Below, in pieces: positions 1 through 64,000 of a DNA stretch of 64,000 nt; the stretch's first letter is position 1; every line of letters starts with the position of its first letter. The notes below the pieces were generated by a model that made no database searches, was not told the DNA's origin, and saw only the letters and a program-made list of their open reading frames with translations. Where the stretch lies: contig NZ_BMMS01000019.1 in the NCBI RefSeq assembly GCF_014646055.1, positions 1 through 64,000 on the forward strand. The letters are read 5' to 3'. The DNA comes from Wenjunlia tyrosinilytica (GTDB lineage Bacteria; Actinomycetota; Actinomycetes; Streptomycetales; Streptomycetaceae). Made by a program: the position numbers and the translations under genes.

Positions 1-150
1 ACCGCGCACTGTCCGCAGCGCGGGCACCGGTCGAGCGCGGCGTCGCACGTCTGAAGTCGTGGCGGATCCTCCGCAGGGCACGACGCAGTCCGAATCGAAT
101 GTCGTCAATCACCGCAGCCATCCTCGCCCTGGAGCGGCAGCGCTGAAAAC

Positions 151-600
151 GCTCAGTGGACCGACTCGGGGGAGACCCATGACGACCGCGGGCTGAAGAA
201 CCGGCCGACCGAGGACGTCAGGCGGGTGCCGATCCCGCCTCACCTCGTCGCCGTGCTCCGCGAGCACCTGGCCACCTTTGGCACAGCGGACGACGGGCGG
301 CTGTTCTTCAGTGAGAAGGGGTCGGTCGTCCCGTCCTCGACCTACTACCGCGTGTGGCAGGAAGCTCGGCTCCTCGCGCTTCCGCCGGCAGTCGCGGCCT
401 CGCCGCTCGCGAGTCGGCCGTACGACCTCCGGCACTCGGCTCTCTCGACGTGGCTCAACGCCGGTGTAGACCCAACCGAGGTGGCCGAGCGAGCCGGCAA
501 CAGCGTCGAGGTGCTCCTGACCCGCTACGCCAAGTGCCTCGACGGACGGCAAGACGTCGCCAACCGGCGTATTGAGGATCTGTTGCGCGAGTACGAGTGA
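151..600 (+). pseudogene. Tyrosine recombinase (phage/ICE integrase) C-terminal remnant
   Basis: Remnant of a site-specific tyrosine recombinase. The open frame is readable from about position 151 as ...WTDSGETHDDRGLKNRP, a sequence typical of actinobacterial integrases just before the catalytic core, and continues to TGA at 598-600. The box II segment YDLRH and the C-terminal RYAKCLDG with the nucleophilic tyrosine are present. The N-terminal DNA-binding domain and the box I arginine region are missing, and nothing upstream to base 1 restores them. A GTG at 226 is available but lies inside the domain, so it is unlikely to be the native start. The gene lies about 0.8 kb from the 3' end of a tRNA-Arg gene, a usual integration target. 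It is probably the inactive end of an old integrated element. Remnant status is inferred from missing domains, since no frameshift is visible. Confidence 0.75.
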
Positions 601-620
601 TCGCAGACGACGGTAGCTCC

Positions 621-649
621 GATGCCCCCGGACTTGTTCCGGGGGCATC
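621..649 (+). terminator. Rho-independent-type hairpin after the integrase remnant
   Basis: Perfect 12-bp inverted repeat, GATGCCCCCGGA at 621-632 and its complement at 638-649, with a 5-nt loop. It starts 20 bases after the integrase stop. No long T run follows, as is usual in Streptomyces. Confidence 0.7.
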
Positions 650-843
650 GGCATGCTTTGGCCGTCAGGGGCGCTCCTCTCCTGCGGAATTCCGCGCCGG
701 TGGCTCCGGGGTGTATGTCGGGCCGGGCCATGAAGTCAGGTCGGCTTCCCTCACTCGTTCAGAGGCGCCTCTCATGCGCATTACGCGTATGAGGCCCAGA
801 GTTGACCACGTCTAATTGCGTCTACTTGCAGGGGTAAAGGATC

Positions 844-1140
844 ATGCCGACGTTTGTTGCGCTGCTGAACTGGACCGACCAGGGAGTCCGCGGCTACAAG
901 GACACCCCGCAACGCGCCGAAGCCTTCACGGCAGCGGCTCAGAAGCTCGGGGTGAAGGTCCTGAACCTCTTCTGGACCGTCGGCCCGTACGACATCGTGG
1001 CTGTCGTGGAGGCGCCCGACGACGAGACTGCCACCGCAGTGCTCCTACAGGTCGGCGCGTTGGGCAACGTCCGTAGCACGACCCTGCGAGCCTTCGGCCG
1101 GGAGGAGATGGACCGCATCATCGCCAAAGCCACTGGCTGA
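844..1140 (+). CDS. GYD domain-containing small protein
   Basis: A 98-residue protein of the GYD family, small ferredoxin-fold proteins of unclear function. Recognisable features are the opening MPTFVALLNWTDQG, the central VGPYDIVAVVEAPDD strand-turn-strand with the family GxYD motif, and the GNVRSTTLRAF strand near the end. The ATG at 844 follows an AAAGGA-like ribosome site (GGGGTAAAGGATC). It stands alone between the integrase remnant and tRNA-Arg. It could be cargo of the lost element or a core gene; position alone does not decide. A hairpin at 1193-1230 follows. No catalytic residues can be assigned. Confidence 0.8.
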   Translation: MPTFVALLNWTDQGVRGYKDTPQRAEAFTAAAQKLGVKVLNLFWTVGPYDIVAVVEAPDDETATAVLLQVGALGNVRSTTLRAFGREEMDRIIAKATG

Positions 1141-1192
1141 GGGACTTCCACGTCGAGGTTCTGTTGGTACGAGTGACACGCTCAAGGCGGTA

Positions 1193-1230
1193 CCCCCCAC
1201 GGCCCCTAGACCTGTCCGGGGCTTGGGGGG
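1193..1230 (+). terminator. Hairpin downstream of the GYD gene
   Basis: Inverted repeat CCCCCCA..GGCCCC (1193-1206) against GGGGC..TGGGGGG (1218-1230), interrupted by a small internal bulge. It lies about 50 bases after the GYD stop codon and is the likely transcription terminator. Confidence 0.55.
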
Positions 1231-1330
1231 ACGGGCATGACCTGCGCTTACGTCCCAAGATCCCGTCCACGCCTCGTCCACAGCCCCCGACATACGCCCG
1301 CTCCGAGCGGCACACGCCTGCACATACGCG

Positions 1331-1370
1331 AAGACCCCGGCTTCAGCGTTTCCGCTGGTGACGGGGTCTT
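1331..1370 (-). terminator. Terminator of tRNA-Arg
   Basis: A 9-bp outer stem, AAGACCCCG at 1331-1339 with CGGGGTCTT at 1362-1370, encloses a second small stem CAGCG/CGCTG. Read on the minus strand it begins 18 bases after the tRNA 3' end. Confidence 0.65.
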
Positions 1371-1388
1371 TAGGCACCTCATACAGGG

Positions 1389-1460
1389 TGCCCCCGGCAG
1401 GATTCGAACCTGCGCACACGGCTCCGGAGGCCGTTGCTCTATCCCCTGAGCTACGGGGGC
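1389..1460 (-). tRNA. tRNA-Arg (anticodon CCG)
   Basis: Reading the minus strand from 1460, the acceptor arm GCCCCCG pairs with CGGGGGC next to discriminator A at 1389. The D arm is GCTC/GAGC. The anticodon stem ACGGC/GCCGT carries loop CTCCGGA, giving anticodon CCG, which decodes CGG. The T arm is GCAGG-TTCGAAT-CCTGC. The length is 72 nt and CCA is not encoded. A TAGTGT -10-like element lies about 28 bases upstream of the mature 5' end. The 3' half faces the integrase remnant, so the gene is a plausible attachment site. Confidence 0.95.
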
Positions 1461-1739
1461 GTGTCGTTGTGCGACGTGCAGAACACTACCAGCTCCGACC
1501 GGGTGGCCGGGTACAGGGTTTTGGGGTCCTACCGCGCCCTCGCCTCTTGATCACGACTGGGCTCGGGCGCCCGTCTCGGGTGCTTGCGGCCCGTCTTGCC
1601 AGGGCCTCCGCCAGCCCCGCCGCCTCCGCGCGGAGTGCCTTGTCCTCCTCCGCCATGCCCCGCCCCCGCGGAGCGCCGTACCCTCCCCCGCACCCACCGG
1701 GTGCCCGCCCGGCCCGCTTTCCCCGGGACCAGGTTCGCC

Positions 1740-2219
1740 GTCCCGGCGGCCCCCCCGCCCTCCGCCGCGGCGAGGCGCACGGCCCCCGCGCCTCGCGGGC
1801 CCACCCCCCTCGCTGCGAGACGGGCGCCCCCGCCTCCCGCGGCGAGGCGCACGGCCCCCACCCCCCCTCGCGGGCCCCCGCCGCCCTCGCACCCCTCGCG
1901 GCGAGATGTCCGTCCACTCCCCTCGCACCCCTCGCGGCGAGATGTCCGTCCACTCCCCTCCGCCTCCCGCGCCGAGCGCGTTGCCGCCCCCCGCACCCCC
2001 GCGCCGAGTGCATTGCCGCCCCTCGCACCCCTCGCGGCGAGATGTCCGTCCACTCCCCTCCGCCTCCCGCGCCGAGCGCGTTGCCGCCCCCCCGCACCCC
2101 CCCCGCGGCGAGATGCCCGTCCCCTCCCCACGTCCCCCGGCGCCGAGCGTTTTACCGCCCCCTCCCCTCCACGAGCGCATTGCCGCCCCCCGCTCCGCCC
2201 CCGCGCGAGCGCGTTATCA
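1740..2219. repeat. C-rich degenerate tandem repeat field
   Basis: The 860-base gap between tRNA-Arg and the response regulator is filled by interleaved C-rich repeats. A 36-bp unit beginning CTCGCACCCCTCGCGGCGAG occurs back to back at 1886-1921 and 1922-1957, and again at 2022-2057. A second motif, GCGCCGAGCGCGTTGCCGCC, occurs at about 1970 and 2070, with decayed forms near 2001, 2140, 2172 and 2205. The block 1922-1990 is identical to 2022-2090 (69 bp). All reading frames stay open because of base composition, so I do not call a gene here. Decay of the copies towards both ends suggests an ageing expansion. Confidence 0.85.
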
Positions 2220-2323
2220 TTCTCCGCCCCGCACGTTCAGGCTCCCCGTCGGACGTCCCTCTCACGGGGCCGAAGTGGGCAAAACGCGGACGCACCGTGC
2301 GGCGCGCGCCTAGGCTCTCGGTT

Positions 2324-2764
2324 GTGGCTGGCATGTCCGGTCGGGTCCTTGTCGTCGACGACAGCAAGGTGATCCGGCAGTTGATCAGGGTCAACCTCGA
2401 GCTTGAGGGCTTCGAGGTCGTGACCGCGGCCGACGGTGCCGAGTGCCTGGAGATGGTCCAGCACGTCCGTCCGGATGTCGTCACTCTCGATGTGGTCATG
2501 CCCAGACTCGACGGCCTGCGCACAGCCGCCCGGCTCCGGGCCGACCCCGCCACCCGCGACCTCCGCATCGCCATCGTCAGCGCCTGTACCCAGATGGACC
2601 TCGAGAGGGGGGAGGCCGCCGGCGTCGACGCCTACCTCGGCAAGCCCTTCGAGCCCGTCGATCTGGTCCGCGTCGTGAGGCAGCTGATGCACATGGGGCA
2701 GCAGGACGCCGCTGAGGCGGAGGAGCCCGGAGCGGCCTCCGCCAGCGGGCGTCCCGGAGGGTGA
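2324..2764 (+). CDS. Orphan single-domain response regulator
   Basis: A stand-alone receiver domain. After the start it reads MSGRVLVVDDSKVIRQ, with the acidic pair DD, then the phospho-acceptor aspartate in DVVTLDVVMPRLDG, the S/T switch position in AIVSACT, and the conserved lysine in LGKPFEPVDL. No DNA-binding output domain follows. The tail after the receiver is about 22 low-complexity residues. I place the start at GTG 2324 because a TAGGCT -10 box at 2311-2316 lies 7 bases upstream and there is no Shine-Dalgarno, the pattern of a leaderless mRNA; ATG 2333 is the alternative. No histidine kinase is adjacent. Such proteins usually act by protein contacts in a relay. The gene ends 44 bases before argS. 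Confidence 0.85.
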   Translation: MAGMSGRVLVVDDSKVIRQLIRVNLELEGFEVVTAADGAECLEMVQHVRPDVVTLDVVMPRLDGLRTAARLRADPATRDLRIAIVSACTQMDLERGEAAGVDAYLGKPFEPVDLVRVVRQLMHMGQQDAAEAEEPGAASASGRPGG

Positions 2765-2796
2765 AACCCGATGGCGGGGGGACCCCCGTTCTCCCA

Positions 2797-2802
2797 TACC
2801 CT
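2797..2802 (+). promoter_or_regulatory. -10 box of a leaderless argS promoter
   Basis: TACCCT at 2797-2802 is followed by 6 bases and then the GTG start of argS at 2809. No ribosome-binding site is present, so transcription probably begins at the start codon itself. Confidence 0.6.
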
Positions 2803-2808
2803 TGACCC

Positions 2809-4470
2809 GTGACACCCGCAGAGCTCTCCCACGCCATCCTGTCCGCAGTTCGCTCCGCCGTGGAGGCGGGGGAGCTGTCCGTTCCCGTGCCCGAGCAGGT
2901 CACGGTCGAGCGACCGAAGAACAGGGACCACGGCGACTACGCCACCAATGTGGCGCTCCAGCTCGCCAAGCGCGCGGGGAAGCCGCCGCGGGAGGTCGCC
3001 CAGGTCCTCGCGGAGCGGCTGAAGGCGGCGTCCGGGGTCAAGAGCGTGGACATCGCGGGCCCCGGCTTCCTCAATGTCACCCTCGACGCCGCCGCCCAGG
3101 GCGAGCTGGCCCGGACGATCGTCGAGGCGGGCCAGGCGTTCGGGCGCAACGAGACGCTCAAGGGGTTGCGGATCAACCTCGAGTTCGTCTCGGCCAACCC
3201 CACCGGCCCCATCCACATCGGCGGTGTCCGCTGGGCCGCCGTCGGTGACTCCCTCGGCCGGATCCTGCGGGCCTCGGGCGCCGAGGTCACCACCGAGTAC
3301 TACATCAATGACTTCGGTGTGCAGATCGACAAGTTCGCGGGCACGCTCCGGGCGGTGGCCAACGGCCGGCCCGTACCCGAGGACGGGTACAAGGGGGAGT
3401 ACGTCGACGAGCTGGCGAAGAAGATCGCCGCGGGCCACGCCGGGCTGCTGGAGAAGGACGAGCGGGAACAGCTCGCGGTCTTCAAGGCCGAGGGCCTCAA
3501 GCTCATGATCGCCGAGATCCGGCGGTCGATGGAGGAGTTCGGGGCGCACTTCGACGTGTGGTTCTCCGAGCGGAGCCTGCACGAGTCGGGCGAGGTCGAG
3601 CAGGCGATCGAGCGGCTGCGGGCCCAGGGCCACGTCTTCGACCGGGAGGGCGCGGTCTGGCTGCGCACGACCGACTTCGGCGACGACAAGGACCGGGTGC
3701 TGGTCAAGGCGAACGGGGAGACCACCTACTTCGCCTCCGACGCCGCGTACTACCTGGACAAGCGGGACCGGGGCAACGAGACCTGCGTCTACATGCTCGG
3801 AGCCGACCACCACGGGTACGTGGGGCGGCTCAAGGCGATCGTCGCCTGCGCCGGTGACGATCCCGAGCACAACATCGAGGTGCTCATCGGGCAGTTCGTG
3901 AAGATGCTCAAGGACGGTGAAGAGGTCCGCATGTCCAAGCGGGCCGGCAACATCATCACCATCGACGACGTGATCGACTGGATCGGCGTGGACGCGGCGC
4001 GGTACTCCCTCGCCCGCTCCAGCACCGACTCGACGCTCACCCTCGACATCGACCTGCTCACCAGCCAGAAGACGGACAACCCGGTCTTCTACGTGCAGTA
4101 CGCGCACACCCGGATGTGCGGTGTGCAGCGCAACGCGGCCGAGATGGGCGTCGACAAGGGCCCGGCCGAGGACTTCAAACCCGAGCTGCTCACCCATGAG
4201 CGGGAGAACGAGCTGCTGGGGGCCCTCGCCGAGTTCCCGCGGGTGGTCGCCGCCGCGGCGGATCTGCGCGAGCCGCACCGGGTCGCCCGCTATCTGGAGC
4301 GGCTGGCCGGGATGTACCACCGCTTCTACGGTGACTGCCGGATCCTGCCGCTCGGCGACGCCGAGGTGACGGATCTCAACCGGGCCCGGCTCTGGCTCGC
4401 CGACGCGACCCGGACGGTCATCGCCAACGGTCTCGACCTGCTCGGTGTCTCCGCGCCCGAGCGCATGTGA
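2809..4470 (+). CDS. argS: Arginyl-tRNA synthetase
   Basis: Charges tRNA-Arg with arginine in the cytoplasm. It is a class I synthetase of 553 residues, normal for the family. The HIGH signature appears as HIGG at residue 136 in the context [10 protein letters not shown]. The KMSKR loop appears as MSKRAGN at 375-381. The N-terminal Add1-like domain and C-terminal DALR-type anticodon-binding domain (about 430-553, ending [14 protein letters not shown]) are present. Start GTG 2809 is supported by the leaderless promoter. It is the first gene of an argS-lysA-hom-thrC-thrB run; lysA follows after 22 bases. A tRNA-Arg gene lies 1.4 kb upstream. Confidence 0.97.
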
Positions 4471-4492
4471 CACGAACTTCCCTGGAGAACCT

Positions 4493-5884
4493 GTGAGTCG
4501 CTCCGCACACCCCGCAGGGCCGCGCTACGCGGACGTGATCCCCGAGGGGCACTACGCCGCCCCGCCCGCCGATCTGAATGTGCTCGACCCCCGGATCTGG
4601 TCCCGGACGGTCGACCGCAACGAGCACGGGGCGGCCACCGTCGGCGGGCTGGACGTGCGCGCTCTCGCCGAGGAGTTCGGCACTCCCGCGTACATCCTCG
4701 ACGAGGACGACTTCCGGGCCCGGTGCCGCGCCTGGCACGAGGCGTTCGGTGGCGAGGCGGACGTCTTCTACGCCGGGAAGGCCTTCCTCAGCCGGGTCGT
4801 GGTCGCCTGGCTGAAGGAGGAGGGCCTCAACCTCGACGTGTGCTCCGGCGGCGAGCTCACCACGGCGCTGGCCGCCGGGATGCCCGCCGACCGGATCGCG
4901 TTCCACGGCAACAACAAGACGATGGACGAGCTGGAGCGGGCGGTCTCCGCCGGGGTCGGCCGGATCGTCGTCGACTCGTTCCAGGAGATCGTCCGGCTGG
5001 CGGACGTCGCGGCCCGGCACGGGGTGCGGCAGCGGGTCCAGATCCGGGTCACGGTCGGTGTCGAGGCGCACACGCACGAGTTCATCGCCACCGCGCACGA
5101 GGACCAGAAGTTCGGCCTCGCGCTCAGCGGCGGCCAGGCCGCCGAGGCCGTCAGGCGGGTGCTGAACCTCGACTCGCTCGAGCTCGTCGGCATCCACTCG
5201 CACATCGGGTCGCAGATCTTCGACACCTCCGGGTTCGAGGTGGCCGCGCACCGGGTCGTCGGCCTGCTGCGGCAGATCCGCGACGAGCACGGTGTGGAGC
5301 TGCCCGAGATCGACCTCGGAGGAGGCCTCGGTATCGCCTACACCTCGGGCGACGACCCGAGTGAGCCGCACGAGATCGCCAAGGCGCTCGCCGAGATCGT
5401 CACCCGCGAGTGCACGGCGGCGGGGCTGGCCGTGCCGCGCCTGTCGGTGGAGCCGGGCCGGGCCATCGTGGGCCCGACGGCGTTCACCCTCTACGAGGTG
5501 GGCACCGTCAAGCCGCTGGAGGGCCTGCGCACCTACGTCAGCGTGGACGGCGGGATGTCGGACAACATCCGTACGGCGCTGTACGACGCCGAGTACACCG
5601 TCGCGCTGGTCTCGCGCGCCTCGGACGCCGAGCCGATGCTCAGCCGGGTCGTGGGCAAGCACTGCGAGTCCGGGGACATCGTGGTCAAGGACGCGTTCCT
5701 GCCGGCGGACCTGGCCCCGGGCGACCTGCTGGCGGTCCCGGCGACCGGCGCGTACTGCCGGTCGATGGCCAGCAACTACAACCACGCGCTGCGCCCGCCG
5801 GTGGTCGCCGTCCGCGACGGCGTGGCGCGCGTGATCGTCCGACGCGAGACCGAGGAGGATCTCCTGCGTCTGGATGTTGGATGA
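4493..5884 (+). CDS. lysA: Diaminopimelate decarboxylase
   Basis: Last step of lysine synthesis: decarboxylates meso-diaminopimelate. It is a PLP fold III enzyme of 463 residues. The PLP lysine is K96 in [15 protein letters not shown] and DLGGGLG form the phosphate-binding part of the barrel, and the C-terminal HCESGD motif supplies the partner cysteine from the other subunit. GTG 4493 was chosen because GGAG at 4484-4487 is correctly spaced and the translated N-terminus suits the family; an upstream in-frame start at 4445 would overlap argS. It lies between argS and hom, and because diaminopimelate is also a peptidoglycan precursor this enzyme draws on a branch point. Confidence 0.97.
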
Positions 5885-5978
5885 CGGAAATCTCATCTCA
5901 GATCCTGGACCGGACATAGATCTGTCCGGCAGGTCAACGAGACTGGTTTCGACGAGTGCACGCGAGAAACGAGGTCGG

Positions 5979-7271
5979 ATGATGCGTACGCGTCCGCTGA
6001 AGGTGGCGCTGCTGGGCTGTGGAGTGGTCGGCTCAGAGGTGGCGCGCATCATGACGACGCACGCCGACGACCTCGCCGCGCGTGTCGGAGCTCCCGTCGA
6101 ACTCGCCGGAGTGGCCGTGCGCCGCCCGAACCGGGTCCGCGAGGGCGTTCCCGCGCACCTGATCACCACCGACGCCGTCGAGCTGGTCAAACGCGACGAC
6201 GTGGACGTGGTCGTCGAGGTGATCGGAGGGATCGAGCCCGCACGGGGCCTGATCACCACCGCCATGGAGCACGGGGCGAGCGTGGTCAGCGCGAACAAGG
6301 CGCTGCTCGCCGAGGACGGGGCCGCGCTGCACGCCGCCGCCGTCGAGCACGGGGTGGACCTCTATTACGAGGCCGCCGTCGCGGGCGCGATCCCGCTGAT
6401 CAGGCCGCTGCGCGAGTCGCTGGCCGGGGACAAGGTCAACCGGGTCCTCGGCATCGTCAACGGCACCACCAACTTCGTGCTGGACCGGATGGACTCCACC
6501 GGCGCGGGCTACTCCGACTCGCTCGACGAGGCGACCGCCCTCGGGTACGCGGAGGCGGACCCCACCGCCGACGTCGAGGGCTTCGACGCCGCCGCCAAGG
6601 CCGCGATCCTCGCCGGAATCGCCTTCCACACCCGGGTGACCGCGGCCGATGTGCACCGTGAGGGCATCACCGAGGTCACCGCCGCCGACATCGCCAGCGC
6701 CAAACGCATGGGCTGTGTGGTCAAGCTCCTCGCGATCTGCGAGCGGTCCGCCGACGGGAAGTCCGTGACCGCTCGGGTCCACCCGGCGATGATTCCGCTC
6801 AGCCATCCTCTGGCCAGCGTTCGTGAGGCGTACAACGCGGTCTTCGTCGAGGCCGACGCGGCCGGGCAGCTGATGTTCTACGGTCCGGGCGCGGGCGGCG
6901 CGCCGACCGCCAGCGCCGTCCTCGGCGACCTGGTCGCCGTGTGCCGCAACAAGCTCAACGGGGCCACCGGGCCCGGCGAGTCCGCGTACACGCGGCTTCC
7001 GGTCAGCCCGATGGGCGATGTCGTCACCCGCTACCACGTCAGCCTCGACGTGGCCGACCGGGCGGGTGTGCTCGCCCAGGTGGCGGCAGTCTTCGCCGAG
7101 CACGGCGTCTCCATCGACACCGTGCGGCAGCAGGGCAAGGACGGGGAGGCCTCGCTGGTCGTGGTCACCCATCGCGCGCCCGACGCGGCCCTGTCGGGAA
7201 CCGTCGAGGCCCTCCGGAAGCTGGAGACGGTCCGCGGCGTGGCGAGCATCATGCGTGTGGAAGGGGAGTAA
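5979..7271 (+). CDS. hom: Homoserine dehydrogenase
   Basis: Reduces aspartate semialdehyde to homoserine, the branch point to threonine and methionine. It has 430 residues. The dinucleotide-binding motif GCGVVG spans residues 13-18. The catalytic lid contains [11 protein letters not shown] and the substrate region [20 protein letters not shown]. An ACT regulatory domain from about residue 353 to the end ([17 protein letters not shown]...) implies feedback control, in this family usually by threonine. The start is ATG 5979 with ATG 5982 as near equivalent; GAGG at 5971-5974 serves either. The terminal codons contain the ribosome site GGGGAG for the next start at 7276, so translation of hom and thrC is probably coupled. 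Confidence 0.96.
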
Positions 7272-7275
7272 CCCA

Positions 7276-7320
7276 GTGAACGCTGGAACGGCGAGCCGCC
7301 GAGTCGGGGAGCGTGACCCA
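7276..7320 (+). repeat. Short form of the mini-cistron cassette ahead of thrC
   Basis: This 45-base stretch starts GTGAACGCTGGAACGGCGAG and ends CGGGGAGCGTGACC before ATG 7321. Both ends match the 92-bp repeats between atpF and atpH (22 of 28 bases in the left arm, 14 identical in the right arm); the middle 47 or so bases are absent. GTG 7276 has its own GGGGAG site inside the end of hom and is in frame with thrC, so it could add 15 residues ([15 protein letters not shown]) to ThrC. The cassette also supplies the GGGGAG at 7306-7311 that serves ATG 7321. Confidence 0.7.
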
Positions 7321-8412
7321 ATGAGCCCAGTCGCCGACCGGCCGGTACAGGCAGCCACGCACCAGTGGCGCGGCATCATCGAGGAGTACCGCGACCGGCT
7401 GCCGGTCACCGCGGACACTCCCGTCGTCACCCTCCTGGAGGGTGGCACACCGCTGGTCCCGGCGCAGCTGCTCTCCGAGCGCACGGGCTGCGACGTCTAC
7501 CTGAAGGTCGAGGGAGCCAACCCCACGGGCTCGTTCAAGGACCGCGGGATGACGATGGCCATCACCAAGGCCAAGGAGGCCGGCGCGCAGGCCGTCATCT
7601 GCGCCTCCACCGGCAATACCTCCGCCTCGGCCGCCGCCTACGCCGTCCGGGCGGGGATGGTCTGCGCCGTGCTCGTCCCGCAGGGCAAGATCGCGCTGGG
7701 CAAAATGGGCCAGGCGCTGGTCCACGGCTCGCGGATCCTCCAGGTGGACGGCAACTTCGACGACTGCCTCACCCTGGCGCGCGGCCTGTCGGAGAACTAC
7801 CCGGTGGCCCTGGTGAACTCGGTGAACCCCTCGCGCATCGAGGGGCAGAAGACGGCCGCGTTCGAGATCGTGGACGCGCTCGGCGACGCCCCGGACGTCC
7901 ATGTCCTCCCCGTGGGCAACGCGGGCAACATCACCGCGTACTGGAAGGGCTACACCGAGTACGCGGCCGACGGTGTGTCGACCCGCAACCCGCGCATGTG
8001 GGGCTTCCAGGCCTCCGGGTCCGCCCCGATCGTGCTCGGCGCGCCGGTCAAGAGCCCGCAGACGATCGCGACCGCGATCCGGATCGGCAACCCTGCCTCG
8101 TGGAAGCAGGCCGAGCTGGCCCGGGACGCGTCCGGTGGCTTCATCGACTCGGTGACCGACCGTCAGATCCTTTCCGCCTACCGGCTTCTGGCGTCCCGTG
8201 AGGGCGTCTTCGTGGAGCCTGCGTCGGCGGCGAGCGTCGCCGGGCTGCTGAAGGCGGCCGAGGAGGGCAAGGTCGACCCGGGCCAGCGGATCGTCTGCAC
8301 GGTGACCGGGAACGGGCTCAAGGACCCGGACTGGGCCGTGGCGGGCGCGCCGCAGCCGGTCGTCGTCCCCATCGACGCGGAGGCGGCGGCCAAGCAGCTC
8401 GGGCTGGTCTGA
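7321..8412 (+). CDS. thrC: Threonine synthase
   Basis: Converts O-phosphohomoserine to threonine. It is a PLP fold II enzyme of 363 residues, in the short-chain threonine synthase size class. The PLP lysine is K73 in [12 protein letters not shown]. The phosphate-binding loop is PVGNAGN and the substrate region [17 protein letters not shown] 7321 is preceded by GGGGAG at 7306-7311. The alternative GTG 7276 would add 15 residues derived from a repeat cassette and not from the enzyme fold. It follows hom after 49 bases. About 420 bases separate it from thrB, so thrB may have its own promoter. Confidence 0.96.
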
Positions 8413-8835
8413 ACGGACGCCACCTGACGGGTGTCACCCGGACGGGGCCGGCGGGGAGACGAGGGGCGGGCGGCGGAAACGCCGACGACGTCACCGTTCG
8501 CCCGTGTTTGGGCCGCCTTTGAGCCACCGACAGGCCGGGGAGCACGGCCGGGCGCTCGACACGCATCGTGCGCTCTCCGTGCGCCGTATGTCGCAGGTGA
8601 ACCTGTCTTCGATAGGCTGTGCACATCCAGCGGCATATTCCGCCGCCCAGGATCACCCGTCGGGTCGCGGCCGAAGCGGGTCGCGGGGGCCGTCGCGGGC
8701 CCCGCGGCACAGGTCACCGACACCCCCACCCGGCAAGCACAGCAGCACCCCGCCCAGCGGCGCCCGCGGCGAAGCGAGCCCCGCACCGCAGGGCAGGGGA
8801 GTACGGCAGATCCACATCAAGGAGAGTCCCCGCGT
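8413..8835 (+). promoter_or_regulatory. thrC-thrB intergenic region with candidate thrB promoter
   Basis: A 423-base gap with no convincing gene. It contains the odd palindrome CGGGTG-T-CACCCG at 8428-8440 just after thrC, possibly a terminator or operator. A TAGGCT -10-like box lies at 8613-8618 without a good -35. The remainder is GC-rich leader reaching the AAGGAG at 8819-8824. A leader of about 200 bases would result. I see no recognisable riboswitch or attenuator peptide rich in threonine codons. Confidence 0.35.
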
Positions 8836-9753
8836 ATGGCCGGTCCAGCGTTCCGCGCCGCCGCAGTCCGGGTGCGCGTCCCCGCGACCAGCGCCAACCT
8901 CGGCCCCGGATTCGACGCCTTCGGTCTCGCCCTCGGGCTGTACGACGACGTGGTCGTGCGCGTCGCCGACTCCGGTCTGCATGTCGACATCGCGGGTGAG
9001 GGCGCCGACACCCTGGCGCGCGACGAGCGGCACCTCGTCGTCAAGGCCATGAGGACCACGTTCGACCTGCTCGGCGGCCAGCCGCGCGGCCTCGAGGTCG
9101 TCTGCGCCAACCGTATCCCCCACGGCCGCGGGCTCGGCTCGTCCTCCGCCGCCATCTGCGCGGGCATCATGGCCGCGCGGGCGGTCACGATAGGCGGCCC
9201 GGAGCGCCTGGACGACGCCGGACTGCTGGAACTCGCCACCGAGATCGAGGGCCACCCGGACAATGTCGCCGCGTGCCTCCTCGGCGGCTTCACGGTCGCC
9301 TGGAGCGAGAACGGGGCCGCGCGCGCGATCAGACTCGACCCGAACTCGTCCCTCGCCCCAGTGGTGTACGTACCCTCCGTCCCCGTGCTCACTGAGACCG
9401 CGCGCGGCCTGCTGCCGCGCAACGTCCCGCATGTGGACGCGGCCGCCAACGCGGGGCGGGCCGCGCTGCTCGTCGAGGCGCTCACCCGCCGCCCCGAGCT
9501 GCTGCTGCCGGCCACCGAGGACCGTATCCACCAGGAGTACCGTGCTCCCGCGATGCCGGAGAGCCTGGCGCTGGTCGCCTCGCTGCGTGCCGAGGGCGTC
9601 CCCGCGGTGATCTCCGGAGCGGGCCCGACCGTGCTCGCCTTCGCGGAGGAGGGCACGGCGGACAAGGTGGCCCACCTCGCGGGGGAGAGCTGGGCGGCAC
9701 ACCGCCTGGAACTGGACACGGCGGGAGCGTGCGTGCTCCCGCTGGGCGCATGA
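8836..9753 (+). CDS. thrB: Homoserine kinase
   Basis: Phosphorylates homoserine with ATP, supplying the substrate of ThrC. It is a GHMP-family kinase of 305 residues. The N-terminal strand motif VRVPATSANLGPGFDAFG is typical. The ATP-binding glycine-serine loop PHGRGLGSSSA lies at residues 95-105, and the C-terminal GHMP motif appears as ISGAGPTVLAF. The start is ATG 8836, preceded by AAGGAGAG about 11 bases upstream. The gene is the last of the aspartate-pathway set and is followed by the long leader region of rho. Confidence 0.95.
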   Translation: MAGPAFRAAAVRVRVPATSANLGPGFDAFGLALGLYDDVVVRVADSGLHVDIAGEGADTLARDERHLVVKAMRTTFDLLGGQPRGLEVVCANRIPHGRGLGSSSAAICAGIMAARAVTIGGPERLDDAGLLELATEIEGHPDNVAACLLGGFTVAWSENGAARAIRLDPNSSLAPVVYVPSVPVLTETARGLLPRNVPHVDAAANAGRAALLVEALTRRPELLLPATEDRIHQEYRAPAMPESLALVASLRAEGVPAVISGAGPTVLAFAEEGTADKVAHLAGESWAAHRLELDTAGACVLPLGA

Positions 9754-9826
9754 CCGGCGCCGTCCGCCGGGGCGCGGCCCGCTCCAGCACCGGCGGAACG
9801 ACAACTGGGGGAGGCGGGAAGCGTTG

Positions 9827-9995
9827 ACCTTCGCTGTCGGAAATCCGACGACCCTCGCGGTCGAAGGGGTGAGAAGCCCGGCCGTTGGAGGGCTGGGGAT
9901 CTCGGCCATCGACGGGCTGGGGATCACGGCCCTCGACGGGGCGAGGATCTTGGCCCTCGACGGGGCGGGTACCTTTGCTGTCGGACGGTCCGCCG
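9827..9995. repeat. 24-bp periodic array in the thrB-rho gap
   Basis: A run with a strict 24-base period. The clearest units begin at 9893, 9917, 9941 and 9965 and share GGGGATC-CGGCC-TCGACGGG; weaker units extend leftwards to about 9827. The phase of 24 preserves frame, so translation gives octads such as GLGISAID, GLGITALD and GARILALD. No ribosome site or conserved start makes it a credible gene, so I annotate it as DNA repeat. Confidence 0.6.
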
Positions 9996-10231
9996 TGTTC
10001 GCACGAGCGGCCGGGTTTGAGCATCCGTCCCGCCGGGGAACGGAATGCACCGGGATCGAGCAGGCGGCGCTGAGCGCCGGGACCGTGCCGGGCAGCGCCG
10101 CCGCGGTACCAGCTGCCCGAAGCGCCCGTCGCGACCGGAACGGGAGCGCGCGGGGATGCCGCGGCCGCGCCGGAGGCCCCGCCCGGGCCCGCGCGACGGA
10201 ACCGCGACACGATTGGCGGTTCGGGAGAGGG

Positions 10232-10258
10232 GGAATGTTTGTTGGATCCGGTAGTGTT
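10232..10258 (+). promoter_or_regulatory. rho promoter region with overlapping SigR-like and housekeeping elements
   Basis: GGAAT at 10232-10236 followed after 19 bases by GTT at 10256-10258 resembles the SigR consensus (GGAAT-N18-GTT), one base long in the spacer. TAGTGT at 10252-10257 is also a fair housekeeping -10 hexamer. The start would be near 10265, leaving about 350 bases of untranslated leader before rho, with local stems such as CCCGAAATTCGGG near 10340. Long leaders are common at autoregulated rho genes. Confidence 0.4.
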
Positions 10259-10612
10259 AACCTCATGTCTGCACCAGACGCCCTGAGGGGCGCGGTGCTC
10301 TGTGTTCCGACACAAGGGGGACCCCGATCGCGGGGGTGACCCGAAATTCGGGACCGCCATTCTTCCGGGAAATCACCCCACCATCTGCGCATCCTGCCTG
10401 AGTGGTGACGGCTGTCCAGTACCGGAACCGGCGCGAATGACCGCACATCTCTTTCGCGCCTCCTGCCGGCCGAGAAGACCAGCAGGGTTGGATCTCTCCG
10501 CCCGCAGGGCGGACCACCGCCCCGGATCCGTGCCGAGGAAGGCACAGATCCGGACAGCACAACCGGTCGCCGAGCCAGACAGGCCGACGCCCGCTCCAGG
10601 GAAGGACCCTTC

Positions 10613-12649
10613 GTGAGCGACACCACCGATCTGATGGGCGTGCGCCCGGACGCCGCGCCCGCCCCGGACGCTCCTGCCGCGCCTGCCACCGGTGCTGCCC
10701 CCAAGCGCCGCCGGTCGGGCACTGGCCTGAACGGCATGGTCCTGGCGGAGCTCCAGCAGCTCGCCTCGGGGCTCGGAATCAGCGGGACCGCGCGGATGCG
10801 CAAGAGCCAGCTGATCGAGGTGATCAAGGAAAAGCAGGCCGCGCAGGGCGGCGGCGAGGCCGCGCCCAAGGCCGCGGCGGCCACCGAGAAGGCCGGCGGC
10901 GAGGCTCCCGAGAAGCCCAAGCGCCGCACCACCTCCCGGGCCCGTACCGGCGAGAAGGACGGCGGAGAGAGCGCCGCCCAGCAGCAAATCGACATCCCCG
11001 GCCAGCCGGTCTCGGACGAGCCGCCGGTCGAGCGCCGCCGCCGCCGTGCCACCTCGGCCGCCGGTTCCCCCGACACGGCCGTGGCCGAGACCGCCGCCGC
11101 CGAGGTCGAGGGCACCAAGGACGCCAAGGCCACCGCGGCCGTGGACAGCGCCGAGGGCAGGGCCGCCAAGGCCGCCGACAAGCCCGCCGCCGAGGCCGCG
11201 AAGGCCGGTGACGACCGCGAGGGCGGCCGCCGCGGCCAGCAGGGCCAGCAGAAGGACGGCCGCCGCGAGCGCGGTGACCGCGGCGAGCGGGGCGACCGTC
11301 AGCAGCAGCGTGACCGCCGCAAGGGCGGCGACACCGACGGCGGCGGCGACCGCCAGCAGCGCGGCGGCGGGGACAACCGCGGCAGCCAGCAGCCCCAGGA
11401 CGACGACGACTTCGACGGTGGCGGCCGCCGCCGCCGTGGGCGCTACCGCGACCGGCGGGGCCGTCGCGGGCGCGAGGACTTCGGCAATGAGCCGCAGGTC
11501 GCCGAGGACGACGTCCTGATCCCGGTCGCGGGCATCCTCGACATCCTCGACAACTACGCGTTCATCCGCACCTCCGGCTACCTGCCGGGCCCGAACGACG
11601 TGTACGTCTCGCTCGCCCAGGTCCGCAAGAACGGCCTGCGCAAGGGCGACCACGTCACCGGCGCCGTGCGCCAGCCCCGCGAGGGCGAGCGCCGTGAGAA
11701 GTTCAATGCTCTGGTGCGCCTGGACTCCGTCAACGGCATGGCGCCCGAGACCGGCCGCGGCCGTCCAGAGTTCGGCAAGCTGACCCCGCTGTACCCGCAG
11801 GAGCGGCTGCGCCTGGAGTCCGAGCCGGGCGGCCTGACCACCCGGATCATCGACCTGGTCGCGCCCATCGGCAAGGGCCAGCGCGGTCTGATCGTCTCGC
11901 CGCCGAAGGCCGGCAAGACGATGGTGCTCCAGTCGATCGCCAACGCGATCACCCGAAACAACCCCGAGTGCCACCTGATGGTCGTCCTGGTCGACGAGCG
12001 TCCGGAAGAGGTCACCGACATGCAGCGGTCGGTCAAGGGCGAGGTCATCTCCTCGACCTTCGACCGTCCGGCCGAGGACCACACCACGGTCGCCGAGCTC
12101 GCCATCGAGAGGGCCAAGCGCCTCGTGGAGCTGGGCCACGACGTCGTCGTCCTGCTGGACTCCATCACCCGTCTGGGGCGCGCCTACAACCTGGCGGCCC
12201 CGGCCTCCGGACGCATCCTGTCCGGTGGTGTGGACTCGACCGCGCTGTACCCGCCGAAGAAGTTCTTCGGCGCCGCGCGCAACATCGAGGACGGCGGCTC
12301 GCTGACCATCCTGGCCACCGCGCTGGTCGAGACCGGCTCGCGGATGGACGAGGTGATCTTCGAGGAGTTCAAGGGCACCGGCAACATGGAGCTCAAGCTC
12401 GACCGCAAGCTCGCCGACAAGCGGATCTTCCCCGCGGTGGACGTGGACGCGTCCGGTACCCGCAAGGAGGAGATCCTGATGAACGGCGAGGAGCTGGGCA
12501 TCGTCTGGAAGCTGCGCCGGGTGCTGCACGCCCTGGATCAGCAGCAGGCCATCGAGCTGCTGCTGGACAAGATGAAGCAGACCAAGGGCAACGGCGAGTT
12601 CCTGATGCAGATCGCCAAGACGACGCCGGGTATGGGCAACAACGACTGA
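10613..12649 (+). CDS. rho: Transcription termination factor Rho
   Basis: Hexameric RNA-dependent ATPase that ends transcription of untranslated RNA. It has 678 residues, far longer than the roughly 420 of E. coli. The extra length is a charged insertion at about residues 70-290, rich in Arg, Gly, Asp and Gln (repeats such as [19 protein letters not shown]), typical of high-GC actinobacteria and expected to bind RNA. The N-terminal helix bundle ([17 protein letters not shown]) precedes it. The RNA-binding cold-shock-like fold follows near residue 300, and the Walker A PPKAGKT is at 430-436. The GTG 10613 start has an AAGGA-type site. A strong hairpin ends the unit. Confidence 0.97.
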
Positions 12650-12672
12650 CGTCGTCCCCGTCGTTCTCCGGG

Positions 12673-12722
12673 CTCGGGGCCCTTCCGTCCGCGTTCTTCT
12701 CCGCGGGTGGGAGGGCCCCGAG
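12673..12722 (+). terminator. Terminator downstream of rho
   Basis: An 11-bp perfect stem CTCGGGGCCCT (12673-12683) pairs with AGGGCCCCGAG (12712-12722), extendable by TCC/GGA with a bulge. The stem starts 24 bases after the rho stop codon. Confidence 0.75.
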
Positions 12723-12935
12723 TCGTTCCCGGATGCTCCATTCGTGACAATGGGGACAGAATGGGATCGCAGGGATTATTGATAAGGAAAGGATGGGATA
12801 GGCCGCAGGAGCCACAGAAGGCCCGGTACCGGGTCCACGTGCTCCCCGACGTCTCGCGTCCGCGCGAGATGTCACTCGTCTCCCCGGTCGCGCCGGGGCG
12901 GACGAGGAGAGGGGTGCAGAGAGGGCGGAGAGCGG

Positions 12936-14099
12936 ATGGCGGACGAGCAGCGCGAGGGGGCCCGTGGCCGGCGTGGGGGGCGCCCCCGTACGCCCCGGCG
13001 CCGGGCCCTGGTGGTCACCGCGTGGGCGGCGGCCGGGGTGGTGCTGCTGGGCGGGGGCGGACTGGCGTACCTGTACTTCGAGTTGGACGGGAAGCTGCGG
13101 GGCGTGGACATCGACCGCGCGCTCGGGCGGGACCGCCCCGACAACGTCGACAACGGCTCCATGGACATCCTGGTCCTCGGCTCCGACTCCCGGTCGGGGG
13201 ACAACCGCGTGTACGGCGACGACGCGACAGGCACGGCCCGCTCGGACACGGCGATGGTGGTGCACATAGCGAAGGGCCACCGGAAGGCGGGGGTGGTGAG
13301 CATCCCGCGCGACACGCTGGTGGACCGTCCGGAGTGCCGGCGGACCACGGCGGGCGCCGATGGCAAGAGCGCCAAGGGGTCGATAGCGCCAGCCGCCAAT
13401 CGGGTGATGTTCAATGAGTCGTACGAGATCGGGGGGCCGGCCTGCACGGTGAAGACCGTGGAGGCGATGACGGGGATCCGGATGGACCACTTCATCGAAG
13501 TGGACTTCTCGGGCTTCAAGGGGCTGGTGGACGCCCTCGGCGGTGTGACGGTCACCACAACGGAGCCCATCCACGACCTCGACAGCCGCCTCGACCTCCC
13601 GCCGGGCGCGCACCACCTCAATGGAGAGCAGTCCCTGGGCTTCGTCCGGACGCGGCACGGGATCGGGGACGGCAGCGACCTGGGGCGGATCGGGCTCCAG
13701 CAGCAGTTCCTGACGAGCCTGCTCACGCAGGTGCACGACATCGGGGTGTTCGGCAGCCCGGCCAAGCTCTACAAGGTCGCGGACGCCGCCTCCAAGGCCA
13801 TCACGACGGACTCGGAGATCGCGTCGATCAGCGGCCTGCGGAAGCTGGCCGCCGGCCTGAAGCGCATCGACGCGGGCGACCTGACGAAGGTGGTCCTCCC
13901 GGTCGACTACGACGCCACCGACCCGAACCGCGTCATCCCGAAGGATCCCGAGGCGGACCAGGTCTGGTCGGCCCTGCGCGAAGACCGCCCCATCCCCTGG
14001 ACGGCGACGACGGACGAACCGGCCCTGGCCGAGCCCAAGCCCGCCCCACCCACCCCGAAGTCCCCGGCAGTCCCAAAGCTGACCCCGAGCCCCAGGTAG
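12936..14099 (+). CDS. LytR-CpsA-Psr (LCP) family cell-wall glycopolymer ligase
   Basis: LCP proteins attach wall teichoic acids or other glycopolymers to peptidoglycan outside the membrane. This one has 387 residues: a short basic cytoplasmic tail, one membrane helix at about 24-46 (ALVVTAWAAAGVVLLGGGG...), then the extracellular catalytic domain. Family motifs DILVLGSDSR, SDTAMVVHI and SIPRDT carry the arginines and aspartates that hold the lipid pyrophosphate and metal. The C-terminus is a proline-rich tail (PKPAPPTPKSPAVPK). The ATG 12936 follows GGCGGAG. It has its own terminators on both sides and so seems monocistronic. A WecA/TagO-like gene 5 kb downstream could make its lipid-linked substrate. 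Confidence 0.9.
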   Translation: MADEQREGARGRRGGRPRTPRRRALVVTAWAAAGVVLLGGGGLAYLYFELDGKLRGVDIDRALGRDRPDNVDNGSMDILVLGSDSRSGDNRVYGDDATGTARSDTAMVVHIAKGHRKAGVVSIPRDTLVDRPECRRTTAGADGKSAKGSIAPAANRVMFNESYEIGGPACTVKTVEAMTGIRMDHFIEVDFSGFKGLVDALGGVTVTTTEPIHDLDSRLDLPPGAHHLNGEQSLGFVRTRHGIGDGSDLGRIGLQQQFLTSLLTQVHDIGVFGSPAKLYKVADAASKAITTDSEIASISGLRKLAAGLKRIDAGDLTKVVLPVDYDATDPNRVIPKDPEADQVWSALREDRPIPWTATTDEPALAEPKPAPPTPKSPAVPKLTPSPR

Positions 14100-14104
14100 C
14101 GGCG

Positions 14105-14136
14105 CCCGCGGCGGGCTGCGGCCTCCCCGCCGCGGG
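14105..14136 (+). terminator. Terminator of the LCP gene
   Basis: A perfect 10-bp stem, CCCGCGGCGG at 14105-14114 with CCGCCGCGGG at 14127-14136, begins 5 bases after the LCP stop codon. Confidence 0.7.
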
Positions 14137-14139
14137 GGT

Positions 14140-14165
14140 GGAATATCTCGGGGGCGGCCCCGGTT
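14140..14165 (+). promoter_or_regulatory. SigR-type promoter of rpmE
   Basis: GGAAT at 14140-14144, an 18-base spacer, then GTT at 14163-14165: an exact match to the Streptomyces SigR (disulphide-stress sigma factor) consensus GGAAT-N18-GTT. The predicted start is near 14172, about 100 bases before rpmE. From established knowledge, rpmE was reported in the SigR regulon of S. coelicolor. Confidence 0.7.
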
Positions 14166-14268
14166 TGGGGAGTACGTGCCTGTCCTGGCAGACTGGTACG
14201 TCGGCCCCGGTTCACGCACGGCAACAGGCCGTGTGACCCGGTGCCCTCCCGATACCTAGGAGAATCCC

Positions 14269-14493
14269 TTGAAGCCCGACATTCACCCCGAGTACGTGGA
14301 GACCCAGGTCACCTGCACCTGTGGCGCTTCCTTCACCACCCGCAGCACCGCGAAGGAAGGCGCCATTCGCGCCGACGTGTGCTCGGCGTGCCACCCGTTC
14401 TACACGGGCAAGCAGAAGATCCTCGACACCGGTGGCCGCGTGGCCCGTTTCGAGGCGCGCTTCGGCAAGAACGCCGGGTCCTCCAAGAAGTAG
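14269..14493 (+). CDS. rpmE: 50S ribosomal protein bL31 (zinc-binding form)
   Basis: Structural protein of the large ribosomal subunit, 74 residues. It is the C+ zinc form: cysteines at 16, 18, 38 and 41 (TCTCGA and [12 protein letters not shown]) make the zinc site. The start is TTG 14269 with AGGAG at 14258-14262, and the next residues [13 protein letters not shown] match the family N-terminus, so the unusual TTG is credible. It is preceded by a SigR-type promoter, which fits a thiol-rich zinc protein affected by disulphide stress. A very strong terminator follows, isolating it from prfA. A zinc-free paralogue is likely elsewhere in the genome (inference). Confidence 0.96.
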
Positions 14494-14502
14494 CGACTCC
14501 CC

Positions 14503-14556
14503 AGCGCCGGTCCTCGGTCGCCCCCGTTTCCGCAAGAGGGCGACCGGACCGGCGCT
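14503..14556 (+). terminator. Strong terminator downstream of rpmE
   Basis: About 19 bp of stem: AGCGCCGGTCCTCGGTCGCC from 14503 pairs with GGCGACCGGACCGGCGCT ending at 14556, with a two-base bulge and a GTTTCCGCAAGA-type loop, followed by TTTGTCG. It is one of the strongest hairpins in the window. Confidence 0.85.
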
Positions 14557-14628
14557 TTGTCGTCCCCTTGAGTCCCCTTCGTCCCCCCATCCACACACCC
14601 GAGGCGCAACCAGAGGGGTGCCCACACC

Positions 14629-15714
14629 ATGTTCGAGGCGGTCGAGGACCTGATCGGCGAACACGCCGACCTCGAGAAGAAGCTTGCCGACCCGTCGGTC
14701 CACGCCGACCAGGCCAACGCACGCAAGCTCAACAAGCGGTACGCGGAGCTGACGCCCATCGTGGCGACCTACCGCGCGTGGAGGCAGCACGGGGACGACA
14801 TCGAGACCGCCCGGGAACTCGCGGCCGAGGACCCCGACTTCGCCGCCGAGGTGAAGTCGCTCGAGCAGGGGCGCGAGGAGCTCACCGACCGGCTCCGCCT
14901 CCTCCTCGTCCCCCGTGACCCCAGCGACGACAAGGACGTCATCCTCGAGATCAAGGCGGGCGAGGGCGGCGAGGAGTCAGCCCTGTTCGCCGGAGACCTC
15001 CTGCGGATGTATTTGCGATACGCCGAGCGCGTCGGCTGGAAGACCGAGATCATCGAGGCCAACGAGTCCGATCTCGGCGGCTACAAGGACGTCTCCGTCG
15101 CGGTCAAGGCCCGCCAGTCCTCTTCGGGGGCGAACGCCGAGGCCGGCCAAGGCGTCTGGGCGCGCCTGAAGTACGAGGGCGGCGTCCACCGCGTGCAGCG
15201 CGTGCCCGCCACCGAGTCCCAGGGCCGCATCCACACCTCCGCCGCCGGTGTCCTCGTCCTGCCCGAGGCCGAGGACGTGGACGTGGAGATCAACCCCAAC
15301 GACCTGCGGATCGACGTCTACCGCTCGTCCGGCCCCGGCGGCCAGTCCGTCAACACCACCGACTCCGCCGTGCGCATCACCCACCAGCCCACCGGCATCG
15401 TGGTCTCCTGCCAGAACGAGAAGAGCCAGCTCCAGAACAAGGAGCAGGCCCTGCGCATCCTGCGCGCCCGGCTCCTCGCCGCCGCCCAGGAGGAGGCCGA
15501 GAAGGAGGCGTCCGACGCCCGCCGCAGCCAGGTCCGCACCGTGGACCGCTCCGAGCGGATCAGGACGTACAACTTCCCGGAGAACCGGATCTCCGACCAC
15601 CGGGTCGGCTTCAAGGCGTACAACTTGGACCAGGTGCTCGACGGCGACCTGGGCACGATGATCCAGGCGTGCGTGGACGCCGATTCCGCGGCCAAACTGG
15701 CCGCGGCCCAGTGA
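14629..15714 (+). CDS. prfA: Peptide chain release factor 1
   Basis: Recognises UAA and UAG and triggers peptide release. It has 361 residues, standard length. The codon-recognition tripeptide PAT is at 193-195 in [14 protein letters not shown], and the catalytic GGQ is at 237-239 in [14 protein letters not shown]. The start is ATG 14629, 135 bases after rpmE and beyond its terminator, so a separate promoter must lie between. It is followed after 19 bases by prmC, whose product methylates the glutamine of GGQ; the two genes form a functional pair found in many bacteria. Confidence 0.97.
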
Positions 15715-15733
15715 CCCCGCCAGGAGGGCCTCA

Positions 15734-16579
15734 GTGAACCTGCTGCTCGCGGAGGTGGCCCAGGCCACCCAGCGGCTGGCCGACGCCGGCGTGCCGTCTC
15801 CGCGTTTCGACGCGGAGGAGCTGGCCGCCTACGTGCACGGGGTCAAGCGGGGAGAGCTGCACAACCTCCCCGACGCCGACTTCGACGCACGCTACTGGGA
15901 GGCCGTGGCCCGCCGGGAGGCGCGCGAGCCGCTCCAGCACATCACCGGCAGGGCGTTCTTCCGCTACCTCGAGCTCCAGGTGGGCCCGGGCGTGTTCGTC
16001 CCGCGCCCGGAGACCGAGTCGGTCGTCGGCTGGGCGATAGACGCCCTGCGCGCCATGGACGTCGCCGAGCCCCTCGTCGTGGACCTGTGCACCGGCTCGG
16101 GCGCCATCGCGCTCGCCCTGGCCCAGGAGGTGCCGCGCAGTACGGTCCACGCCGTGGAGCTCGACGAGGGGGCCCTGGAGTGGGCCAGGCGCAATACCGA
16201 GGGCAGCCGCGTCGTCCTGCACCAGGGCAACGCGCTGACCGCGCTTCCGCACCTCGACGGCCAGGTCGACCTGGTCATCAGCAATCCGCCGTACATTCCC
16301 CTCGAGGAGTGGGAGTACGTCGCCCCCGAGGCGCGCGACCACGACCCGCAGATGGCGCTGTTCTCGGGCCAGGACGGCCTCGACACCATCCGCGGCCTCG
16401 AGCGCACGGCCGGCCGCCTGCTGCGCCCCGGGGGCGTCGTGGTGGTCGAGCACGCGGACACTCAGGGCGGCCAGGTCCCGTGGATCTTCAACGAGGAAGC
16501 GGGCTGGACCGACGCCGCCGACCACCGGGACCTCAACAACCGGCCCCGGTTCACCACCGCACGCAAGGCCACGCCGTGA
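15734..16579 (+). CDS. prmC: Release-factor glutamine N5-methyltransferase
   Basis: Methylates the GGQ glutamine of release factors 1 and 2. It has 281 residues. The N-terminal helical release-factor-binding domain (about 1-80) is followed by the Rossmann methyltransferase domain: SAM-binding DLCTGSGAIALA from residue 117, and NPPY at 184-187, the motif for amide nitrogen methylation. The start is GTG 15734 with GGAGG nearby at 15723. It directly follows prfA, which supports the assignment. Its stop overlaps a possible 23-codon Pro/Ala-rich frame at 16576. Confidence 0.95.
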   Translation: MNLLLAEVAQATQRLADAGVPSPRFDAEELAAYVHGVKRGELHNLPDADFDARYWEAVARREAREPLQHITGRAFFRYLELQVGPGVFVPRPETESVVGWAIDALRAMDVAEPLVVDLCTGSGAIALALAQEVPRSTVHAVELDEGALEWARRNTEGSRVVLHQGNALTALPHLDGQVDLVISNPPYIPLEEWEYVAPEARDHDPQMALFSGQDGLDTIRGLERTAGRLLRPGGVVVVEHADTQGGQVPWIFNEEAGWTDAADHRDLNNRPRFTTARKATP

Positions 16580-16647
16580 CGGCCGCGGCCACCGCCCCCC
16601 CGCCAGCACCCGCTCCCCTCCCAGCCACCGACCAGCTACCGAAGTGA
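16576..16647 (+). CDS. Possible Pro/Ala-rich mini-ORF between prmC and the Sua5 gene
   Basis: GTG 16576 overlaps the prmC stop as GTGA and opens a 23-codon frame (VTAAATAPPPAPAPLPATDQLPK) ending at TGA 16645-16647, 22 bases before the next gene. The overlap would allow translational coupling, and the proline run would slow ribosomes. There is no independent ribosome site, and the composition could be incidental. I regard it as a weak candidate only. Confidence 0.2.
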   Translation: MTAAATAPPPAPAPLPATDQLPK

Positions 16648-16669
16648 ACGCCGCCAAGGAGGCCCCCTG

Positions 16670-17317
16670 ATGGCACGCCGCTACGACTGCTCCGACGCGT
16701 CCGACCGCGCCATCGGACTGCGCGAGGCCGCGTCCGCGGTACGCCGCGGAGAGCTCGTGGTGCTGCCGACCGACACGGTCTACGGCGTCGGCGCCGACGC
16801 CTTCTCCGCCGAGGCGGTCGCCGATCTCCTGGCGGCCAAGGGGCGGGGCCGCTCCATGCCGTCGCCGGTGCTCGTCGGCTCCCCGAACACCCTGCACGGC
16901 CTGGTCACCGACTTCTCCGAGCAGGCCTGGGAGCTCGTCGACGCCTTCTGGCCGGGCGCGCTGACCCTCGTCGCCCGGCACCAGCCGTCGCTGCGCTGGG
17001 ACCTCGGCGACACCCGCGGCACCGTCGCCGTGCGCATGCCGCTGCACCCGGTCGCCATCGAACTGCTCACCGAGACCGGCCCGATGGCCGTCACCAGCGC
17101 CAACCTCACCGGCCGGCCCGCCCCGCAGGACTGCGACGCCGCCGAGGAGATGCTGGGCGACTCGGTCTCGGTCTACCTCGACGGCGGCCCCACCGCGGAC
17201 AATGTCCCCTCCTCCATCGTGGACGTCACCGGCCGGGTGCCGGTGCTCCTGCGCGAGGGCGCCCTGTCCGCCGAGGAGTTGCGCAAGGTCGTACCGGGCT
17301 TGGGGGTAGCCAGTTGA
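16670..17317 (+). CDS. L-threonylcarbamoyladenylate synthase (Sua5/YciO/YrdC/TsaC family)
   Basis: Uses threonine, bicarbonate and ATP to make threonylcarbamoyl-AMP, the donor for t6A37 modification of ANN-decoding tRNAs. It has 215 residues, the short TsaC-like form. The family core VVLPTDTVYGVGADAFS at about residues 28-44, the basic loop KGRGRSMPSPVLV, and the nucleotide-binding SAN motif in MAVTSANLTG are all visible. The ATG 16670 has a strong AAGGAGG site. Its TGA overlaps the TTG of the next gene (17314), implying coupled translation with the phosphatase. Confidence 0.93.
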   Translation: MARRYDCSDASDRAIGLREAASAVRRGELVVLPTDTVYGVGADAFSAEAVADLLAAKGRGRSMPSPVLVGSPNTLHGLVTDFSEQAWELVDAFWPGALTLVARHQPSLRWDLGDTRGTVAVRMPLHPVAIELLTETGPMAVTSANLTGRPAPQDCDAAEEMLGDSVSVYLDGGPTADNVPSSIVDVTGRVPVLLREGALSAEELRKVVPGLGVAS

Positions 17318-17979
17318 CCAGGCCCCAGGGGCCGGCAGCACGCGGACATGCGGTGTACGAGAGGGCCATATCGGCCGCCGTGTCCCCGCATGACCGTTTC
17401 CGTATCCTCCACGTGTGCACCGGCAACGTGTGCCGCTCCCCGATCGCCGAGCGGCTCACCCGGCACGAGCTGCGCAAGCGGCTCGGCGACCGGGCGTCCG
17501 GCATCGTCGTGGAGAGCGCGGGCACATGGGGCCACGAGGGCGCCAACATGGAGACCAACGCCGCCGCCGTGCTCACCGAGTACGGCGCCGACACCGAGGG
17601 CTTCATCGGCCGTGAGCTCCTCGACGAGCACGTGGTCGAGGCCGATCTCGTCCTGACCGCCACGCGCGACCACCGTGCCCAGGTGATCTCCATGGGGCAC
17701 GCGGCCGGGCTGCGCACGTTCACGCTCAAGGAGTTCACCCGCCTCGTGCGGGCCATAGACCCCCACACCCTCCCCGAGGAGGGCGGAGTGATCGAGCGGG
17801 CCCGCGCCCTGGTGCGGGCCGCCGCCGCGCTGCGGGGCTGGCTGCTCGCCCCCACCCCGGACGCGGACGAGGTCTACGACCCCTACGGCGCCCCCATCAC
17901 CGTCTTCCGCAACTGCGGGGACGAGATCTACCACGCCCTCGCCCCGGTGGTGACCGCTCTGACCGGCGTATGCCGCTGA
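17314..17979 (+). CDS. Low-molecular-weight protein tyrosine phosphatase
   Basis: Removes phosphate from phosphotyrosine through a cysteine thiol-phosphate intermediate. It has 221 residues, longer than the usual 150-170 because of an N-terminal extension of about 28. The signature HVCTGNVCRSP has nucleophile C35 and R41 (C-X5-R), and the C-terminal VYDPYG carries the general-acid aspartate. The start is TTG 17314, overlapping the upstream stop as TTGA; GTG 17353 is an alternative that would remove much of the extension. The substrate is not predictable from context. The next gene, glyA, has its own -10-like TACAGT at 17987-17992. Confidence 0.88.
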   Translation: MTRPQGPAARGHAVYERAISAAVSPHDRFRILHVCTGNVCRSPIAERLTRHELRKRLGDRASGIVVESAGTWGHEGANMETNAAAVLTEYGADTEGFIGRELLDEHVVEADLVLTATRDHRAQVISMGHAAGLRTFTLKEFTRLVRAIDPHTLPEEGGVIERARALVRAAAALRGWLLAPTPDADEVYDPYGAPITVFRNCGDEIYHALAPVVTALTGVCR

Positions 17980-18028
17980 GCGCACCTACAGTGGGAACCG
18001 AGTACTCCGTCCCACGCCGGGAGCCCTC

Positions 18029-19351
18029 ATGTCGGTCGCCGGTCTGCCGCCCTCTCCCTCCGACGTGCTCCAGCGCGCCGCACCAGCCACCGCGGGCCCG
18101 GACTTCGGGGCGCTCGCGGAGCGGGACCCCGAGCTCGCCGGGATCCTGGCCGCCGAGACGGACCGGCAGCGCGGTGGCCTCCAGCTGATCGCGGCGGAGA
18201 ACTTCACCTCCCCCGCCGTGCTCGCCGCCCTCGGCAGTCCGCTGGTCAACAAGTACGCGGAGGGCTACCCGGGCCGCCGCCACCACGGCGGATGCGAGGT
18301 CGTCGACCGCGCAGAGCAACTGGCCGTCGACCGCGCCAAGCGGCTGTTCGGCGCCGAACACGCCAATGTCCAGCCGTACTCGGGCTCCTCGGCCAACCTC
18401 GCCGCCTACGCCGCCCTGCTCGTCCCCGGCGACACCGTCCTCGCGATGTCCCTGGAGCACGGCGGGCACCTCACGCACGGCTCGGCCGCGAACTTCTCCG
18501 GGCGCTGGTTCCGCTTCGCGGGATACGGGGTGCGGCCCGACACCGGTCTCGTCGATCTCGACCAGGTCCGCGACCTCGCCCTGACCCTGCGCCCCAAGGC
18601 CATCGTCTGCGGGTCCATCTCCTATCCGCGCCACCTCGACTACGCGGCGTTCCGGCGGATCGCAGACGAGGTCGACGCCTACCTGGTGGTGGACGCGGCC
18701 CACACCATCGGCCTGGTCGCGGGCGGCTCCGCCCCCAACCCCGTGCCCTACGCGGATGTGGTGTGCGCCACCACCCACAAGGTGCTGCGCGGCCCCAGGG
18801 GAGGGCTCATCCTCACCGGCGCCGCGCTCGCCCGGCGCATCGACCGGGCCGTCTTCCCGTTCTCCCAGGGCGGCCCGCACATGAACACCGTGGCCGCCAA
18901 GGCCGTCGCCTTCGCCGAGGCCGCCGCTCCCGCCTTCGCCGAGTACACCCGCCAGGTCGTCGCCAACGCCCGCGCGCTCGCCGACGGCCTGGCCGACGAG
19001 GGGCTCGAACCCGCCACGGGCGGCACGGACACGCATCTGGTGGCCGCGGGGACACGGCCGCTGGGCGTGGACGGGCTCGAGGCGCGCTCGCGCTGCGCCC
19101 GCGCCGGCATCGTGGTCGACAAGTGCAGCCTGCCCTTCGACGAGCGGCCGCGCAGCTCGGGCTCCGGGATCCGGGTGGGTACGTCCTCGGTGACCACGCA
19201 GGGGATGCGCGAGCCGCAGATGGCCGAGGCCGCGCGGCTGATCGGCCGGGCGCTGCGCGACGCCGACGGCACCCGGGCATCGGGTCCGGACGGTACCGCG
19301 GCCGCGGTGGCCGCGCTCGCCGCCGCCCACTCTCCGTATCCGCCGCGTTGA
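18029..19351 (+). CDS. glyA: Serine hydroxymethyltransferase
   Basis: Interconverts serine and glycine while charging tetrahydrofolate with a one-carbon unit. It has 440 residues. It is a PLP fold I enzyme with Schiff-base lysine K251 in TTHKVLRGPRGG. Other family segments are LIAAENFTSPAVLAALGS, NKYAEGYPGRRHHGGCE and the phosphate-binding YSGSSANLAAY. The consensus reads TTTHKTLRGPRGG; here the first T is A and the T after K is V, a conservative divergence, so minor substrate differences cannot be excluded. The ATG 18029 has CGGGAG upstream. Confidence 0.9.
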   Translation: MSVAGLPPSPSDVLQRAAPATAGPDFGALAERDPELAGILAAETDRQRGGLQLIAAENFTSPAVLAALGSPLVNKYAEGYPGRRHHGGCEVVDRAEQLAVDRAKRLFGAEHANVQPYSGSSANLAAYAALLVPGDTVLAMSLEHGGHLTHGSAANFSGRWFRFAGYGVRPDTGLVDLDQVRDLALTLRPKAIVCGSISYPRHLDYAAFRRIADEVDAYLVVDAAHTIGLVAGGSAPNPVPYADVVCATTHKVLRGPRGGLILTGAALARRIDRAVFPFSQGGPHMNTVAAKAVAFAEAAAPAFAEYTRQVVANARALADGLADEGLEPATGGTDTHLVAAGTRPLGVDGLEARSRCARAGIVVDKCSLPFDERPRSSGSGIRVGTSSVTTQGMREPQMAEAARLIGRALRDADGTRASGPDGTAAAVAALAAAHSPYPPR

Positions 19352-19491
19352 GCGGTCCGGGTGCCGCCGCCGTATGTACTTCCGGGCGGGCCGCAACCGT
19401 CCACGGTCGGCAGGTGTCTTCTCCTGTGTCCGCCGTGTCGCGGACGTGCCTGGAGTACGCTCGCCGTTCGCAGTGCGGGGAAGGACGCTAA

Positions 19492-19497
19492 TAGGGT
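19492..19497 (+). promoter_or_regulatory. -10 box for the WecA/TagO-like gene
   Basis: TAGGGT at 19492-19497, preceded by TAA, in the 193-base gap after glyA. The predicted start near 19504 gives a leader of about 40 bases. No clear -35. Confidence 0.4.
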
Positions 19498-19544
19498 GTG
19501 ACGGGTGAGGACCAGCGAGACCAGCCACCGAAGCGGGGCCAGCC

Positions 19545-20891
19545 GTGCGTGAATATCTGCTGACCCTCCTGGTGACAGCGACCGTGACGTACCTCCTGAC
19601 CGGCCCGGTCAGGAAGTTCGCCATCGCCGCCGGGGCCATGCCGGAGATCCGCGCGCGTGACGTGCACCGCGAGCCGACTCCGCGGCTGGGCGGGATCGCC
19701 CTGTTCGGCGGGCTGTGCGCCGGACTGCTGGTCGCCTCCCAATTGCGCGACCTCGGCAAGGTGTTCACCGAGACCGACGAGCCCCGTGCGCTGCTGGCCG
19801 GGGCCGGGCTGATCTGGATCCTGGGCGTCCTGGACGACAAGTGGGGCGTGGACGCGCTGATCAAGCTCGGTGGCCAGATGGTCGCCGCGGGCGTCATGGT
19901 CATGCAGGGCCTGCAGATCCTCGCGCTTCCCGTGCCGGGCCAGGGTGTGGTCACCCTCACGCCCGTGCAGAGCACATTGCTGACCGTGGCGCTCGTCGTC
20001 CTCACCATCAACGCGGTCAACTTCGTCGACGGCCTCGACGGCCTCGCCTCCGGCATGGTGTGCATCGCCGCCATCGCGTTCTTCATGTACGCGTACCGGA
20101 TGTGGTTCGGGCACGGCATCGAGGGGGCCGCGCCCGCCACGCTGTTCAGCGCGATCCTCATCGGCATGTGCGTCGGCTTCCTGCCGCACAACATCCACCC
20201 GGCGCGCATCTTCATGGGTGACTCCGGGTCGATGCTGATCGGCCTGATGCTCTCCGCGTCGGCGATCTCCATCACCGGTCAGGTCGACCCCGATCTCCTC
20301 GCGGACTTCAGCGGCTCGCAGACCAAGGCCGTGCACGAGATGGTGCCGGTCTACATCCCGCTCCTGCTGCCGCTGACCGTCATCGCGGTGCCCATGGCGG
20401 ACCTCTTCCTCGCGATCGTGCGCCGCACGTGGAACGGCCAGTCGCCCTTCGCCGCCGACAAGCAGCACCTGCACCACCGGCTGCTGGAGATCGGGCACTC
20501 GCACAGCCGAGCCGTGCTGATCATGTACTTCTGGTCCGCGCTGATCGCACTGGGCGCCGTGGCGTTCTCCGTGCAGTCCAACACCACGGTGATACTGCTG
20601 ATCATCGTCTTCCTGTGCGCGGTGGGACTCGTGGTGCTGCTGATGCCGCGGTTCCGTCCGAGGGTCCCGCTCTGGGCCAACGCGATCGTGCCCCCGCGCT
20701 ACCGCCACCGCGGTCTTCGTCACCCACAGCGCGGCGAGCCCGTTGAGCCCGCGTTGGAGGAGCCGCTGAGCGAGGCGGACCAGGCGGCGCTCGGTTCGCT
20801 CAACGGCGCGACGGCCGTCGGTGAACGGCACCGGTTCGGTGCCCGTCCGCCCGCCCACTCGGGCGCCGGATCGCCTGGCGCGGAAGGGTAG
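19545..20891 (+). CDS. Undecaprenyl-phosphate sugar-1-phosphate transferase (WecA/TagO/MraY family)
   Basis: Integral membrane enzyme transferring a sugar-1-phosphate, usually GlcNAc-1-P, onto undecaprenyl phosphate, the first step of wall glycopolymer synthesis. It has 448 residues and about 10-11 hydrophobic helices. Family motifs: DVHREPTPRLGGIALF, the metal-binding GVLDDKWG, the NAVNFVDGLDGLASG loop, ARIFMGDSGSM and the HLHHRLLEIGHSHS histidine motif. The C-terminal 80 residues are a soluble, charged tail not typical of the family. The GTG 19545 has only a weak GGGG site. A LCP ligase gene 5 kb upstream could use the polymer made from its product (inference). Confidence 0.9.
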   Translation: MREYLLTLLVTATVTYLLTGPVRKFAIAAGAMPEIRARDVHREPTPRLGGIALFGGLCAGLLVASQLRDLGKVFTETDEPRALLAGAGLIWILGVLDDKWGVDALIKLGGQMVAAGVMVMQGLQILALPVPGQGVVTLTPVQSTLLTVALVVLTINAVNFVDGLDGLASGMVCIAAIAFFMYAYRMWFGHGIEGAAPATLFSAILIGMCVGFLPHNIHPARIFMGDSGSMLIGLMLSASAISITGQVDPDLLADFSGSQTKAVHEMVPVYIPLLLPLTVIAVPMADLFLAIVRRTWNGQSPFAADKQHLHHRLLEIGHSHSRAVLIMYFWSALIALGAVAFSVQSNTTVILLIIVFLCAVGLVVLLMPRFRPRVPLWANAIVPPRYRHRGLRHPQRGEPVEPALEEPLSEADQAALGSLNGATAVGERHRFGARPPAHSGAGSPGAEG

Positions 20892-20947
20892 TTGGGGGTT
20901 CTGTCGTTGTCAGCACCGGCGACGCCTGGTAATCCTTGGGTGTGACG

Positions 20948-20995
20948 GGTACCACAACAAACAGGTAAAGCTCTCATCAAATAGTTTGTGATACC
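20948..20995 (+). promoter_or_regulatory. Long-spaced dyad in front of the atp operon
   Basis: GGTACCACAA at 20948-20957 and TTGTGATACC at 20986-20995 are inverted repeats matching at 9 of 10 positions, 38 bases centre to centre. The right arm is shared with the Rex-like operator at 20987-21002. This could be a DNA-looping or dimer-of-dimer site. Confidence 0.45.
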
Positions 20996-21002
20996 GTTCA
21001 CT
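20987..21002 (+). promoter_or_regulatory. Candidate Rex operator of the atp operon
   Basis: TGTGATACCGTTCACT compares with the Streptomyces Rex operator consensus TGTGAACGCGTTCACA; each six-base half has one mismatch and the four-base centre is free to vary. A TAGTTT -10-like hexamer overlaps at 20982-20987. Rex is an NADH/NAD+ sensor that represses respiratory genes when NADH is low, so this would tie ATP synthase expression to redox state. The match is read directly; binding is inference. Confidence 0.55.
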
Positions 21003-21023
21003 AACACCCAGGGGAACAGCCGA

Positions 21024-21045
21024 AAGACCAAGACGAGACGGTCTT
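21024..21045 (+). other. Leader hairpin upstream of atpI
   Basis: AAGACC (about 21024-21029) and GGTCTT (about 21040-21045) can form a short stem in the 160-base atp leader. Its role is unknown. Confidence 0.3.
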
Positions 21046-21162
21046 CCGGCGTGAGGCACGCCTCCCTCCTGGGGATACGCTTCTGATCGACGTCCGACCG
21101 CTTTCGCGTCACCGTCAGTCACCATGTGTACATCGCCCCCAACTTCCGCTGGAGCTGCCCAC

Positions 21163-21588
21163 ATGCAGTCCAACGACGCCCGGATCCTTCTGAGCGCCGC
21201 GATCCCCACCGCAGCCGCCGGCCTCGTCGCCGTGGGTGCCAGTGGGTGGATCTCAGGTGGGAAGGGCGCCATCGGTGCGGCTGTGGGGGCAGCTCTCGTG
21301 ATCGCGTTCTTCAGCGCCGGGCTCATCGCCCTGCAGAAGACGGCGAAGGCGCTGCCGCACCTGTTCCAGGCCATGGGGCTGCTGGTCTACACGACGCAGC
21401 TCCTCCTGCTGGCGATCGTGCTCGCCGTCTTCCGCGGCACCGATCTGTTCAACCTGCGCACGTTCGCCCTCTCGCTTCTCGCGTGCACCGTGGTCTGGGT
21501 GATCACCCAGGTCCGCGGCCACATGAAGGCCAAGATCCTCTACGTCGAACCCGAGACCGCGGCCAAGTCGCCGGAGCCTCGGACATGA
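21163..21588 (+). CDS. atpI: ATP synthase accessory protein I
   Basis: Small membrane protein usually first in F1Fo operons, thought to help c-ring assembly or cation supply. It has 141 residues with four hydrophobic segments (LLSAAIPTAAAGLVAVGASGW, GAIGAAVGAALVIAFFSAG, LLVYTTQLLLLAIVLAVF, FALSLLACTVVWVITQV). The ATG 21163 is chosen over the upstream in-frame ATG 21124 because GGAGCTGCCC gives correct spacing and MQSNDARILLSAAIP is a natural N-terminus. It is the first gene of atpIBEFHAGDC, 240 bases from atpB. Confidence 0.88.
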   Translation: MQSNDARILLSAAIPTAAAGLVAVGASGWISGGKGAIGAAVGAALVIAFFSAGLIALQKTAKALPHLFQAMGLLVYTTQLLLLAIVLAVFRGTDLFNLRTFALSLLACTVVWVITQVRGHMKAKILYVEPETAAKSPEPRT

Positions 21589-21828
21589 TCGTCGGGGGCG
21601 GCTTCAGGGGCCTTCCCGGCGCCTGCTATCGTCCGGTGCCAACTACGGCTGAACGCGCCAAGGCGGCCGCGGCCCACGGGACGGGCCGGCCGCTCACGCC
21701 GATGACGCCTCCCGGGCTTCTGCGCCCGCCCTCAATCTGCAAAACCAGTCCAGTGCCGTTCCGCGGACGTGTGCCGCGCCGACACATCGAGGTTGCCGTA
21801 CCCATGCGTCACGCCGAAGGAGCTCGCG

Positions 21829-22641
21829 GTGAGTGCTGACCCCCAGATGCTCGCCAACGAGATCGACTGCCACATCTTCGCTGATTGCGGCTTCCCCTCT
21901 CCTGGCCTCAACTCCTTCATGTTCAAGCCGATGTTCGAGGTCGGCGGCATCGAGTTCAACAAGCCGATGCTGCTGGCGCTGATCTCGACGATCGTGGTGA
22001 CCGGATTCTTCTGGGCGGCGTTCGCCAGGCCGAAGGTCGTCCCCGGCAAGCTCCAGATGGTCGGTGAGGCGGGCTACGACTTCGTCCGCCGCGGGATCGT
22101 CTACGAGACCATGGGCAAGAAGGACGGCGAGAAGTACGTCCCGCTGATGGTGTCGCTGTTCTTCTTCATCTGGTTGATGAACCTCTGGTCGATCATCCCG
22201 TTCGCCCAGTTCCCGGTGACCTCGCTCATCGCCTTCCCGGCGGGACTCGCCGCGCTGGTGTGGTTCACCTGGATGACGATCAACTTCAAGAAGCACGGCT
22301 TCGTCGGCGGCATCAAGAACCTCTGCTACATGCCGGGCCTGCCGAAGGCGATCTACCCGCTGCTGATCCCGATCGAGTTCCTCTCGAACGTGATCGTCCG
22401 CCCCTTCACGCACGCGGTCCGGCTGTTCGCCAACATGTTCGCCGGCCACCTGCTGCTCGTGATCTTCACGATCGCCAGCTGGTACCTCCTCAACGGTGTA
22501 GGCATCGCCTACGCGGGTGTGTCGTTCGTGATGGTCATCGTGATGACCCTCTTCGAGATCTTCGTCCAGGCGTTGCAGGCGTATGTGTTCGTGCTCCTGG
22601 CCTCGAGCTACATCCAGGGCGCCCTGCACGCCGACCACTGA
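21829..22641 (+). CDS. atpB: F1Fo ATP synthase subunit a
   Basis: Stator membrane subunit forming the proton half-channels. It has 270 residues with five or six membrane helices. The essential helix reads IVRPFTHAVRLFANMFAGHLLL, with the arginine that faces the c-ring glutamate. The GTG 21829 has AAGGAG at 21817-21822, giving VSADPQMLANEID; the longer frame from 21769 lacks a ribosome site. atpE follows after 78 bases. Confidence 0.96.
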   Translation: MSADPQMLANEIDCHIFADCGFPSPGLNSFMFKPMFEVGGIEFNKPMLLALISTIVVTGFFWAAFARPKVVPGKLQMVGEAGYDFVRRGIVYETMGKKDGEKYVPLMVSLFFFIWLMNLWSIIPFAQFPVTSLIAFPAGLAALVWFTWMTINFKKHGFVGGIKNLCYMPGLPKAIYPLLIPIEFLSNVIVRPFTHAVRLFANMFAGHLLLVIFTIASWYLLNGVGIAYAGVSFVMVIVMTLFEIFVQALQAYVFVLLASSYIQGALHADH

Positions 22642-22983
<342 letters not shown>

Positions 22984-23012
22984 CCAACACCTCTTAGACG
23001 AAAGGTCCAGAC

Positions 23013-23558
23013 GTGAATCTCCTGCAGATCGCTGCGGAGGAGCAGAACCCTCTGATCCCCGAGATTCCGGAGCTCGTCGTCGGCCTGCTCGCCTTCGCGA
23101 TCGTCTTCGCTCTCTTCGCCTGGAAGCTCCTGCCCAGCATCAACAAGGTGCTGGACGAGCGCCGGGCGTCGATCGAGGGCGGCATCGAGGAGGCCGAGGC
23201 TGCCAAGGCCGAGGCTCAGCGGGTGCTCGAGGAGTACCGCGAGCAGCTCGCCGACGCACGCCACGAGGCCGCGCGCCTGCGCCAGGAGGCGCAGGAGCAG
23301 GGCGCGACGCTCATCGCAGAGATGCGCGCCGAGGGCCAGCGGCAGAAGGAAGCCATCATCGAGGCCGGCCACGCTCAGCTCGAGGCCGACCGCAAGCAGG
23401 CCGCCGAGGCGCTGCGCCGGGACGTCGGCAGGATCGCCACCGATCTGGCCGGCCGTGTCGTGGGCGAGTCGCTCGAGGACCACGCCCGCCAGAGCCGTGT
23501 GATCGACCGCTTCCTCGCCGAGCTCGACGAGCGGGCCGAGGAAGGCGCTGCCCGATGA
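23013..23558 (+). CDS. atpF: F1Fo ATP synthase subunit b
   Basis: Peripheral stalk subunit linking Fo and F1. It has 181 residues with one N-terminal membrane helix (about 20-42, LVVGLLAFAIVFALFAWKLLP), then a long charged coiled coil (EEAEAAKAEAQRVLEEYREQLADARHE...). GTG 23013 is preceded by GAAAGG. Its stop TGA (23556-23558) overlaps the ATG of the first 31-codon mini-cistron, not the ATG of atpH as expected in most bacteria. Confidence 0.96.
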   Translation: MNLLQIAAEEQNPLIPEIPELVVGLLAFAIVFALFAWKLLPSINKVLDERRASIEGGIEEAEAAKAEAQRVLEEYREQLADARHEAARLRQEAQEQGATLIAEMRAEGQRQKEAIIEAGHAQLEADRKQAAEALRRDVGRIATDLAGRVVGESLEDHARQSRVIDRFLAELDERAEEGAAR

Positions 23559-23650
23559 GTGCCGGAACGGCGATCCGTCGAGCGGGCCCGCGCAGTGCCG
23601 CAGTCGTCATCGAGCTTCAGGGCTCGCGAGACGGGGAGCGTGACCGATGA
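23555..23650 (+). CDS. Mini-cistron copy 1, 31 residues, between atpF and atpH
   Basis: ATG 23555 overlaps the atpF stop as ATGA, and TGA 23648-23650 overlaps the next copy in the same way. The peptide starts MSAGTAIRRAGPRSAAVV and ends GSRDGERDR. GAGGAAGG at 23538-23545, inside atpF, is a suitable ribosome site. Close to the end of the frame GGGGAG at 23633-23638 serves the next start. It is nearly identical in DNA to copy 2 (87 of 92 positions). I know no family for it. It could be a translated coupling element and not a functional protein. Confidence 0.5.
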   Translation: MSAGTAIRRAGPRSAAVVIELQGSRDGERDR

Positions 23651-23738
23651 GTGCCGGAACGGCGATCCGTCGAGCGGGCCTGCGCAGTGCCGCAGTCGTC
23701 ATCGAGCTCGTGGGATCGCGAGACGGGGAGCGTGACCG
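23555..23738 (+). repeat. Two tandem 92-bp repeats inserted at the atpF-atpH junction
   Basis: Unit 1 covers 23555-23646 and unit 2 covers 23647-23738. They differ at five positions: one in the codon at residue 12 and four in residues 21-23. Each starts ATGAGTGCCGGAACGGCG and ends GGGGAGCGTGACCG, so each brings a start codon and a ribosome site. A shortened relative lies before thrC at 7276-7320. Confidence 0.95.
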
Positions 23739-23742
23739 ATGA
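23647..23742 (+). CDS. Mini-cistron copy 2, 31 residues, overlapping atpH
   Basis: ATG 23647 overlaps the end of copy 1, and TGA 23740-23742 overlaps the atpH ATG at 23739. The peptide is MSAGTAIRRAGLRSAAVV... ending GSRDGERDR, differing from copy 1 at residues 12 (P to L) and 22 (Q to V). GGGGAG at 23725-23730 is placed 8 bases before atpH. Two of five differences are synonymous, too few to judge selection on the peptide. Confidence 0.5.
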   Translation: MSAGTAIRRAGLRSAAVVIELVGSRDGERDR

Positions 23743-24554
23743 ATGGAGCGAGTCGGGAGGCGCTTGCCTCCGCGCGTGAGCGCCTCGACGCCCTGGCGGA
23801 CAACCGGTCCGTGGACGTCGCGAAGCTCGCCGAGGAGCTCGCCGCCGTCACCGCGCTGCTCGACCGCGAGGCGTCGCTGCGCCGGGTCCTCACGGATCCG
23901 GCACGGGAAGGGCAGGCCAAGGCCGGCCTCGTCGCCGGGCTGCTGTCCGGCCAGGTCGGTGCCGAGACGATCGACCTGCTCAGCGGCATGGTCCGCTCGC
24001 GCTGGTCGAAGCCCCGCGACCTGGCGGACGCGCTCGAGGAGCTGGCGGCCACGGCCGAGCTCGTCGTCGCCGGGCGTTCCAACGGCCTCGACGAGGTCGA
24101 GGACGAGCTGTTCCGGTTCAGCCGGATCCTTCAGTCGTCGACCGAGCTGCGGCTGGCGCTGACCGACCGCACCGCGAGCAACGCCGCCAAGGCCGAGCTC
24201 ATCGGCTCGCTGCTGGGCGGGCGGGCCAACGTGGTCACGCAGCGGCTCATCACGCGACTGGTCTCGCACCCGCGTGGCCGTAGCCTTGAGGTGGGCCTGG
24301 AGGCCTACTCCAAGCTCGCCGCCGCACGCCGCGGGCGCACGGTGGCCGTGGTCACCACCGCGGTCCCGCTCGACGCGCGGCAGAAGGCCCGCCTCGGCGA
24401 GGTCCTGGCCAGGCTGTTCGGGCGTGAGGTGCACCTGAACCTCGACGTGGACCCCGAGGTCCTCGGCGGGATCAGCGTGCGGGTCGGTGACGAGGTCGTC
24501 GACGGCTCGATCAGCAGGCGCCTCGAAGAGGCGGCGCGCCGCCTCGCCGGCTGA
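23739..24554 (+). CDS. atpH: F1Fo ATP synthase subunit delta
   Basis: Connects the b stalk to the top of the alpha/beta hexamer. It has 271 residues, longer than the about 180 of E. coli, as is normal for actinobacteria. The conserved C-terminal part is recognisable: VVTTAVPLDARQKARLGEVLARLFGREVHLNLDVDPEVLGGISVRVGDEVVDGSI. The ATG 23739 uses the ribosome site GGGGAG supplied by the second repeat. ATG 23743 is out of frame. Next is atpA after 142 bases. Confidence 0.94.
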   Translation: MNGASREALASARERLDALADNRSVDVAKLAEELAAVTALLDREASLRRVLTDPAREGQAKAGLVAGLLSGQVGAETIDLLSGMVRSRWSKPRDLADALEELAATAELVVAGRSNGLDEVEDELFRFSRILQSSTELRLALTDRTASNAAKAELIGSLLGGRANVVTQRLITRLVSHPRGRSLEVGLEAYSKLAAARRGRTVAVVTTAVPLDARQKARLGEVLARLFGREVHLNLDVDPEVLGGISVRVGDEVVDGSISRRLEEAARRLAG

Positions 24555-24696
24555 GCGAGGCCTCGTGCCGGGCACCGCCACGGTGGTCGGCCACAAGTCA
24601 AAAGCATTGATTGATGCGGCCCGAGTTGGGCCGTGCCAGATACGCGGTCGCCTGTGCCGGCGGCCCGGGCCCAACTAGGGAGAGCAGGGACACCAG

Positions 24697-26292
24697 ATGG
24701 CGGAGCTCACGATCCGGCCGGAGGAGATCCGGGACGCGCTGGAGCACTTCGTCCAGTCGTACAAGCCGGACGCGGCCTCGCGCGAGGAGGTCGGTACCGT
24801 CACCGAGGCCGGTGACGGCATCGCCAAGGTCGAGGGTCTGCCCTCGGCCATGGCCAACGAACTGCTGAAGTTCGAGGACGGCACCCTCGGCCTCGCCCTC
24901 AACCTCGAGGAGCGCGAGATCGGTGTCGTCGTCCTCGGTGAGTTCAGCGGCATCGAGGAGGGCCAGCCGGTCCAGCGGACCGGCGAGGTTCTCTCGGTCG
25001 CGGTCGGCGAGGGTTACCTGGGTCGCGTCGTCGACCCGCTGGGCAACCCGATCGACGGCCTCGGCGAGATCGAGACCTCCGGCCGCCGCGCCCTCGAACT
25101 GCAGGCCCCCTCGGTCATGCAGCGCAAGAGCGTCCACGAGCCGATGCAGACCGGCCTGAAGGCCGTCGACTCGATGACCCCGATCGGCCGTGGCCAGCGT
25201 CAGCTGATCATCGGCGACCGCCAGACCGGCAAGACCGCCCTGGCGATCGACACGATCATCAACCAGCGTGACAACTGGCATTCCGGCGACCCGAAGAAGC
25301 AGGTCCGCTGCATCTACGTCGCCATCGGCCAGAAGGGCTCCACCATCGCGTCCGTGCGTGGCGCGCTGGAGGAGGCCGGAGCGCTGGAGTACACCACGAT
25401 CGTCGCCGCCCCGGCGTCGGACCCGGCGGGCTTCAAGTACCTCGCGCCCTACACCGGCTCCGCCATCGGCCAGCACTGGATGTACGAGGGCAGGCACGTC
25501 CTCATCGTCTTCGACGACCTGTCCAAGCAGGCCGACGCCTACCGCGCCGTCTCCCTCCTGCTGCGCCGCCCGCCGGGCCGCGAGGCCTACCCGGGTGACG
25601 TCTTCTACCTGCACTCGCGTTTGCTGGAGCGCTGCGCCAAGCTCTCCGACGACATGGGCTCCGGCTCCATGACCGGTCTGCCGATCGTCGAGACCAAGGC
25701 GAACGACGTGTCGGCGTTCATCCCGACCAACGTCATCTCCATCACCGACGGCCAGTGCTTCCTGGAGTCCGACCTGTTCAACGCGGGCCAGCGCCCGGCG
25801 CTGAACGTGGGTATCTCGGTCTCCCGTGTCGGTGGCTCCGCCCAGATCAAGGCCATGAAGTCGGTCGCCGGCCGGCTGCGTGTGGACCTCGCCCAGTACC
25901 GCGAGCTCGAGGCGTTCGCCGCCTTCGGCTCCGACCTGGACGCGGCCTCCAAGGCGCAGCTCGAGCGCGGCAAGCGCATGGTGGAGCTGCTCAAGCAGGG
26001 CCAGTACGCGCCGTACCCGATCGAGGAGCAGGTCGTCTCCATCTGGGCCGGTACCACCGGTCAGCTGGACGACGTGCCGGTGAACGACATCCGCCGCTTC
26101 GAGCGGGAGTTCCTGGACTACCTGCGCCGGGAGAAGAAGGACCTGCTCACCGTCATCTCCGAGACCGGCAAGCTCCCCGACGAGACCGTCGAGGCACTGA
26201 CCGAGGCCGTCCGCACCTTCAAGCGCCAGTTCGAGACCTCGGACGGCAAGCTTCTCGGTGAGGACACGCCCCAGGTCAGCACCTCCAAGTGA
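24697..26292 (+). CDS. atpA: F1Fo ATP synthase subunit alpha
   Basis: Non-catalytic nucleotide-binding subunit of F1. It has 531 residues. Walker A GDRQTGKT is at 173-180, and the arginine finger lies in the segment [14 protein letters not shown]. The N-terminal beta barrel and C-terminal helical domain are complete. The ATG 24697 follows AGGGAGAGCAGGGACACCAG. About 15 extra residues form the acidic tail [11 protein letters not shown]. It precedes atpG by 20 bases. Confidence 0.97.
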
Positions 26293-26312
26293 CGAGAGGG
26301 ACCTGCTGACCC

Positions 26313-28678
<2,366 letters not shown>

Positions 28679-28692
28679 GCCCTGTGCTCCGG

Positions 28693-28721
28693 TGGAAGGG
28701 GCGGCCCGGTGCCGCCCCTTC
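28693..28721 (+). terminator. Perfect hairpin between atpD and atpC
   Basis: GGAAGGGGCGGC at 28693-28704 pairs exactly with GCCGCCCCTTCC ending at 28721. It looks like a partial terminator or RNA-stability element inside the operon, since atpC must still be expressed. Confidence 0.65.
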
Positions 28722-28752
28722 CCCGCACTCCCGTTATTCTTTGAACCGACAA

Positions 28753-28774
28753 CGCCTGTCAGGTCAGACAGGCG
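28753..28774 (+). promoter_or_regulatory. Second hairpin just before the atpC ribosome site
   Basis: CGCCTGTC at 28753-28760 and GACAGGCG at 28767-28774 form a perfect 8-bp stem with a 6-base loop. It ends 8 bases before AGGAG (28783-28787) of atpC and could affect its translation. Confidence 0.5.
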
Positions 28775-28792
28775 CTGACCCGAGGAGCCGTC

Positions 28793-29167
28793 TTGGCTGA
28801 GCTGCACGTCGAGCTGGTCGCCGCCGACCGCAAGGTCTGGTCGGGCGAGGCCACGATCGTCGTCGCGCGCACAACGTCGGGCGACATCGGCGTCATGCCG
28901 GGACACCAGCCGCTGCTCGGCGTGCTGGAGTCCGGGCCGGTGACGATCCGCACGACCGACGGCGGCACGGCCGTCGCCGCTGTGCACGGTGGCTTCATCT
29001 CGTTCGCGGACAACAAGCTCTCGATCCTCGCTGAGGTCGCCGAGCTGGCCGACGAGATCGATGTCGAGCGTGCGGAGCGGGCGCTCGAGCGCGCGAAGTC
29101 GGACGCGGACGCTGTCGCCGAGCGGCGCGCCGATGTCCGGCTGCGTGCCGCCACGGGCACGCACTGA
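28793..29167 (+). CDS. atpC: F1Fo ATP synthase subunit epsilon
   Basis: Rotor subunit that also inhibits ATP hydrolysis. It has 124 residues. The N-terminal beta sandwich is intact (LHVELVAADRKVWSGEATIV, TSGDIGVMPGHQPLLGVLESG), followed by a helix pair (DEIDVERAERALERAKSDADAVAERRADVRLRAA). The start is TTG 28793 with AGGAG 6 bases upstream. It is separated from atpD by 114 bases containing two hairpins. It is the last gene of the operon. Confidence 0.95.
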   Translation: MAELHVELVAADRKVWSGEATIVVARTTSGDIGVMPGHQPLLGVLESGPVTIRTTDGGTAVAAVHGGFISFADNKLSILAEVAELADEIDVERAERALERAKSDADAVAERRADVRLRAATGTH

Positions 29168-29263
29168 CCGGTCGCCGAGCAGTCGGCCGCCGATCGCGGT
29201 CGGCGCCCGGTGGGCCACACGTATTGGCAGGTGGAGATCGGCAAAACCTAGGCGAGGAGGTCG

Positions 29264-29773
29264 GTGCGCGTGATCCTCGCTTTGCAGGTGTTCGGCGCCG
29301 TTGTCGCGGTGGGTCTGCTCGGGCTGTTCGTCTTCGGCCTGCGCAGGCGCCTCATTCAGCGCTCGGGGGGCACGTTCGACTGCTCCATGCGCCTGCGCAT
29401 GCCACAGGATCTGCCCGCGCCCGACCATGAGGAGCCCTCCGAGGACGGCGAGGAGCCGGCCTCCGGACCCGAGCCGGGCGGCAAGGGATGGGTCTTCGGG
29501 GTCGCCCGCTACAGCGGGGACCGCGTCGAGTGGTTCCGGGTCTTCAGCTACGCGCCCCGTCCCCGCCGGGTGCTCGAACGCTCCGAGATCGAGGTGCTCC
29601 GCCGCCGCACACCGAGAGGCCAGGAGGAGCTCGCCCTGCTGTCGGGGGCCGTGGTCCTGACCTGTCGCCACCGGGGTTCCCTGCTCGAGCTCGCGATGAG
29701 CGACGACGCCCTGACCGGCTTCCTGGCCTGGCTCGAGGCCGCGCCGCCCGGGCAGCGCGTCAACGTCGCCTGA
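29264..29773 (+). CDS. DUF2550 membrane-anchored protein
   Basis: A 169-residue protein with one N-terminal membrane helix (about 3-26, ILALQVFGAVVAVGLLGLFVFGLRRR) and a cytoplasmic domain with a conserved core (GTFDCSMRL, GWVFGVARYSGDRVEWFRVFSYAPRPRRVLERS). It matches actinobacterial DUF2550 proteins found next to atpC. Function unknown; the location suggests a role near ATP synthase, but this is only context. The start GTG 29264 is 3 bases from GAGGAGG, so GTG 29270, with 9 bases, is an equal candidate. Acidic insertion EEPSEDGEEPASGPEPGG at about 48-65. Confidence 0.85.
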   Translation: MRVILALQVFGAVVAVGLLGLFVFGLRRRLIQRSGGTFDCSMRLRMPQDLPAPDHEEPSEDGEEPASGPEPGGKGWVFGVARYSGDRVEWFRVFSYAPRPRRVLERSEIEVLRRRTPRGQEELALLSGAVVLTCRHRGSLLELAMSDDALTGFLAWLEAAPPGQRVNVA

Positions 29774-29835
29774 CGCCTGACAGCTGACGCCTGGCGTCTG
29801 CCTTCGCACCTCCGCGCCGCATCCGGGTCCCGCAA

Positions 29836-29869
29836 CCCGGGAGGCGGCGGGCGGTTGCCGCCTCCCGGG
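29836..29869. terminator. Bidirectional terminator between DUF2550 gene and chitinase
   Basis: Perfect 13-bp stem, CCCGGGAGGCGGC at 29836-29848 and GCCGCCTCCCGGG at 29857-29869, loop GGGCGGTT. It sits between convergent genes and can serve both. Confidence 0.85.
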
Positions 29870-29901
29870 CCGTTTCTCGGGGCCCGGTGGGCCCGCGGGG
29901 G

Positions 29902-32211
29902 CTACTTCAGACCGCTGTCCAGCGCGGTCATCAGCGTCCCCGTGTCACCGGACATCTCCCAGACCATGCCTCCGAGCAGGTTCTTGCTCTTGATCCAGGC
30001 GGTCTTCTTCCCGATCGACCAGGTGTCGTCGAAGCTCCACCACTGGCCATTGGCGCCCGAGTAGCCATAGGTCGCCACCGACTGCTCGTCGTGGTACACG
30101 GTCATGGGCACCGAGGCGATGAGGTTGGCGTAGCCGCGTGTACCGGCCTCTTCCGGGAACTGCCCCGGCGCCGCCCCGTTCGCGCTCTGCCACTCGCCGT
30201 GCACCCCGCCGTCGGCCACCTGCTGCCAGCCTCGGCCGTAGAAGGCCAGGCCCACGGTGAGCTTGCGCGGGTCCACTCCGGCGCCGAGGTAGTGCTGGAT
30301 CGCCGCGTCCACGCTGAAGTGGAACGAGTACGGGTCCTGGTCGTCCTTGTAGAGGTTGCCCTGGTGGCCGGTGCGGTTGGGCTCCCAGGAGTTGTCGCTG
30401 CCGGCTCCGTGGAAGTCGTACCCCTGGACGTTGGCGAAGTCCATGTAGTCGAAGACGCTGGGTGTGCCGTCCTTGGTGGTGATGTCCCAGCCCGCGTCGA
30501 CCTTGGCCGGGTCGGCCGGGGTGAACGCGGTCAGCAGGTACTTCTTGCCGGTGGTGGCGGACAGCGCGTCCATCTGCTTGCGGAACTCCGCGCACAGCAG
30601 GGTCAGATTGGCCTTGTCGGCGGGGGAGACATGGTTGCCGGGGTGGCCCTCGGCGCCCGGCCACTCCCAGTCGAGGTCGATGCCGTCGAAGACTCCGGCG
30701 GCGGCACCGGTGCCCCCGCGGCCGTTGGTCACGGGCAGGTTGCCCTTGATGTACATGTCGACGCAGGACTTCACGAACTTCTGCCGGGACGCGTCGGTCT
30801 TCGCGGCGTCGGAGAAGTACTTGGAGTAGGTCCAGCCGCCCACCGAGATCGTGGCCTTGAGGCCCGGGTACTTGGCCTTGAGCTTCTTGAGCTGGTTGAA
30901 GTTTCCGGCGAGGGGCTGGTCCCAGGTGTCGCCGACGCCGTCGACGGACTCCCCGGCGCTGAAGCCCTTCTCGTAGTCGGCCCACGAGTCGCCCGCGCCG
31001 TCACCCTGGTTGGGGTCCTGGGGGTTGGGCGAGGTGGCCTTGGTGACCCCGTTCATACAGGTCAGGTCGGTGGGGTTGATGTTGCTGAAGGCGTAGTTGA
31101 GGTGGGTGAGCTTGGACGCGGCACCGGTGGTGTCGAGGCTCTTGATCGTGTAGGCGCGGCCGTAGATGCCCCACTGGACGAAGTAGCCCACCTTCACGAA
31201 CGACCCGGGGGTGCTCCCGCCGGTCGTGCGGACGGTCACCGGGTCGCCGGCCGGTCCCACCTGGTCGGCGGTGTCGCGGGCCCTGACGGTGAAGGTGTAG
31301 TCGGTGCCCGCGGTCAGCCCGGTGACGGTCGCGGTGGTGCCGGTCACCGTGGTGGCGACGGTGGCGCCCCGGTAGACGTCGTAGTTCTTGACGCCCTTGT
31401 CGTCGGTGGCGGCGCTCCAGGTGAGCTTGACGGAGGTGTTGGTGATCTCGCTCGCCGCCGGGGTGCCGGGCTTGCCGGGCGGCTGGTCGCTGCCGCCGCC
31501 GCTGGTGCGGATGGTGGTGGCGGGGCTCGCGGGGCCGGTCTGCCCGGCGGTGTCTCGGGCCCTGATCGTGTACGTGTAGGGGGTGTCGGCGGTCAGGCCG
31601 GTGTCGGTGAACGAGGTCCCGGTGACCGTGCCGACGACGCTGCCGCCGCGCAGCACGTCGTAGTTCCTGATGCCTTTGTCGTCGGTGGCCGCCGCCCACG
31701 TCAGCGAGATGCTGGTGGCGGTGACTCCGGCCGAGGCGGGGGCGCCGGGGGCGCTGGGCGGGCTGTCGGCGGAGGAGCCGTCGCAGGGCCCGCCGTCGAG
31801 CTTGCAGCCGCTGGGGCTGCCGGTCCCGGAGGCGACGAATCCGAAGGTGGCGCTGGCTCCGGGCGCTATGGAGCCGTTGTACTCCCGGTTCTTGGCCGTG
31901 TAGTGGTTGGCCGGGGCCTGGGTGATCAGCGAGTCCCAGTAGGCGCCCACCGAGGTGCCGGAGGGGAAGTCCCACTCCACCGTCCAGCCGCTGATGGGCG
32001 AGGTGCCGGTGTTCTTGATCGTGTACTGGGCCTGGAAACCGGAGTCCCAGGTGGAGGTCTTGGTGAAGGTCGCGGTCGCGGTGGCGGCCCGCGCCGGGGA
32101 GGCAATGGCCACCAGGGCCGCGACAGGCAGGAGGAGGGCGGCGAGGGCGGCCGTCGTTCTGCGTCTGAAGGCCCTCGATGGAGTGGTCGCCTTGCGGAGT
32201 GCAGTTCTCAA
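29902..32211 (-). CDS. Secreted modular chitinase (CBM2 - FnIII - FnIII - GH18)
   Basis: Extracellular enzyme cutting beta-1,4 bonds of chitin. It has 769 residues. A signal peptide with arginine-rich start ends after ASPARA at residue 42. It is followed by a family 2 carbohydrate-binding module (about 43-147, GFQAQYTIKNTGTSPISGW), two fibronectin III repeats (about 153-237 and 246-330), and a GH18 barrel (about 340-766). The catalytic motif DGIDLDWEW carries acid E516. The two FnIII repeats are near copies (SLTWAAATDDKGIRNYDVLRG / KLTWSAATDDKGVKNYDVYRG). It starts at TTG 32211 with GAGGAG 5 bases away. Two DasR-type operators lie in the promoter, so induction by chitin breakdown products is expected. 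Confidence 0.95.
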   Translation of the reverse strand: MRTALRKATTPSRAFRRRTTAALAALLLPVAALVAIASPARAATATATFTKTSTWDSGFQAQYTIKNTGTSPISGWTVEWDFPSGTSVGAYWDSLITQAPANHYTAKNREYNGSIAPGASATFGFVASGTGSPSGCKLDGGPCDGSSADSPPSAPGAPASAGVTATSISLTWAAATDDKGIRNYDVLRGGSVVGTVTGTSFTDTGLTADTPYTYTIRARDTAGQTGPASPATTIRTSGGGSDQPPGKPGTPAASEITNTSVKLTWSAATDDKGVKNYDVYRGATVATTVTGTTATVTGLTAGTDYTFTVRARDTADQVGPAGDPVTVRTTGGSTPGSFVKVGYFVQWGIYGRAYTIKSLDTTGAASKLTHLNYAFSNINPTDLTCMNGVTKATSPNPQDPNQGDGAGDSWADYEKGFSAGESVDGVGDTWDQPLAGNFNQLKKLKAKYPGLKATISVGGWTYSKYFSDAAKTDASRQKFVKSCVDMYIKGNLPVTNGRGGTGAAAGVFDGIDLDWEWPGAEGHPGNHVSPADKANLTLLCAEFRKQMDALSATTGKKYLLTAFTPADPAKVDAGWDITTKDGTPSVFDYMDFANVQGYDFHGAGSDNSWEPNRTGHQGNLYKDDQDPYSFHFSVDAAIQHYLGAGVDPRKLTVGLAFYGRGWQQVADGGVHGEWQSANGAAPGQFPEEAGTRGYANLIASVPMTVYHDEQSVATYGYSGANGQWWSFDDTWSIGKKTAWIKSKNLLGGMVWEMSGDTGTLMTALDSGLK

Positions 32212-32304
32212 GGGTGCTCCTCGAGTTCGCGGGTGGAAGGAGCCTGCACCGCCCGGGGAACGCGTCGTGACCCGCTGTCATGGCACGCTCACCGCATTGC
32301 CTGG

Positions 32305-32333
32305 AGAGTAGAAAGGACTAGACCAACGGTCAA
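32305..32333 (-). promoter_or_regulatory. Chitinase promoter
   Basis: On the minus strand TTGACC (32333-32328), a 17-base spacer and TACTCT (32310-32305). This is a good housekeeping-sigma promoter giving a leader of about 85 bases. One DasR-like site lies in the spacer and another lies upstream. Confidence 0.75.
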
Positions 32334-32345
32334 TAGGTCTAGACC
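32315..32345. promoter_or_regulatory. Two DasR-responsive elements (dre) at the chitinase promoter
   Basis: GGTCTAGACC at 32336-32345 is the exact palindromic core of the known dre consensus (ACTGGTCTAGACCACT). GGACTAGACC at 32315-32324 has one mismatch. Their centres are 21 bp apart, two helical turns, so both would lie on one DNA face. A third, weaker CGTCCAGACC is at 32353-32362. DasR is the GlcNAc-responsive GntR repressor of chitin genes in Streptomyces. Confidence 0.75.
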
Positions 32346-32559
32346 CACAGATCGTCCAGACCCGCGGATCGCCGCCGGGATCGTTCACCACCGTGACCCG
32401 TCGAGGCCGGAGCCGACGGATCGTCAGGGGCCCGCCGATGCCCGGCCGCCGACGGGGGCGATGGAGACCGGACCCGTGCGGCGGTGCTCGGCGGCGGTAC
32501 CTCGGGCCCGGCGCCTCAGCGAGGGCCGGGCCGGTGCCACGGCCCTCAGAGGCCGGTGC

Positions 32560-33132
32560 TCAGCGATTCTCGCCGGGGACCCACAGGACGTCCCCGCGCT
32601 CCTTGTTCGCCGTCCGCGCCAGGATGAACAGCAGGTCCGACAAGCGGTTCAAATACGTGGCCGTCAGCGGGTTCATCGTCTCGCCGTGCGTCTCGAACGC
32701 CGCCCACGTCGAACGCTCGGCCCGTCGCACCACCGTGCACGCCTGGTGCAGCAGCGCCGCCCCCGCGGTACCGCCCGGGAGGATGAAGCTGCGCAGCTTC
32801 TCCAGGTCCTCCAGAAAGGTGTCGCAGTCCGCCTCGAGCCGGTCGATGTACTGCTGCTCCACCCGCAGCGGCGGGTACTTCGGGTCCGGCACCACCGGAG
32901 TCGCGAGGTCCGCGCCCACGTCGAACAGGTCGTTCTGGACGCGGGTGAGGACGGTGACGACCTCTGGCGGCAGGTCGCCCAGCGCGATGGCCACCCCGAT
33001 GGCGGCGTTCGCCTCGTTGGTGTCCGCGTAGGCCCCGATGCGCGAGTCCGTCTTGGCGGTGCGGCTCATGTCGCCGAGCGCGGTCGTGCCCGTGTCGCCG
33101 GTCCGGGTGTAGATGCGCGTGAGGTTGACCAT
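32560..33132 (-). CDS. Cob(I)yrinic acid a,c-diamide / cobalamin adenosyltransferase, PduO type
   Basis: Transfers adenosyl from ATP to cob(I)alamin to make coenzyme B12. It has 190 residues. The N-terminal ATP loop is [15 protein letters not shown]. The helical bundle has the [15 protein letters not shown] helix, and the arginine-rich signature RRAERS is followed by [20 protein letters not shown]. The start ATG 33132 has TAGGCT 6 bases upstream and no ribosome site, so the transcript appears leaderless. It is divergent from murA. It supplies cofactor to the IcmA mutase and its chaperone MeaB encoded 20-30 kb away. Confidence 0.93.
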
Positions 33133-33138
33133 GGTCCG

Positions 33139-33194
33139 AGCCTAGCGAGGTGGTGGCGTCGGTCCCCGGATGCGTGGCGAACCGCACATACGAT
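33139..33194. promoter_or_regulatory. Back-to-back leaderless promoters of the adenosyltransferase gene and murA
   Basis: On the minus strand TAGGCT at 33144-33139 lies 6 bases before ATG 33132. On the plus strand TACGAT at 33189-33194 lies 6 bases before ATG 33201. The whole space between the two starts is 68 bases and holds both promoters, so one bound protein could affect both genes. Confidence 0.6.
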
Positions 33195-33200
33195 TCACCG

Positions 33201-34520
33201 ATGGAACGGTTCCGAGTGGTGGGCGGGGCACGTCTCGCGGGCAGCGTGACGGTCCCCGGAGCCAAGAACAGCGCGCTCAAGCTGATGGCGGCCGCCCTGC
33301 TGGCCGAGGGCACCAGCCGCCTGGGCAACATCCCGCGCATTCTCGACGTCGAGATCATGGCCGAGCTGCTGCGCCGCGTCGGCTGCGTCGTGGACCTCGA
33401 ATGGACCGGTGACGGCGGCCACTCGGGTACCGCCTGGATCACCTCCCCCGAACGCCCCGGCCACGAGGCCGACGAGCAGCTCGTGCGGCGGATGCGGGCC
33501 TCGATCAGTGTGCTGGGGCCCCTGCTCGCCCGGCGCGGCGAGGTGCGGATCGCGCTGCCGGGCGGTGACGCCATCGGCTCCCGCGGCCTGGACATGCACA
33601 TGAGCGGGCTGGTGGCGCTCGGCGCCGAGGTGGTCACCGAGGACGGCTGCCTGGTGGCGAGGGCCCCCGACGGGCTGCGGGGCAGTCAGGTGAAGCTGGA
33701 CTTCCCCAGCGTCGGCGCCACCGAGAACATCCTCATGGCGGCGGCGACCGCTCGCGGCGCCACGGTGATCGACAACGCGGCCCGTGAGCCGGAGATCGTC
33801 GACCTGTGCACCATGCTCCAGGACATGGGCGCCAAGATCGGCGGCGCGGGCACCTCCACCATCGAGGTGCAGGGTGTGGACCTGCTCTCGCCGGTGGTCT
33901 ACGAGACGCTGCCCGACCGGATCGTCGCCGGTACCTACGCCGTGGCCGCCACCATGACCCGCGGCGATGTGACGGTGCGCGGGGCCAGGCCGGAGCACCT
34001 GGAGATCGCCCTGGACAAGCTGGTCACGGCGGGGGCGTCCGTGGGCCGGGTCCCCGACGGCTTCCGGGTGCGGATGGAGCGCCGTCCGACGGCCGTGGAT
34101 GTGATCACCCTGCCGTACCCGGGGTTCGCCACCGACCTCCAGCCGCAGTTCGCCGCGCTCAACGCCGTCGCCGAGGGCTCGGCGATGGTCACCGAGAACA
34201 TCTTCGAGGCGCGGTTCGTCTTCCTGCGCGAGCTGACCCGGCTGGGCGCGCAGATCGAGATGGACGGCCATCACGCGGTCGTGCGCGGTGTCGAGCGGCT
34301 GACCGGGGCGGAGGTGATGGCCAGCGACGTCCGGGCGGGGGCCGGCCTGCTGCTCGCGGGGCTCGTCGCCGAGGGGGAGACCACCGTGGGAGAGATCCAC
34401 CACATCGACCGGGGCTACGCCGGCCTGCTGGAGCAGCTGCGGGGCCTCGGTGCCTCCATCGAGCGGATCGGGGACGAAACGGCCGGGGGCGAACGGACGG
34501 GTGACGGACCGGCGACGTGA
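33201..34520 (+). CDS. murA: UDP-N-acetylglucosamine 1-carboxyvinyltransferase with Asp at the fosfomycin site
   Basis: Commits UDP-GlcNAc to peptidoglycan by transferring enolpyruvate from PEP. It has 439 residues, full length. The N-terminus [34 protein letters not shown] is diagnostic, with K in GAKNS. The active-site loop reads [10 protein letters not shown], so the cysteine attacked by fosfomycin in E. coli (C115) is Asp, residue 123. That substitution is known in mycobacteria and gives natural fosfomycin resistance while keeping activity. Start ATG 33201 is leaderless. It is monocistronic, with a gap of 80 bases before the next gene. Confidence 0.95.
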
Positions 34521-34599
34521 CGCTCGCCTCCATTAGCTGCGGCGCCGGGTGAACGAGCGTTAAGGTCCGGCCAGGAACACCGACAAGAGGGGACAGGCA

Positions 34600-35448
34600 G
34601 TGGCGAAGAAGCTCGTCGTCATCGGAGCCGGGCTGATGGGCTCGGGCATCGCTCAGGTGTCGGCCCAGGCCGGGTACGACGTGGTCCTGCGCGATGTCAC
34701 GGACGAGGCGCTCGTCAGCGCCAAGGCTGGCATCCAGGCCTCGTACGAGAAGTTCGTCTCCAAGGGCAGGCTGGAGGCCGCGGACGCCGAGGCAGCGCTG
34801 GCCCGCATCACCACGACCACCGATCTGGACGCCGCCGCCGAGGCCGACATCGTGGTCGAGGCGGTGTTCGAGAAGATCGAGGTCAAGCAGCAGATCTTCC
34901 GCGACCTCGACGGCATCGCCAGTGACGAGGCGGTGCTCGCCTCCAACACCTCCGCCATCCCGATCACCAAGATCGCGGCGGTGACCAAGCGCCCCGAGCG
35001 CGTGGTCGGCACCCACTTCTTCTCGCCGGTCCCGCTCATGCAGCTGTGCGAGCTGGTGCGCGGCTACAAGACCGACGACGCGACGCTGGCCGCGGCCCGT
35101 GAGTTCGCCGAGAGCGTCGGCAAGACCGTGATCGTCGTCAACCGCGACGTCGCCGGGTTCGTGACCACCCGTCTGATCTCCGCCCTGGTGGTCGAGGCCG
35201 CCAAGCTCTACGAGTCGGGGGTGGCCTCGGCCGAGGACATCGACATCGCCTGCAAGCTGGGCTTCGGCCACGCCATGGGCCCGCTGGCGACCGCCGACAT
35301 GACCGGTGTGGACATCCTGCTCCACGCCACGAGCAACATCTACACCGAGTCGCAGGACGAGAAGTTCGCCCCGCCGGAGCTGATGCGGCGCATGGTGGAC
35401 GCGGGCGACATCGGCCGCAAGAGCGGCAAGGGCTTCTACAGCTACTGA
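34600..35448 (+). CDS. 3-hydroxybutyryl-CoA dehydrogenase
   Basis: Oxidises or reduces 3-hydroxyacyl-CoA, typically C4, with NAD(P). It has 282 residues. The Rossmann motif GAGLMGSG begins at residue 9. The catalytic histidine is H139 in GTHFFSPVPLMQLCELV, paired with the glutamate in that segment. The C-terminal domain contains RDVAGFVTTRL and GFGHAMGPLATADMTGVD. It ends GRKSGKGFYSY, the usual C-terminus. The start GTG 34600 follows GAGGGGA; TAAGGT at 34561-34566 is a possible -10. It is linked functionally with the thiolase and mutase in this window. Confidence 0.95.
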   Translation: MAKKLVVIGAGLMGSGIAQVSAQAGYDVVLRDVTDEALVSAKAGIQASYEKFVSKGRLEAADAEAALARITTTTDLDAAAEADIVVEAVFEKIEVKQQIFRDLDGIASDEAVLASNTSAIPITKIAAVTKRPERVVGTHFFSPVPLMQLCELVRGYKTDDATLAAAREFAESVGKTVIVVNRDVAGFVTTRLISALVVEAAKLYESGVASAEDIDIACKLGFGHAMGPLATADMTGVDILLHATSNIYTESQDEKFAPPELMRRMVDAGDIGRKSGKGFYSY

Positions 35449-35653
35449 GCCACCCGGTGTCCACGCACCGCTCTGACGGGCCCTCGGCTCCCCTCGCTTG
35501 CCGCCGCTCTGCACCCCACCTCCGTTCGAACCGGTGGGGCGCAGGGCCGTCGCGACGGCGCCGACCCCCCGCCGGGGTGAATTCGGTATCGGTTCGTTCA
35601 CGGACAGCGACTTGGGGGTGCGCTCGGCCGTCGGATGTGATGAACCGTATGAC

Positions 35654-36097
35654 ATGAACTTGGCCGTATCTTCAGAACCCGCGGGAGCGCGAATGCATAT
35701 CAGGGGCGACCACGCCGTGCTCGCCGTAGGAGGCCGCCTCGATGTCCGGAGCGCCGCGGACGCCCGCACCGTCCTGCACACCGCGGTCGACGCGGGCCAG
35801 GGGGACCTCGTACTCGACCTCAGCGAGCTCGACTCGTGGGACGCCACCGGACTCGGCGTCATCATGGGAGCGCACCGCAGGGCCGGCCGCCGCGACCGCA
35901 CGCTCGTCCTGCGCGCCGTGCCCCCGCAGATGCAGCGCCTGCTCGTCGCCACCCGGCTCCACCGCATCCTCTGCGTCGAGGGCGGCATCTCGGTCGACGG
36001 GGGCGGTCCGGAGGATCACGCCCGGGAGGACGGCAACGGGCTACGGGCGGATCACGTATCACCTCTGCCATTGGTTGATGGCCGCGCGACGGTCTAA
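35654..36097 (+). CDS. STAS-domain protein (anti-anti-sigma factor-like)
   Basis: A single STAS domain of 147 residues. Such proteins usually bind an anti-sigma kinase and are switched by phosphorylation. The fold reads MNLAVSSEPAGARMHIRG, VLAVGGRLDVRSAADART, LVLDLSELDSWDATGLGVIMGAHRR. In SpoIIAA-type proteins the phosphosite is DSSGLG; here it is DATGLG, so Thr65 takes the phosphoserine position. ATG 35654 suits the domain, but ATG 35693 has the better ribosome site (GGGAG at 35683). No kinase is adjacent. It precedes the large P-loop protein by 92 bases. Confidence 0.75.
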   Translation: MNLAVSSEPAGARMHIRGDHAVLAVGGRLDVRSAADARTVLHTAVDAGQGDLVLDLSELDSWDATGLGVIMGAHRRAGRRDRTLVLRAVPPQMQRLLVATRLHRILCVEGGISVDGGGPEDHAREDGNGLRADHVSPLPLVDGRATV

Positions 36098-36189
36098 GGT
36101 TCGTTTTTCAGCGCGTCATCCGGCGCGCCGCCGTTGACAACCGGCAAGGCCGAGGACCCCGGCACAACGCAACAGGGGGCGGAAGCGAT

Positions 36190-38883
36190 ATGGACCCACA
36201 CACCGGGGGATCCGAGGAGCACCAGCCGGATCCGTTCGAACTGCCCGAACTGCCCGAGCTGCCCCGGCGCGGCGAGGAGCCGACCGGCGGCGCACCGGCT
36301 TCGCCGAACGACCCCTCGTCGACGACCGGCTCATCCACGTCCGGTCCCTCCTCGTCCGGTCTCCCCGCCTCCGGCCGGCCCTCGTCCGGCCCGCGCGACT
36401 CCTGGCCGAGCGCGTCGGGACTGCCCAAGTCCGTGCCGCCGACGTTCCCCACGTCCGGCCTGCCCAAGTCCGGCCTGCCCAAGTCCGGTGCGCCCAGTGC
36501 CAGTGAGACGACCGGCAGCCTTCCCGTCCTGCGGCAGACACCACCCGTGGCCGCCCGCGTCGAGCGCCCCGTGGACATCGTTGCCGGTGACTTCCTGCTG
36601 ACGATCAACACCGTGGACGGCAGCGAGGTCACCCGCTGCCCCGACGGGATCAGGCCGCGGCCGGAGCGCCTGTCCCGCGAGCAGCGCGAGTTGGCCCGCC
36701 GCTCCGAGCAGGCGCCGCCGCTCGCCGGGCGCCCCGGCCCCCAGATGCCCCTGCTGGAGCGGGACGAGGAGCGCGACCGCCTGGTCCGCCTGCTCTCCCG
36801 GGGACGCTCGGTCCGGGTGACCGGGCCCTCCGGCTCGGGCCGGACCTCCCTGCTGGCCGACGTCGCCGACAGCTGCGCCCGTGTCGCCCCGGACGGGGTC
36901 ATCCATCTGTCCGGCTACCGGCGCACTCCCCGCGACCTGCTCCACTCGCTCTACGCGGCCGTGCACCGCGCCCCCGGATACCGGCCCGACCGGGCCCGCC
37001 TGCTCGGATATCTGGGCGACGTGGGCGCGGTGGTCGTGGTGGACGACGTCGAGTTCGGCGGCGCGGCGCTGGACGACCTGATCGCCTCGGCGCCGGAGTG
37101 CGCCTTCCTGATCGCCGCAACCCCGGATGTCCCCTCGCCCTCTCCCGAGTCGCCGATCGAGGAGGTCTTCCTCTCCGGGCTCAGCAGGGTGGCGTGCCTG
37201 GAACTCCTCGAACACTCCGTGGACCGGCTCCTGGAGGACGAGGAGGCGGCCTGGGCGGCCGATCTGTGGTTCGAGTCCGAGGGCCTGCCGCTGCGATTCG
37301 TCCAGGCGGGCGCCCTGCTGCGCCAGCGGGACGCCCACAGGACCCGGCTCGCCGAGGACCTGGAGGCGTGCGAGCGCAGCCCGTTCGACGCCGACGAGGC
37401 CGAAGAGGGCGCCGACGACACCCCGTTCACTCCTCCGGCGGCCGCCGTGCCGCTTCCCTCACTGGCCGAGAGCGCTGCCCCCGCGGCCCGGCTGGCCGGT
37501 GAGCTGACCGAGGCGGGGCGCGAGACCCTGCGGTTCGCCGTCGCGTTGGGCGGTGAGTGCCCCAACGCGGGGCATCTGCCCGCCCTCGTCGGAGACACCC
37601 ACGGCGACACCGCGCTGGCCGAACTGGTCGCCCGCGGTCTCGCCGTCCCCGTCGCCGGGCACTACCGCCTCGCGGCAGGGGTGCGGACGCAGCTCATCGG
37701 CCTGGAGCCGCCGGGGGACCACGCGCTGACCGCCGCCCGGCACTTCGCCTGGTGGTCGGGGCACCGTTCCGTCACGGTGGAGCGGGTCGCCGCCGAGTCG
37801 GAGGCGCTGCTGGCGGCCATGGCCGCCGCCCGCGACCAGGGGCACCACAGCGCGGCCGTCCTCCTGGCCCGCTCCGCCGCCCCGGCGTTCGCCGCCGCCC
37901 TGCACTGGAGCGCCTGGGAGCGGGCGCTGCGGATCGGGCAGGAGGCCGCCCGGCTGGCGGGCGAGGTGGCGCAGGAGGCCTACTTCCACCACGAGTTGGG
38001 CGTCCTCGCGCTGTGCACCAACAACAGTGACCGGGCCCGGGCCGAGCTCGAGGCGTCCATAGCGCTGCGCGGCGCGCTCGCCGACCGCACCGGAACGGCC
38101 GTGGGGCGGCGTACTCTCGCCCTGGTCTCCGAGCGGCCGCCGGTGCCCGACCCCGAGCCCGTCCCGCCCGGGGGGCGGCCTCCGGGCGGCCCGCGCTCGC
38201 AGATCGTGACGGCGGCCCTGCCCTCGCTGCCCACCGGCCCGCAGGCCGGGCACGGCGCCGACACCGGGGCGACGACCGTCATATCGCCCCGGCCGACGCC
38301 GCGGGGCGCGAACCGCCCGGCCGCGGTCGGCGCCCGAAGAAACCTTGTTGCGGCCGGTGCCGGCCTGCTGCTCGCGGCCGTGCTGGGCACCGTGGTGACC
38401 CTGGGGAGCGTGTCCGGCGCCGGAGACGAGACCAAGACACCGATGAAGGTGGCCCCGGTCGAGTCGCAGACCGCCACGGACACCGACGACACCGTTCCTG
38501 CTCCCGACCCGGCGAAGCCGTCCCCGGCGCCGTCCAGGAGCGGCAGCGAATCGCCAGCCGGCCCGTCGGGGCAGCCGACGGTGAGGCCGCCCATGGGCAA
38601 CCCCGGTGGCGGTCTCCCGCACCAGAACGGGCCGACGCCCAGGCCGACCAAGAGCCACGGCGACGGGAGCAGCAGCAGCAGCCCCAGCAAGTCGCCCAAG
38701 CCCAAGCCGTCGGGGTCCTCGAGCAAGCCGTCGGACGACCAGTCGCCCACGCCTCCGACAAGCCCCTCGCCGTCGCCCTCGCCGACGACAGGGCAGCCCC
38801 AGCCGCCGCACAACTCGGCCAGTGGCAGCGCCTCCCCCTCCGGAAGCGGCGCCACGCAGAGCAGCGCCCCGCCGGTGGCGTAG
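36190..38883 (+). CDS. Large membrane-anchored P-loop NTPase of unknown role
   Basis: 897 residues. Residues 1-120 are low-complexity Pro/Ser repeats (SGLPKSGLPKSGAP). A NTPase domain follows, with Walker A in TGPSGSGRTSLL at about 211-222 and Walker B VVVVDDVEF near 280, similar to AAA/STAND regulators. A helical region rich in alanine (about 430-660) might be TPR-like (AELEASIALRGALADRTGTA). One membrane helix at about 718-740 ([22 protein letters not shown]) is followed by a 150-residue Ser/Pro/Lys tail, predicted outside the cell. I do not recognise a named function. It follows the STAS gene. A strong terminator follows. Confidence 0.8.
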   Translation: MDPHTGGSEEHQPDPFELPELPELPRRGEEPTGGAPASPNDPSSTTGSSTSGPSSSGLPASGRPSSGPRDSWPSASGLPKSVPPTFPTSGLPKSGLPKSGAPSASETTGSLPVLRQTPPVAARVERPVDIVAGDFLLTINTVDGSEVTRCPDGIRPRPERLSREQRELARRSEQAPPLAGRPGPQMPLLERDEERDRLVRLLSRGRSVRVTGPSGSGRTSLLADVADSCARVAPDGVIHLSGYRRTPRDLLHSLYAAVHRAPGYRPDRARLLGYLGDVGAVVVVDDVEFGGAALDDLIASAPECAFLIAATPDVPSPSPESPIEEVFLSGLSRVACLELLEHSVDRLLEDEEAAWAADLWFESEGLPLRFVQAGALLRQRDAHRTRLAEDLEACERSPFDADEAEEGADDTPFTPPAAAVPLPSLAESAAPAARLAGELTEAGRETLRFAVALGGECPNAGHLPALVGDTHGDTALAELVARGLAVPVAGHYRLAAGVRTQLIGLEPPGDHALTAARHFAWWSGHRSVTVERVAAESEALLAAMAAARDQGHHSAAVLLARSAAPAFAAALHWSAWERALRIGQEAARLAGEVAQEAYFHHELGVLALCTNNSDRARAELEASIALRGALADRTGTAVGRRTLALVSERPPVPDPEPVPPGGRPPGGPRSQIVTAALPSLPTGPQAGHGADTGATTVISPRPTPRGANRPAAVGARRNLVAAGAGLLLAAVLGTVVTLGSVSGAGDETKTPMKVAPVESQTATDTDDTVPAPDPAKPSPAPSRSGSESPAGPSGQPTVRPPMGNPGGGLPHQNGPTPRPTKSHGDGSSSSSPSKSPKPKPSGSSSKPSDDQSPTPPTSPSPSPSPTTGQPQPPHNSASGSASPSGSGATQSSAPPVA

Positions 38884-38912
38884 GGCCGCGCCGGCAGGCC
38901 CATGGAACGCCG

Positions 38913-38947
38913 GGAGGTTCCGTCCGCAGCCTGTGGACGGAACCTCC
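38913..38947 (+). terminator. Terminator downstream of the P-loop protein gene
   Basis: Perfect 13-bp stem, GGAGGTTCCGTCC at 38913-38925 and GGACGGAACCTCC at 38935-38947, followed by TTCGCTTG. Between here and 39141 the DNA holds only short repeats of GCGCCTGGCGGCG (three copies) and no gene. Confidence 0.8.
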
Positions 38948-39141
38948 TTCGCTTGTGCGGCGGCGGACCGGGGACCGGACCGCCGTGCGGGACCGCGGTC
39001 CCCGCGCACGCGGGCGCCGGACGGCCGTGCCGGGCCGCGGGCGCGGCACCGGCGCACCCGAGCGCCTGGCGGCGGCGCACCGTGGGCGCCTGGCGGCGCG
39101 CTGCACCGTGGCGTGGCGCCTGGCGGCGCCCGGAACCGCCG

Positions 39142-39801
39142 CTAGAACAGCCGCAGCTTGTCGTCCTCGATACCGCGCAGGGCGTCGTAGTCCAGCGTCA
39201 CGCAGTCGATGCCGCGGTCGGTGGCCAGGACACGGGCCTGGGGCTTGATCTCCTGCGCCGCGAACACGCCCTTCACCGGGGCCAGTACCGGGTCGCGGTT
39301 GAGCAGTTCGAGGTAGCGGGTGAGCTGTTCGACGCCGTCGATCTCGCCGCGCCGCTTGATCTCGATGGCGACGGTGGCGCCCGCCGCGTCGCGGCACAGG
39401 ATGTCGACCGGGCCGATCGCCGTGGGGTATTCACGCCGAATGAGGGACCAGCCGTCGCCGAGCACCTCCATCCGGTCGGCGAGCAGCTCCTGGAGGTGTG
39501 CCTCCACACCGTCCTTGATCAGTCCGGGGTCCACTCCGAGCTCGTGGGAGGAGTCGTGCAGCACCTCCTCCATGGTGATCACGAGCTTCTCCCCGGTCTT
39601 GTTGACCACCGTCCATATGCCGCTCTCCTCCTTGAGGGTGCAGGGCGGGGACATCCAGTTGAGTGGTTTGTAGGCCCGGTCGTCCGCGTGGATGGACACC
39701 GAGTTGTCGGCCTTGACGAGGATGAGCCGCGGGGCCGACGGCAGGTGGGCGGTGAGCCGGCCTGCGTAGTCGACGGAGCAGCGGGCAATGACGAGACGCA
39801 C
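39142..39801 (-). CDS. nucS: Endonuclease NucS (EndoMS, mismatch-specific)
   Basis: Cuts both strands at mismatches, the non-MutSL mismatch repair of actinobacteria. It has 219 residues, N-terminal DNA-binding/dimer domain ([21 protein letters not shown]...) and C-terminal RecB-like nuclease. Nuclease motifs: PVDILCRD with the metal-binding aspartate, and [19 protein letters not shown], the E-x-K pair. The start GTG 39801 has TAGCCT 7 bases upstream and no ribosome site, so it appears leaderless. It is convergent with the gene before it. Confidence 0.95.
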
Positions 39802-40056
39802 GGTCCGCAGGCTAGTCGACCGGGTGCCGCGGGGGCGATTCGAGCGGTCATCGCGGTTGATCCCGGACGTCGGACGTCTGGCCGGTTGTCGCCGTATTCG
39901 CCTGGCCGGAATTTCCCAACTGCCCTACCTTGCAGGGGAGGACCGCGTCCGCGGTCCATTCCGCGCGCAACCGGCATGGCGGTCACAGACCACTCATAGC
40001 CGCTCGACCGTCTTCGTGAGGCCCCCCGGACCCGGGGGCCGCGAGAGGAGAACCCC

Positions 40057-40449
40057 ATGTCGCTCGACGTCTCACCGGCCCTGTTGGATCAGGCCGAGCG
40101 AGGCGAGGTCGACGAAGCGGACTTCGTCGACTGCGTCCGAACCTCCCTGCCGTACGCATGGGAGATGGTCAGCTCCCTGGTGGCACAACTGAAGGTGGAC
40201 GGCGGTGACTTCGCCGACAACCAGGTTCCTCCGCCGGACGAGCAGGCACGTGGGCAACTCCTGAGGGCTCTTGCCAGTGATGCCATCCGCGGCTCGCTGG
40301 AGCGGCATTTCGGAGTACGTCTGGCGTTCCAGAACTGCCATCGCGTCGCGGCCTTCCCGCTGGCCGGGACCTCCGACGACCGGTACACGAAGTTCACCTC
40401 GCCCCGCGCTCAACTGCTCAACCAGTCGCCGATGCTGAGGGACTGCTGA
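40057..40449 (+). CDS. SCO5389-family conserved protein
   Basis: A 130-residue protein of a family restricted to Streptomyces and close relatives, function unknown. It reads MSLDVSPALLDQAERGEVDEADFVDCVRTSLPYAWEMVSSLV with acidic start, and ends in a conserved MLRDC. The middle has DNQVPPPDEQARGQLLRALASDAIRGSLERHFGVRLAFQNCHRVA. No signal, helix bundle or metal motif is obvious; four cysteines or histidines are scattered. The ATG 40057 follows GAGAGGAG. Naming relies on my memory of the SCO5389 family. Confidence 0.75.
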   Translation: MSLDVSPALLDQAERGEVDEADFVDCVRTSLPYAWEMVSSLVAQLKVDGGDFADNQVPPPDEQARGQLLRALASDAIRGSLERHFGVRLAFQNCHRVAAFPLAGTSDDRYTKFTSPRAQLLNQSPMLRDC

Positions 40450-40570
40450 GAAGACTTCCGAGGGAGCTTCCCGAGGCCACTTCCGAGGGCGGTCCGAAGC
40501 GACTCGAGGCGATCCGGAGTGATCCGAGGCAGCCGAGGAGCAGGTCGGGGACCGCCGTGTCCCGGGGGTG

Positions 40571-41614
40571 CTACCGCAGCCGGGGTAGCACCTCGCCGCC
40601 CAGCCGGGCCACATTCCGCTCGGTCTCGGCAACGTCTCCCGAGCCCTCGACCAGCAGGGCGAAACGGCGGATGCCGGTGCGTTCCGCCGTCTCGTTCAGC
40701 CGCCGCGCACACAGCTCCGGCGGTCCCACGGCGTGCAGCGAGCACAGCAGATCGGTGTAGGCGTGCGGGTCGCGCATCCTGCGCTCGCGCCCGTCCACGG
40801 TGACATGCGCGCCCAGTCCCTGCCTCAGCCAGCCCGGCATCGCCTTGACGAGGGTCTCCACGGCCTCCTCACGGGTGTCGGCGACCTGGACGACGCCCGC
40901 CGAGACATGCTCGATCCGGTGCACCTGCTCCAGCGAGTGCCCGTGGGCCAGCGCCTCGGTCCGGTAGGCGGCGACCATCCTGGCCTTCTCGTCGTCCCCG
41001 CAGTGCATCCCGAGCAGCATGGGAACGCCGTACCGGGCGGCGAGCCGCAGCGAGGCCTGGGAAGTGCAGGCGACCACGACGGGCGGGGCGGCTCCCGGGC
41101 CCGCGACGGGGGCGTGCGGGAGCTCACTGGGGCGCGGCACCACGGGTACTTCGCGGAACGAGTACCGGGGCCCGTCGGCGCCCACGGCCGGCTCACGCAG
41201 CCAGCGCATCAGCAGATCGAGCGATTCCGGGTAGCCGGCCTCGTAGGCCTCGACCCCGGCGCCGAACACCTCGAGGTCGACCCACGGCCCTCCGCGGCCC
41301 ACACCCAGGGTGAACCGGCCACCGGTGGTGAGGTGGAGCAACGAGGTCTGCTCGCCGAGCGCCACCGGATGCGAGGTCGGCAGCACACTGACCGCGGTGC
41401 CCACCCCGATCCGCCTGGTGCGCCCGAGCAGGAGCGCCGCGAGCGTCACCGCCGACGGGCAGACGCCGTACGGAACGAAATGGTGTTCCGCCACCCACAC
41501 ATCGTCGAGACCCGCCGCCTCCGCGGCCTCGGTGGCACGCAGCACACGGTGCAGCGCCTCCGTGTGCCCCTGGCCGGGGAACTGAGCGGCGAGAAGAAAT
41601 GCCCCCACGCGCAT
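40571..41614 (-). CDS. LLM-class (luciferase-like) flavin-dependent oxidoreductase
   Basis: A probable monooxygenase or reductase using reduced flavin or F420. It has 347 residues, single TIM-barrel domain. Family segments: MRVGAFLLAAQFPGQ, DDVWVAEHHFVPYGVCPSAVTLAA, GTAVSVLPTSHPVALGEQTSLL and GGRFTLGVGRGGPW. The ATG 41614 has AAGGAGGG 6 bases upstream, an almost perfect site, and was preferred over an upstream in-frame start at 41719. It stands alone; neighbours give no substrate hint. Confidence 0.88.
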   Translation of the reverse strand: MRVGAFLLAAQFPGQGHTEALHRVLRATEAAEAAGLDDVWVAEHHFVPYGVCPSAVTLAALLLGRTRRIGVGTAVSVLPTSHPVALGEQTSLLHLTTGGRFTLGVGRGGPWVDLEVFGAGVEAYEAGYPESLDLLMRWLREPAVGADGPRYSFREVPVVPRPSELPHAPVAGPGAAPPVVVACTSQASLRLAARYGVPMLLGMHCGDDEKARMVAAYRTEALAHGHSLEQVHRIEHVSAGVVQVADTREEAVETLVKAMPGWLRQGLGAHVTVDGRERRMRDPHAYTDLLCSLHAVGPPELCARRLNETAERTGIRRFALLVEGSGDVAETERNVARLGGEVLPRLR

Positions 41615-41842
41615 GCGGCACCCTCCTTGAGTGCGATGCCCCCGCGCCTTCTGCGGCATTAACGCCTGACACATGCCCAGGACACGGAGACAATCGGAAT
41701 AGAGGTGATTATCAGCCACGCAGGATGTGAGGGGGCGGAGATTGACGAGCCGGTGACCGGGTACCTCGCGGTTGCGTACCCTTGACGGTGACCCTTTTGC
41801 GCACGCGGACCGCGTGCCCGCCCAAGCGAGAGGCTGATCTCC

Positions 41843-42166
41843 GTGTCACCGCGCCGCAACCGCCCGCAGCGGGCCGACTCGCCCGAGTCGCCCGAGACCT
41901 CAGGCGTCGGCGGCGGCTACGGGCTCGAACGCACGGAGGACTGGCGCGGCGAGGACTGGGTCGTCCGCCCCGTGGCGGGCAGCGCGGGCAAGCACTACCG
42001 CTGCCCGGGGTGCGACCAGGAGATCCCGCCGGGCGTCGGCCATGTGGTGGCCTGGCCCCAGTTCGGGGGAGTGGACGACCGCAGGCACTGGCATCGCGCC
42101 TGCTGGACCGCACGCGAACGGCGCGGCGCGAAGATCCTCAGAGGGAGGAACGCGCCGCGCCACTGA
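41843..42166 (+). CDS. Conserved small protein with a Cys/His zinc-type motif
   Basis: A 107-residue basic protein. Its second half has CPGCDQEIPPG followed 20 or so residues later by HWHRACW, a C-x2-C...H-x3-C arrangement like a small zinc ribbon. Orthologues in Streptomyces are often labelled ATP/GTP-binding without support; I see no P-loop. The GTG 41843 follows GCGAGAGG. A TACCCT box lies upstream at about 41778. Function unknown. Confidence 0.75.
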   Translation: MSPRRNRPQRADSPESPETSGVGGGYGLERTEDWRGEDWVVRPVAGSAGKHYRCPGCDQEIPPGVGHVVAWPQFGGVDDRRHWHRACWTARERRGAKILRGRNAPRH

Positions 42167-42207
42167 TGCCGCGGGTCGGGCGTCGAAGGGCCGGGCTCGA
42201 ACGCTGA

Positions 42208-42258
42208 CGGGCAGGCCGGTCAGACGTCGGCGTCGGCGGGCAGGCCGGTCAGACGTCG
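42208..42258. repeat. 29-bp tandem duplication at the 3' end of an ABC permease gene
   Basis: A 21-base block beginning CGGGCAGGCCGGTCAGACG occurs at 42208 and again at 42237, period 29. The right copy contains the stop codon of the permease at 42249; the left copy lies just outside it. Confidence 0.75.
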
Positions 42259-43118
42259 CGGCCGCGCAGTACCGCGTACGCGGCGCCCAGCATGCCTGCG
42301 GTCACGAGGCCGAGCAGGCCGAGCAGGCCCCATCCGCCGTCGTCCCCGTGGATCGGGACGCCGTACAACTGGCCGACCAGATTGGGCATGGAGTACTCCT
42401 GGAGCTTCTCCTTCACCGAGATCTGGGAGATGAACAGCGAGGCCAGCAGCGGCAGCAGCACCACCCCCAGCATCGAGGTGATCGCACCCGCGCTGTGCCG
42501 CAGCAGCACCCCGACGGCGAGCGAGAGCAGACCGAGCAGGGCCATGAACAGGCCCACGCCGACCGTTGCCCGCAAGAACTCACCCATGCTCGCCGAGGCC
42601 GTGTCCACCTGGTGCTCGGCGGAGCCGTCGAACCGGTTGATGCTGCGCCCTTCCAGCGCGGCCTTGTTGAGCAGCGCCACGATCGTGCAGGCCAGCGTGG
42701 ACAGCGTGAAGGTCACCAGGAAGAAGACGATCGCCTTGGCGGCCAGCACCCGCCCGCGCTGCGGCGAGGCGGTGAACGTGGTGCGGATCATGCCGGTGCC
42801 GTACTCCGAGGTGATCACCAGCACCCCGAGCGTCACGATGCACAGCTGCCCCAGGAGCACCCCCGGCAGTCCGAAGCTGAGGATGGGCGAGTACTCGTAC
42901 TCGTTCTCGCCCACGGTGCCGGTCATCAGCATGCCGATGCCGACCACCAGAAGGAACATCACACCGAGCGACCACAGCGTGGAGCGGACGGTGCGGATCT
43001 TGGTCCACTCCGAGGCGATGGCGTGCCCGAGGTGCGTACGCACCACCGGGATGGGGGAGCTGTAGGCGCCGGGCGGGGCCGGCAGGGGGGCCTGGGCGGG
43101 AGCAGGGTAGTGGGTCAT
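42249..43118 (-). CDS. ABC-2 type transporter permease (pair 2)
   Basis: Membrane subunit of an ABC-2 exporter, 289 residues. A Pro/Ala/Gln-rich N-tail (QAPLPAPPGAYSSP) precedes SEWTKIRTVRSTLWS, the common ABC-2 entry motif, and six helices. It contains EYGTGMIRTTFTASPQRGRVLAAK, characteristic for these permeases. It starts 4 bases after the ATPase stop at 43123, so the two are translated together. Substrate unknown; this class exports drugs, peptides or lipids. Confidence 0.88.
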   Translation of the reverse strand: MTHYPAPAQAPLPAPPGAYSSPIPVVRTHLGHAIASEWTKIRTVRSTLWSLGVMFLLVVGIGMLMTGTVGENEYEYSPILSFGLPGVLLGQLCIVTLGVLVITSEYGTGMIRTTFTASPQRGRVLAAKAIVFFLVTFTLSTLACTIVALLNKAALEGRSINRFDGSAEHQVDTASASMGEFLRATVGVGLFMALLGLLSLAVGVLLRHSAGAITSMLGVVLLPLLASLFISQISVKEKLQEYSMPNLVGQLYGVPIHGDDGGWGLLGLLGLVTAGMLGAAYAVLRGRDV

Positions 43119-43122
43119 GGCT

Positions 43123-44358
43123 TCAGGACTCGCTCTCGCGCTTGGACAGACTCGGTGCGGCCGCGGGGGCGGGAGGCGCGTCCTGCGGCGGAGGCGGAAC
43201 GGCGGGCGGCACCGCTGTGGGCGGCGCGGCGACCGGCGGTGCCATCGCCCCGGGATGCGGCCCGGCGGGAGACACGCCGACAGGCCCGGCGGGCGGTGCT
43301 CCGAAGCCCTGCGGCGGCGGGGCCGTCTGGTACGGGTTGGGGCCGGGCGCGGGCTGCCACTGGTGCTGCGGCGCGGCGTGGGGCGGCGGGTAGCCGCCGT
43401 ACTGCGCCTGGGCCGGGACCGGACCGGCCTGCTGGAGGCCGAAGCGCTGGTCCTGCGTCGACCGGTAGTCCACGGCGGCCTGCGTCATCCGCATGTACGC
43501 CTCCTCCAGCGACGCCTGGTGCGGGGAGAGTTCGTGCAGCCGCACACCGAGGTCGAACGCCAGGTCGCTGATGTGCGGCAGGGCGAGCCCCGACACACGC
43601 AGCGCGCCGTCCTGTTCGGGCTGGACGTGCGCGCCCGCCTCGGACAGCGCGCGGACCAGCTTCTCGGAGGTCTCGGGGGTGCGCACCCGTGCGTACCCGG
43701 CGGAGTTGCGCGCGATGAAGTCCTTCACACTCATGTCCGCGAGCAGCTGTCCCCGGCCGATCACGATCAGATGGTCGGCGGTGAGCGCCATCTCGCTCAT
43801 CAGGTGGCTGGAGACGAAGACCGTGCGGCCCTCGCCGGCGAGCTTGCGCATGAGGTTGCGCACCCAGTGGATGCCCTCGGGGTCGAGCCCGTTGACCGGC
43901 TCGTCGAACAGCAGCACCTGCGGATCGCCCAGCAGCGCGCCCGCGATGCCGAGGCGCTGCCCCATGCCCAGGGAGAAGCCCTTGGAGCGCCGGTGTGCCA
44001 CCTCCTGGAGCCCTACGACGCCCAGGACCTCGTCCACCCGGCGCGCGGGTATGCCGGACAGCTGCGCCAGGCACAGCAGGTGCTGACGGGCGCTGCGCCC
44101 GCCGTGGACGGCCTTGGCGTCGAGCAGGGCGCCCACCTGACGGGGGGCGTTCGGCAGATCGCGGAAGCGCCGTCCGCCGACCGTGACCTGGCCCGACGTC
44201 GGGGCGTCGAGCCCCAGGATCATCCGCATGGTAGTGGACTTGCCCGAGCCGTTCGGGCCCAGGAAGCCGGTCACCGCGCCGGGCCGGACCTGGAACGTCA
44301 GGTTATCGACCGCTGTCTTGACGCCGTAGCGCTTGGTGAGGCCGACTGCCTCGATCAC
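43123..44358 (-). CDS. ABC transporter ATP-binding protein with long Pro/Gln tail (pair 2)
   Basis: ATPase partner of the following permease. It has 411 residues. Walker A GPNGSGKST, signature LGMGQRLGIA and Walker B VLLFDEPVNGLDPEG show a complete NBD in the first 220. A DUF4162-like C-domain follows (LHELSPHQASLEEAYMRMT), then about 110 residues rich in Pro, Ala and Gln (QYGGYPPPHAAPQHQWQPAPG...). Start GTG 44358 (VIEAVGLTKRYG) has GAGGGGCGGG upstream; the frame continues to 44502 but lacks domain. A 165-base gap separates it from pair 1. Confidence 0.9.
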   Translation of the reverse strand: MIEAVGLTKRYGVKTAVDNLTFQVRPGAVTGFLGPNGSGKSTTMRMILGLDAPTSGQVTVGGRRFRDLPNAPRQVGALLDAKAVHGGRSARQHLLCLAQLSGIPARRVDEVLGVVGLQEVAHRRSKGFSLGMGQRLGIAGALLGDPQVLLFDEPVNGLDPEGIHWVRNLMRKLAGEGRTVFVSSHLMSEMALTADHLIVIGRGQLLADMSVKDFIARNSAGYARVRTPETSEKLVRALSEAGAHVQPEQDGALRVSGLALPHISDLAFDLGVRLHELSPHQASLEEAYMRMTQAAVDYRSTQDQRFGLQQAGPVPAQAQYGGYPPPHAAPQHQWQPAPGPNPYQTAPPPQGFGAPPAGPVGVSPAGPHPGAMAPPVAAPPTAVPPAVPPPPQDAPPAPAAAPSLSKRESES

Positions 44359-44523
44359 ATTTCCCGCCCCTCGTAGTGAACCGATCCCCCCGAAGGGCCC
44401 GCGTGGGCCCCGTGGGAGTTGAGAGGCTACTTGGCGGGTTTTGGTTCCGTGGGCGACGGGTCGGACACGGCAGGAGAGCGGGTCGGCCGTGCCGGCGCGC
44501 ACGGCCGAACGCCTCGGCGGGAC

Positions 44524-45294
44524 TCAGGCGTCGCGCCTGCTCATCACCAGGTACCCGCCGAGGAGCGCCACGGCGACCCAGGCGCACATGATGCCCAGCC
44601 CTCCCCACGGCCCGTATGCGGAGCCGTCGCTGGAGGGAACGACCTGCATGATCTTCTGGCCCGCCTGGTCGGGGAAGTAGCGGGCCACGTCCTTGGCGAC
44701 GGGAACGGCGGCCAGGATCGTCGAGATCAGGAAGAAGAACGGCATCAGGATGCCCAGCGACAGCAGGGGGCTGCGCAGCATCGCGGCGACGCCCATCGAG
44801 AACAGCGCGATCAGCGTCATGTAGAGGCCGGCGCCGAACACCGCGCGCAGCACACCGGGTTCGCCGATGCCCGTGCGGTGCGAGCCCAGAAGCGCCTGCC
44901 CGAGGAAGAACGAGGCAAAGCTCGTCACCATGCCGACCACGAACGCCAGAGCGGTGGCCACGGCGAGCTTGGAGAACAGGAACGCGGCCCGCTGCGGCAC
45001 GGCGGCGAGCGAGGTGCGGATCATTCCCGAGCTGTACTCGCCGGCGACCACGAGCACACCGAACACGATGACGGCGAGCTGCCCGAGGAACATCCCCGAG
45101 AAGCTGGTGCCCGCCGCGTCGAAGGTGAGCCGGTCCTGCTGGGAGAGGTTGTCGAACTGGGCGTTCGTCAGCGCGCAGAGGCCGGCGCTGAGCGCCACGG
45201 TGACCAGGAGCGCCGAGGCGAGCGTCCACATCGTGGAGCTCACGGACCTGACCTTGGTCCACTCCGACCGCAGGACCGCGGGTGTGAAGATCAT
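44524..45294 (-). CDS. ABC-2 type transporter permease (pair 1)
   Basis: Membrane partner of the ATPase encoded just upstream, 256 residues, six helices. It has SEWTKVRSVSSTMWTLASALLVT and GEYSSGMIRTSLAAVPQRAAFLFSK, homologous to the pair 2 permease, so the two exporters arose by duplication. Its ATG at 45294 overlaps the stop of the ATPase by four bases. It ends YLVMSRRDA. Substrate unknown. Confidence 0.88.
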   Translation of the reverse strand: MIFTPAVLRSEWTKVRSVSSTMWTLASALLVTVALSAGLCALTNAQFDNLSQQDRLTFDAAGTSFSGMFLGQLAVIVFGVLVVAGEYSSGMIRTSLAAVPQRAAFLFSKLAVATALAFVVGMVTSFASFFLGQALLGSHRTGIGEPGVLRAVFGAGLYMTLIALFSMGVAAMLRSPLLSLGILMPFFFLISTILAAVPVAKDVARYFPDQAGQKIMQVVPSSDGSAYGPWGGLGIMCAWVAVALLGGYLVMSRRDA

Positions 45295-46412
45295 CGTGCC
45301 GACCCCTTCCTCCGCTTCGCCGACCAGTCCGCGCCCCAGACCGGCACGCCCTCCCGACCGCCCTCCCGATCGCCCACCCGATCGCCCACCCGATCGCCCA
45401 CCCGACCGTCCTCCCGACCGCCTGCGACGCCGCCGTCCCCGCCTTCCTCCAGGCCTCGAGGCGCCGCCGCCCCCTCCCGGTCGCCCGGCGCATCCGCCAG
45501 GCCCGCGGTGCTGTGCGCGTGGTACTCGACCGACTCGGCCGTCATCCGCATGAACGCCTCCTCCAGCGACGCCTGCTGCGGGCTCAGCTCGTGCAGGGTG
45601 ACATGGTGCTGCGCCGCGAGCTCGCCCAGCTTGGCCGCCTCCATGTCGGCGACCTCGAACGAGCCGTCCGCCGCCACCTGCGGTGAGACGCCCACCGCCG
45701 AGAGGACATCACGCAGCCGCTCAGGCTCCGGGGTGCGCACGCGCACGAAGGAACGGGAGTTCTGGCCGATGAAGTCCGACATGGAGGTGTCCGCCAGCAG
45801 CCTGCCCTGCCCGATCACCACCAGATGGCCGGCGGTCAGCGCCATCTCGCTCATCAGATGGCTGGAGACGAAGACGGTGCGGCCCTCGGCGGCCAGCCGC
45901 TTCATCAGGTGGCGAATCCAGTGGATGCCCTCGGGGTCGAGCCCGTTGACCGGCTCGTCGAACATCAGGATCTCGGGATCGCCCAGCAGTGCCGCGGCGA
46001 TACCGAGGCGTTGGCCCATGCCGAGGGAGAACCCCTTGGTGCGCTGCCGGGCCACCGCGCTCAGTCCCACGACGTCCAGGACCTCGTCCACCCGGGAGCG
46101 CGGGATGCGGTTGCTCTGCGCGAGGCAGAGCAGATGGTTGTACGCGCTGCGCCCGCCGTGGACGGCCTTGGCGTCCAGCAGGGCGCCGATGTACTTCAGC
46201 GGCTCCTTCAGCCGGGCGTAGCGCCTGCCGTCGATGCGTACCTCTCCACCGGTCGGGTGGTCGAGGTCGAGCATCATCCGCATGGTCGTCGACTTGCCCG
46301 CGCCATTGGGGCCGAGGAAGCCCGTGACCACACCGGGCCGCACGGTGAACGTCAGACGGTCCACGGCGAGCTTGTCGCCGAACCTCTTCGTCAGCCCCTC
46401 GAGCTCGATCAT
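45291..46412 (-). CDS. ABC transporter ATP-binding protein with GDRV-repeat tail (pair 1)
   Basis: 373-residue ATPase. Walker A GPNGAGKST, signature LGMGQRLGIA, Walker B ILMFDEPVNGLDPEG. The C-terminal section (LHELSPQQASLEEAFMRMTAESVEYHAHST) matches that of pair 2, then diverges to a charged tail with tandem GDRV units (RVGDRVGDRVGDREGGREG) encoded by 12-bp repeats. The ATG 46412 has TAGCGT 6 bases upstream and no Shine-Dalgarno, so it is probably leaderless. The two ATPases are about 70% alike by eye in the NBD. Confidence 0.9.
   Translation of the reverse strand: MIELEGLTKRFGDKLAVDRLTFTVRPGVVTGFLGPNGAGKSTTMRMMLDLDHPTGGEVRIDGRRYARLKEPLKYIGALLDAKAVHGGRSAYNHLLCLAQSNRIPRSRVDEVLDVVGLSAVARQRTKGFSLGMGQRLGIAAALLGDPEILMFDEPVNGLDPEGIHWIRHLMKRLAAEGRTVFVSSHLMSEMALTAGHLVVIGQGRLLADTSMSDFIGQNSRSFVRVRTPEPERLRDVLSAVGVSPQVAADGSFEVADMEAAKLGELAAQHHVTLHELSPQQASLEEAFMRMTAESVEYHAHSTAGLADAPGDREGAAAPRGLEEGGDGGVAGGREDGRVGDRVGDRVGDREGGREGVPVWGADWSAKRRKGSAR
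45358..45416. repeat. 12-bp tandem repeats inside the pair 1 ATPase gene
   Basis: CGATCGCCCACC repeats three times in phase (about 45367-45402) with decayed copies on both sides (CGACCGCCCTCC, CGACCGTCCTCC). Translated on the minus strand it gives the GDRV/GGRE tail. Copy number can be expected to vary between strains. Confidence 0.8.
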
Positions 46413-46434
46413 TACGTCACGCTAAGCGGACAAA

Positions 46435-46467
46435 GGGCCCATCGCCACCCGAAGCGGCGAAGGGCCC
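46435..46467 (-). terminator. Terminator downstream of filP
   Basis: GGGCCCATCGCC at 46435-46446 and GGCGAAGGGCCC at 46456-46467 pair with one mismatch; on the minus strand the stem is followed by TTTG. It separates filP from the ABC operon. Confidence 0.7.
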
Positions 46468-46615
46468 GAGCCGGCCGGACCGGCGGGAGGGAACGGCGCC
46501 CAGGACGCGCCGCTCCCTCCTGATCGTCGTACCGCTGCGCTGCCGCAGTGGTGCTGTTGTCGCTGTGCCGTTGTCGCTGTGCCGTTCTCCGTGCGTCGTT
46601 CTCGGTGCGCCCCGC

Positions 46616-47551
46616 TCAGCGGGACTGCTGCGCCGGAACCCCGCGGGAGATCGGCTCGTCCTCGGGAACCGTGGCTGCCGCGACCGCCGCGCCGGTGAGC
46701 GTGGCGAGCATCTCGCGCACGTTCGTCAGCTGGGCGTTGATGCTGTCGCGGCGGTTGGTGAGGGCGGCCAGCTCGCGCTCGGACTCGCTGCGGATCCGGT
46801 CGGCCTTGGCGTTCGCGTCCGCGACGATGTCCTCGGCCTGGCGCTGCGCGGTCTCCACCGTCTGGCGGGCGCGGCGCTCGGCGTCGGTGCGCAGCTTCTC
46901 GGCCTCGAGGCGCAGCTGCTCGGCGCGGTGCTCGATCTCGGCCAGGCGCTTCTCGGCCTTGGCCTGACGCGAGGCGAGGTCCCGCTCGGACTGCTCGCGG
47001 CGCTTGGCCAGGTTGGTCTCGAAGTCGGCCGCGGCCTGGGCGGCCTTGGCGCGGGTCTCCTCGAAGAGGGCGTCCGCCTCCTCGCGCTTGTTCTGCGCGT
47101 CCTTGCTGGCGTCGGCGCGCAGCTGCGACGCCTCACCCTTGGCCTTCTCGACGATCCGGACGCCGTCGTCCTCGGCCTTGGCCTTGCGCTCGGCCGCGTA
47201 CGCCTCGGCGTCGGAGCGGACCTGGGCCGCGGCGCCCTCGGCGAGCTCGCGGTGCTGGTCCGCGGCGCGACGGGCCTCCTCGCGAAGGTCCTTGGCCTCC
47301 TCCTCGGCGAGGCGAAGGATCTTCTCGACTCGGGCACCCAGGCCGGCGTACGAAGGCTCGGCCTCGTTGATCTGCGCCTGGGCGTTCTGCGTCTCGAGGT
47401 GGAGCTCCTCGATGCGCTTCTCAAGTGCCGTGATCCGGCCCAGGGCACTGTCGCGGTCGGCGACCAGCTTCGTGATGCGATCGTCCACCTGCGTGCGGTC
47501 GTACCCGCGCCGCACGAGTTCGAAGCCGAAGGGGGAGGAAGTGTCGCTCAT
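46616..47551 (-). CDS. filP: Intermediate-filament-like coiled-coil protein FilP
   Basis: Cytoskeletal protein giving stiffness to Streptomyces hyphal tips. It has 311 residues. The N-terminus FGFELVRRGYDRTQVDDRITKLVADRD is a DivIVA-like/FilP opening. The rest is an almost uninterrupted coiled coil of E, A, R, K and Q heptads to about 280 (AEEEAKDLREEARRAADQH...), followed by a short variable end. The ATG 47551 has AGGAAC upstream. It lies 113 bases downstream of scy, its functional partner at the tip-organising centre with DivIVA. From established knowledge these are SCO5396 and SCO5397 in S. coelicolor. Confidence 0.92.
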   Translation of the reverse strand: MSDTSSPFGFELVRRGYDRTQVDDRITKLVADRDSALGRITALEKRIEELHLETQNAQAQINEAEPSYAGLGARVEKILRLAEEEAKDLREEARRAADQHRELAEGAAAQVRSDAEAYAAERKAKAEDDGVRIVEKAKGEASQLRADASKDAQNKREEADALFEETRAKAAQAAADFETNLAKRREQSERDLASRQAKAEKRLAEIEHRAEQLRLEAEKLRTDAERRARQTVETAQRQAEDIVADANAKADRIRSESERELAALTNRRDSINAQLTNVREMLATLTGAAVAAATVPEDEPISRGVPAQQSR

Positions 47552-47664
47552 GGGGTTCCTGTCGAGTGAGACGTCGATGAGACCGGTGAGGTGATAGAGG
47601 GAATCCTAGGGCTGAGTGCGGCGTGTCATCGAGTCAATGCGGTGGGAATCTGGAGAATGACCGC

Positions 47665-50600
47665 TCAATCGAGTGGAGCGTCATCGGAGCGCTTGCCACT
47701 CGTACGGGTGGTCCCGGCGCCCGCTCCGGCCTTCACGCCGCCCTTCGGGGTCCCATTGGCACCGTTTGACGGACCCTCGAAACCTTCCAGTGCTTCCAGG
47801 ACATCCTGGACACGGGCGATCTCCGCGTTGATGTCCTTGCGCCTTCGCACCAGTTGGTCGAGCTCCCGCTTGCCCTCCTCGACGATGCGCCGGGCCTCGG
47901 CCTCGGCCTCCGCCTTCGCCTGCGCCCCCTCCTTCTCCATGGAGACCTTCTTGAGCTCCGCCTCCTTGAGCAGGCCCTCGGCCTTGCGCACGGCGGCGAT
48001 ACGGACCTTGCTCGCTTCCGAGGAGGCGTTGGAGGCGACCTCGGACGCCTTCTCCTCGGCGTCGGCCACGAGCATGCGGGCGCGCTCCTCGGCCTCGGCC
48101 ATCTGCTCGGTGGCGGCGGCGACCAGCTTGTCCACGCGCTCGCCCGCGGACTTCATCGCCTCCGCGGACTCCTTGCGGGCCCGCGAGTGCAGCTCCTCGA
48201 CCTCGGCCTCGACGCGCTCGCGCAGCTCCTCGGCCCGCTCCCTGATCGCGGTGGAGTCACGGCGGGCCTCGGCCAGCATGGTGTCGGAGTCGGTACGGGC
48301 CCGCTCCACCATCGTGTTGCCCTCGACGGTGGCCTCGGAGACCAGCCGGTCGGCCTCCTTGCGCGCGGCGCCGACGAGGGCGTCCGCCTGCTCCTCGGCG
48401 GTCGCGGCGGTGCGCACGGCCGCCTCACGGGCCTCGGAGGTGAGCCGCTCGGCCTCCTGCGACGCAGTGGTGACCAGGGTGTCGGCCTGCTCTGCGGCCT
48501 CGGCGCGCCGCCGGTTTGCCTCCTCGCGGGCCTCGGCCCGCAGCCGGTCGGCCTCCGTGATCGCCTCGTTGACGGTGCGGTCGGCCAGCGACTTGGCGGC
48601 CTCGGCCTCCTCGTTGGCCTCGGCGCGGGTCCTCGCCGCCTCCTTGGAGGCGCGCTCACGCTCGGCGTGGGCCTCGGACCGCAGCTGGTCGGCGGCCGCC
48701 TGGGTCTCCCCGCGCAGCCGCTCCGCCGCGTGCTCGGCGGCCGAGCGCAGCCCGGCGATCTCCTGCTCGGCGGCCTCGTGCAGTCCGGCGACGGACTCGC
48801 GCACCTGCTGGGCGGTGTGCTCGGCGGCGGCGACGAGCTCGGACGCGCGGCGGTCGGCCTCGCTGACCAGCCGGTCCGCCTCGGTGCCGGCCTCGTCCAC
48901 CCGCTTGCGCGCGGCGGCGAGCAGTTCCTCGCTCTCCCGCCGGGCGGCGGTGCGCTCCTGCTCGGCCTCGGTACGGGCCGCGCTCAGCAGCTCCTCGGCC
49001 TCCCGGCGGCGGCGGGCGGCCTCCTCCTGGGCGGCGGTCAGCTCCTGGGCGGCCTCGGTGTCGGCGCGCTCACGGGCGGCCTGCGCCTCGCTGCGCAGCC
49101 GGTCGGCGTCGGCCTGGGCGTCGGCGCGCAGCTGCTCGGCCTCCGCGGCGGCCTCGCTGCGCAGGCGCACGGCGAACGACTCGCCCTCGGCGCGTGCGGC
49201 GGCCGCGTCGGAGGCGGCCTCGGTCCTGACCCGATCCGACTCCGACTCCGCCTGCTCCTGGAGGGTGCGCACACGCTCGGCGGCCTCGCTGCGGATGCGC
49301 TCGGCCTCGGCGACCGCGTCGGCGCGCAGCCGCTCGGCCTGGGCCTTGGCGTCCTCCAGCTCGCGCTCGGCGGAGGCGAGGCGCTCGTCGGCCTCGGTCC
49401 GGCGGCGGTTGATCTCCTCGGCGGCGTCGGAGGCGAGCCGGGCGGCTGCCTGCTCGGCCTCGGAGCGGACCGCGGCGGCCTGACGCTCGGCCTCCTCGAC
49501 CTTCTGCTCGGCCTGGCGGCGGCCCTCGGCCACCAGTTCCTCGGCCTCGTTCCCGGCGCGCTCCAGCGCGGCCCGGGCCTGCGTGCGCAGTGTCGCGGCC
49601 CGCTCCACCGCCTCGGTGCGCACCCGCTCGCTCTCGGTGCTCGCGCCCTGGCGCAGCTCGTCGGCGTCGCTCTTGGCCTTGGTCAGCAGCTCCTCGGCGG
49701 TCCTGGCCGCCTCCTCGATCTGCTGGACGGCCTCACGGCGGGCCTCGCCGCGGATGCGCTCGCCCTCGGCGACGGCGTCGGCCCTCAGCTGCTCGGCCTC
49801 GCCGCGCAGCCTGCGGGCCTCGTCCTGGAGCTGCGAGGTGCGCTCGCGGAACTCCTTGGTGTCGTCGTGAGCGGCGTTCTGCAACTGGGCGGCGGCCTCG
49901 GCCGCCTCGGTGCCGCGCCGGTCGGCCTCCGCCTGGGCCTCGGCGCGGATGCGCTCGGCCTCCTCGGCGGCGGCCTGCGTGGTGGCCTTGGCGTCCGCGG
50001 ACGCCTTGGTCAGGATCTCCTCGGCGGTCTTGGCGGCCTTGGACAGATGGGCGGCGGCGTCCTCGGAGGCGGCGGCGCGGGCGGCTTCCGCCGCCTCGGC
50101 CTTCACCCGTTCGGCGGCGCCCTGGGCGTCGGCCCTCAGCTGCTCGGCCTCCGCCTTGAGGGCCTCGGCCTCCTTGGTGGCCTCCGCGACGAGCCGGGCC
50201 ACTTCGTTGCGGGCGGTGCGGGTGCGCTGCTCGTTGTCCGCGTCCACGTTGGCCAGGCGCCTGGCGGCGGAGGCCGCGGCCTCCTCGCGCAGCCGCTCCG
50301 CCTCGGCGCGCGCCTCGCGCAGCAGCGTCTCCGCCTCCTGCTTGCGCTCCTCGGCGCGGCGGGTGAGCTCCACGACCTCACGGCGGGTCGTCTCGGCCTC
50401 GCTGCGGGTCGAGGTGCGCAGTGACTCCGCGTGATCGGTGGCCTCCTGGGCCTGGGTGGAGGCGGCGTTCAGCAGCCGCTCGGCCTCCGTACGGGCCCGG
50501 CGCAGCAGCGCCTCCGCCTCGGCCCTGGCGGCCTCGGCGTCGGAGGCGATCCGCTCACGGGCCTGCTCCGCCAGGCGCTGGGCCTCGGCGCGGGCGGCGG

Positions 50601-51123
50601 CCAGACCTGCCTCCGCCTCGGCCCTGGTCTCCTCCAGGAGGCGCTGGGCCTGCGCCTCCGTGCGGGCGCGAAGCTGCTCGGCCCACGCCACGTTGTCGTT
50701 GACGTGGCTCTCGACGGTGCTGCGGCGCTCGGCCAGCTCCTCGTCGAGCCTGCGGCGTCTGCTGACCGCCTCGGAGTGCCACTCGGACTCGAGCTGGGAC
50801 TGGCGCTCCGCGGTCTCCTGGAGCATCCGCTGGGTGGCGGCGCGGGCCTCGCGCAGCTCGCGCTCGGCGTCGGTGCGCAGCTGGTCGGCCTGGATCTGGG
50901 CGTTGCGCAGGAGCTGCTCGGCCTGGTGGCTGATGCCCTCGTAGGCCCGGGGCTGGGCAAGCTGGCGGCGCGCTTCGTGCAGCTTGGCCCGCAGGACCTC
51001 CACCTGGTAGGCGAGGTCCTCGGCATGGTCGACCGCCTTGTTCCGCTCGGTACGAACCCGATCCATCTCGGCTTCGAACTGAGAGAGGTGGTCGTCAACC
51101 TCGTAGCGGTCGTTGCCCCGCAC
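47665..51123 (-). CDS. scy: Polarisome scaffold coiled-coil protein Scy
   Basis: Large scaffold controlling tip number and polar growth. It has 1152 residues. The N-terminus MRGNDRYEVDDHLSQFEAEMDRVRTERNKAVDHAEDLAYQVEVLRAKL carries the short DivIVA-like coil. After residue 90 the protein is nearly all alanine/glutamate/arginine coiled coil with irregular long-period repeats (ERIRSEAAERVRT, AEAEQLRADAQADADRLRSE). It ends with an unstructured tail near GTTRTSGKRSDDAPLD. I recall about 1326 residues for the S. coelicolor protein, so this one would be shorter. The GTG 51123 lacks a strong ribosome site. The opposite strand has an 856-codon open frame that I reject. Confidence 0.93.
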   Translation of the reverse strand: MRGNDRYEVDDHLSQFEAEMDRVRTERNKAVDHAEDLAYQVEVLRAKLHEARRQLAQPRAYEGISHQAEQLLRNAQIQADQLRTDAERELREARAATQRMLQETAERQSQLESEWHSEAVSRRRRLDEELAERRSTVESHVNDNVAWAEQLRARTEAQAQRLLEETRAEAEAGLAAARAEAQRLAEQARERIASDAEAARAEAEALLRRARTEAERLLNAASTQAQEATDHAESLRTSTRSEAETTRREVVELTRRAEERKQEAETLLREARAEAERLREEAAASAARRLANVDADNEQRTRTARNEVARLVAEATKEAEALKAEAEQLRADAQGAAERVKAEAAEAARAAASEDAAAHLSKAAKTAEEILTKASADAKATTQAAAEEAERIRAEAQAEADRRGTEAAEAAAQLQNAAHDDTKEFRERTSQLQDEARRLRGEAEQLRADAVAEGERIRGEARREAVQQIEEAARTAEELLTKAKSDADELRQGASTESERVRTEAVERAATLRTQARAALERAGNEAEELVAEGRRQAEQKVEEAERQAAAVRSEAEQAAARLASDAAEEINRRRTEADERLASAERELEDAKAQAERLRADAVAEAERIRSEAAERVRTLQEQAESESDRVRTEAASDAAAARAEGESFAVRLRSEAAAEAEQLRADAQADADRLRSEAQAARERADTEAAQELTAAQEEAARRRREAEELLSAARTEAEQERTAARRESEELLAAARKRVDEAGTEADRLVSEADRRASELVAAAEHTAQQVRESVAGLHEAAEQEIAGLRSAAEHAAERLRGETQAAADQLRSEAHAERERASKEAARTRAEANEEAEAAKSLADRTVNEAITEADRLRAEAREEANRRRAEAAEQADTLVTTASQEAERLTSEAREAAVRTAATAEEQADALVGAARKEADRLVSEATVEGNTMVERARTDSDTMLAEARRDSTAIRERAEELRERVEAEVEELHSRARKESAEAMKSAGERVDKLVAAATEQMAEAEERARMLVADAEEKASEVASNASSEASKVRIAAVRKAEGLLKEAELKKVSMEKEGAQAKAEAEAEARRIVEEGKRELDQLVRRRKDINAEIARVQDVLEALEGFEGPSNGANGTPKGGVKAGAGAGTTRTSGKRSDDAPLD

Positions 51124-51388
51124 TGCGCGGTCCCATCCGTCTCCTGGTCGAGGGCCCGTGACCGGGCGGCGCTGGCCGCCCCGCCTTCCCGATGAGCCTT
51201 CTTGGTGAACATGGCCTTGCGGAGAATGGTGTCAGATCAACGGCGGGGCGTGGGCCGTCCACCGGCGCACCCCCGTCGCGACCGTCCCCCATCACCGCGC
51301 CGACCCCCGCACTCTACCGGGCACGGGCGATCTGCCGGACCTGTCGGGACCAGCGGATTCGCCCCGGCGAGCCGGGGCGGGCCCCGTG

Positions 51389-51817
51389 TCAGTGCTTCTC
51401 GGCCGAGGTGACCAGCTCGGTGAGGACGCCTCCGCAGTCCTTGGGGTGCAGGAACGTGATGCGCGAGCCCATCGAGCCGACGCGCGGCTCGTCGTAGAGG
51501 ACTCGCACGCCCTTGTCCCGGATGGCGGACGAGTCGGCGTCCACGTCCTCGGTCCCGAAAGCTATGTGGTGCACCCCCTCGCCGTTCTTGGCGAGCCACT
51601 TCGCGACGGTGGAGTCCTCGCGGGTGGGCTCGAGGAGCTGGAGGTAGGAGGCGCCGCCGTCGGAGGTCTCGTTGATCTTCAGCATGGCCTCGCGAACGCC
51701 CTGCTCCTCGTTCACCTCCGTGTGGAAGACCTCGAAGCCGTAGGTCGACCGGTAGAACTCGACGGTCTTGTCGAGGTCGAAACAGGCGATGCCGATGTGG
51801 TCGATGCGGGAGAGCAT
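51389..51817 (-). CDS. Methylmalonyl-CoA epimerase
   Basis: Interconverts (2R)- and (2S)-methylmalonyl-CoA. It has 142 residues in a vicinal-oxygen-chelate fold. Features: MLSRIDHIGIACFDLDKTVEFY with metal-binding His, GGASYLQLLEP with Gln, GEGVHHIAFGTEDVDA with His and catalytic Glu, and FLHPKDCGGVLTELV. The ATG 51817 has GGAAGG 8 bases upstream; the longer frame to 51958 is not supported. It is divergent from the thiolase gene. It fits with MeaB and IcmA in a B12-dependent acyl-CoA module. Confidence 0.93.
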   Translation of the reverse strand: MLSRIDHIGIACFDLDKTVEFYRSTYGFEVFHTEVNEEQGVREAMLKINETSDGGASYLQLLEPTREDSTVAKWLAKNGEGVHHIAFGTEDVDADSSAIRDKGVRVLYDEPRVGSMGSRITFLHPKDCGGVLTELVTSAEKH

Positions 51818-51864
51818 GGGGGATGCCTTCCGTGAGTGGCGCCGAGGAGGGTCGTGGACTCGAC

Positions 51865-51920
51865 TGCGGTCCTGGCTGTGCGGTCCTGGCTGTGCGGTCC
51901 CGGCGTTGTGGTCCTGGCCG
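51865..51920. repeat. Four tandem 14-bp repeats between the epimerase and thiolase genes
   Basis: TGCGGTCCTGGCTG at 51865 and 51879 (identical), TGCGGTCCCGGCGT at 51893 and TGTGGTCCTGGCCG at 51907. They lie in the 271-base divergent region, close to the epimerase start. Confidence 0.85.
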
Positions 51921-52088
51921 GGGATACGTGGCCGAAGGGGTGGTCCACTCAAGTCCATCGCGCGTTTGTGCCGTAACGCAACGTGCCCGCCGTCACACCT
52001 CGGCGCCGATGACGCGGCCGGTACCGCTCAGTATCTTGGGCGATAACCCTCGTTAACCGCCACCCTCATGCCGCGAAGGGGCCGTGCC

Positions 52089-53288
52089 ATGACTTCCAAG
52101 GCAACAACGTCCGTGATCGTTGCGGGCGCCCGCACTCCCATGGGCCGCTTGCTCGGCTCGCTCAAGGGCTTCTCAGGAGCCGAGCTCGGCGGGTTCGCCA
52201 TCAAGTCGGCGCTGGAGCGCGCGGGCATCACCGGCGACCAGGTCCAGTACGTGATCATGGGCCAGGTCCTCCAGGCAGGTGCGGGCCAGATCCCGGCACG
52301 CCAGGCGGCCGTCAAGGCCGGCATCCCCATGAGCGTTCCCTCGCTCACCGTCAACAAGGTGTGCCTCTCCGGCCTCGACGCCATCGCGCTGGCCGACCAG
52401 CTGATCCGCGCGGGTGAGTTCGACATCGTCGTGGCCGGTGGCCAGGAGTCGATGACCAACGCCCCGCACCTGCTGCCCAAGTCCCGTGAGGGCTACAAGT
52501 ACGGCGCCGTCCAGATGCTCGACGCGATGGCCCACGACGGCCTCACCGACGCGTACGAGAACATCGCGATGGGTGAGTCGACCGAGAGGCACAACACCCG
52601 TCTGGGTATCGAGCGCGCCCCGCAGGACGAGTTCTCCGCGCTGTCCCACCAGCGGGCGGCCGCGGCGCAGAAGAACGGCGTCTTCGAGGCCGAGATCACC
52701 CCCGTGGAGGTCCCGCAGCGCAAGGGCGACCCCGTGGTCGTCAGCCAGGACGAGGGCATCCGGCCCGAGACCACCGCGGAGGGTCTGGCCAAGCTGCGCC
52801 CGGCGTTCACCAAGGACGGCACCATCACCGCGGGCTCCTCGTCCCCGATCTCCGACGGCGCCGCGGCCGTCGTCGTGATGAGCCGGGCCAAGGCCGAGGA
52901 GCTGGGTCTGGAGTGGATCGCGGAGATCGGCGCCCACGGCAATGTGGCCGGCCCCGACAACTCGCTCCAGTCGCAGCCGTCCAACGCCATCCGGCACGCC
53001 CTGGGCAAGGAGGGCCTGAGCGTCGGCGACCTCGACCTGATCGAGATCAACGAGGCGTTCGCGGCCGTCGCGGTGCAGTCGATGAAGGACCTGGGCGTGT
53101 CGCCGGAAAAGGTGAACGTCAACGGCGGCGCCATCGCGCTGGGCCACCCGATCGGCATGTCCGGCGCCCGTATCGTGCTCCACCTGGCGCTGGAGCTCCA
53201 GCGGCGCGGAGGCGGCGTCGGCGCGGCCGGGATGTGCGGCGGCGGCGGCCAGGGCGACGCCCTGATCGTCCGGGTGCCGAGCGCCTGA
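52089..53288 (+). CDS. Acetyl-CoA C-acetyltransferase (thiolase II)
   Basis: Condenses two acetyl-CoA to acetoacetyl-CoA or the reverse. It has 399 residues. The nucleophile C92 is in [14 protein letters not shown], the histidine is in [16 protein letters not shown] and the second cysteine is in [11 protein letters not shown], the complete triad. The ATG 52089 has GAAGGGG 8 bases upstream. A start at 52068 in the same frame is less likely. Divergent from the epimerase and 34 bases before meaB, so possibly co-transcribed with it. It can feed C4 units to the 3-hydroxybutyryl-CoA dehydrogenase. Confidence 0.95.
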
Positions 53289-53322
53289 GCGCCCCGCCGA
53301 CCGGACCGGACCAAGGAGCCAC

Positions 53323-54312
53323 GTGAGCACCAGGACCATGGACGTGCCCGCCCTCGTCGAGCAGGCGAGGGCGGGGCGGCCCCGCGCGGTCGCCCGGCTG
53401 ATCTCGCTCGTCGAGGGGGCCTCGCCGCAGCTGCGCGAGGTCATGGCGGCGCTGGCGCCGCTGTCCGGGAACGCGTACGTGGTGGGCCTGACCGGCTCGC
53501 CGGGCGTCGGGAAGTCCACGACGACGTCCGCCCTGGTGACCGCGTACCGCAAGCTCGGCAAGCGGGTCGGCGTGCTGGCGGTCGACCCCTCCTCCCCGTT
53601 CTCCGGCGGTGCGCTGCTCGGTGACCGGGTGCGGATGCAGGAGCACTCGGGGGACTCCGGGGTCTACATCCGCTCCATGGCCACCCGGGGCCACCTCGGC
53701 GGCCTTGCCTGGGCGGCTCCGCAGGCCATCCGGGTGCTGGACGGGGCGGCCGGGTGCGACGTGATCCTCGTGGAGACGGTCGGCGTGGGGCAGTCCGAGG
53801 TGGAGATCGCCGCCCAGGCGGACACCTCGGTGGTGCTGCTGGCCCCCGGCATGGGGGACGGGATCCAGGCGGCGAAGGCGGGGATCCTCGAGATCGGTGA
53901 CGTCTACGTCGTCAACAAGGCCGACCGGGACGGCGCCGAGTCCACGGCCCGCGAGCTCAACCACATGCTGGGCCTGGGCGAGTCCCGTGAGCCCGGCGAC
54001 TGGCGGCCGCCCATCGTGAAGACGGTGGCGTCCAAGGGGGAGGGCATCGACGAGATGGCCGAGGCGCTGGAGAAGCACCGCGCCTGGATGGAGGAGCGCG
54101 GGGTGCTCTCCGCGCGCCGCCGCAAGCGGGCCGCGGGCGAGGTCGAGAGCATCGCGCTGACCGCGCTGCGCGAGCGCATCGGGGACCTGCACGGCGACCA
54201 GCGCCTGGACGCGCTGGCCGGGCGCATCGTCGCGGGGGAGCTCGACCCGTACGCCGCCGCGGACGAACTCGTGGAAGGGCTCACCAACGGCGGGACGGCC
54301 GACCGTGCCTGA
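53323..54312 (+). CDS. meaB: MeaB-type GTPase, chaperone of B12-dependent mutases
   Basis: G3E-family GTPase that protects and reloads adenosylcobalamin-dependent acyl-CoA mutases. It has 329 residues. Walker A GSPGVGKS is at 58-65, and the switch region is VDPSSPFSGGALLGDRVRM. The family motif ILVETVGVGQSE, the NKAD nucleotide specificity motif (VVNKADRDGA) and a C-terminal dimerisation arm are present. The GTG 53323 has AAGGAG 6 bases upstream. Partner mutase is probably IcmA at 61.4 kb. Confidence 0.95.
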   Translation: MSTRTMDVPALVEQARAGRPRAVARLISLVEGASPQLREVMAALAPLSGNAYVVGLTGSPGVGKSTTTSALVTAYRKLGKRVGVLAVDPSSPFSGGALLGDRVRMQEHSGDSGVYIRSMATRGHLGGLAWAAPQAIRVLDGAAGCDVILVETVGVGQSEVEIAAQADTSVVLLAPGMGDGIQAAKAGILEIGDVYVVNKADRDGAESTARELNHMLGLGESREPGDWRPPIVKTVASKGEGIDEMAEALEKHRAWMEERGVLSARRRKRAAGEVESIALTALRERIGDLHGDQRLDALAGRIVAGELDPYAAADELVEGLTNGGTADRA

Positions 54313-54333
54313 GACGGCCGCCCCGCGGCCGCC

Positions 54334-54834
54334 CTACGGCCGCAGGGTCCGCAGGTGCTCCACCACCGGGATGAGCGCCTCGTGGTAGTCCGCCAGCGAC
54401 CTCGGGGTCATCCGGTCGATGAACAGGCGCCGCACCGACTCCACATGCGCGGGAGCGACCTTGCGCATGGTGTCCCACCCGTGGTCGGTCAGCACGGTGT
54501 AGAGGCCGCGCCGGTCGGACTCGCAGTTCTCCCGCCGCACCAGGCCGGCGTTCTCCATCCGGGTGATCTGGTGGGACAGGCGGCTCTTGGACTGGAGGGT
54601 GGCCTTGGCGAGATCGCTCATCCGCATCCGCCGCTCGGGCGCCTCCGAGAGGTTGACCAGGATCTCGTAGTCGTTGGACGTGAGCCCGAACGGCTGGAGG
54701 TCGCGTTCCATCTGGTGGTTGAGCAGTCTGCTGACCTCCAGGTGCGTGCGCCAGGCCTGCTGTTCCTTGCCGGAGAGCCAGCGGGGCTCCGTCGGATCCT
54801 CGCCGCTGTCTCGGCTGCCGTCGTGCTTGTCCAT
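54334..54834 (-). CDS. MarR-family transcriptional regulator
   Basis: Dimeric winged-helix repressor, 166 residues. Recognition region: MRMSDLAKATLQSKSRLSHQITRMENAGLVRRENCESDRRGLYTVLT, with the RRG wing turn. The ATG 54834 has TAGAAT (54847-54842) exactly 7 bases upstream and no Shine-Dalgarno, so it is leaderless. An AT-rich palindrome sits across its promoter, suggesting autoregulation. It is convergent with meaB, only 21 bases apart. Ligand unknown. Confidence 0.88.
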   Translation of the reverse strand: MDKHDGSRDSGEDPTEPRWLSGKEQQAWRTHLEVSRLLNHQMERDLQPFGLTSNDYEILVNLSEAPERRMRMSDLAKATLQSKSRLSHQITRMENAGLVRRENCESDRRGLYTVLTDHGWDTMRKVAPAHVESVRRLFIDRMTPRSLADYHEALIPVVEHLRTLRP

Positions 54835-54841
54835 GGGGAAG

Positions 54842-54866
54842 ATTCTAACCTAAAAGTTTAAGATTA
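54842..54866. promoter_or_regulatory. Palindromic operator over the marR promoter
   Basis: TAACCTAAAA at 54846-54855, a central G, and TTTAAGATTA at 54857-54866 form an inverted repeat with 8 of 10 matches. It overlaps the minus-strand -10 TAGAAT at 54847-54842. The AT-rich island is exceptional in this 70%-plus GC region. Confidence 0.7.
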
Positions 54867-54967
54867 AACCAGTTGTGCTCCGGACGTGCGCCGACGCCCG
54901 TCCGATCGGTCGGCCCGGTTCCCCGAGCCGACCGACCGAGCGGACGCCTGCTACCCGAACACTACTT

Positions 54968-55756
54968 CTATAGTCCCAAGCGGCGCTGGATACTGCCCAA
55001 CTGACCCGACAGCTGGGGCATTCCGGGGATGCCCTGCGCCTGGCCGCCGGCCGGTCCGCCCGCGTGGCCGGGGCCCGTCGCGCCGGTCGCCTGCTCGGGC
55101 ATCAGCACCTCGGTCGACTGCAGCAGGACCTGGCCCTCGCCCACGAACTCGAACTGGTGCTCCTCGCCCGACGTCCCGCCTATGCCGGTCAGCGCCCGGA
55201 TACCGCCCAGGACCCCGCGCATGTAGCCGTGGTCGTAGTGGTGGCAGGGCGAGGGGCAGTCCGCCCAGCCCACCAGCGCCTGCGGGTCCACCCGGATCGG
55301 CGGCTCCACGAAGTGCACGGCGCCGTTGGAGGCGGCGACGAACTTCCCCGTCCCGATCAGGGTGAGGAACCCGGGGATGATCGACTGCTTGAGCGACAGC
55401 CCCGGCTCGAAGGCGAGCAGATTTCCCGAGCGGATGGTCAGATTGCCGTTCTCCAGATCGTACGAGTTGATGTCGAACGCCCGGTCGGCCAGCAGCATCT
55501 TGCCGTTGCCCTCGGCGACCACCCAGTCCGAGGCGTGCAGCGGGGAGTGGAAGTTCGTCGCCACGAGGCGGTCCAGCGGCCCGTGCCCTATGCCGTGGAA
55601 GTCGATCTGCCCGTAGTAGGCGATCATCTTCCCCTTCTGCAGGAACCACTGGCCCTGGAGATCGACGCTGAAGGCGTACGGGTTGACGTTGTCGTTGCTC
55701 GGCAGCGTGTACGGGTCGAAGACGACCGGCCCGCCACCGGACTGGTACTGGGTCAC
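54968..55756 (-). CDS. AIM24 family protein (third of three)
   Basis: 262 residues. AIM24/TIGR00266 proteins form beta-rich folds related to tryptophan RNA-binding attenuator-like barrels; function in bacteria is unclear. It has the family turns WFLQKGKMIAYYGQI, GNGKMLLADRAFDINSY, GNLLAFEPGLSLKQSIIPGF and GVLGGIRALTGIGGTSGEEHQFEFVGEGQVLLQS. The 40-residue C-tail is Gly/Pro/Gln-rich. Its ATG at 55756 overlaps the preceding stop as ATGA. The three genes are clearly paralogous and co-transcribed. Confidence 0.85.
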   Translation of the reverse strand: MTQYQSGGGPVVFDPYTLPSNDNVNPYAFSVDLQGQWFLQKGKMIAYYGQIDFHGIGHGPLDRLVATNFHSPLHASDWVVAEGNGKMLLADRAFDINSYDLENGNLTIRSGNLLAFEPGLSLKQSIIPGFLTLIGTGKFVAASNGAVHFVEPPIRVDPQALVGWADCPSPCHHYDHGYMRGVLGGIRALTGIGGTSGEEHQFEFVGEGQVLLQSTEVLMPEQATGATGPGHAGGPAGGQAQGIPGMPQLSGQLGSIQRRLGL

Positions 55757-56403
55757 AGCTTCTCCTCCGACGCCTGCACGTACACCGTCCCATTGCCGGA
55801 GAGCTCCAGCTGGAACGCCTCACCCGAGCCGCGGCCGACCATGTCCCGCCAGCCGAGGGCGGTCGACAGCTTGTTGCGTACGTCGCCGCGGTGTGCGACG
55901 TACGCCTGCGGGTCCACATGGATCGGGCGCTGCGGCGTTATCGGCAGCTCGATCACACCGCCGTGCGCCATCACCGCCACCGAGCCCTTGCCCGCCAGCG
56001 TCGTGGTGAACAGGCCCTGGCCGGTCACCTGGCCCCGGATGACGCCCATGACGCCGCCCTGCGAGCCCATGAACATCGTGCCCTGCTGGAGCGTGCCCTC
56101 GAAGGCCAGCAGCCGGTCCGCCTCGACGTAGAGGGTGTCGCCGGCCATGTCGATGCAGTGCACGTTGTGACCGCCGTGCCCGAACATCACCGAGCCATGG
56201 CCCTCGACCGTCATCAGCGGCACCTGCTCATTGGCGACCCGTCGGCCGATCATCGAGCCGATCCCGCCCTGGCCGCCGGTCATGTTCGGCGTGAAGGTGA
56301 CACTGCCCTTGTACGCGAGCATCGCGCCGCGCTGGCTGAACAGCTTCTGACCGGGGACGACCTGCGCCTCGATCATCTTGGAGTTGATCCGGTGGAAGCC
56401 CAT
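55753..56403 (-). CDS. AIM24 family protein (second of three)
   Basis: 216 residues, nearly pure AIM24 domain. Typical turns: KLFSQRGAMLAYKGSVTF, TLYVEADRLLAFEGTLQQGTMF, GQGLFTTTLAGKGSVAVMAHGG and a closing NGTVYVQASEEKL. A glycine-rich loop (TPNMTGGQGGIGSMIGRR) is longer than in the first paralogue. The ATG 56403 shares its first A with the stop of the upstream gene, indicating coupled translation. No catalytic residues are known for the family. Confidence 0.87.
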   Translation of the reverse strand: MGFHRINSKMIEAQVVPGQKLFSQRGAMLAYKGSVTFTPNMTGGQGGIGSMIGRRVANEQVPLMTVEGHGSVMFGHGGHNVHCIDMAGDTLYVEADRLLAFEGTLQQGTMFMGSQGGVMGVIRGQVTGQGLFTTTLAGKGSVAVMAHGGVIELPITPQRPIHVDPQAYVAHRGDVRNKLSTALGWRDMVGRGSGEAFQLELSGNGTVYVQASEEKL

Positions 56404-57041
56404 CAGAGGTCGCCTCCGATCGTCTGGCGCTCGCTCGGCTGCACATAGACGAGGCCGTCGCCCTCGAAGCGGATCTGGAATGTCTCCCCGGAGCTCTCGC
56501 CGACGAATGTGCGCCAGGTCACACCCGTCTGCAGGTCCTGCCGCAGATTCCCGGTGTGCGCCACATAGGCGCCCGGGTCCACCAGCAGCGGAGTGCCCGC
56601 CGAGACCCGCAGCACTATCGCGGGGCCGTCCGACATCAGCGCCGCCTGCCCCACGCCCTCGACGGTCGTGGTGAACAGGCCGTTGCCCTGCGTGGCCCCC
56701 CGAAGCCCCGTGAAGGTCGTGCCGGTACGCAGCGTCGCCTCGGTGCACAGCAGATTGCTGGCCTCGACGTAGAGCTTCTCGCCGTTGAGCCGCACCAGAT
56801 TGATCTCGGTCGCCCGCTCGGCGAAATAGCAGGTCCCGTGCCCCTTGACCTCCATCACCGTCATGCTCTCTCCGGTGAGCCGCCGCGTGACCATGCCACG
56901 CAGCCCCTCACCGCCCCCCGACATCTTCTTGAAGGACATCTGGCCGTCATAGGCCACCATGGATCCGTTGCGGGCCTTAACGGCGTCGCCCGTCATGTCG
57001 ACGGCGAGCACCTTGGTCCCTTGGAGTCGAAACTGCGCCAC
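56403..57041 (-). CDS. AIM24 family protein (first of three)
   Basis: 212 residues. Similar turns to the second copy: VLAVDMTGDAVKARNGSMVAYDGQMSFKKM, LYVEASNLLCTEATLRTGTTFTGL, GNGLFTTTVEGVGQAALMSDG, and VYVQPSERQTIGGDL. I place the start at GTG 57041 (VAQFRLQG). TACCTT (57055-57050) lies 8 bases upstream and there is no ribosome site, so the operon mRNA seems leaderless. The open frame continues upstream to 57188 without family similarity. Confidence 0.85.
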   Translation of the reverse strand: MAQFRLQGTKVLAVDMTGDAVKARNGSMVAYDGQMSFKKMSGGGEGLRGMVTRRLTGESMTVMEVKGHGTCYFAERATEINLVRLNGEKLYVEASNLLCTEATLRTGTTFTGLRGATQGNGLFTTTVEGVGQAALMSDGPAIVLRVSAGTPLLVDPGAYVAHTGNLRQDLQTGVTWRTFVGESSGETFQIRFEGDGLVYVQPSERQTIGGDL

Positions 57042-57157
57042 GGAACGAGAAGGTATCCGCCGCAACCGGGGGCGACCAGGGGCGGAGCCGCTTTGTGGCA
57101 CCTCTGAGACAGACCCGGCGGAAGCCGGGCAATGAAGCCGGGCAATAATGGAAGCGC

Positions 57158-57175
57158 TTGTGCTTGCGTTCACAA
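57158..57175 (+). promoter_or_regulatory. Rex-operator-like palindrome before a DUF3817 gene
   Basis: TTGTGCTTGCGTTCACAA agrees with TTGTGAACGCGTTCACAA at 15 of 18 positions; the right half GTTCACAA is perfect. It ends 16 bases before GTG 57192. Also fits other TTGTG/CACAA regulators. Confidence 0.45.
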
Positions 57176-57191
57176 ACTCAGGAGGCAACCC

Positions 57192-57518
57192 GTGAAGACC
57201 AGCACCGCCCTGCGCCGCCTGCGCCTCGTCTCGACGCCGGAGGCGATCTCGTTCCTGCTACTGCTGGTCTGCTCGGTCCTCAAGCGCACGACCGACTTCA
57301 ACGCCGTCCCGGTGATGGGCAGCATCCACGGCGTGCTCTTCATCCTCTACGTCGTCTTCTGGGCCGACGCCCGGAACAAGGTCCGGTGGAGCAACGGTCG
57401 CGGCCTGCTCCTCCTCGCCCTGTCCGTGCTGCCGACCGGCGGCTTCTTCGCCGACCGCATGCTGCGGGCCGAGGAGCGGACCGTCGCCGTCACCGACACG
57501 GCCGCGGCCACGGCCTGA
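57192..57518 (+). CDS. DUF3817 integral membrane protein (copy 1)
   Basis: 108 residues with three hydrophobic helices: PEAISFLLLLVCSVLK, MGSIHGVLFILYVVFWAD and LLLLALSVLPTGGFFADRML. The conserved core G-x-I-H-G-x-L-F and the end FFADRML are typical DUF3817. GTG 57192 has GGAGG at 57181-57185. A longer in-frame start at 57132 lacks a site. Function unknown. A second copy lies at 60807. It precedes the M4 protease convergently. Confidence 0.82.
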   Translation: MKTSTALRRLRLVSTPEAISFLLLLVCSVLKRTTDFNAVPVMGSIHGVLFILYVVFWADARNKVRWSNGRGLLLLALSVLPTGGFFADRMLRAEERTVAVTDTAAATA

Positions 57519-57695
57519 TCGCCGCCTGTCCGCTGACGTCCCTACGCGGACGTCAGCACGCGGATGTCAGCACGCGGACGTCACCCGAGGAGGACACGCC
57601 GCGGATCACACGCGGAGAACACACTGGCCGTGCGGCCCGGCAGCGGGCACCACGGCCAGGTCGTGCGGTGGAGCGTCGTGCGGTGGAGCGGGGTG

Positions 57696-59321
57696 CTACT
57701 TGACGTTGACCCCGGCCCAGGCCTTGTTCACGGCCTTGTACTCGGCGCTGGTGGAGCCGTACAGCTTCTTCGCCACCGCCAGGGTGCCGGTGCGGGCGCC
57801 GTGGTAGTCGGTGGTCGAGGTGAACTGCGTGGTCAGCGACTTGTACCAGATCAGCGCGGCCTTGGTGCGGCCGATGCCGGTCACCTTGGAGCCGTCGTAG
57901 GTCGGGCTGTTGTAGGTGTTGCCGTTGATGATCTTCTTGCCGCTGCCCTCGGCGAGCAGGTAGAAGAAGTGGTTCGCGATACCGGACGTGAAGTGCGGGT
58001 CGTCGTTACCCACACCGTCGAACCAGTAGTCGTACGAGATGCCGTCCTTGGACGGCTTGTCCATGTACCGCAGCGGCTTGCCGTTGCCGAAGATGTTGAT
58101 CTTCTCGCCGATGTAGTAGTCCGGCTTGTCGACGGTGAGGTTCTTCTTGAACTCCACCATCGTGCCGTAGATGTCCGAGGTGCCCTCGTTGAGGCCGCCG
58201 GACTCGCCGAAGTAGTTGAGGTCGGCCGTGGCGCTGGTGACACCGTGGCTGATCTCGTGGCCCGCGACGTCGAGCGAGGTCAGCGGACGCTTGTCGCCCT
58301 CACCGTCGCCGTAGGTCATGCAGAAGCACGCGTCGGACCAGAAGGCGTTGACGAAGCCCTTGCCGTAGTGGGTACGGCTGAGCGAGCCCTTGTTGTCGTT
58401 CTTGATGCCCTTACGGCCGAAGGCGCTCTTGTAGTAGTCCCACGTCGCCTCCGCGCCGAAGTGGGCGTCCACGCCGGCCGACTGGCGGCTCGTGGTCTTG
58501 CCGTTGCCCCAGATGTTGTTGGCATCCGTGAAGAGCGTGCCCTTGCCGTCGCTCTCCTTGTTCCCGAGGTCGGTGGTGTACAGACCGCCGCGGGTGTTGT
58601 CCTTGAGCTGGTACCGGGTGCCGGACTTGTGCGTGGTGATCGTCACCTTGCCGACGCGCACACCGTTGCCGCTGCCGGTCTTGATGCCCTCGAAACTGGC
58701 GATGACGGCGCCGGTCCTGGCGTCCGTCACCACGTGCAGCTCGCTGGGCGCGCCGTCGTGCTGGACACCGTCGACCACGGTCTCCCAGGCGAGGGCGGGC
58801 TTGCCGGAGGCGGCCCACACGACCTTGCGCGGGGCGGCGGCGGCGCCGACCGACTTGAGGGCCTCGTCACCCTTCTTGTGCGTCTTCAGCAGCGCCTTGG
58901 CGGTGGCGGACGCCTTCGCCTTGGCGGCGGAGGCGGCCACGGCCGGGGTGGTGCCGGCGACGGCGATCTTCGCACCGGTCGCCTTGGTGACCGACGTCGT
59001 GGCGCCGTGCTTGTCCTGGTGGACGACCAGGTCGCCCCCGAGGACGGGCAGGCCCGCGTAGGTGCGCTCGTAGCGGAGGTGGCGGCTGCCGTCCGCGTCG
59101 ACTATCGCATCCTTGACCTTGAGCTGTTCCTTGGCGCCGAGCCCGAGGCTCTTGGCCACCCCGGCGGACTCGCTGCGAGCGAGCGAGAGCGCGTCGGCCT
59201 GGCTGCGGCCGATGGGGGACTGGTTGTTGGGCGTGGCGGTGGCGGAACCGGAGAGGACTCCGGTAACGACCATCGCGGAAGCGGCGGCGACTGCCCCGAG
59301 GGCCAACTTCTTGCGCAACAT
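57696..59321 (-). CDS. Secreted M4 (thermolysin-family) neutral metalloprotease
   Basis: Zinc endopeptidase exported as a proenzyme, 541 residues. Signal peptide ends near TGVLSGSATA (about residue 30). The FTP/PepSY-like propeptide spans about 31-195 (SLGLGAKEQLKVKDAIVDADGSRHLRYERTYAGLPVLGGDLVVHQ). The mature domain has HEISH at 355-359 with catalytic E356, and GGLNEGTSD supplying the third zinc ligand. The AFWSDACFCMTYGDG region and NHFFYLLAEG are family typical. The ATG 59321 has AAGGAG very close (AAGGAGATATG). It may feed on environmental protein along with the chitinase. Confidence 0.95.
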   Translation of the reverse strand: MLRKKLALGAVAAASAMVVTGVLSGSATATPNNQSPIGRSQADALSLARSESAGVAKSLGLGAKEQLKVKDAIVDADGSRHLRYERTYAGLPVLGGDLVVHQDKHGATTSVTKATGAKIAVAGTTPAVAASAAKAKASATAKALLKTHKKGDEALKSVGAAAAPRKVVWAASGKPALAWETVVDGVQHDGAPSELHVVTDARTGAVIASFEGIKTGSGNGVRVGKVTITTHKSGTRYQLKDNTRGGLYTTDLGNKESDGKGTLFTDANNIWGNGKTTSRQSAGVDAHFGAEATWDYYKSAFGRKGIKNDNKGSLSRTHYGKGFVNAFWSDACFCMTYGDGEGDKRPLTSLDVAGHEISHGVTSATADLNYFGESGGLNEGTSDIYGTMVEFKKNLTVDKPDYYIGEKINIFGNGKPLRYMDKPSKDGISYDYWFDGVGNDDPHFTSGIANHFFYLLAEGSGKKIINGNTYNSPTYDGSKVTGIGRTKAALIWYKSLTTQFTSTTDYHGARTGTLAVAKKLYGSTSAEYKAVNKAWAGVNVK

Positions 59322-60055
59322 ATCTCCTTGTGTCCGCTGTTTGTGAGGCAGCGGGCGAGGCCCGGATCCGCCTGTCGCGGTCCGGGCACTGTGAGGACGC
59401 GGGTTCGCGTTGTTGGAGCTTTGCACCGTTACCTATTCGAATGCAGCTTCATACGCATGTTCGGCTCGTTGTGTAGGTCACACTTCGTCAAGCGGAATCC
59501 GCGATGAGGCTGATATGGCGACAAAATTCCCTGTGGACCGTTGTGTTCCGCTGCTGTCGAGGCGTCAGAGGCCCTCGAACCAGCCAGATTTGAGCCACGG
59601 GGCGGTAAGCGGCGTGTCGGTGACAGTTCGGGGTCGAAGGGGACGTATCCTCCGTCCGCGCGAAGCGGCGGCACCACCCTTGTACACGGTGGTGCGGCCT
59701 TCTGTTCGCTTATCACTGGTTTCTGTCTCTACTCGACCGGCGTCCGGCGAGCGGGCGGAGCGGCTGCCGGTACGGGCGCCCTGGCGATGAACTCCGCCGG
59801 GGCGCCGAAAGATGTCGCAGTCGCCTCGCCGAGGCCGACGGACTCGCCCGAGGACTCACCCGAGTGGGTGAGATCGGCGGTGGCACCGGTTCTCGGGTCC
59901 GGAGGGAGGAGTCGGGCCGGTCGTGGTGGCCGGAAACGGCGCGGCGCCACCGCGGCACCGCCGTTGGAAACGCCGCGCCGGGTCGGGTCTCTCGCGATGG
60001 TTCCGGTGGCTGAGACAGGGACGAGGCGCCGATGACCGGCCGGTACGGTGGAGCC
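59322..60055. other. 734-base intergenic region between the protease and a MarR gene
   Basis: No credible gene. Contents: the protease leader and promoter area (59322-59500), somewhat AT-richer; a hairpin GCACCACC (59671-59678) / GGTGGTGC (59688-59695) that resembles a terminator; and GC-rich DNA with long open frames on both strands that look like composition effects (for example 59541-60035 plus and 59729-60841 minus). Confidence 0.5.
60044..60049 (+). promoter_or_regulatory. -10 box of a leaderless MarR gene
   Basis: TACGGT at 60044-60049 lies 6 bases before GTG 60056. No Shine-Dalgarno in range except GGTGGAG, which is too close. Confidence 0.5.
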
Positions 60056-60565
60056 GTGCCGAAGCCGCTGAGTCTGCCGTTCGACCCCATTGCCCGAGCC
60101 GACGAGCTGTGGAAGAAGCGCTGGGGATCGGTCCCGTCGATGGTCGCGATCACCTCGATCATGCGCGCCCAGCAGATCCTGCTCGCGCGGGTCGACGCCG
60201 CCCTCAAGCCGTACGGTCTGACCTTCGCCCGCTACGAGGCGCTGGTCCTGCTCACCTTCAGCAGGGCCGGCGAACTGCCGATGTCCAAGATCGGCCAGCG
60301 CCTGATGGTGCACCCCACGAGCGTGACCAACACGATCGACCGGCTGGAGCGCTCGGGCCTGGTGGCCAAGCGCCCCAACCCCGCGGACGGCCGGGGCACC
60401 CTCGCCTCCATCACCGGGAAGGGCCGCGAGGTCGTCGAATCGGCCACCCGGGACCTCATGGCGATGGACTTCGGGCTCGGGGTGTACGACGACGAGGAGT
60501 GCGCGGAGATCTTCGCCATGCTGCGGCCCCTGCGGGTGGGGGCCGGCGACTTCGAGCCGCAGTGA
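60056..60565 (+). CDS. MarR-family transcriptional regulator
   Basis: 169 residues. Core: ITSIMRAQQILLARVDAALKPYGLTFARYEALVLLTFSRAGELPMSKIGQRLMVHPTSVTNTIDRLERSGLVAKRPNPADGRGTLASIT, a complete MarR winged helix with an unusual long N-terminus LPFDPIARADELWKKRWG. GTG 60056 is preferred (leaderless). ATG 60032 with GAGG is the alternative, adding eight residues. It is followed by a DUF3817 gene after 241 bases. Ligand unknown. Confidence 0.87.
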   Translation: MPKPLSLPFDPIARADELWKKRWGSVPSMVAITSIMRAQQILLARVDAALKPYGLTFARYEALVLLTFSRAGELPMSKIGQRLMVHPTSVTNTIDRLERSGLVAKRPNPADGRGTLASITGKGREVVESATRDLMAMDFGLGVYDDEECAEIFAMLRPLRVGAGDFEPQ

Positions 60566-60806
60566 GGAAGAGGAAGGCGCCAGGAGTGTGGGGGCCCGCC
60601 CCCGTCGGCCCGGGTCCGCGATGTCGGCCAGGGCTTGCGTCCCAGGCGGCCCGGACCCGCAGGTCGAGCCGCCGCCCCCACCCCTGTCCAGCGCCCGTCC
60701 AGCGCCTGTCCTGGGGGCAGCGGTCCGCGGCCCCGGGCCGGGTGCGGGTCCGGCGGGGAGTGGGGCCGGTGCAAGGCGCAGGCGCGGCGGGGTTACGCTC
60801 GTGCGC

Positions 60807-61142
60807 ATGAAGTCGAGTGTCTTGACCCGGTACCGCGCCATGGCCTACATCACGGCCGTGATGTTGCTCGTGCTCTGCACGTGCATGGTCTTCAAGTACG
60901 GGTTCCACCGGGGTGAGGGCCTCACGCTCGTGGTCTCCCAGATCCACGGTGTCCTCTTCATCATCTACGTGGTCTTCGCCTTCGACCTCGGCTCCAAGGC
61001 GAAGTGGCCGCTGGGCAAGCTGCTGTGGGTGCTGGCCGCGGGCACGATCCCGCTGGCCGCCTTCTTCGTCGAGCGCCGGGTGACGAGCGAGATCGCGCCC
61101 CTGGTGAGCGGCGAGCGGCAGACGGAACCGGCCAAGGCCTGA
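60807..61142 (+). CDS. DUF3817 integral membrane protein (copy 2)
   Basis: 111 residues, three helices: YITAVMLLVLCTCMVFKYG, VSQIHGVLFIIYVVFAFDLG and LLWVLAAGTIPLAAFFVERRV. It is a paralogue of the 57192 gene (IHGVLFI(L/I)YVVF is shared). The start is ATG 60807, 7 bases after TACGCT (60794-60799) with no ribosome site, thus leaderless; GTG 60801 is close by. A terminator follows at 61169. Function unknown. Confidence 0.85.
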   Translation: MKSSVLTRYRAMAYITAVMLLVLCTCMVFKYGFHRGEGLTLVVSQIHGVLFIIYVVFAFDLGSKAKWPLGKLLWVLAAGTIPLAAFFVERRVTSEIAPLVSGERQTEPAKA

Positions 61143-61168
61143 TCCGCGCCCCGCGCCCGTACGCGTCC

Positions 61169-61209
61169 GAGAGCGGCCGCCCCCGACACTGGAGGGGGCG
61201 GCCGCTCTC
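61169..61209 (+). terminator. Terminator downstream of DUF3817 copy 2
   Basis: Perfect 16-bp stem, GAGAGCGGCCGCCCCC at 61169-61184 and GGGGGCGGCCGCTCTC at 61194-61209, loop GACACTGGA. Confidence 0.88.
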
Positions 61210-61221
61210 GCCCTGTCCGGC

Positions 61222-61277
61222 GTTCGGCGTCCGAGGTTCGGCGTCCGAGGTTCGGGGACCGGCGTTCGACGTCCCCC
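61222..61277. repeat. Four tandem 14-bp repeats upstream of icmA
   Basis: GTTCGGCGTCCGAG at 61222 and 61236 (identical), GTTCGGGGACCGGC at 61250 and GTTCGACGTCCCCC at 61264. They begin 13 bases after the terminator. Same period and number of units as the array at 51865, but unrelated in sequence. Confidence 0.85.
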
Positions 61278-61355
61278 GTTGGGCAGGGCGGCCGCGGTGC
61301 CACGGCCGCGGCGCCGAAGGCTCGCTTTGCCTGTGACGGGGGTCGCAGCCATAAT

Positions 61356-61374
61356 TAGTTGGACGTCCTACTAT
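61356..61374 (+). promoter_or_regulatory. Palindromic operator overlapping the icmA -10 box
   Basis: TAGTTGGAC at 61356-61364 and GTCCTACTA at 61365-61373 match at 8 of 9 positions. TACTAT at 61369-61374 is a -10 hexamer, so the palindrome covers it. The AT content is high for the region. A TetR gene lies at the far end of icmA. Confidence 0.6.
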
Positions 61375-61418
61375 TTTTACGAGGGCGACGGGGCCCGAGA
61401 CACGAGGTGGAGGACGAC

Positions 61419-63119
61419 ATGGACGCTGCATCCATCGAGGAGGGCCGCCGCCGCTGGCAGGCGCGCTTCGACTGCGCACCCAAGCGCGACGCCGACTTCA
61501 CCACCCTGTCCGGCTCGGAGGTCGAGCCGGTGTACGGCCCCGCGCCGGGCCAGGACGTCGAGGGCTTCGAGCGCATCGGATGGCCGGGGGAGTACCCGTT
61601 CACCCGGGGCCTGTACCCGACCGGCTACCGGGGGCGCACCTGGACGATCCGGCAGTTCGCCGGGTTCGGCAACGCCCGGCAGACCAATGAGCGCTACAAG
61701 ATGATCCTCGAGGCCGGCGGCGGCGGCCTCTCGGTGGCGTTCGACATGCCGACGCTGATGGGCCGGGACTCCGACGACCCGCGTTCGCTCGGCGAGGTCG
61801 GCCACTGCGGTGTGGCCATCGACTCGGCCGCCGACATGGAGGTGCTCTTCGACGGCATCCCGCTCGGCGACGTCACCACCTCGATGACGATCTCCGGCCC
61901 CGCCGTCCCGGTCTTCTGCATGTACCTGGTCGCCGCCGAGCGCCAGGGGGTGGACACCGGCGTCCTCAACGGCACGCTGCAGACCGACATCTTCAAGGAG
62001 TACATCGCGCAGAAGGAGTGGCTGTTCGCCCCCGAGCCGCATCTGCGCCTGATCGGCGATCTGATGGAGCACTGCGCGAGCAGGATCCCGGCGTACAAGC
62101 CGCTCTCGGTCTCGGGCTACCACATCCGCGAGGCGGGCTCCACGGCCGCCCAGGAGCTGGCCTACACCCTCGCCGACGGCTTCGGCTACGTGGAGCTCGG
62201 GCTCAGCCGCGGCATGGACGTCGATGTCTTCGCGCCGGGCCTGTCCTTCTTCTTCGACGCCCATCTGGACTTCTTCGAGGAGATCGCCAAGTTCCGCGCC
62301 GCCCGCCGGATCTGGGCCCGCTGGATGCGCGACGTCTACGGGGCGAAGACGGACAAGGCGCAGTGGCTGCGCTTCCACACCCAGACCGCCGGTGTGTCGC
62401 TGACCGCCCAGCAGCCGTACAACAACGTCGTTCGCACCGCCGTCGAGGCGCTCGCGGCCGTGCTCGGCGGCACCAACTCCCTGCACACCAACGCCCTGGA
62501 CGAGACCCTCGCCCTGCCCTCCGAGCAGGCGGCGGAGATCGCGCTGCGCACCCAGCAGGTGCTGATGGAGGAGACCGGCGTCATCAATGTCGCCGACCCC
62601 CTCGGCGGCTCCTGGTATGTCGAGGCGCTGACCGACCGCATGGAGGCGGAGGCGGAGCGGATCTTCGACAAGATCAAGGAGATGGCCGAGCGGGCGGTGC
62701 CCAACGGCGACCACCACATCGGGCCGATGACCTCCGGCATCCTGCGCGGTATCGAGGACGGCTGGTTCATGGCCGAGTCGGCCGAGGCCGCCTTCCAGTA
62801 CCAGCAGGCCCTGGAGAAGGGCGACAAGAAGGTCGTGGGCGTCAACTGCCACCACGGCTCGGTCACCGGCGACCTGGAGATCCTGAGGGTCAGCCACGAG
62901 GTCGAGCACGAGCAGGTGCGCGTCCTGGCCGACCGCAAGGCCCATCGCGACGACGCCAAGGTGCGCGACGCGCTGGAGGCGATGGTCCGCGCCGCCAAGG
63001 ACGGTGCCAACATGATCGAGCCGATGATGGACGCCGTCCGCGCCGAGGCGACCCTGGGCGAGATCTGCGGCGTCCTGCGCGACGAGTGGGGTGGTTACAC
63101 GGAGCCCGCGCGCTTCTGA
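61419..63119 (+). CDS. icmA: Isobutyryl-CoA mutase / methylmalonyl-CoA mutase-like large subunit
   Basis: Coenzyme-B12-dependent acyl-CoA mutase, catalytic chain without the B12-binding domain. It has 566 residues, the length I recall for IcmA. Segments: [99 protein letters not shown] and [33 protein letters not shown]. It must partner with a small B12-binding subunit (IcmB or similar), not in this window. Isobutyryl-CoA is suggested by [14 protein letters not shown], but methylmalonyl use is not excluded. The ATG 61419 has GTGGAGGA. Confidence 0.9.
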
Positions 63120-63150
63120 CGGCCCGGCGGAGTGCGCGGCCCCGCGGCGC

Positions 63151-63774
63151 TCAGGCGAGCGCCGCCAGGCCGTCCAGCAGGAGTGCGGTGAAGCGGCCTG
63201 CCCAGTCGCCGTCGACGGGCTCGCCGCTCACCAGCGTCCGGTGCACCACGGCCCCGGCGATGACATCGAAGATCAGGTCGATGGCGGCGCCGGGGTCGCT
63301 CGTGTCCGGCGGAAGCTCCCCGCGCTCCTGGGCGCGGGCCCGGCCCCTGACCACCAGTCGCTTCTGCGGCTCGACGATCGTCTCCCGGATGCGGCGGCGC
63401 AGCTCCGGATCGCGGGTGGACTCGGCCACGACCGCCATCAGCGCCGTCTTGGTCTCGGGCCGGTCCAGCAGGGCCGCGAACTGCTGCACCACGCCCTCCA
63501 CGTCCGCGCGAAGGCTTCCGAGGTCGGGCAGCTGTATCTCGTCGAGCAGCGCGGCGACGGCATCCACGACGAGTTCGTTCTTCGAGGGCCAGCGGCGGTA
63601 GAGGGTGGTCTTGGCGACCCCGGCCCGGGCCGCCACGTCACCCATCGACAGCTTGCCCCACCCCAGCTCGACGAGGGCGGCACGGGTGGCGTCCAGGATC
63701 GCCCGGTCCGCCTCCGCGCTGCGCGGCCGGCCGGCCCGTCGGAGGTATCCGTGGCCTCTGCCTGTCTGTGGCAC
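63151..63774 (-). CDS. TetR-family transcriptional regulator
   Basis: 207 residues. The N-terminal HTH reads AILDATRAALVELGWGKLSMGDVAARAGVAKTTLYRRWPSKNELVVDAV, standard TetR. The C-terminal ligand domain is TetR_C_33-like (LVVRGRARAQERGELPPDTSDPGAAIDLIFDVIAGAVVHRTLV). The GTG 63774 is 6 bases from TAGGGT (63786-63781) and is leaderless. It is convergent with icmA, 31 bases apart. A perfect palindrome 105 bases upstream at 63879 lies in the promoter of the next gene to the right, the probable divergent target. Confidence 0.9.
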   Translation of the reverse strand: MPQTGRGHGYLRRAGRPRSAEADRAILDATRAALVELGWGKLSMGDVAARAGVAKTTLYRRWPSKNELVVDAVAALLDEIQLPDLGSLRADVEGVVQQFAALLDRPETKTALMAVVAESTRDPELRRRIRETIVEPQKRLVVRGRARAQERGELPPDTSDPGAAIDLIFDVIAGAVVHRTLVSGEPVDGDWAGRFTALLLDGLAALA

Positions 63775-63876
63775 GCGCAGACCCTACCTTTCCGCCTCCG
63801 AGCCGCCATGGCCTGAAGTGAGCCAAATCACCACCGATGGCGCACGCGGGGTTGCGGAGCGCGGTCCGGCAGGTAT

Positions 63877-63895
63877 TACGCTACGGGTCGTAGCG
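63877..63895 (+). promoter_or_regulatory. Perfect 17-bp palindrome over a promoter at the right edge
   Basis: CGCTACG at 63879-63885, centre GGT, CGTAGCG at 63889-63895. TACGCT at 63877-63882 is a -10 hexamer that overlaps it. The driven gene lies beyond 64000. The site is probably the operator of the neighbouring TetR gene. Confidence 0.6.
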
Positions 63896-64000
63896 AAAGA
63901 GCGCGACCACTGGCAGGACGTACGGGCCGAGGTGGGGACCAGGGCCCGGGGAACACGCACAAGAACGGGGGAACCACCGCTCGGGCACAGCACGTGTGCG

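Follow-up and report, generated by a model that had tools for sequence, protein, structure and literature searches.

MIRUs are repeats of about 40–100 bp, often arranged in tandem, which are located in operons and dispersed at dozens of loci per genome. In a passage of a 2025 review citing Supply et al. (1997), these short mycobacterial repeats are described as apparently mobile, inserting at start codons with their ORF coupled at −4 nt (PMC12548453), and one class I MIRU is reported, in an excerpt of another paper, as a 77-nt 5′ UTR (PMC4128351). We found that two 92-bp units lying in tandem between atpF and atpH of Wenjunlia tyrosinilytica (genome G000; the window analyzed here is the whole stretch of 64,000 nt) appear to follow the same working principle, i.e., coupling at −4 nt. 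The likeness extends to size and tandem arrangement (92 bp twice, and 62 bp + 56 bp at another locus of G000), with some atp copies being shorter within a range of 29–92 bp, and to position, with filled sites at start codons facing empty ones in relatives at atp, at a pair of aldehyde-dehydrogenase (ALDH) genes and at thrC. The overlap expected for coupling at the start codon is present at 11/11 atp junctions and at the second ALDH copy of G000, but not at thrC, where the unit is in frame instead, while six other ALDH copies overlap the next start by 4 nt (two) or 14 nt (four), the first ALDH gene often running on through the unit and ending with it. In contrast to the many loci of MIRUs, three were found in G000, which is a lower bound. 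The units also differ from MIRUs by their Streptomycetaceae hosts and GGGGAG end, and the two are likened by description, not by sequence.

Several other systems share part of this design, each as far as the excerpted source describes it. Coupled small ORFs of mycobacteria are likewise joined to the next gene by RTGA, and some keep the coupling but not the sequence; those mapped begin leaderless transcripts, whereas the units are coupled on both sides within an operon and recur as a repeat (PMC4633059). Leader genes of Actinobacteria, Streptomyces included, are short ORFs proposed to hand ribosomes on and thereby raise expression, but they do not overlap annotated genes, prefer 10–11 bp and are not a repeat family (PMC4833913). 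In bicistronic design, a synthetic leader cistron similarly delivers ribosomes to the next gene, while the units are natural, dispersed and lie within an operon. Rickettsia palindromic elements (RPEs) are small repeats inside genes which keep these readable, yet they insert in frame and enlarge proteins (PMC10969869), unlike the units, which fold no more than expected and form a separate cistron at atp; closer to RPEs are those ALDH copies by which the upstream protein is lengthened. A coupling-preserving insert is thus not new in kind, given the MIRU precedent. A search of titles and abstracts in the open-access literature found no paper dealing with units of this kind in Streptomyces, but it mostly leaves out subscription papers and therefore weighs little.

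The atpF-atpH junction

The junction consists of the following features, all on the forward strand of the window:

23013–23558, +, atpF, ATP synthase subunit b (NCBIfam NF004412, 213.7 bits; Pfam PF00430), ending in ATGA
23538–23545, +, GAGGAAGG, likely Shine-Dalgarno sequence of unit 1, within the end of atpF, 9 nt 5′ of the ATG at 23555
23555–23650, +, unit 1, a 31-codon mini-cistron whose start overlaps the atpF stop and whose stop overlaps the unit 2 start
23633–23638, +, GGGGAG, likely Shine-Dalgarno sequence of unit 2, 8 nt before the ATG at 23647
23647–23742, +, unit 2, a 31-codon mini-cistron, tandem copy of unit 1, whose stop overlaps the atpH start
23725–23730, +, GGGGAG, likely Shine-Dalgarno sequence of atpH, contributed by the end of unit 2 and lying 8 nt before the atpH ATG
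23739–24554, +, atpH, ATP synthase subunit delta (NCBIfam NF009967, 337.4 bits)

Direct reading and the ORF list place ATGA overlaps at 23555, 23647, and 23739. Tandem Repeats Finder gives a period of 92, and the two units differ at 5/92 positions, falling on codon positions 2, 3, 1, 2, and 3; because the copies differ, an assembly artefact is unlikely. Their predicted peptides are MSAGTAIRRAGPRSAAVVIELQGSRDGERDR and MSAGTAIRRAGLRSAAVVIELVGSRDGERDR. An earlier note on this DNA, made from the sequence alone, had described two 92-bp repeats with 87/92 identical positions, an ATGA at each start and end, GGGGAG 8 nt before the next start, a direct overlap as the normal state of this junction and peptides matching no recognized family. 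Our counts agree with it on all of these, including the junction loci surveyed below and the atp peptides, for which Pfam returned no match at E up to 1. The two units are also spanned by a GTG frame of 58 codons (23559–23735), which begins directly after the atpF stop and ends 3 nt before atpH; it was dropped at a codon score of −0.63. Elsewhere in the window, GC-rich imperfect tandem repeats (periods 32–36 and 100, among others) occur at 1853–2215 around CCCTCGCACCCCTCGCGGCGAGATGTCCGTCCACTC, and short perfect or near-perfect tandem repeats of 13–15 bp at 57121–57146 and 57544–57696.

The usual state of the junction is a direct 4-nt overlap, found at 96/117 junction loci (duplicate loci of one genome included); the remaining 21 comprise −1 overlaps, starts placed further in by our script, or units. 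A scan with the unit 3′ end joined to the atpH start, with no phase asked for, detected atpF-atpH units in 11/699 distinct Streptomycetaceae genomes; the true number may be higher, as such a pattern overlooks units that have diverged. Among 394 family genomes, 14 matched the pattern, eight of them with a unit and six outside the atpF-atpH junction; among 392 genomes of the genus of G148, four carry a unit, all confirmed by reading, one being already among the eight. The unit-bearing genomes are G000, with two units, and G001, G025, G066, G114, G147, G148, G169, G456, G458, and G514. A BLAST search of the unit against the 394 family genomes matched 112 of them, mostly over short stretches at E up to 0.01; among the minority which were then read individually, L053 and L056 turned out to hold genuine atp units.

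The 12 atp units measure 29, 32, 47, 62 (four), 86, 89, and 92 (three) bp, i.e., 10–31 codons, and all 12, across seven distinct lengths, have a length of 2 mod 3, as is required if the frame of a unit is to close on the start codon that follows. These in-phase units represent fewer than 12 independent events, since they share ancestry. Units start with RTGA at 11/11 atp junctions and end with ATGA at ten, that of G514 ending with TGATGA. As a separate observation, some named Streptomyces also show length changes of class 0 (0 mod 3) here, which take the form of small in-frame N-terminal AtpH extensions (M/VSGMHGASREA, MTMHGASREA; loci L072, L073, L087, and L120, and L071, L079, L099, and L144).

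On an AtpF+AtpH tree of 53 chosen rows, with all 11 unit-positive genomes included, unit presence requires at least eight changes, of which at least five are forced by well supported branches; 25/500 shuffles needed as few. Sister genomes differ, with a unit in G066 and none in G007, and a unit in G025 and none in G013. Gains and losses look alike on this tree, because precise loss between flanking ATGA repeats restores the empty site exactly.

We also computed Shine-Dalgarno duplex energies against the anti-Shine-Dalgarno sequence. In the window they amount to −8.4 kcal/mol for GAGGAAGG before unit 1 and −13.7 kcal/mol for the GGGGAG before unit 2. The mean before atpH is −12.1 kcal/mol at the 11 unit junctions (range −9.2 to −14.5; for G000 the value was taken before unit 2, which has the same letters as before atpH), compared with −9.6 kcal/mol at 99 direct junctions. 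The p value of 0.0015, which includes a twelfth row (L089, a contig cut short and left out of the mean), is only indicative, as the compared sequences are related. Before the first unit the mean is −8.5 kcal/mol, L089 included.

Copies at the aldehyde-dehydrogenase and thrC junctions

Searching the 11 atp-positive genomes with the unit 3′ end and 5′ end led to two further sites in G000. On contig C4 (83442–83528), two tandem copies of 56–62 bp lie between two ALDH genes (Pfam PF00171): one copy is fused to the end of the first gene (..AAEPSNERSERESERDR), and the second copy is a free mini-cistron (MKAGAAEPSNERSEREGERDR) with ATGA at either end. A search for this junction in 41 genomes matched 40 and gave loci in 30, and the unit was absent from the junction in 29/29 relatives read, same-genus G001 included. 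A pattern search of 297 genomes yielded 23 places in 19 genomes: seven at atp (six genomes), eight at ALDH (seven genomes, two places being in G000) and eight which were read and judged unrelated. The six further ALDH genomes (G082, G086, G114, G123, G141, and G158) carry single copies that form the end of the first ALDH gene. In two of them the gene stops in the ATGA of the unit, with a 4-nt overlap (..GEREGERDR, ..GEGELDR), and in four it reads the unit in another frame (e.g., ..ASEKESATNEGV), with a 14-nt overlap with the next start. At seven other loci (L251, L258, L271, and L275–L278), the second ALDH gene has a long, low-complexity, in-frame N-terminal extension with open frames and a gap of 118–196 nt; as these extensions stand where G000 has units, the junction tolerates many kinds of insert.

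The third site lies in the window, again on the forward strand:

5874–7271, +, hom, homoserine dehydrogenase (NCBIfam NF004976, 553 bits), upstream of the thrC site
7276–7320, +, related unit of 45 bp at the thrC start, with GTG at 7276, GGGGAG at 7306–7311 and the new ATG at 7321
7321–8412, +, thrC, threonine synthase (NCBIfam TIGR00260, 318.3 bits)

This unit breaks the 2-mod-3 rule and is not coupled by overlap; because it is in frame with thrC, it would be an alternative start or an N-terminal extension rather than a separate mini-cistron. ThrC begins with MNAVVDRP.. in several relatives and its start is extended in G000, so that, judged from the letters, the unit looks as if it had been inserted after the third codon. 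The unit was absent in 18/18 relatives in which thrC was seen (20 stretches fetched); in two of these (L245 and L247) the hom stop was misplaced by our script, while the thrC start was seen and no profile match was convincing. The thrC unit shows one mismatch to an atp-derived pattern which gave eight places and no control matches in the 11 genomes. A looser pattern matched the window three times against 0.02 expected, two matches being the atp units, a count which is no independent evidence because the pattern was loosened after the thrC place had been seen. It is the weakest of the three sites, and it belongs to the family less surely.

Homology across loci extends between genera. The G000 ALDH unit and the atp unit of G025, which belongs to another genus, share 56/62 positions (Z 15.8), the G086 ALDH unit and the same atp unit 49/53 (Z 12.0), and the thrC unit and the G066 atp unit 24/27 (Z 7.7), with 0/1000 shuffles as high in each case. 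Among 17 chosen pairs compared with 1000 dinucleotide shuffles, 11 had none as high and four had 1–2/1000, while the G114 ALDH unit gave 13/1000 with the G000 ALDH unit and was at chance with the atp unit of its own genome (Z 0.4, 365/1000).

Leave-one-locus-out profiles, trained without the tested locus, link the atp and ALDH sites in both directions. With the atp-only profile, searched against 1.74 Mb, E was 3.4e-6 for the G000 ALDH unit, 0.003–0.03 for four further ALDH-site matches and 0.03 for the thrC unit, whose case is weak under this profile, and three ALDH units reached only 0.8–3.3. In turn, the ALDH-only profile, applied to 12 chosen sources, found the atp units of G025 (E 1.4e-11) and G458 (2e-4) and those of the window and G456 (about 1e-3); it was weak on four other atp units (0.05–1.6), and three atp units as well as that of thrC were missing from its matches at E up to 5. 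The full profile over 1.74 Mb gave nothing convincing outside the atp, ALDH, and thrC sites. Its best other match (L289, E 0.21) is an ordinary gene end on reading, and the extra matches L171, L178–L180, L184, L186, L199, L284, L285, L289, L290, L292, L293, L296, and L297 were read as ordinary coding sequence or chance.

In phage and plasmid collections the atp units had no match, nor did the ALDH unit in phages or a 21-residue peptide among plasmids; of six weak plasmid-collection records for the ALDH unit, the best, from Nonomuraea, was the one read and was rejected. No Pfam family matched the ALDH peptide, and no Rfam family was found at E up to 1 over window positions 22600–24800. Compared with shuffles, no excess of folding was seen in three coupled units (z 0.05, 1.00, and 0.41), in the thrC unit (z 0.60) or in a stretch of 301 nt (z 0.43). 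With Rfam empty and folding like shuffles, an RNA structure (terminator, riboswitch, or hairpin element) is unsupported. By eye there are no terminal inverted repeats at the unit ends, and the units do not have the palindromic structure of MITE, REP, or RPE elements. Only three unit sites were found in G000 by the pattern searches, whose limited sensitivity makes this a lower bound.

Origin and role of the units

We consider it probable that the units represent a short interspersed, MIRU-like element of Streptomycetaceae which relays termination-reinitiation at atpF-atpH, its peptide being a by-product. Its 3′ end provides a Shine-Dalgarno sequence and RTGA, and the element would insert at the start codon of a gene that follows, immediately ahead of this codon, or a few bases beyond it. 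At an ATGA-overlapped atpF-atpH junction, the old start codon would become the start of the mini-cistron, and the ATGA of the element itself the new start of the downstream gene. Ribosomes finishing atpF would then restart on unit 1, unit 2, and atpH in succession, so that termination-reinitiation would be relayed, not broken by the 184-bp gap. In published reporter work, spacings of about 20–38 nt nearly abolish reinitiation in E. coli and Haloferax, and at +38 nt little or no coupling is left in three E. coli pairs (PMC10666635); if the same applies to actinomycetes, a bare 184-bp spacer should therefore uncouple atpH. Tandem arrays would grow when the stretch between two identical ATGA ends is duplicated locally, and its precise loss would bring back the empty site. 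We read the unit as a dispersed relay insert rather than a peptide gene because the frame and length of the peptide vary, while the Shine-Dalgarno end and, at atp, the net phase are retained. The three sites found in G000 at the sensitivities used count against this explanation, being few for a mobile element.

Local duplication best explains the second 92-bp copy, and it is favored by the flanking ATGA repeats, which promote slippage, and by unit starts (MNAGTATRR.., MTTGTASRE..) that appear by eye to resemble the AtpH start MNGASREA. That duplication is the whole story, i.e., that a tandem copy of the atpH 5′ end decayed into the unit and was duplicated once more, with no link to other loci, is nevertheless quite unlikely and largely refuted by the presence of the same sequence between ALDH genes here and in other genomes, up to the 56/62 match across genera. 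The earlier note had reasoned that many genomes lacking the unit, together with no hits elsewhere, would make it a one-off local duplication; empty sites are indeed many, but units do occur elsewhere. Very unlikely, too, is a convergent origin, in which purine-rich, Shine-Dalgarno-bearing low-complexity sequence arises repeatedly before starts in GC-rich actinomycetes and only looks homologous. The main cross-locus pairs are among the 11/17 that no dinucleotide shuffle reached, the 5′ part CCGGARCGGCGA recurs although it is not Shine-Dalgarno-like, and backward control patterns gave one match against 20 real places in the 3′-end search and none against eight in the 5′-end search. What speaks for convergence is the repetitive GAGCGAGCG middle and those pairs which, like the ALDH and atp units of G114, do little or no better than shuffles.

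We regard a functional micropeptide working with ATP synthase as highly improbable. It would account for the open frame kept in 12/12 atp units, for starts like M(N/S/T)xG(T/A) in 9/11 genomes and ends like (G/E)E(R/C)DR in most, and for frame 0 scoring, on average, less badly in codon usage than the other two frames (−0.48 per codon against −0.68 and −0.55). However, openness is weak evidence (product of shuffle probabilities 0.036), the conserved ends coincide with the start region and the Shine-Dalgarno region, and codon usage is far from that of genes (median 0.75 in real gene windows), with no Pfam family matched. The peptide varies from 10 to 31 residues with an unconserved, differently framed middle, and in four genomes the same DNA encodes another peptide at ALDH. 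Aligned units, e.g., those of G025 and G458, shift frame mid-unit and undo the shift before the end, a reading which depends on the alignment because the aligned middle is repetitive. From these sequence features the unit peptide does not look selected. An adaptive tuner, in which unit copy number sets the delta:b subunit ratio through partial ribosome loss at each restart and is itself selected for, is unlikely: the atp copy number does vary (0, 1, or 2), and extra restarts combined with the different computed Shine-Dalgarno strengths would be expected to change delta synthesis, but presence is patchy on the 53-row tree, close relatives are without the unit, and it also occurs at unrelated operons.

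Returning to the MIRU-like relay element, the translational cassette proposed in the earlier note is supported by units which occur at atp in 11 genomes, always in phase, and at two other G000 junctions, one of them weaker; its remark that it knew of no description of such a design is mistaken as to kind, as MIRUs are described as coupled at −4 nt in the review passage cited above (PMC12548453).

Implications for Streptomycetaceae operons

It is a tentative possibility, somewhat short of an even chance, that the units form an independent Streptomycetaceae family of start-codon-targeting elements, unrelated in sequence to MIRUs, which moves between operons and genera with no cargo other than a translational joint. 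Such an independent mobile element would owe its survival to a ribosome site of its own and to the stop-start overlap which it re-creates. Insertion at core operons such as atp, hom-thrC, and the ALDH pair would, if true, mean that coupling itself makes these junctions safe landing sites. If the relay reading is right, a MIRU-like way of entering operons while sparing translation extends beyond mycobacteria. At one core operon junction, whose empty form is seen in close relatives, the family provides natural variants of length and copy number (29–184 bp, all in phase). These variants make testable the hand-over of ribosomes at each overlap in actinomycetes as well as the spread of such short elements, and the units offer natural parts for coupled expression in Streptomyces.
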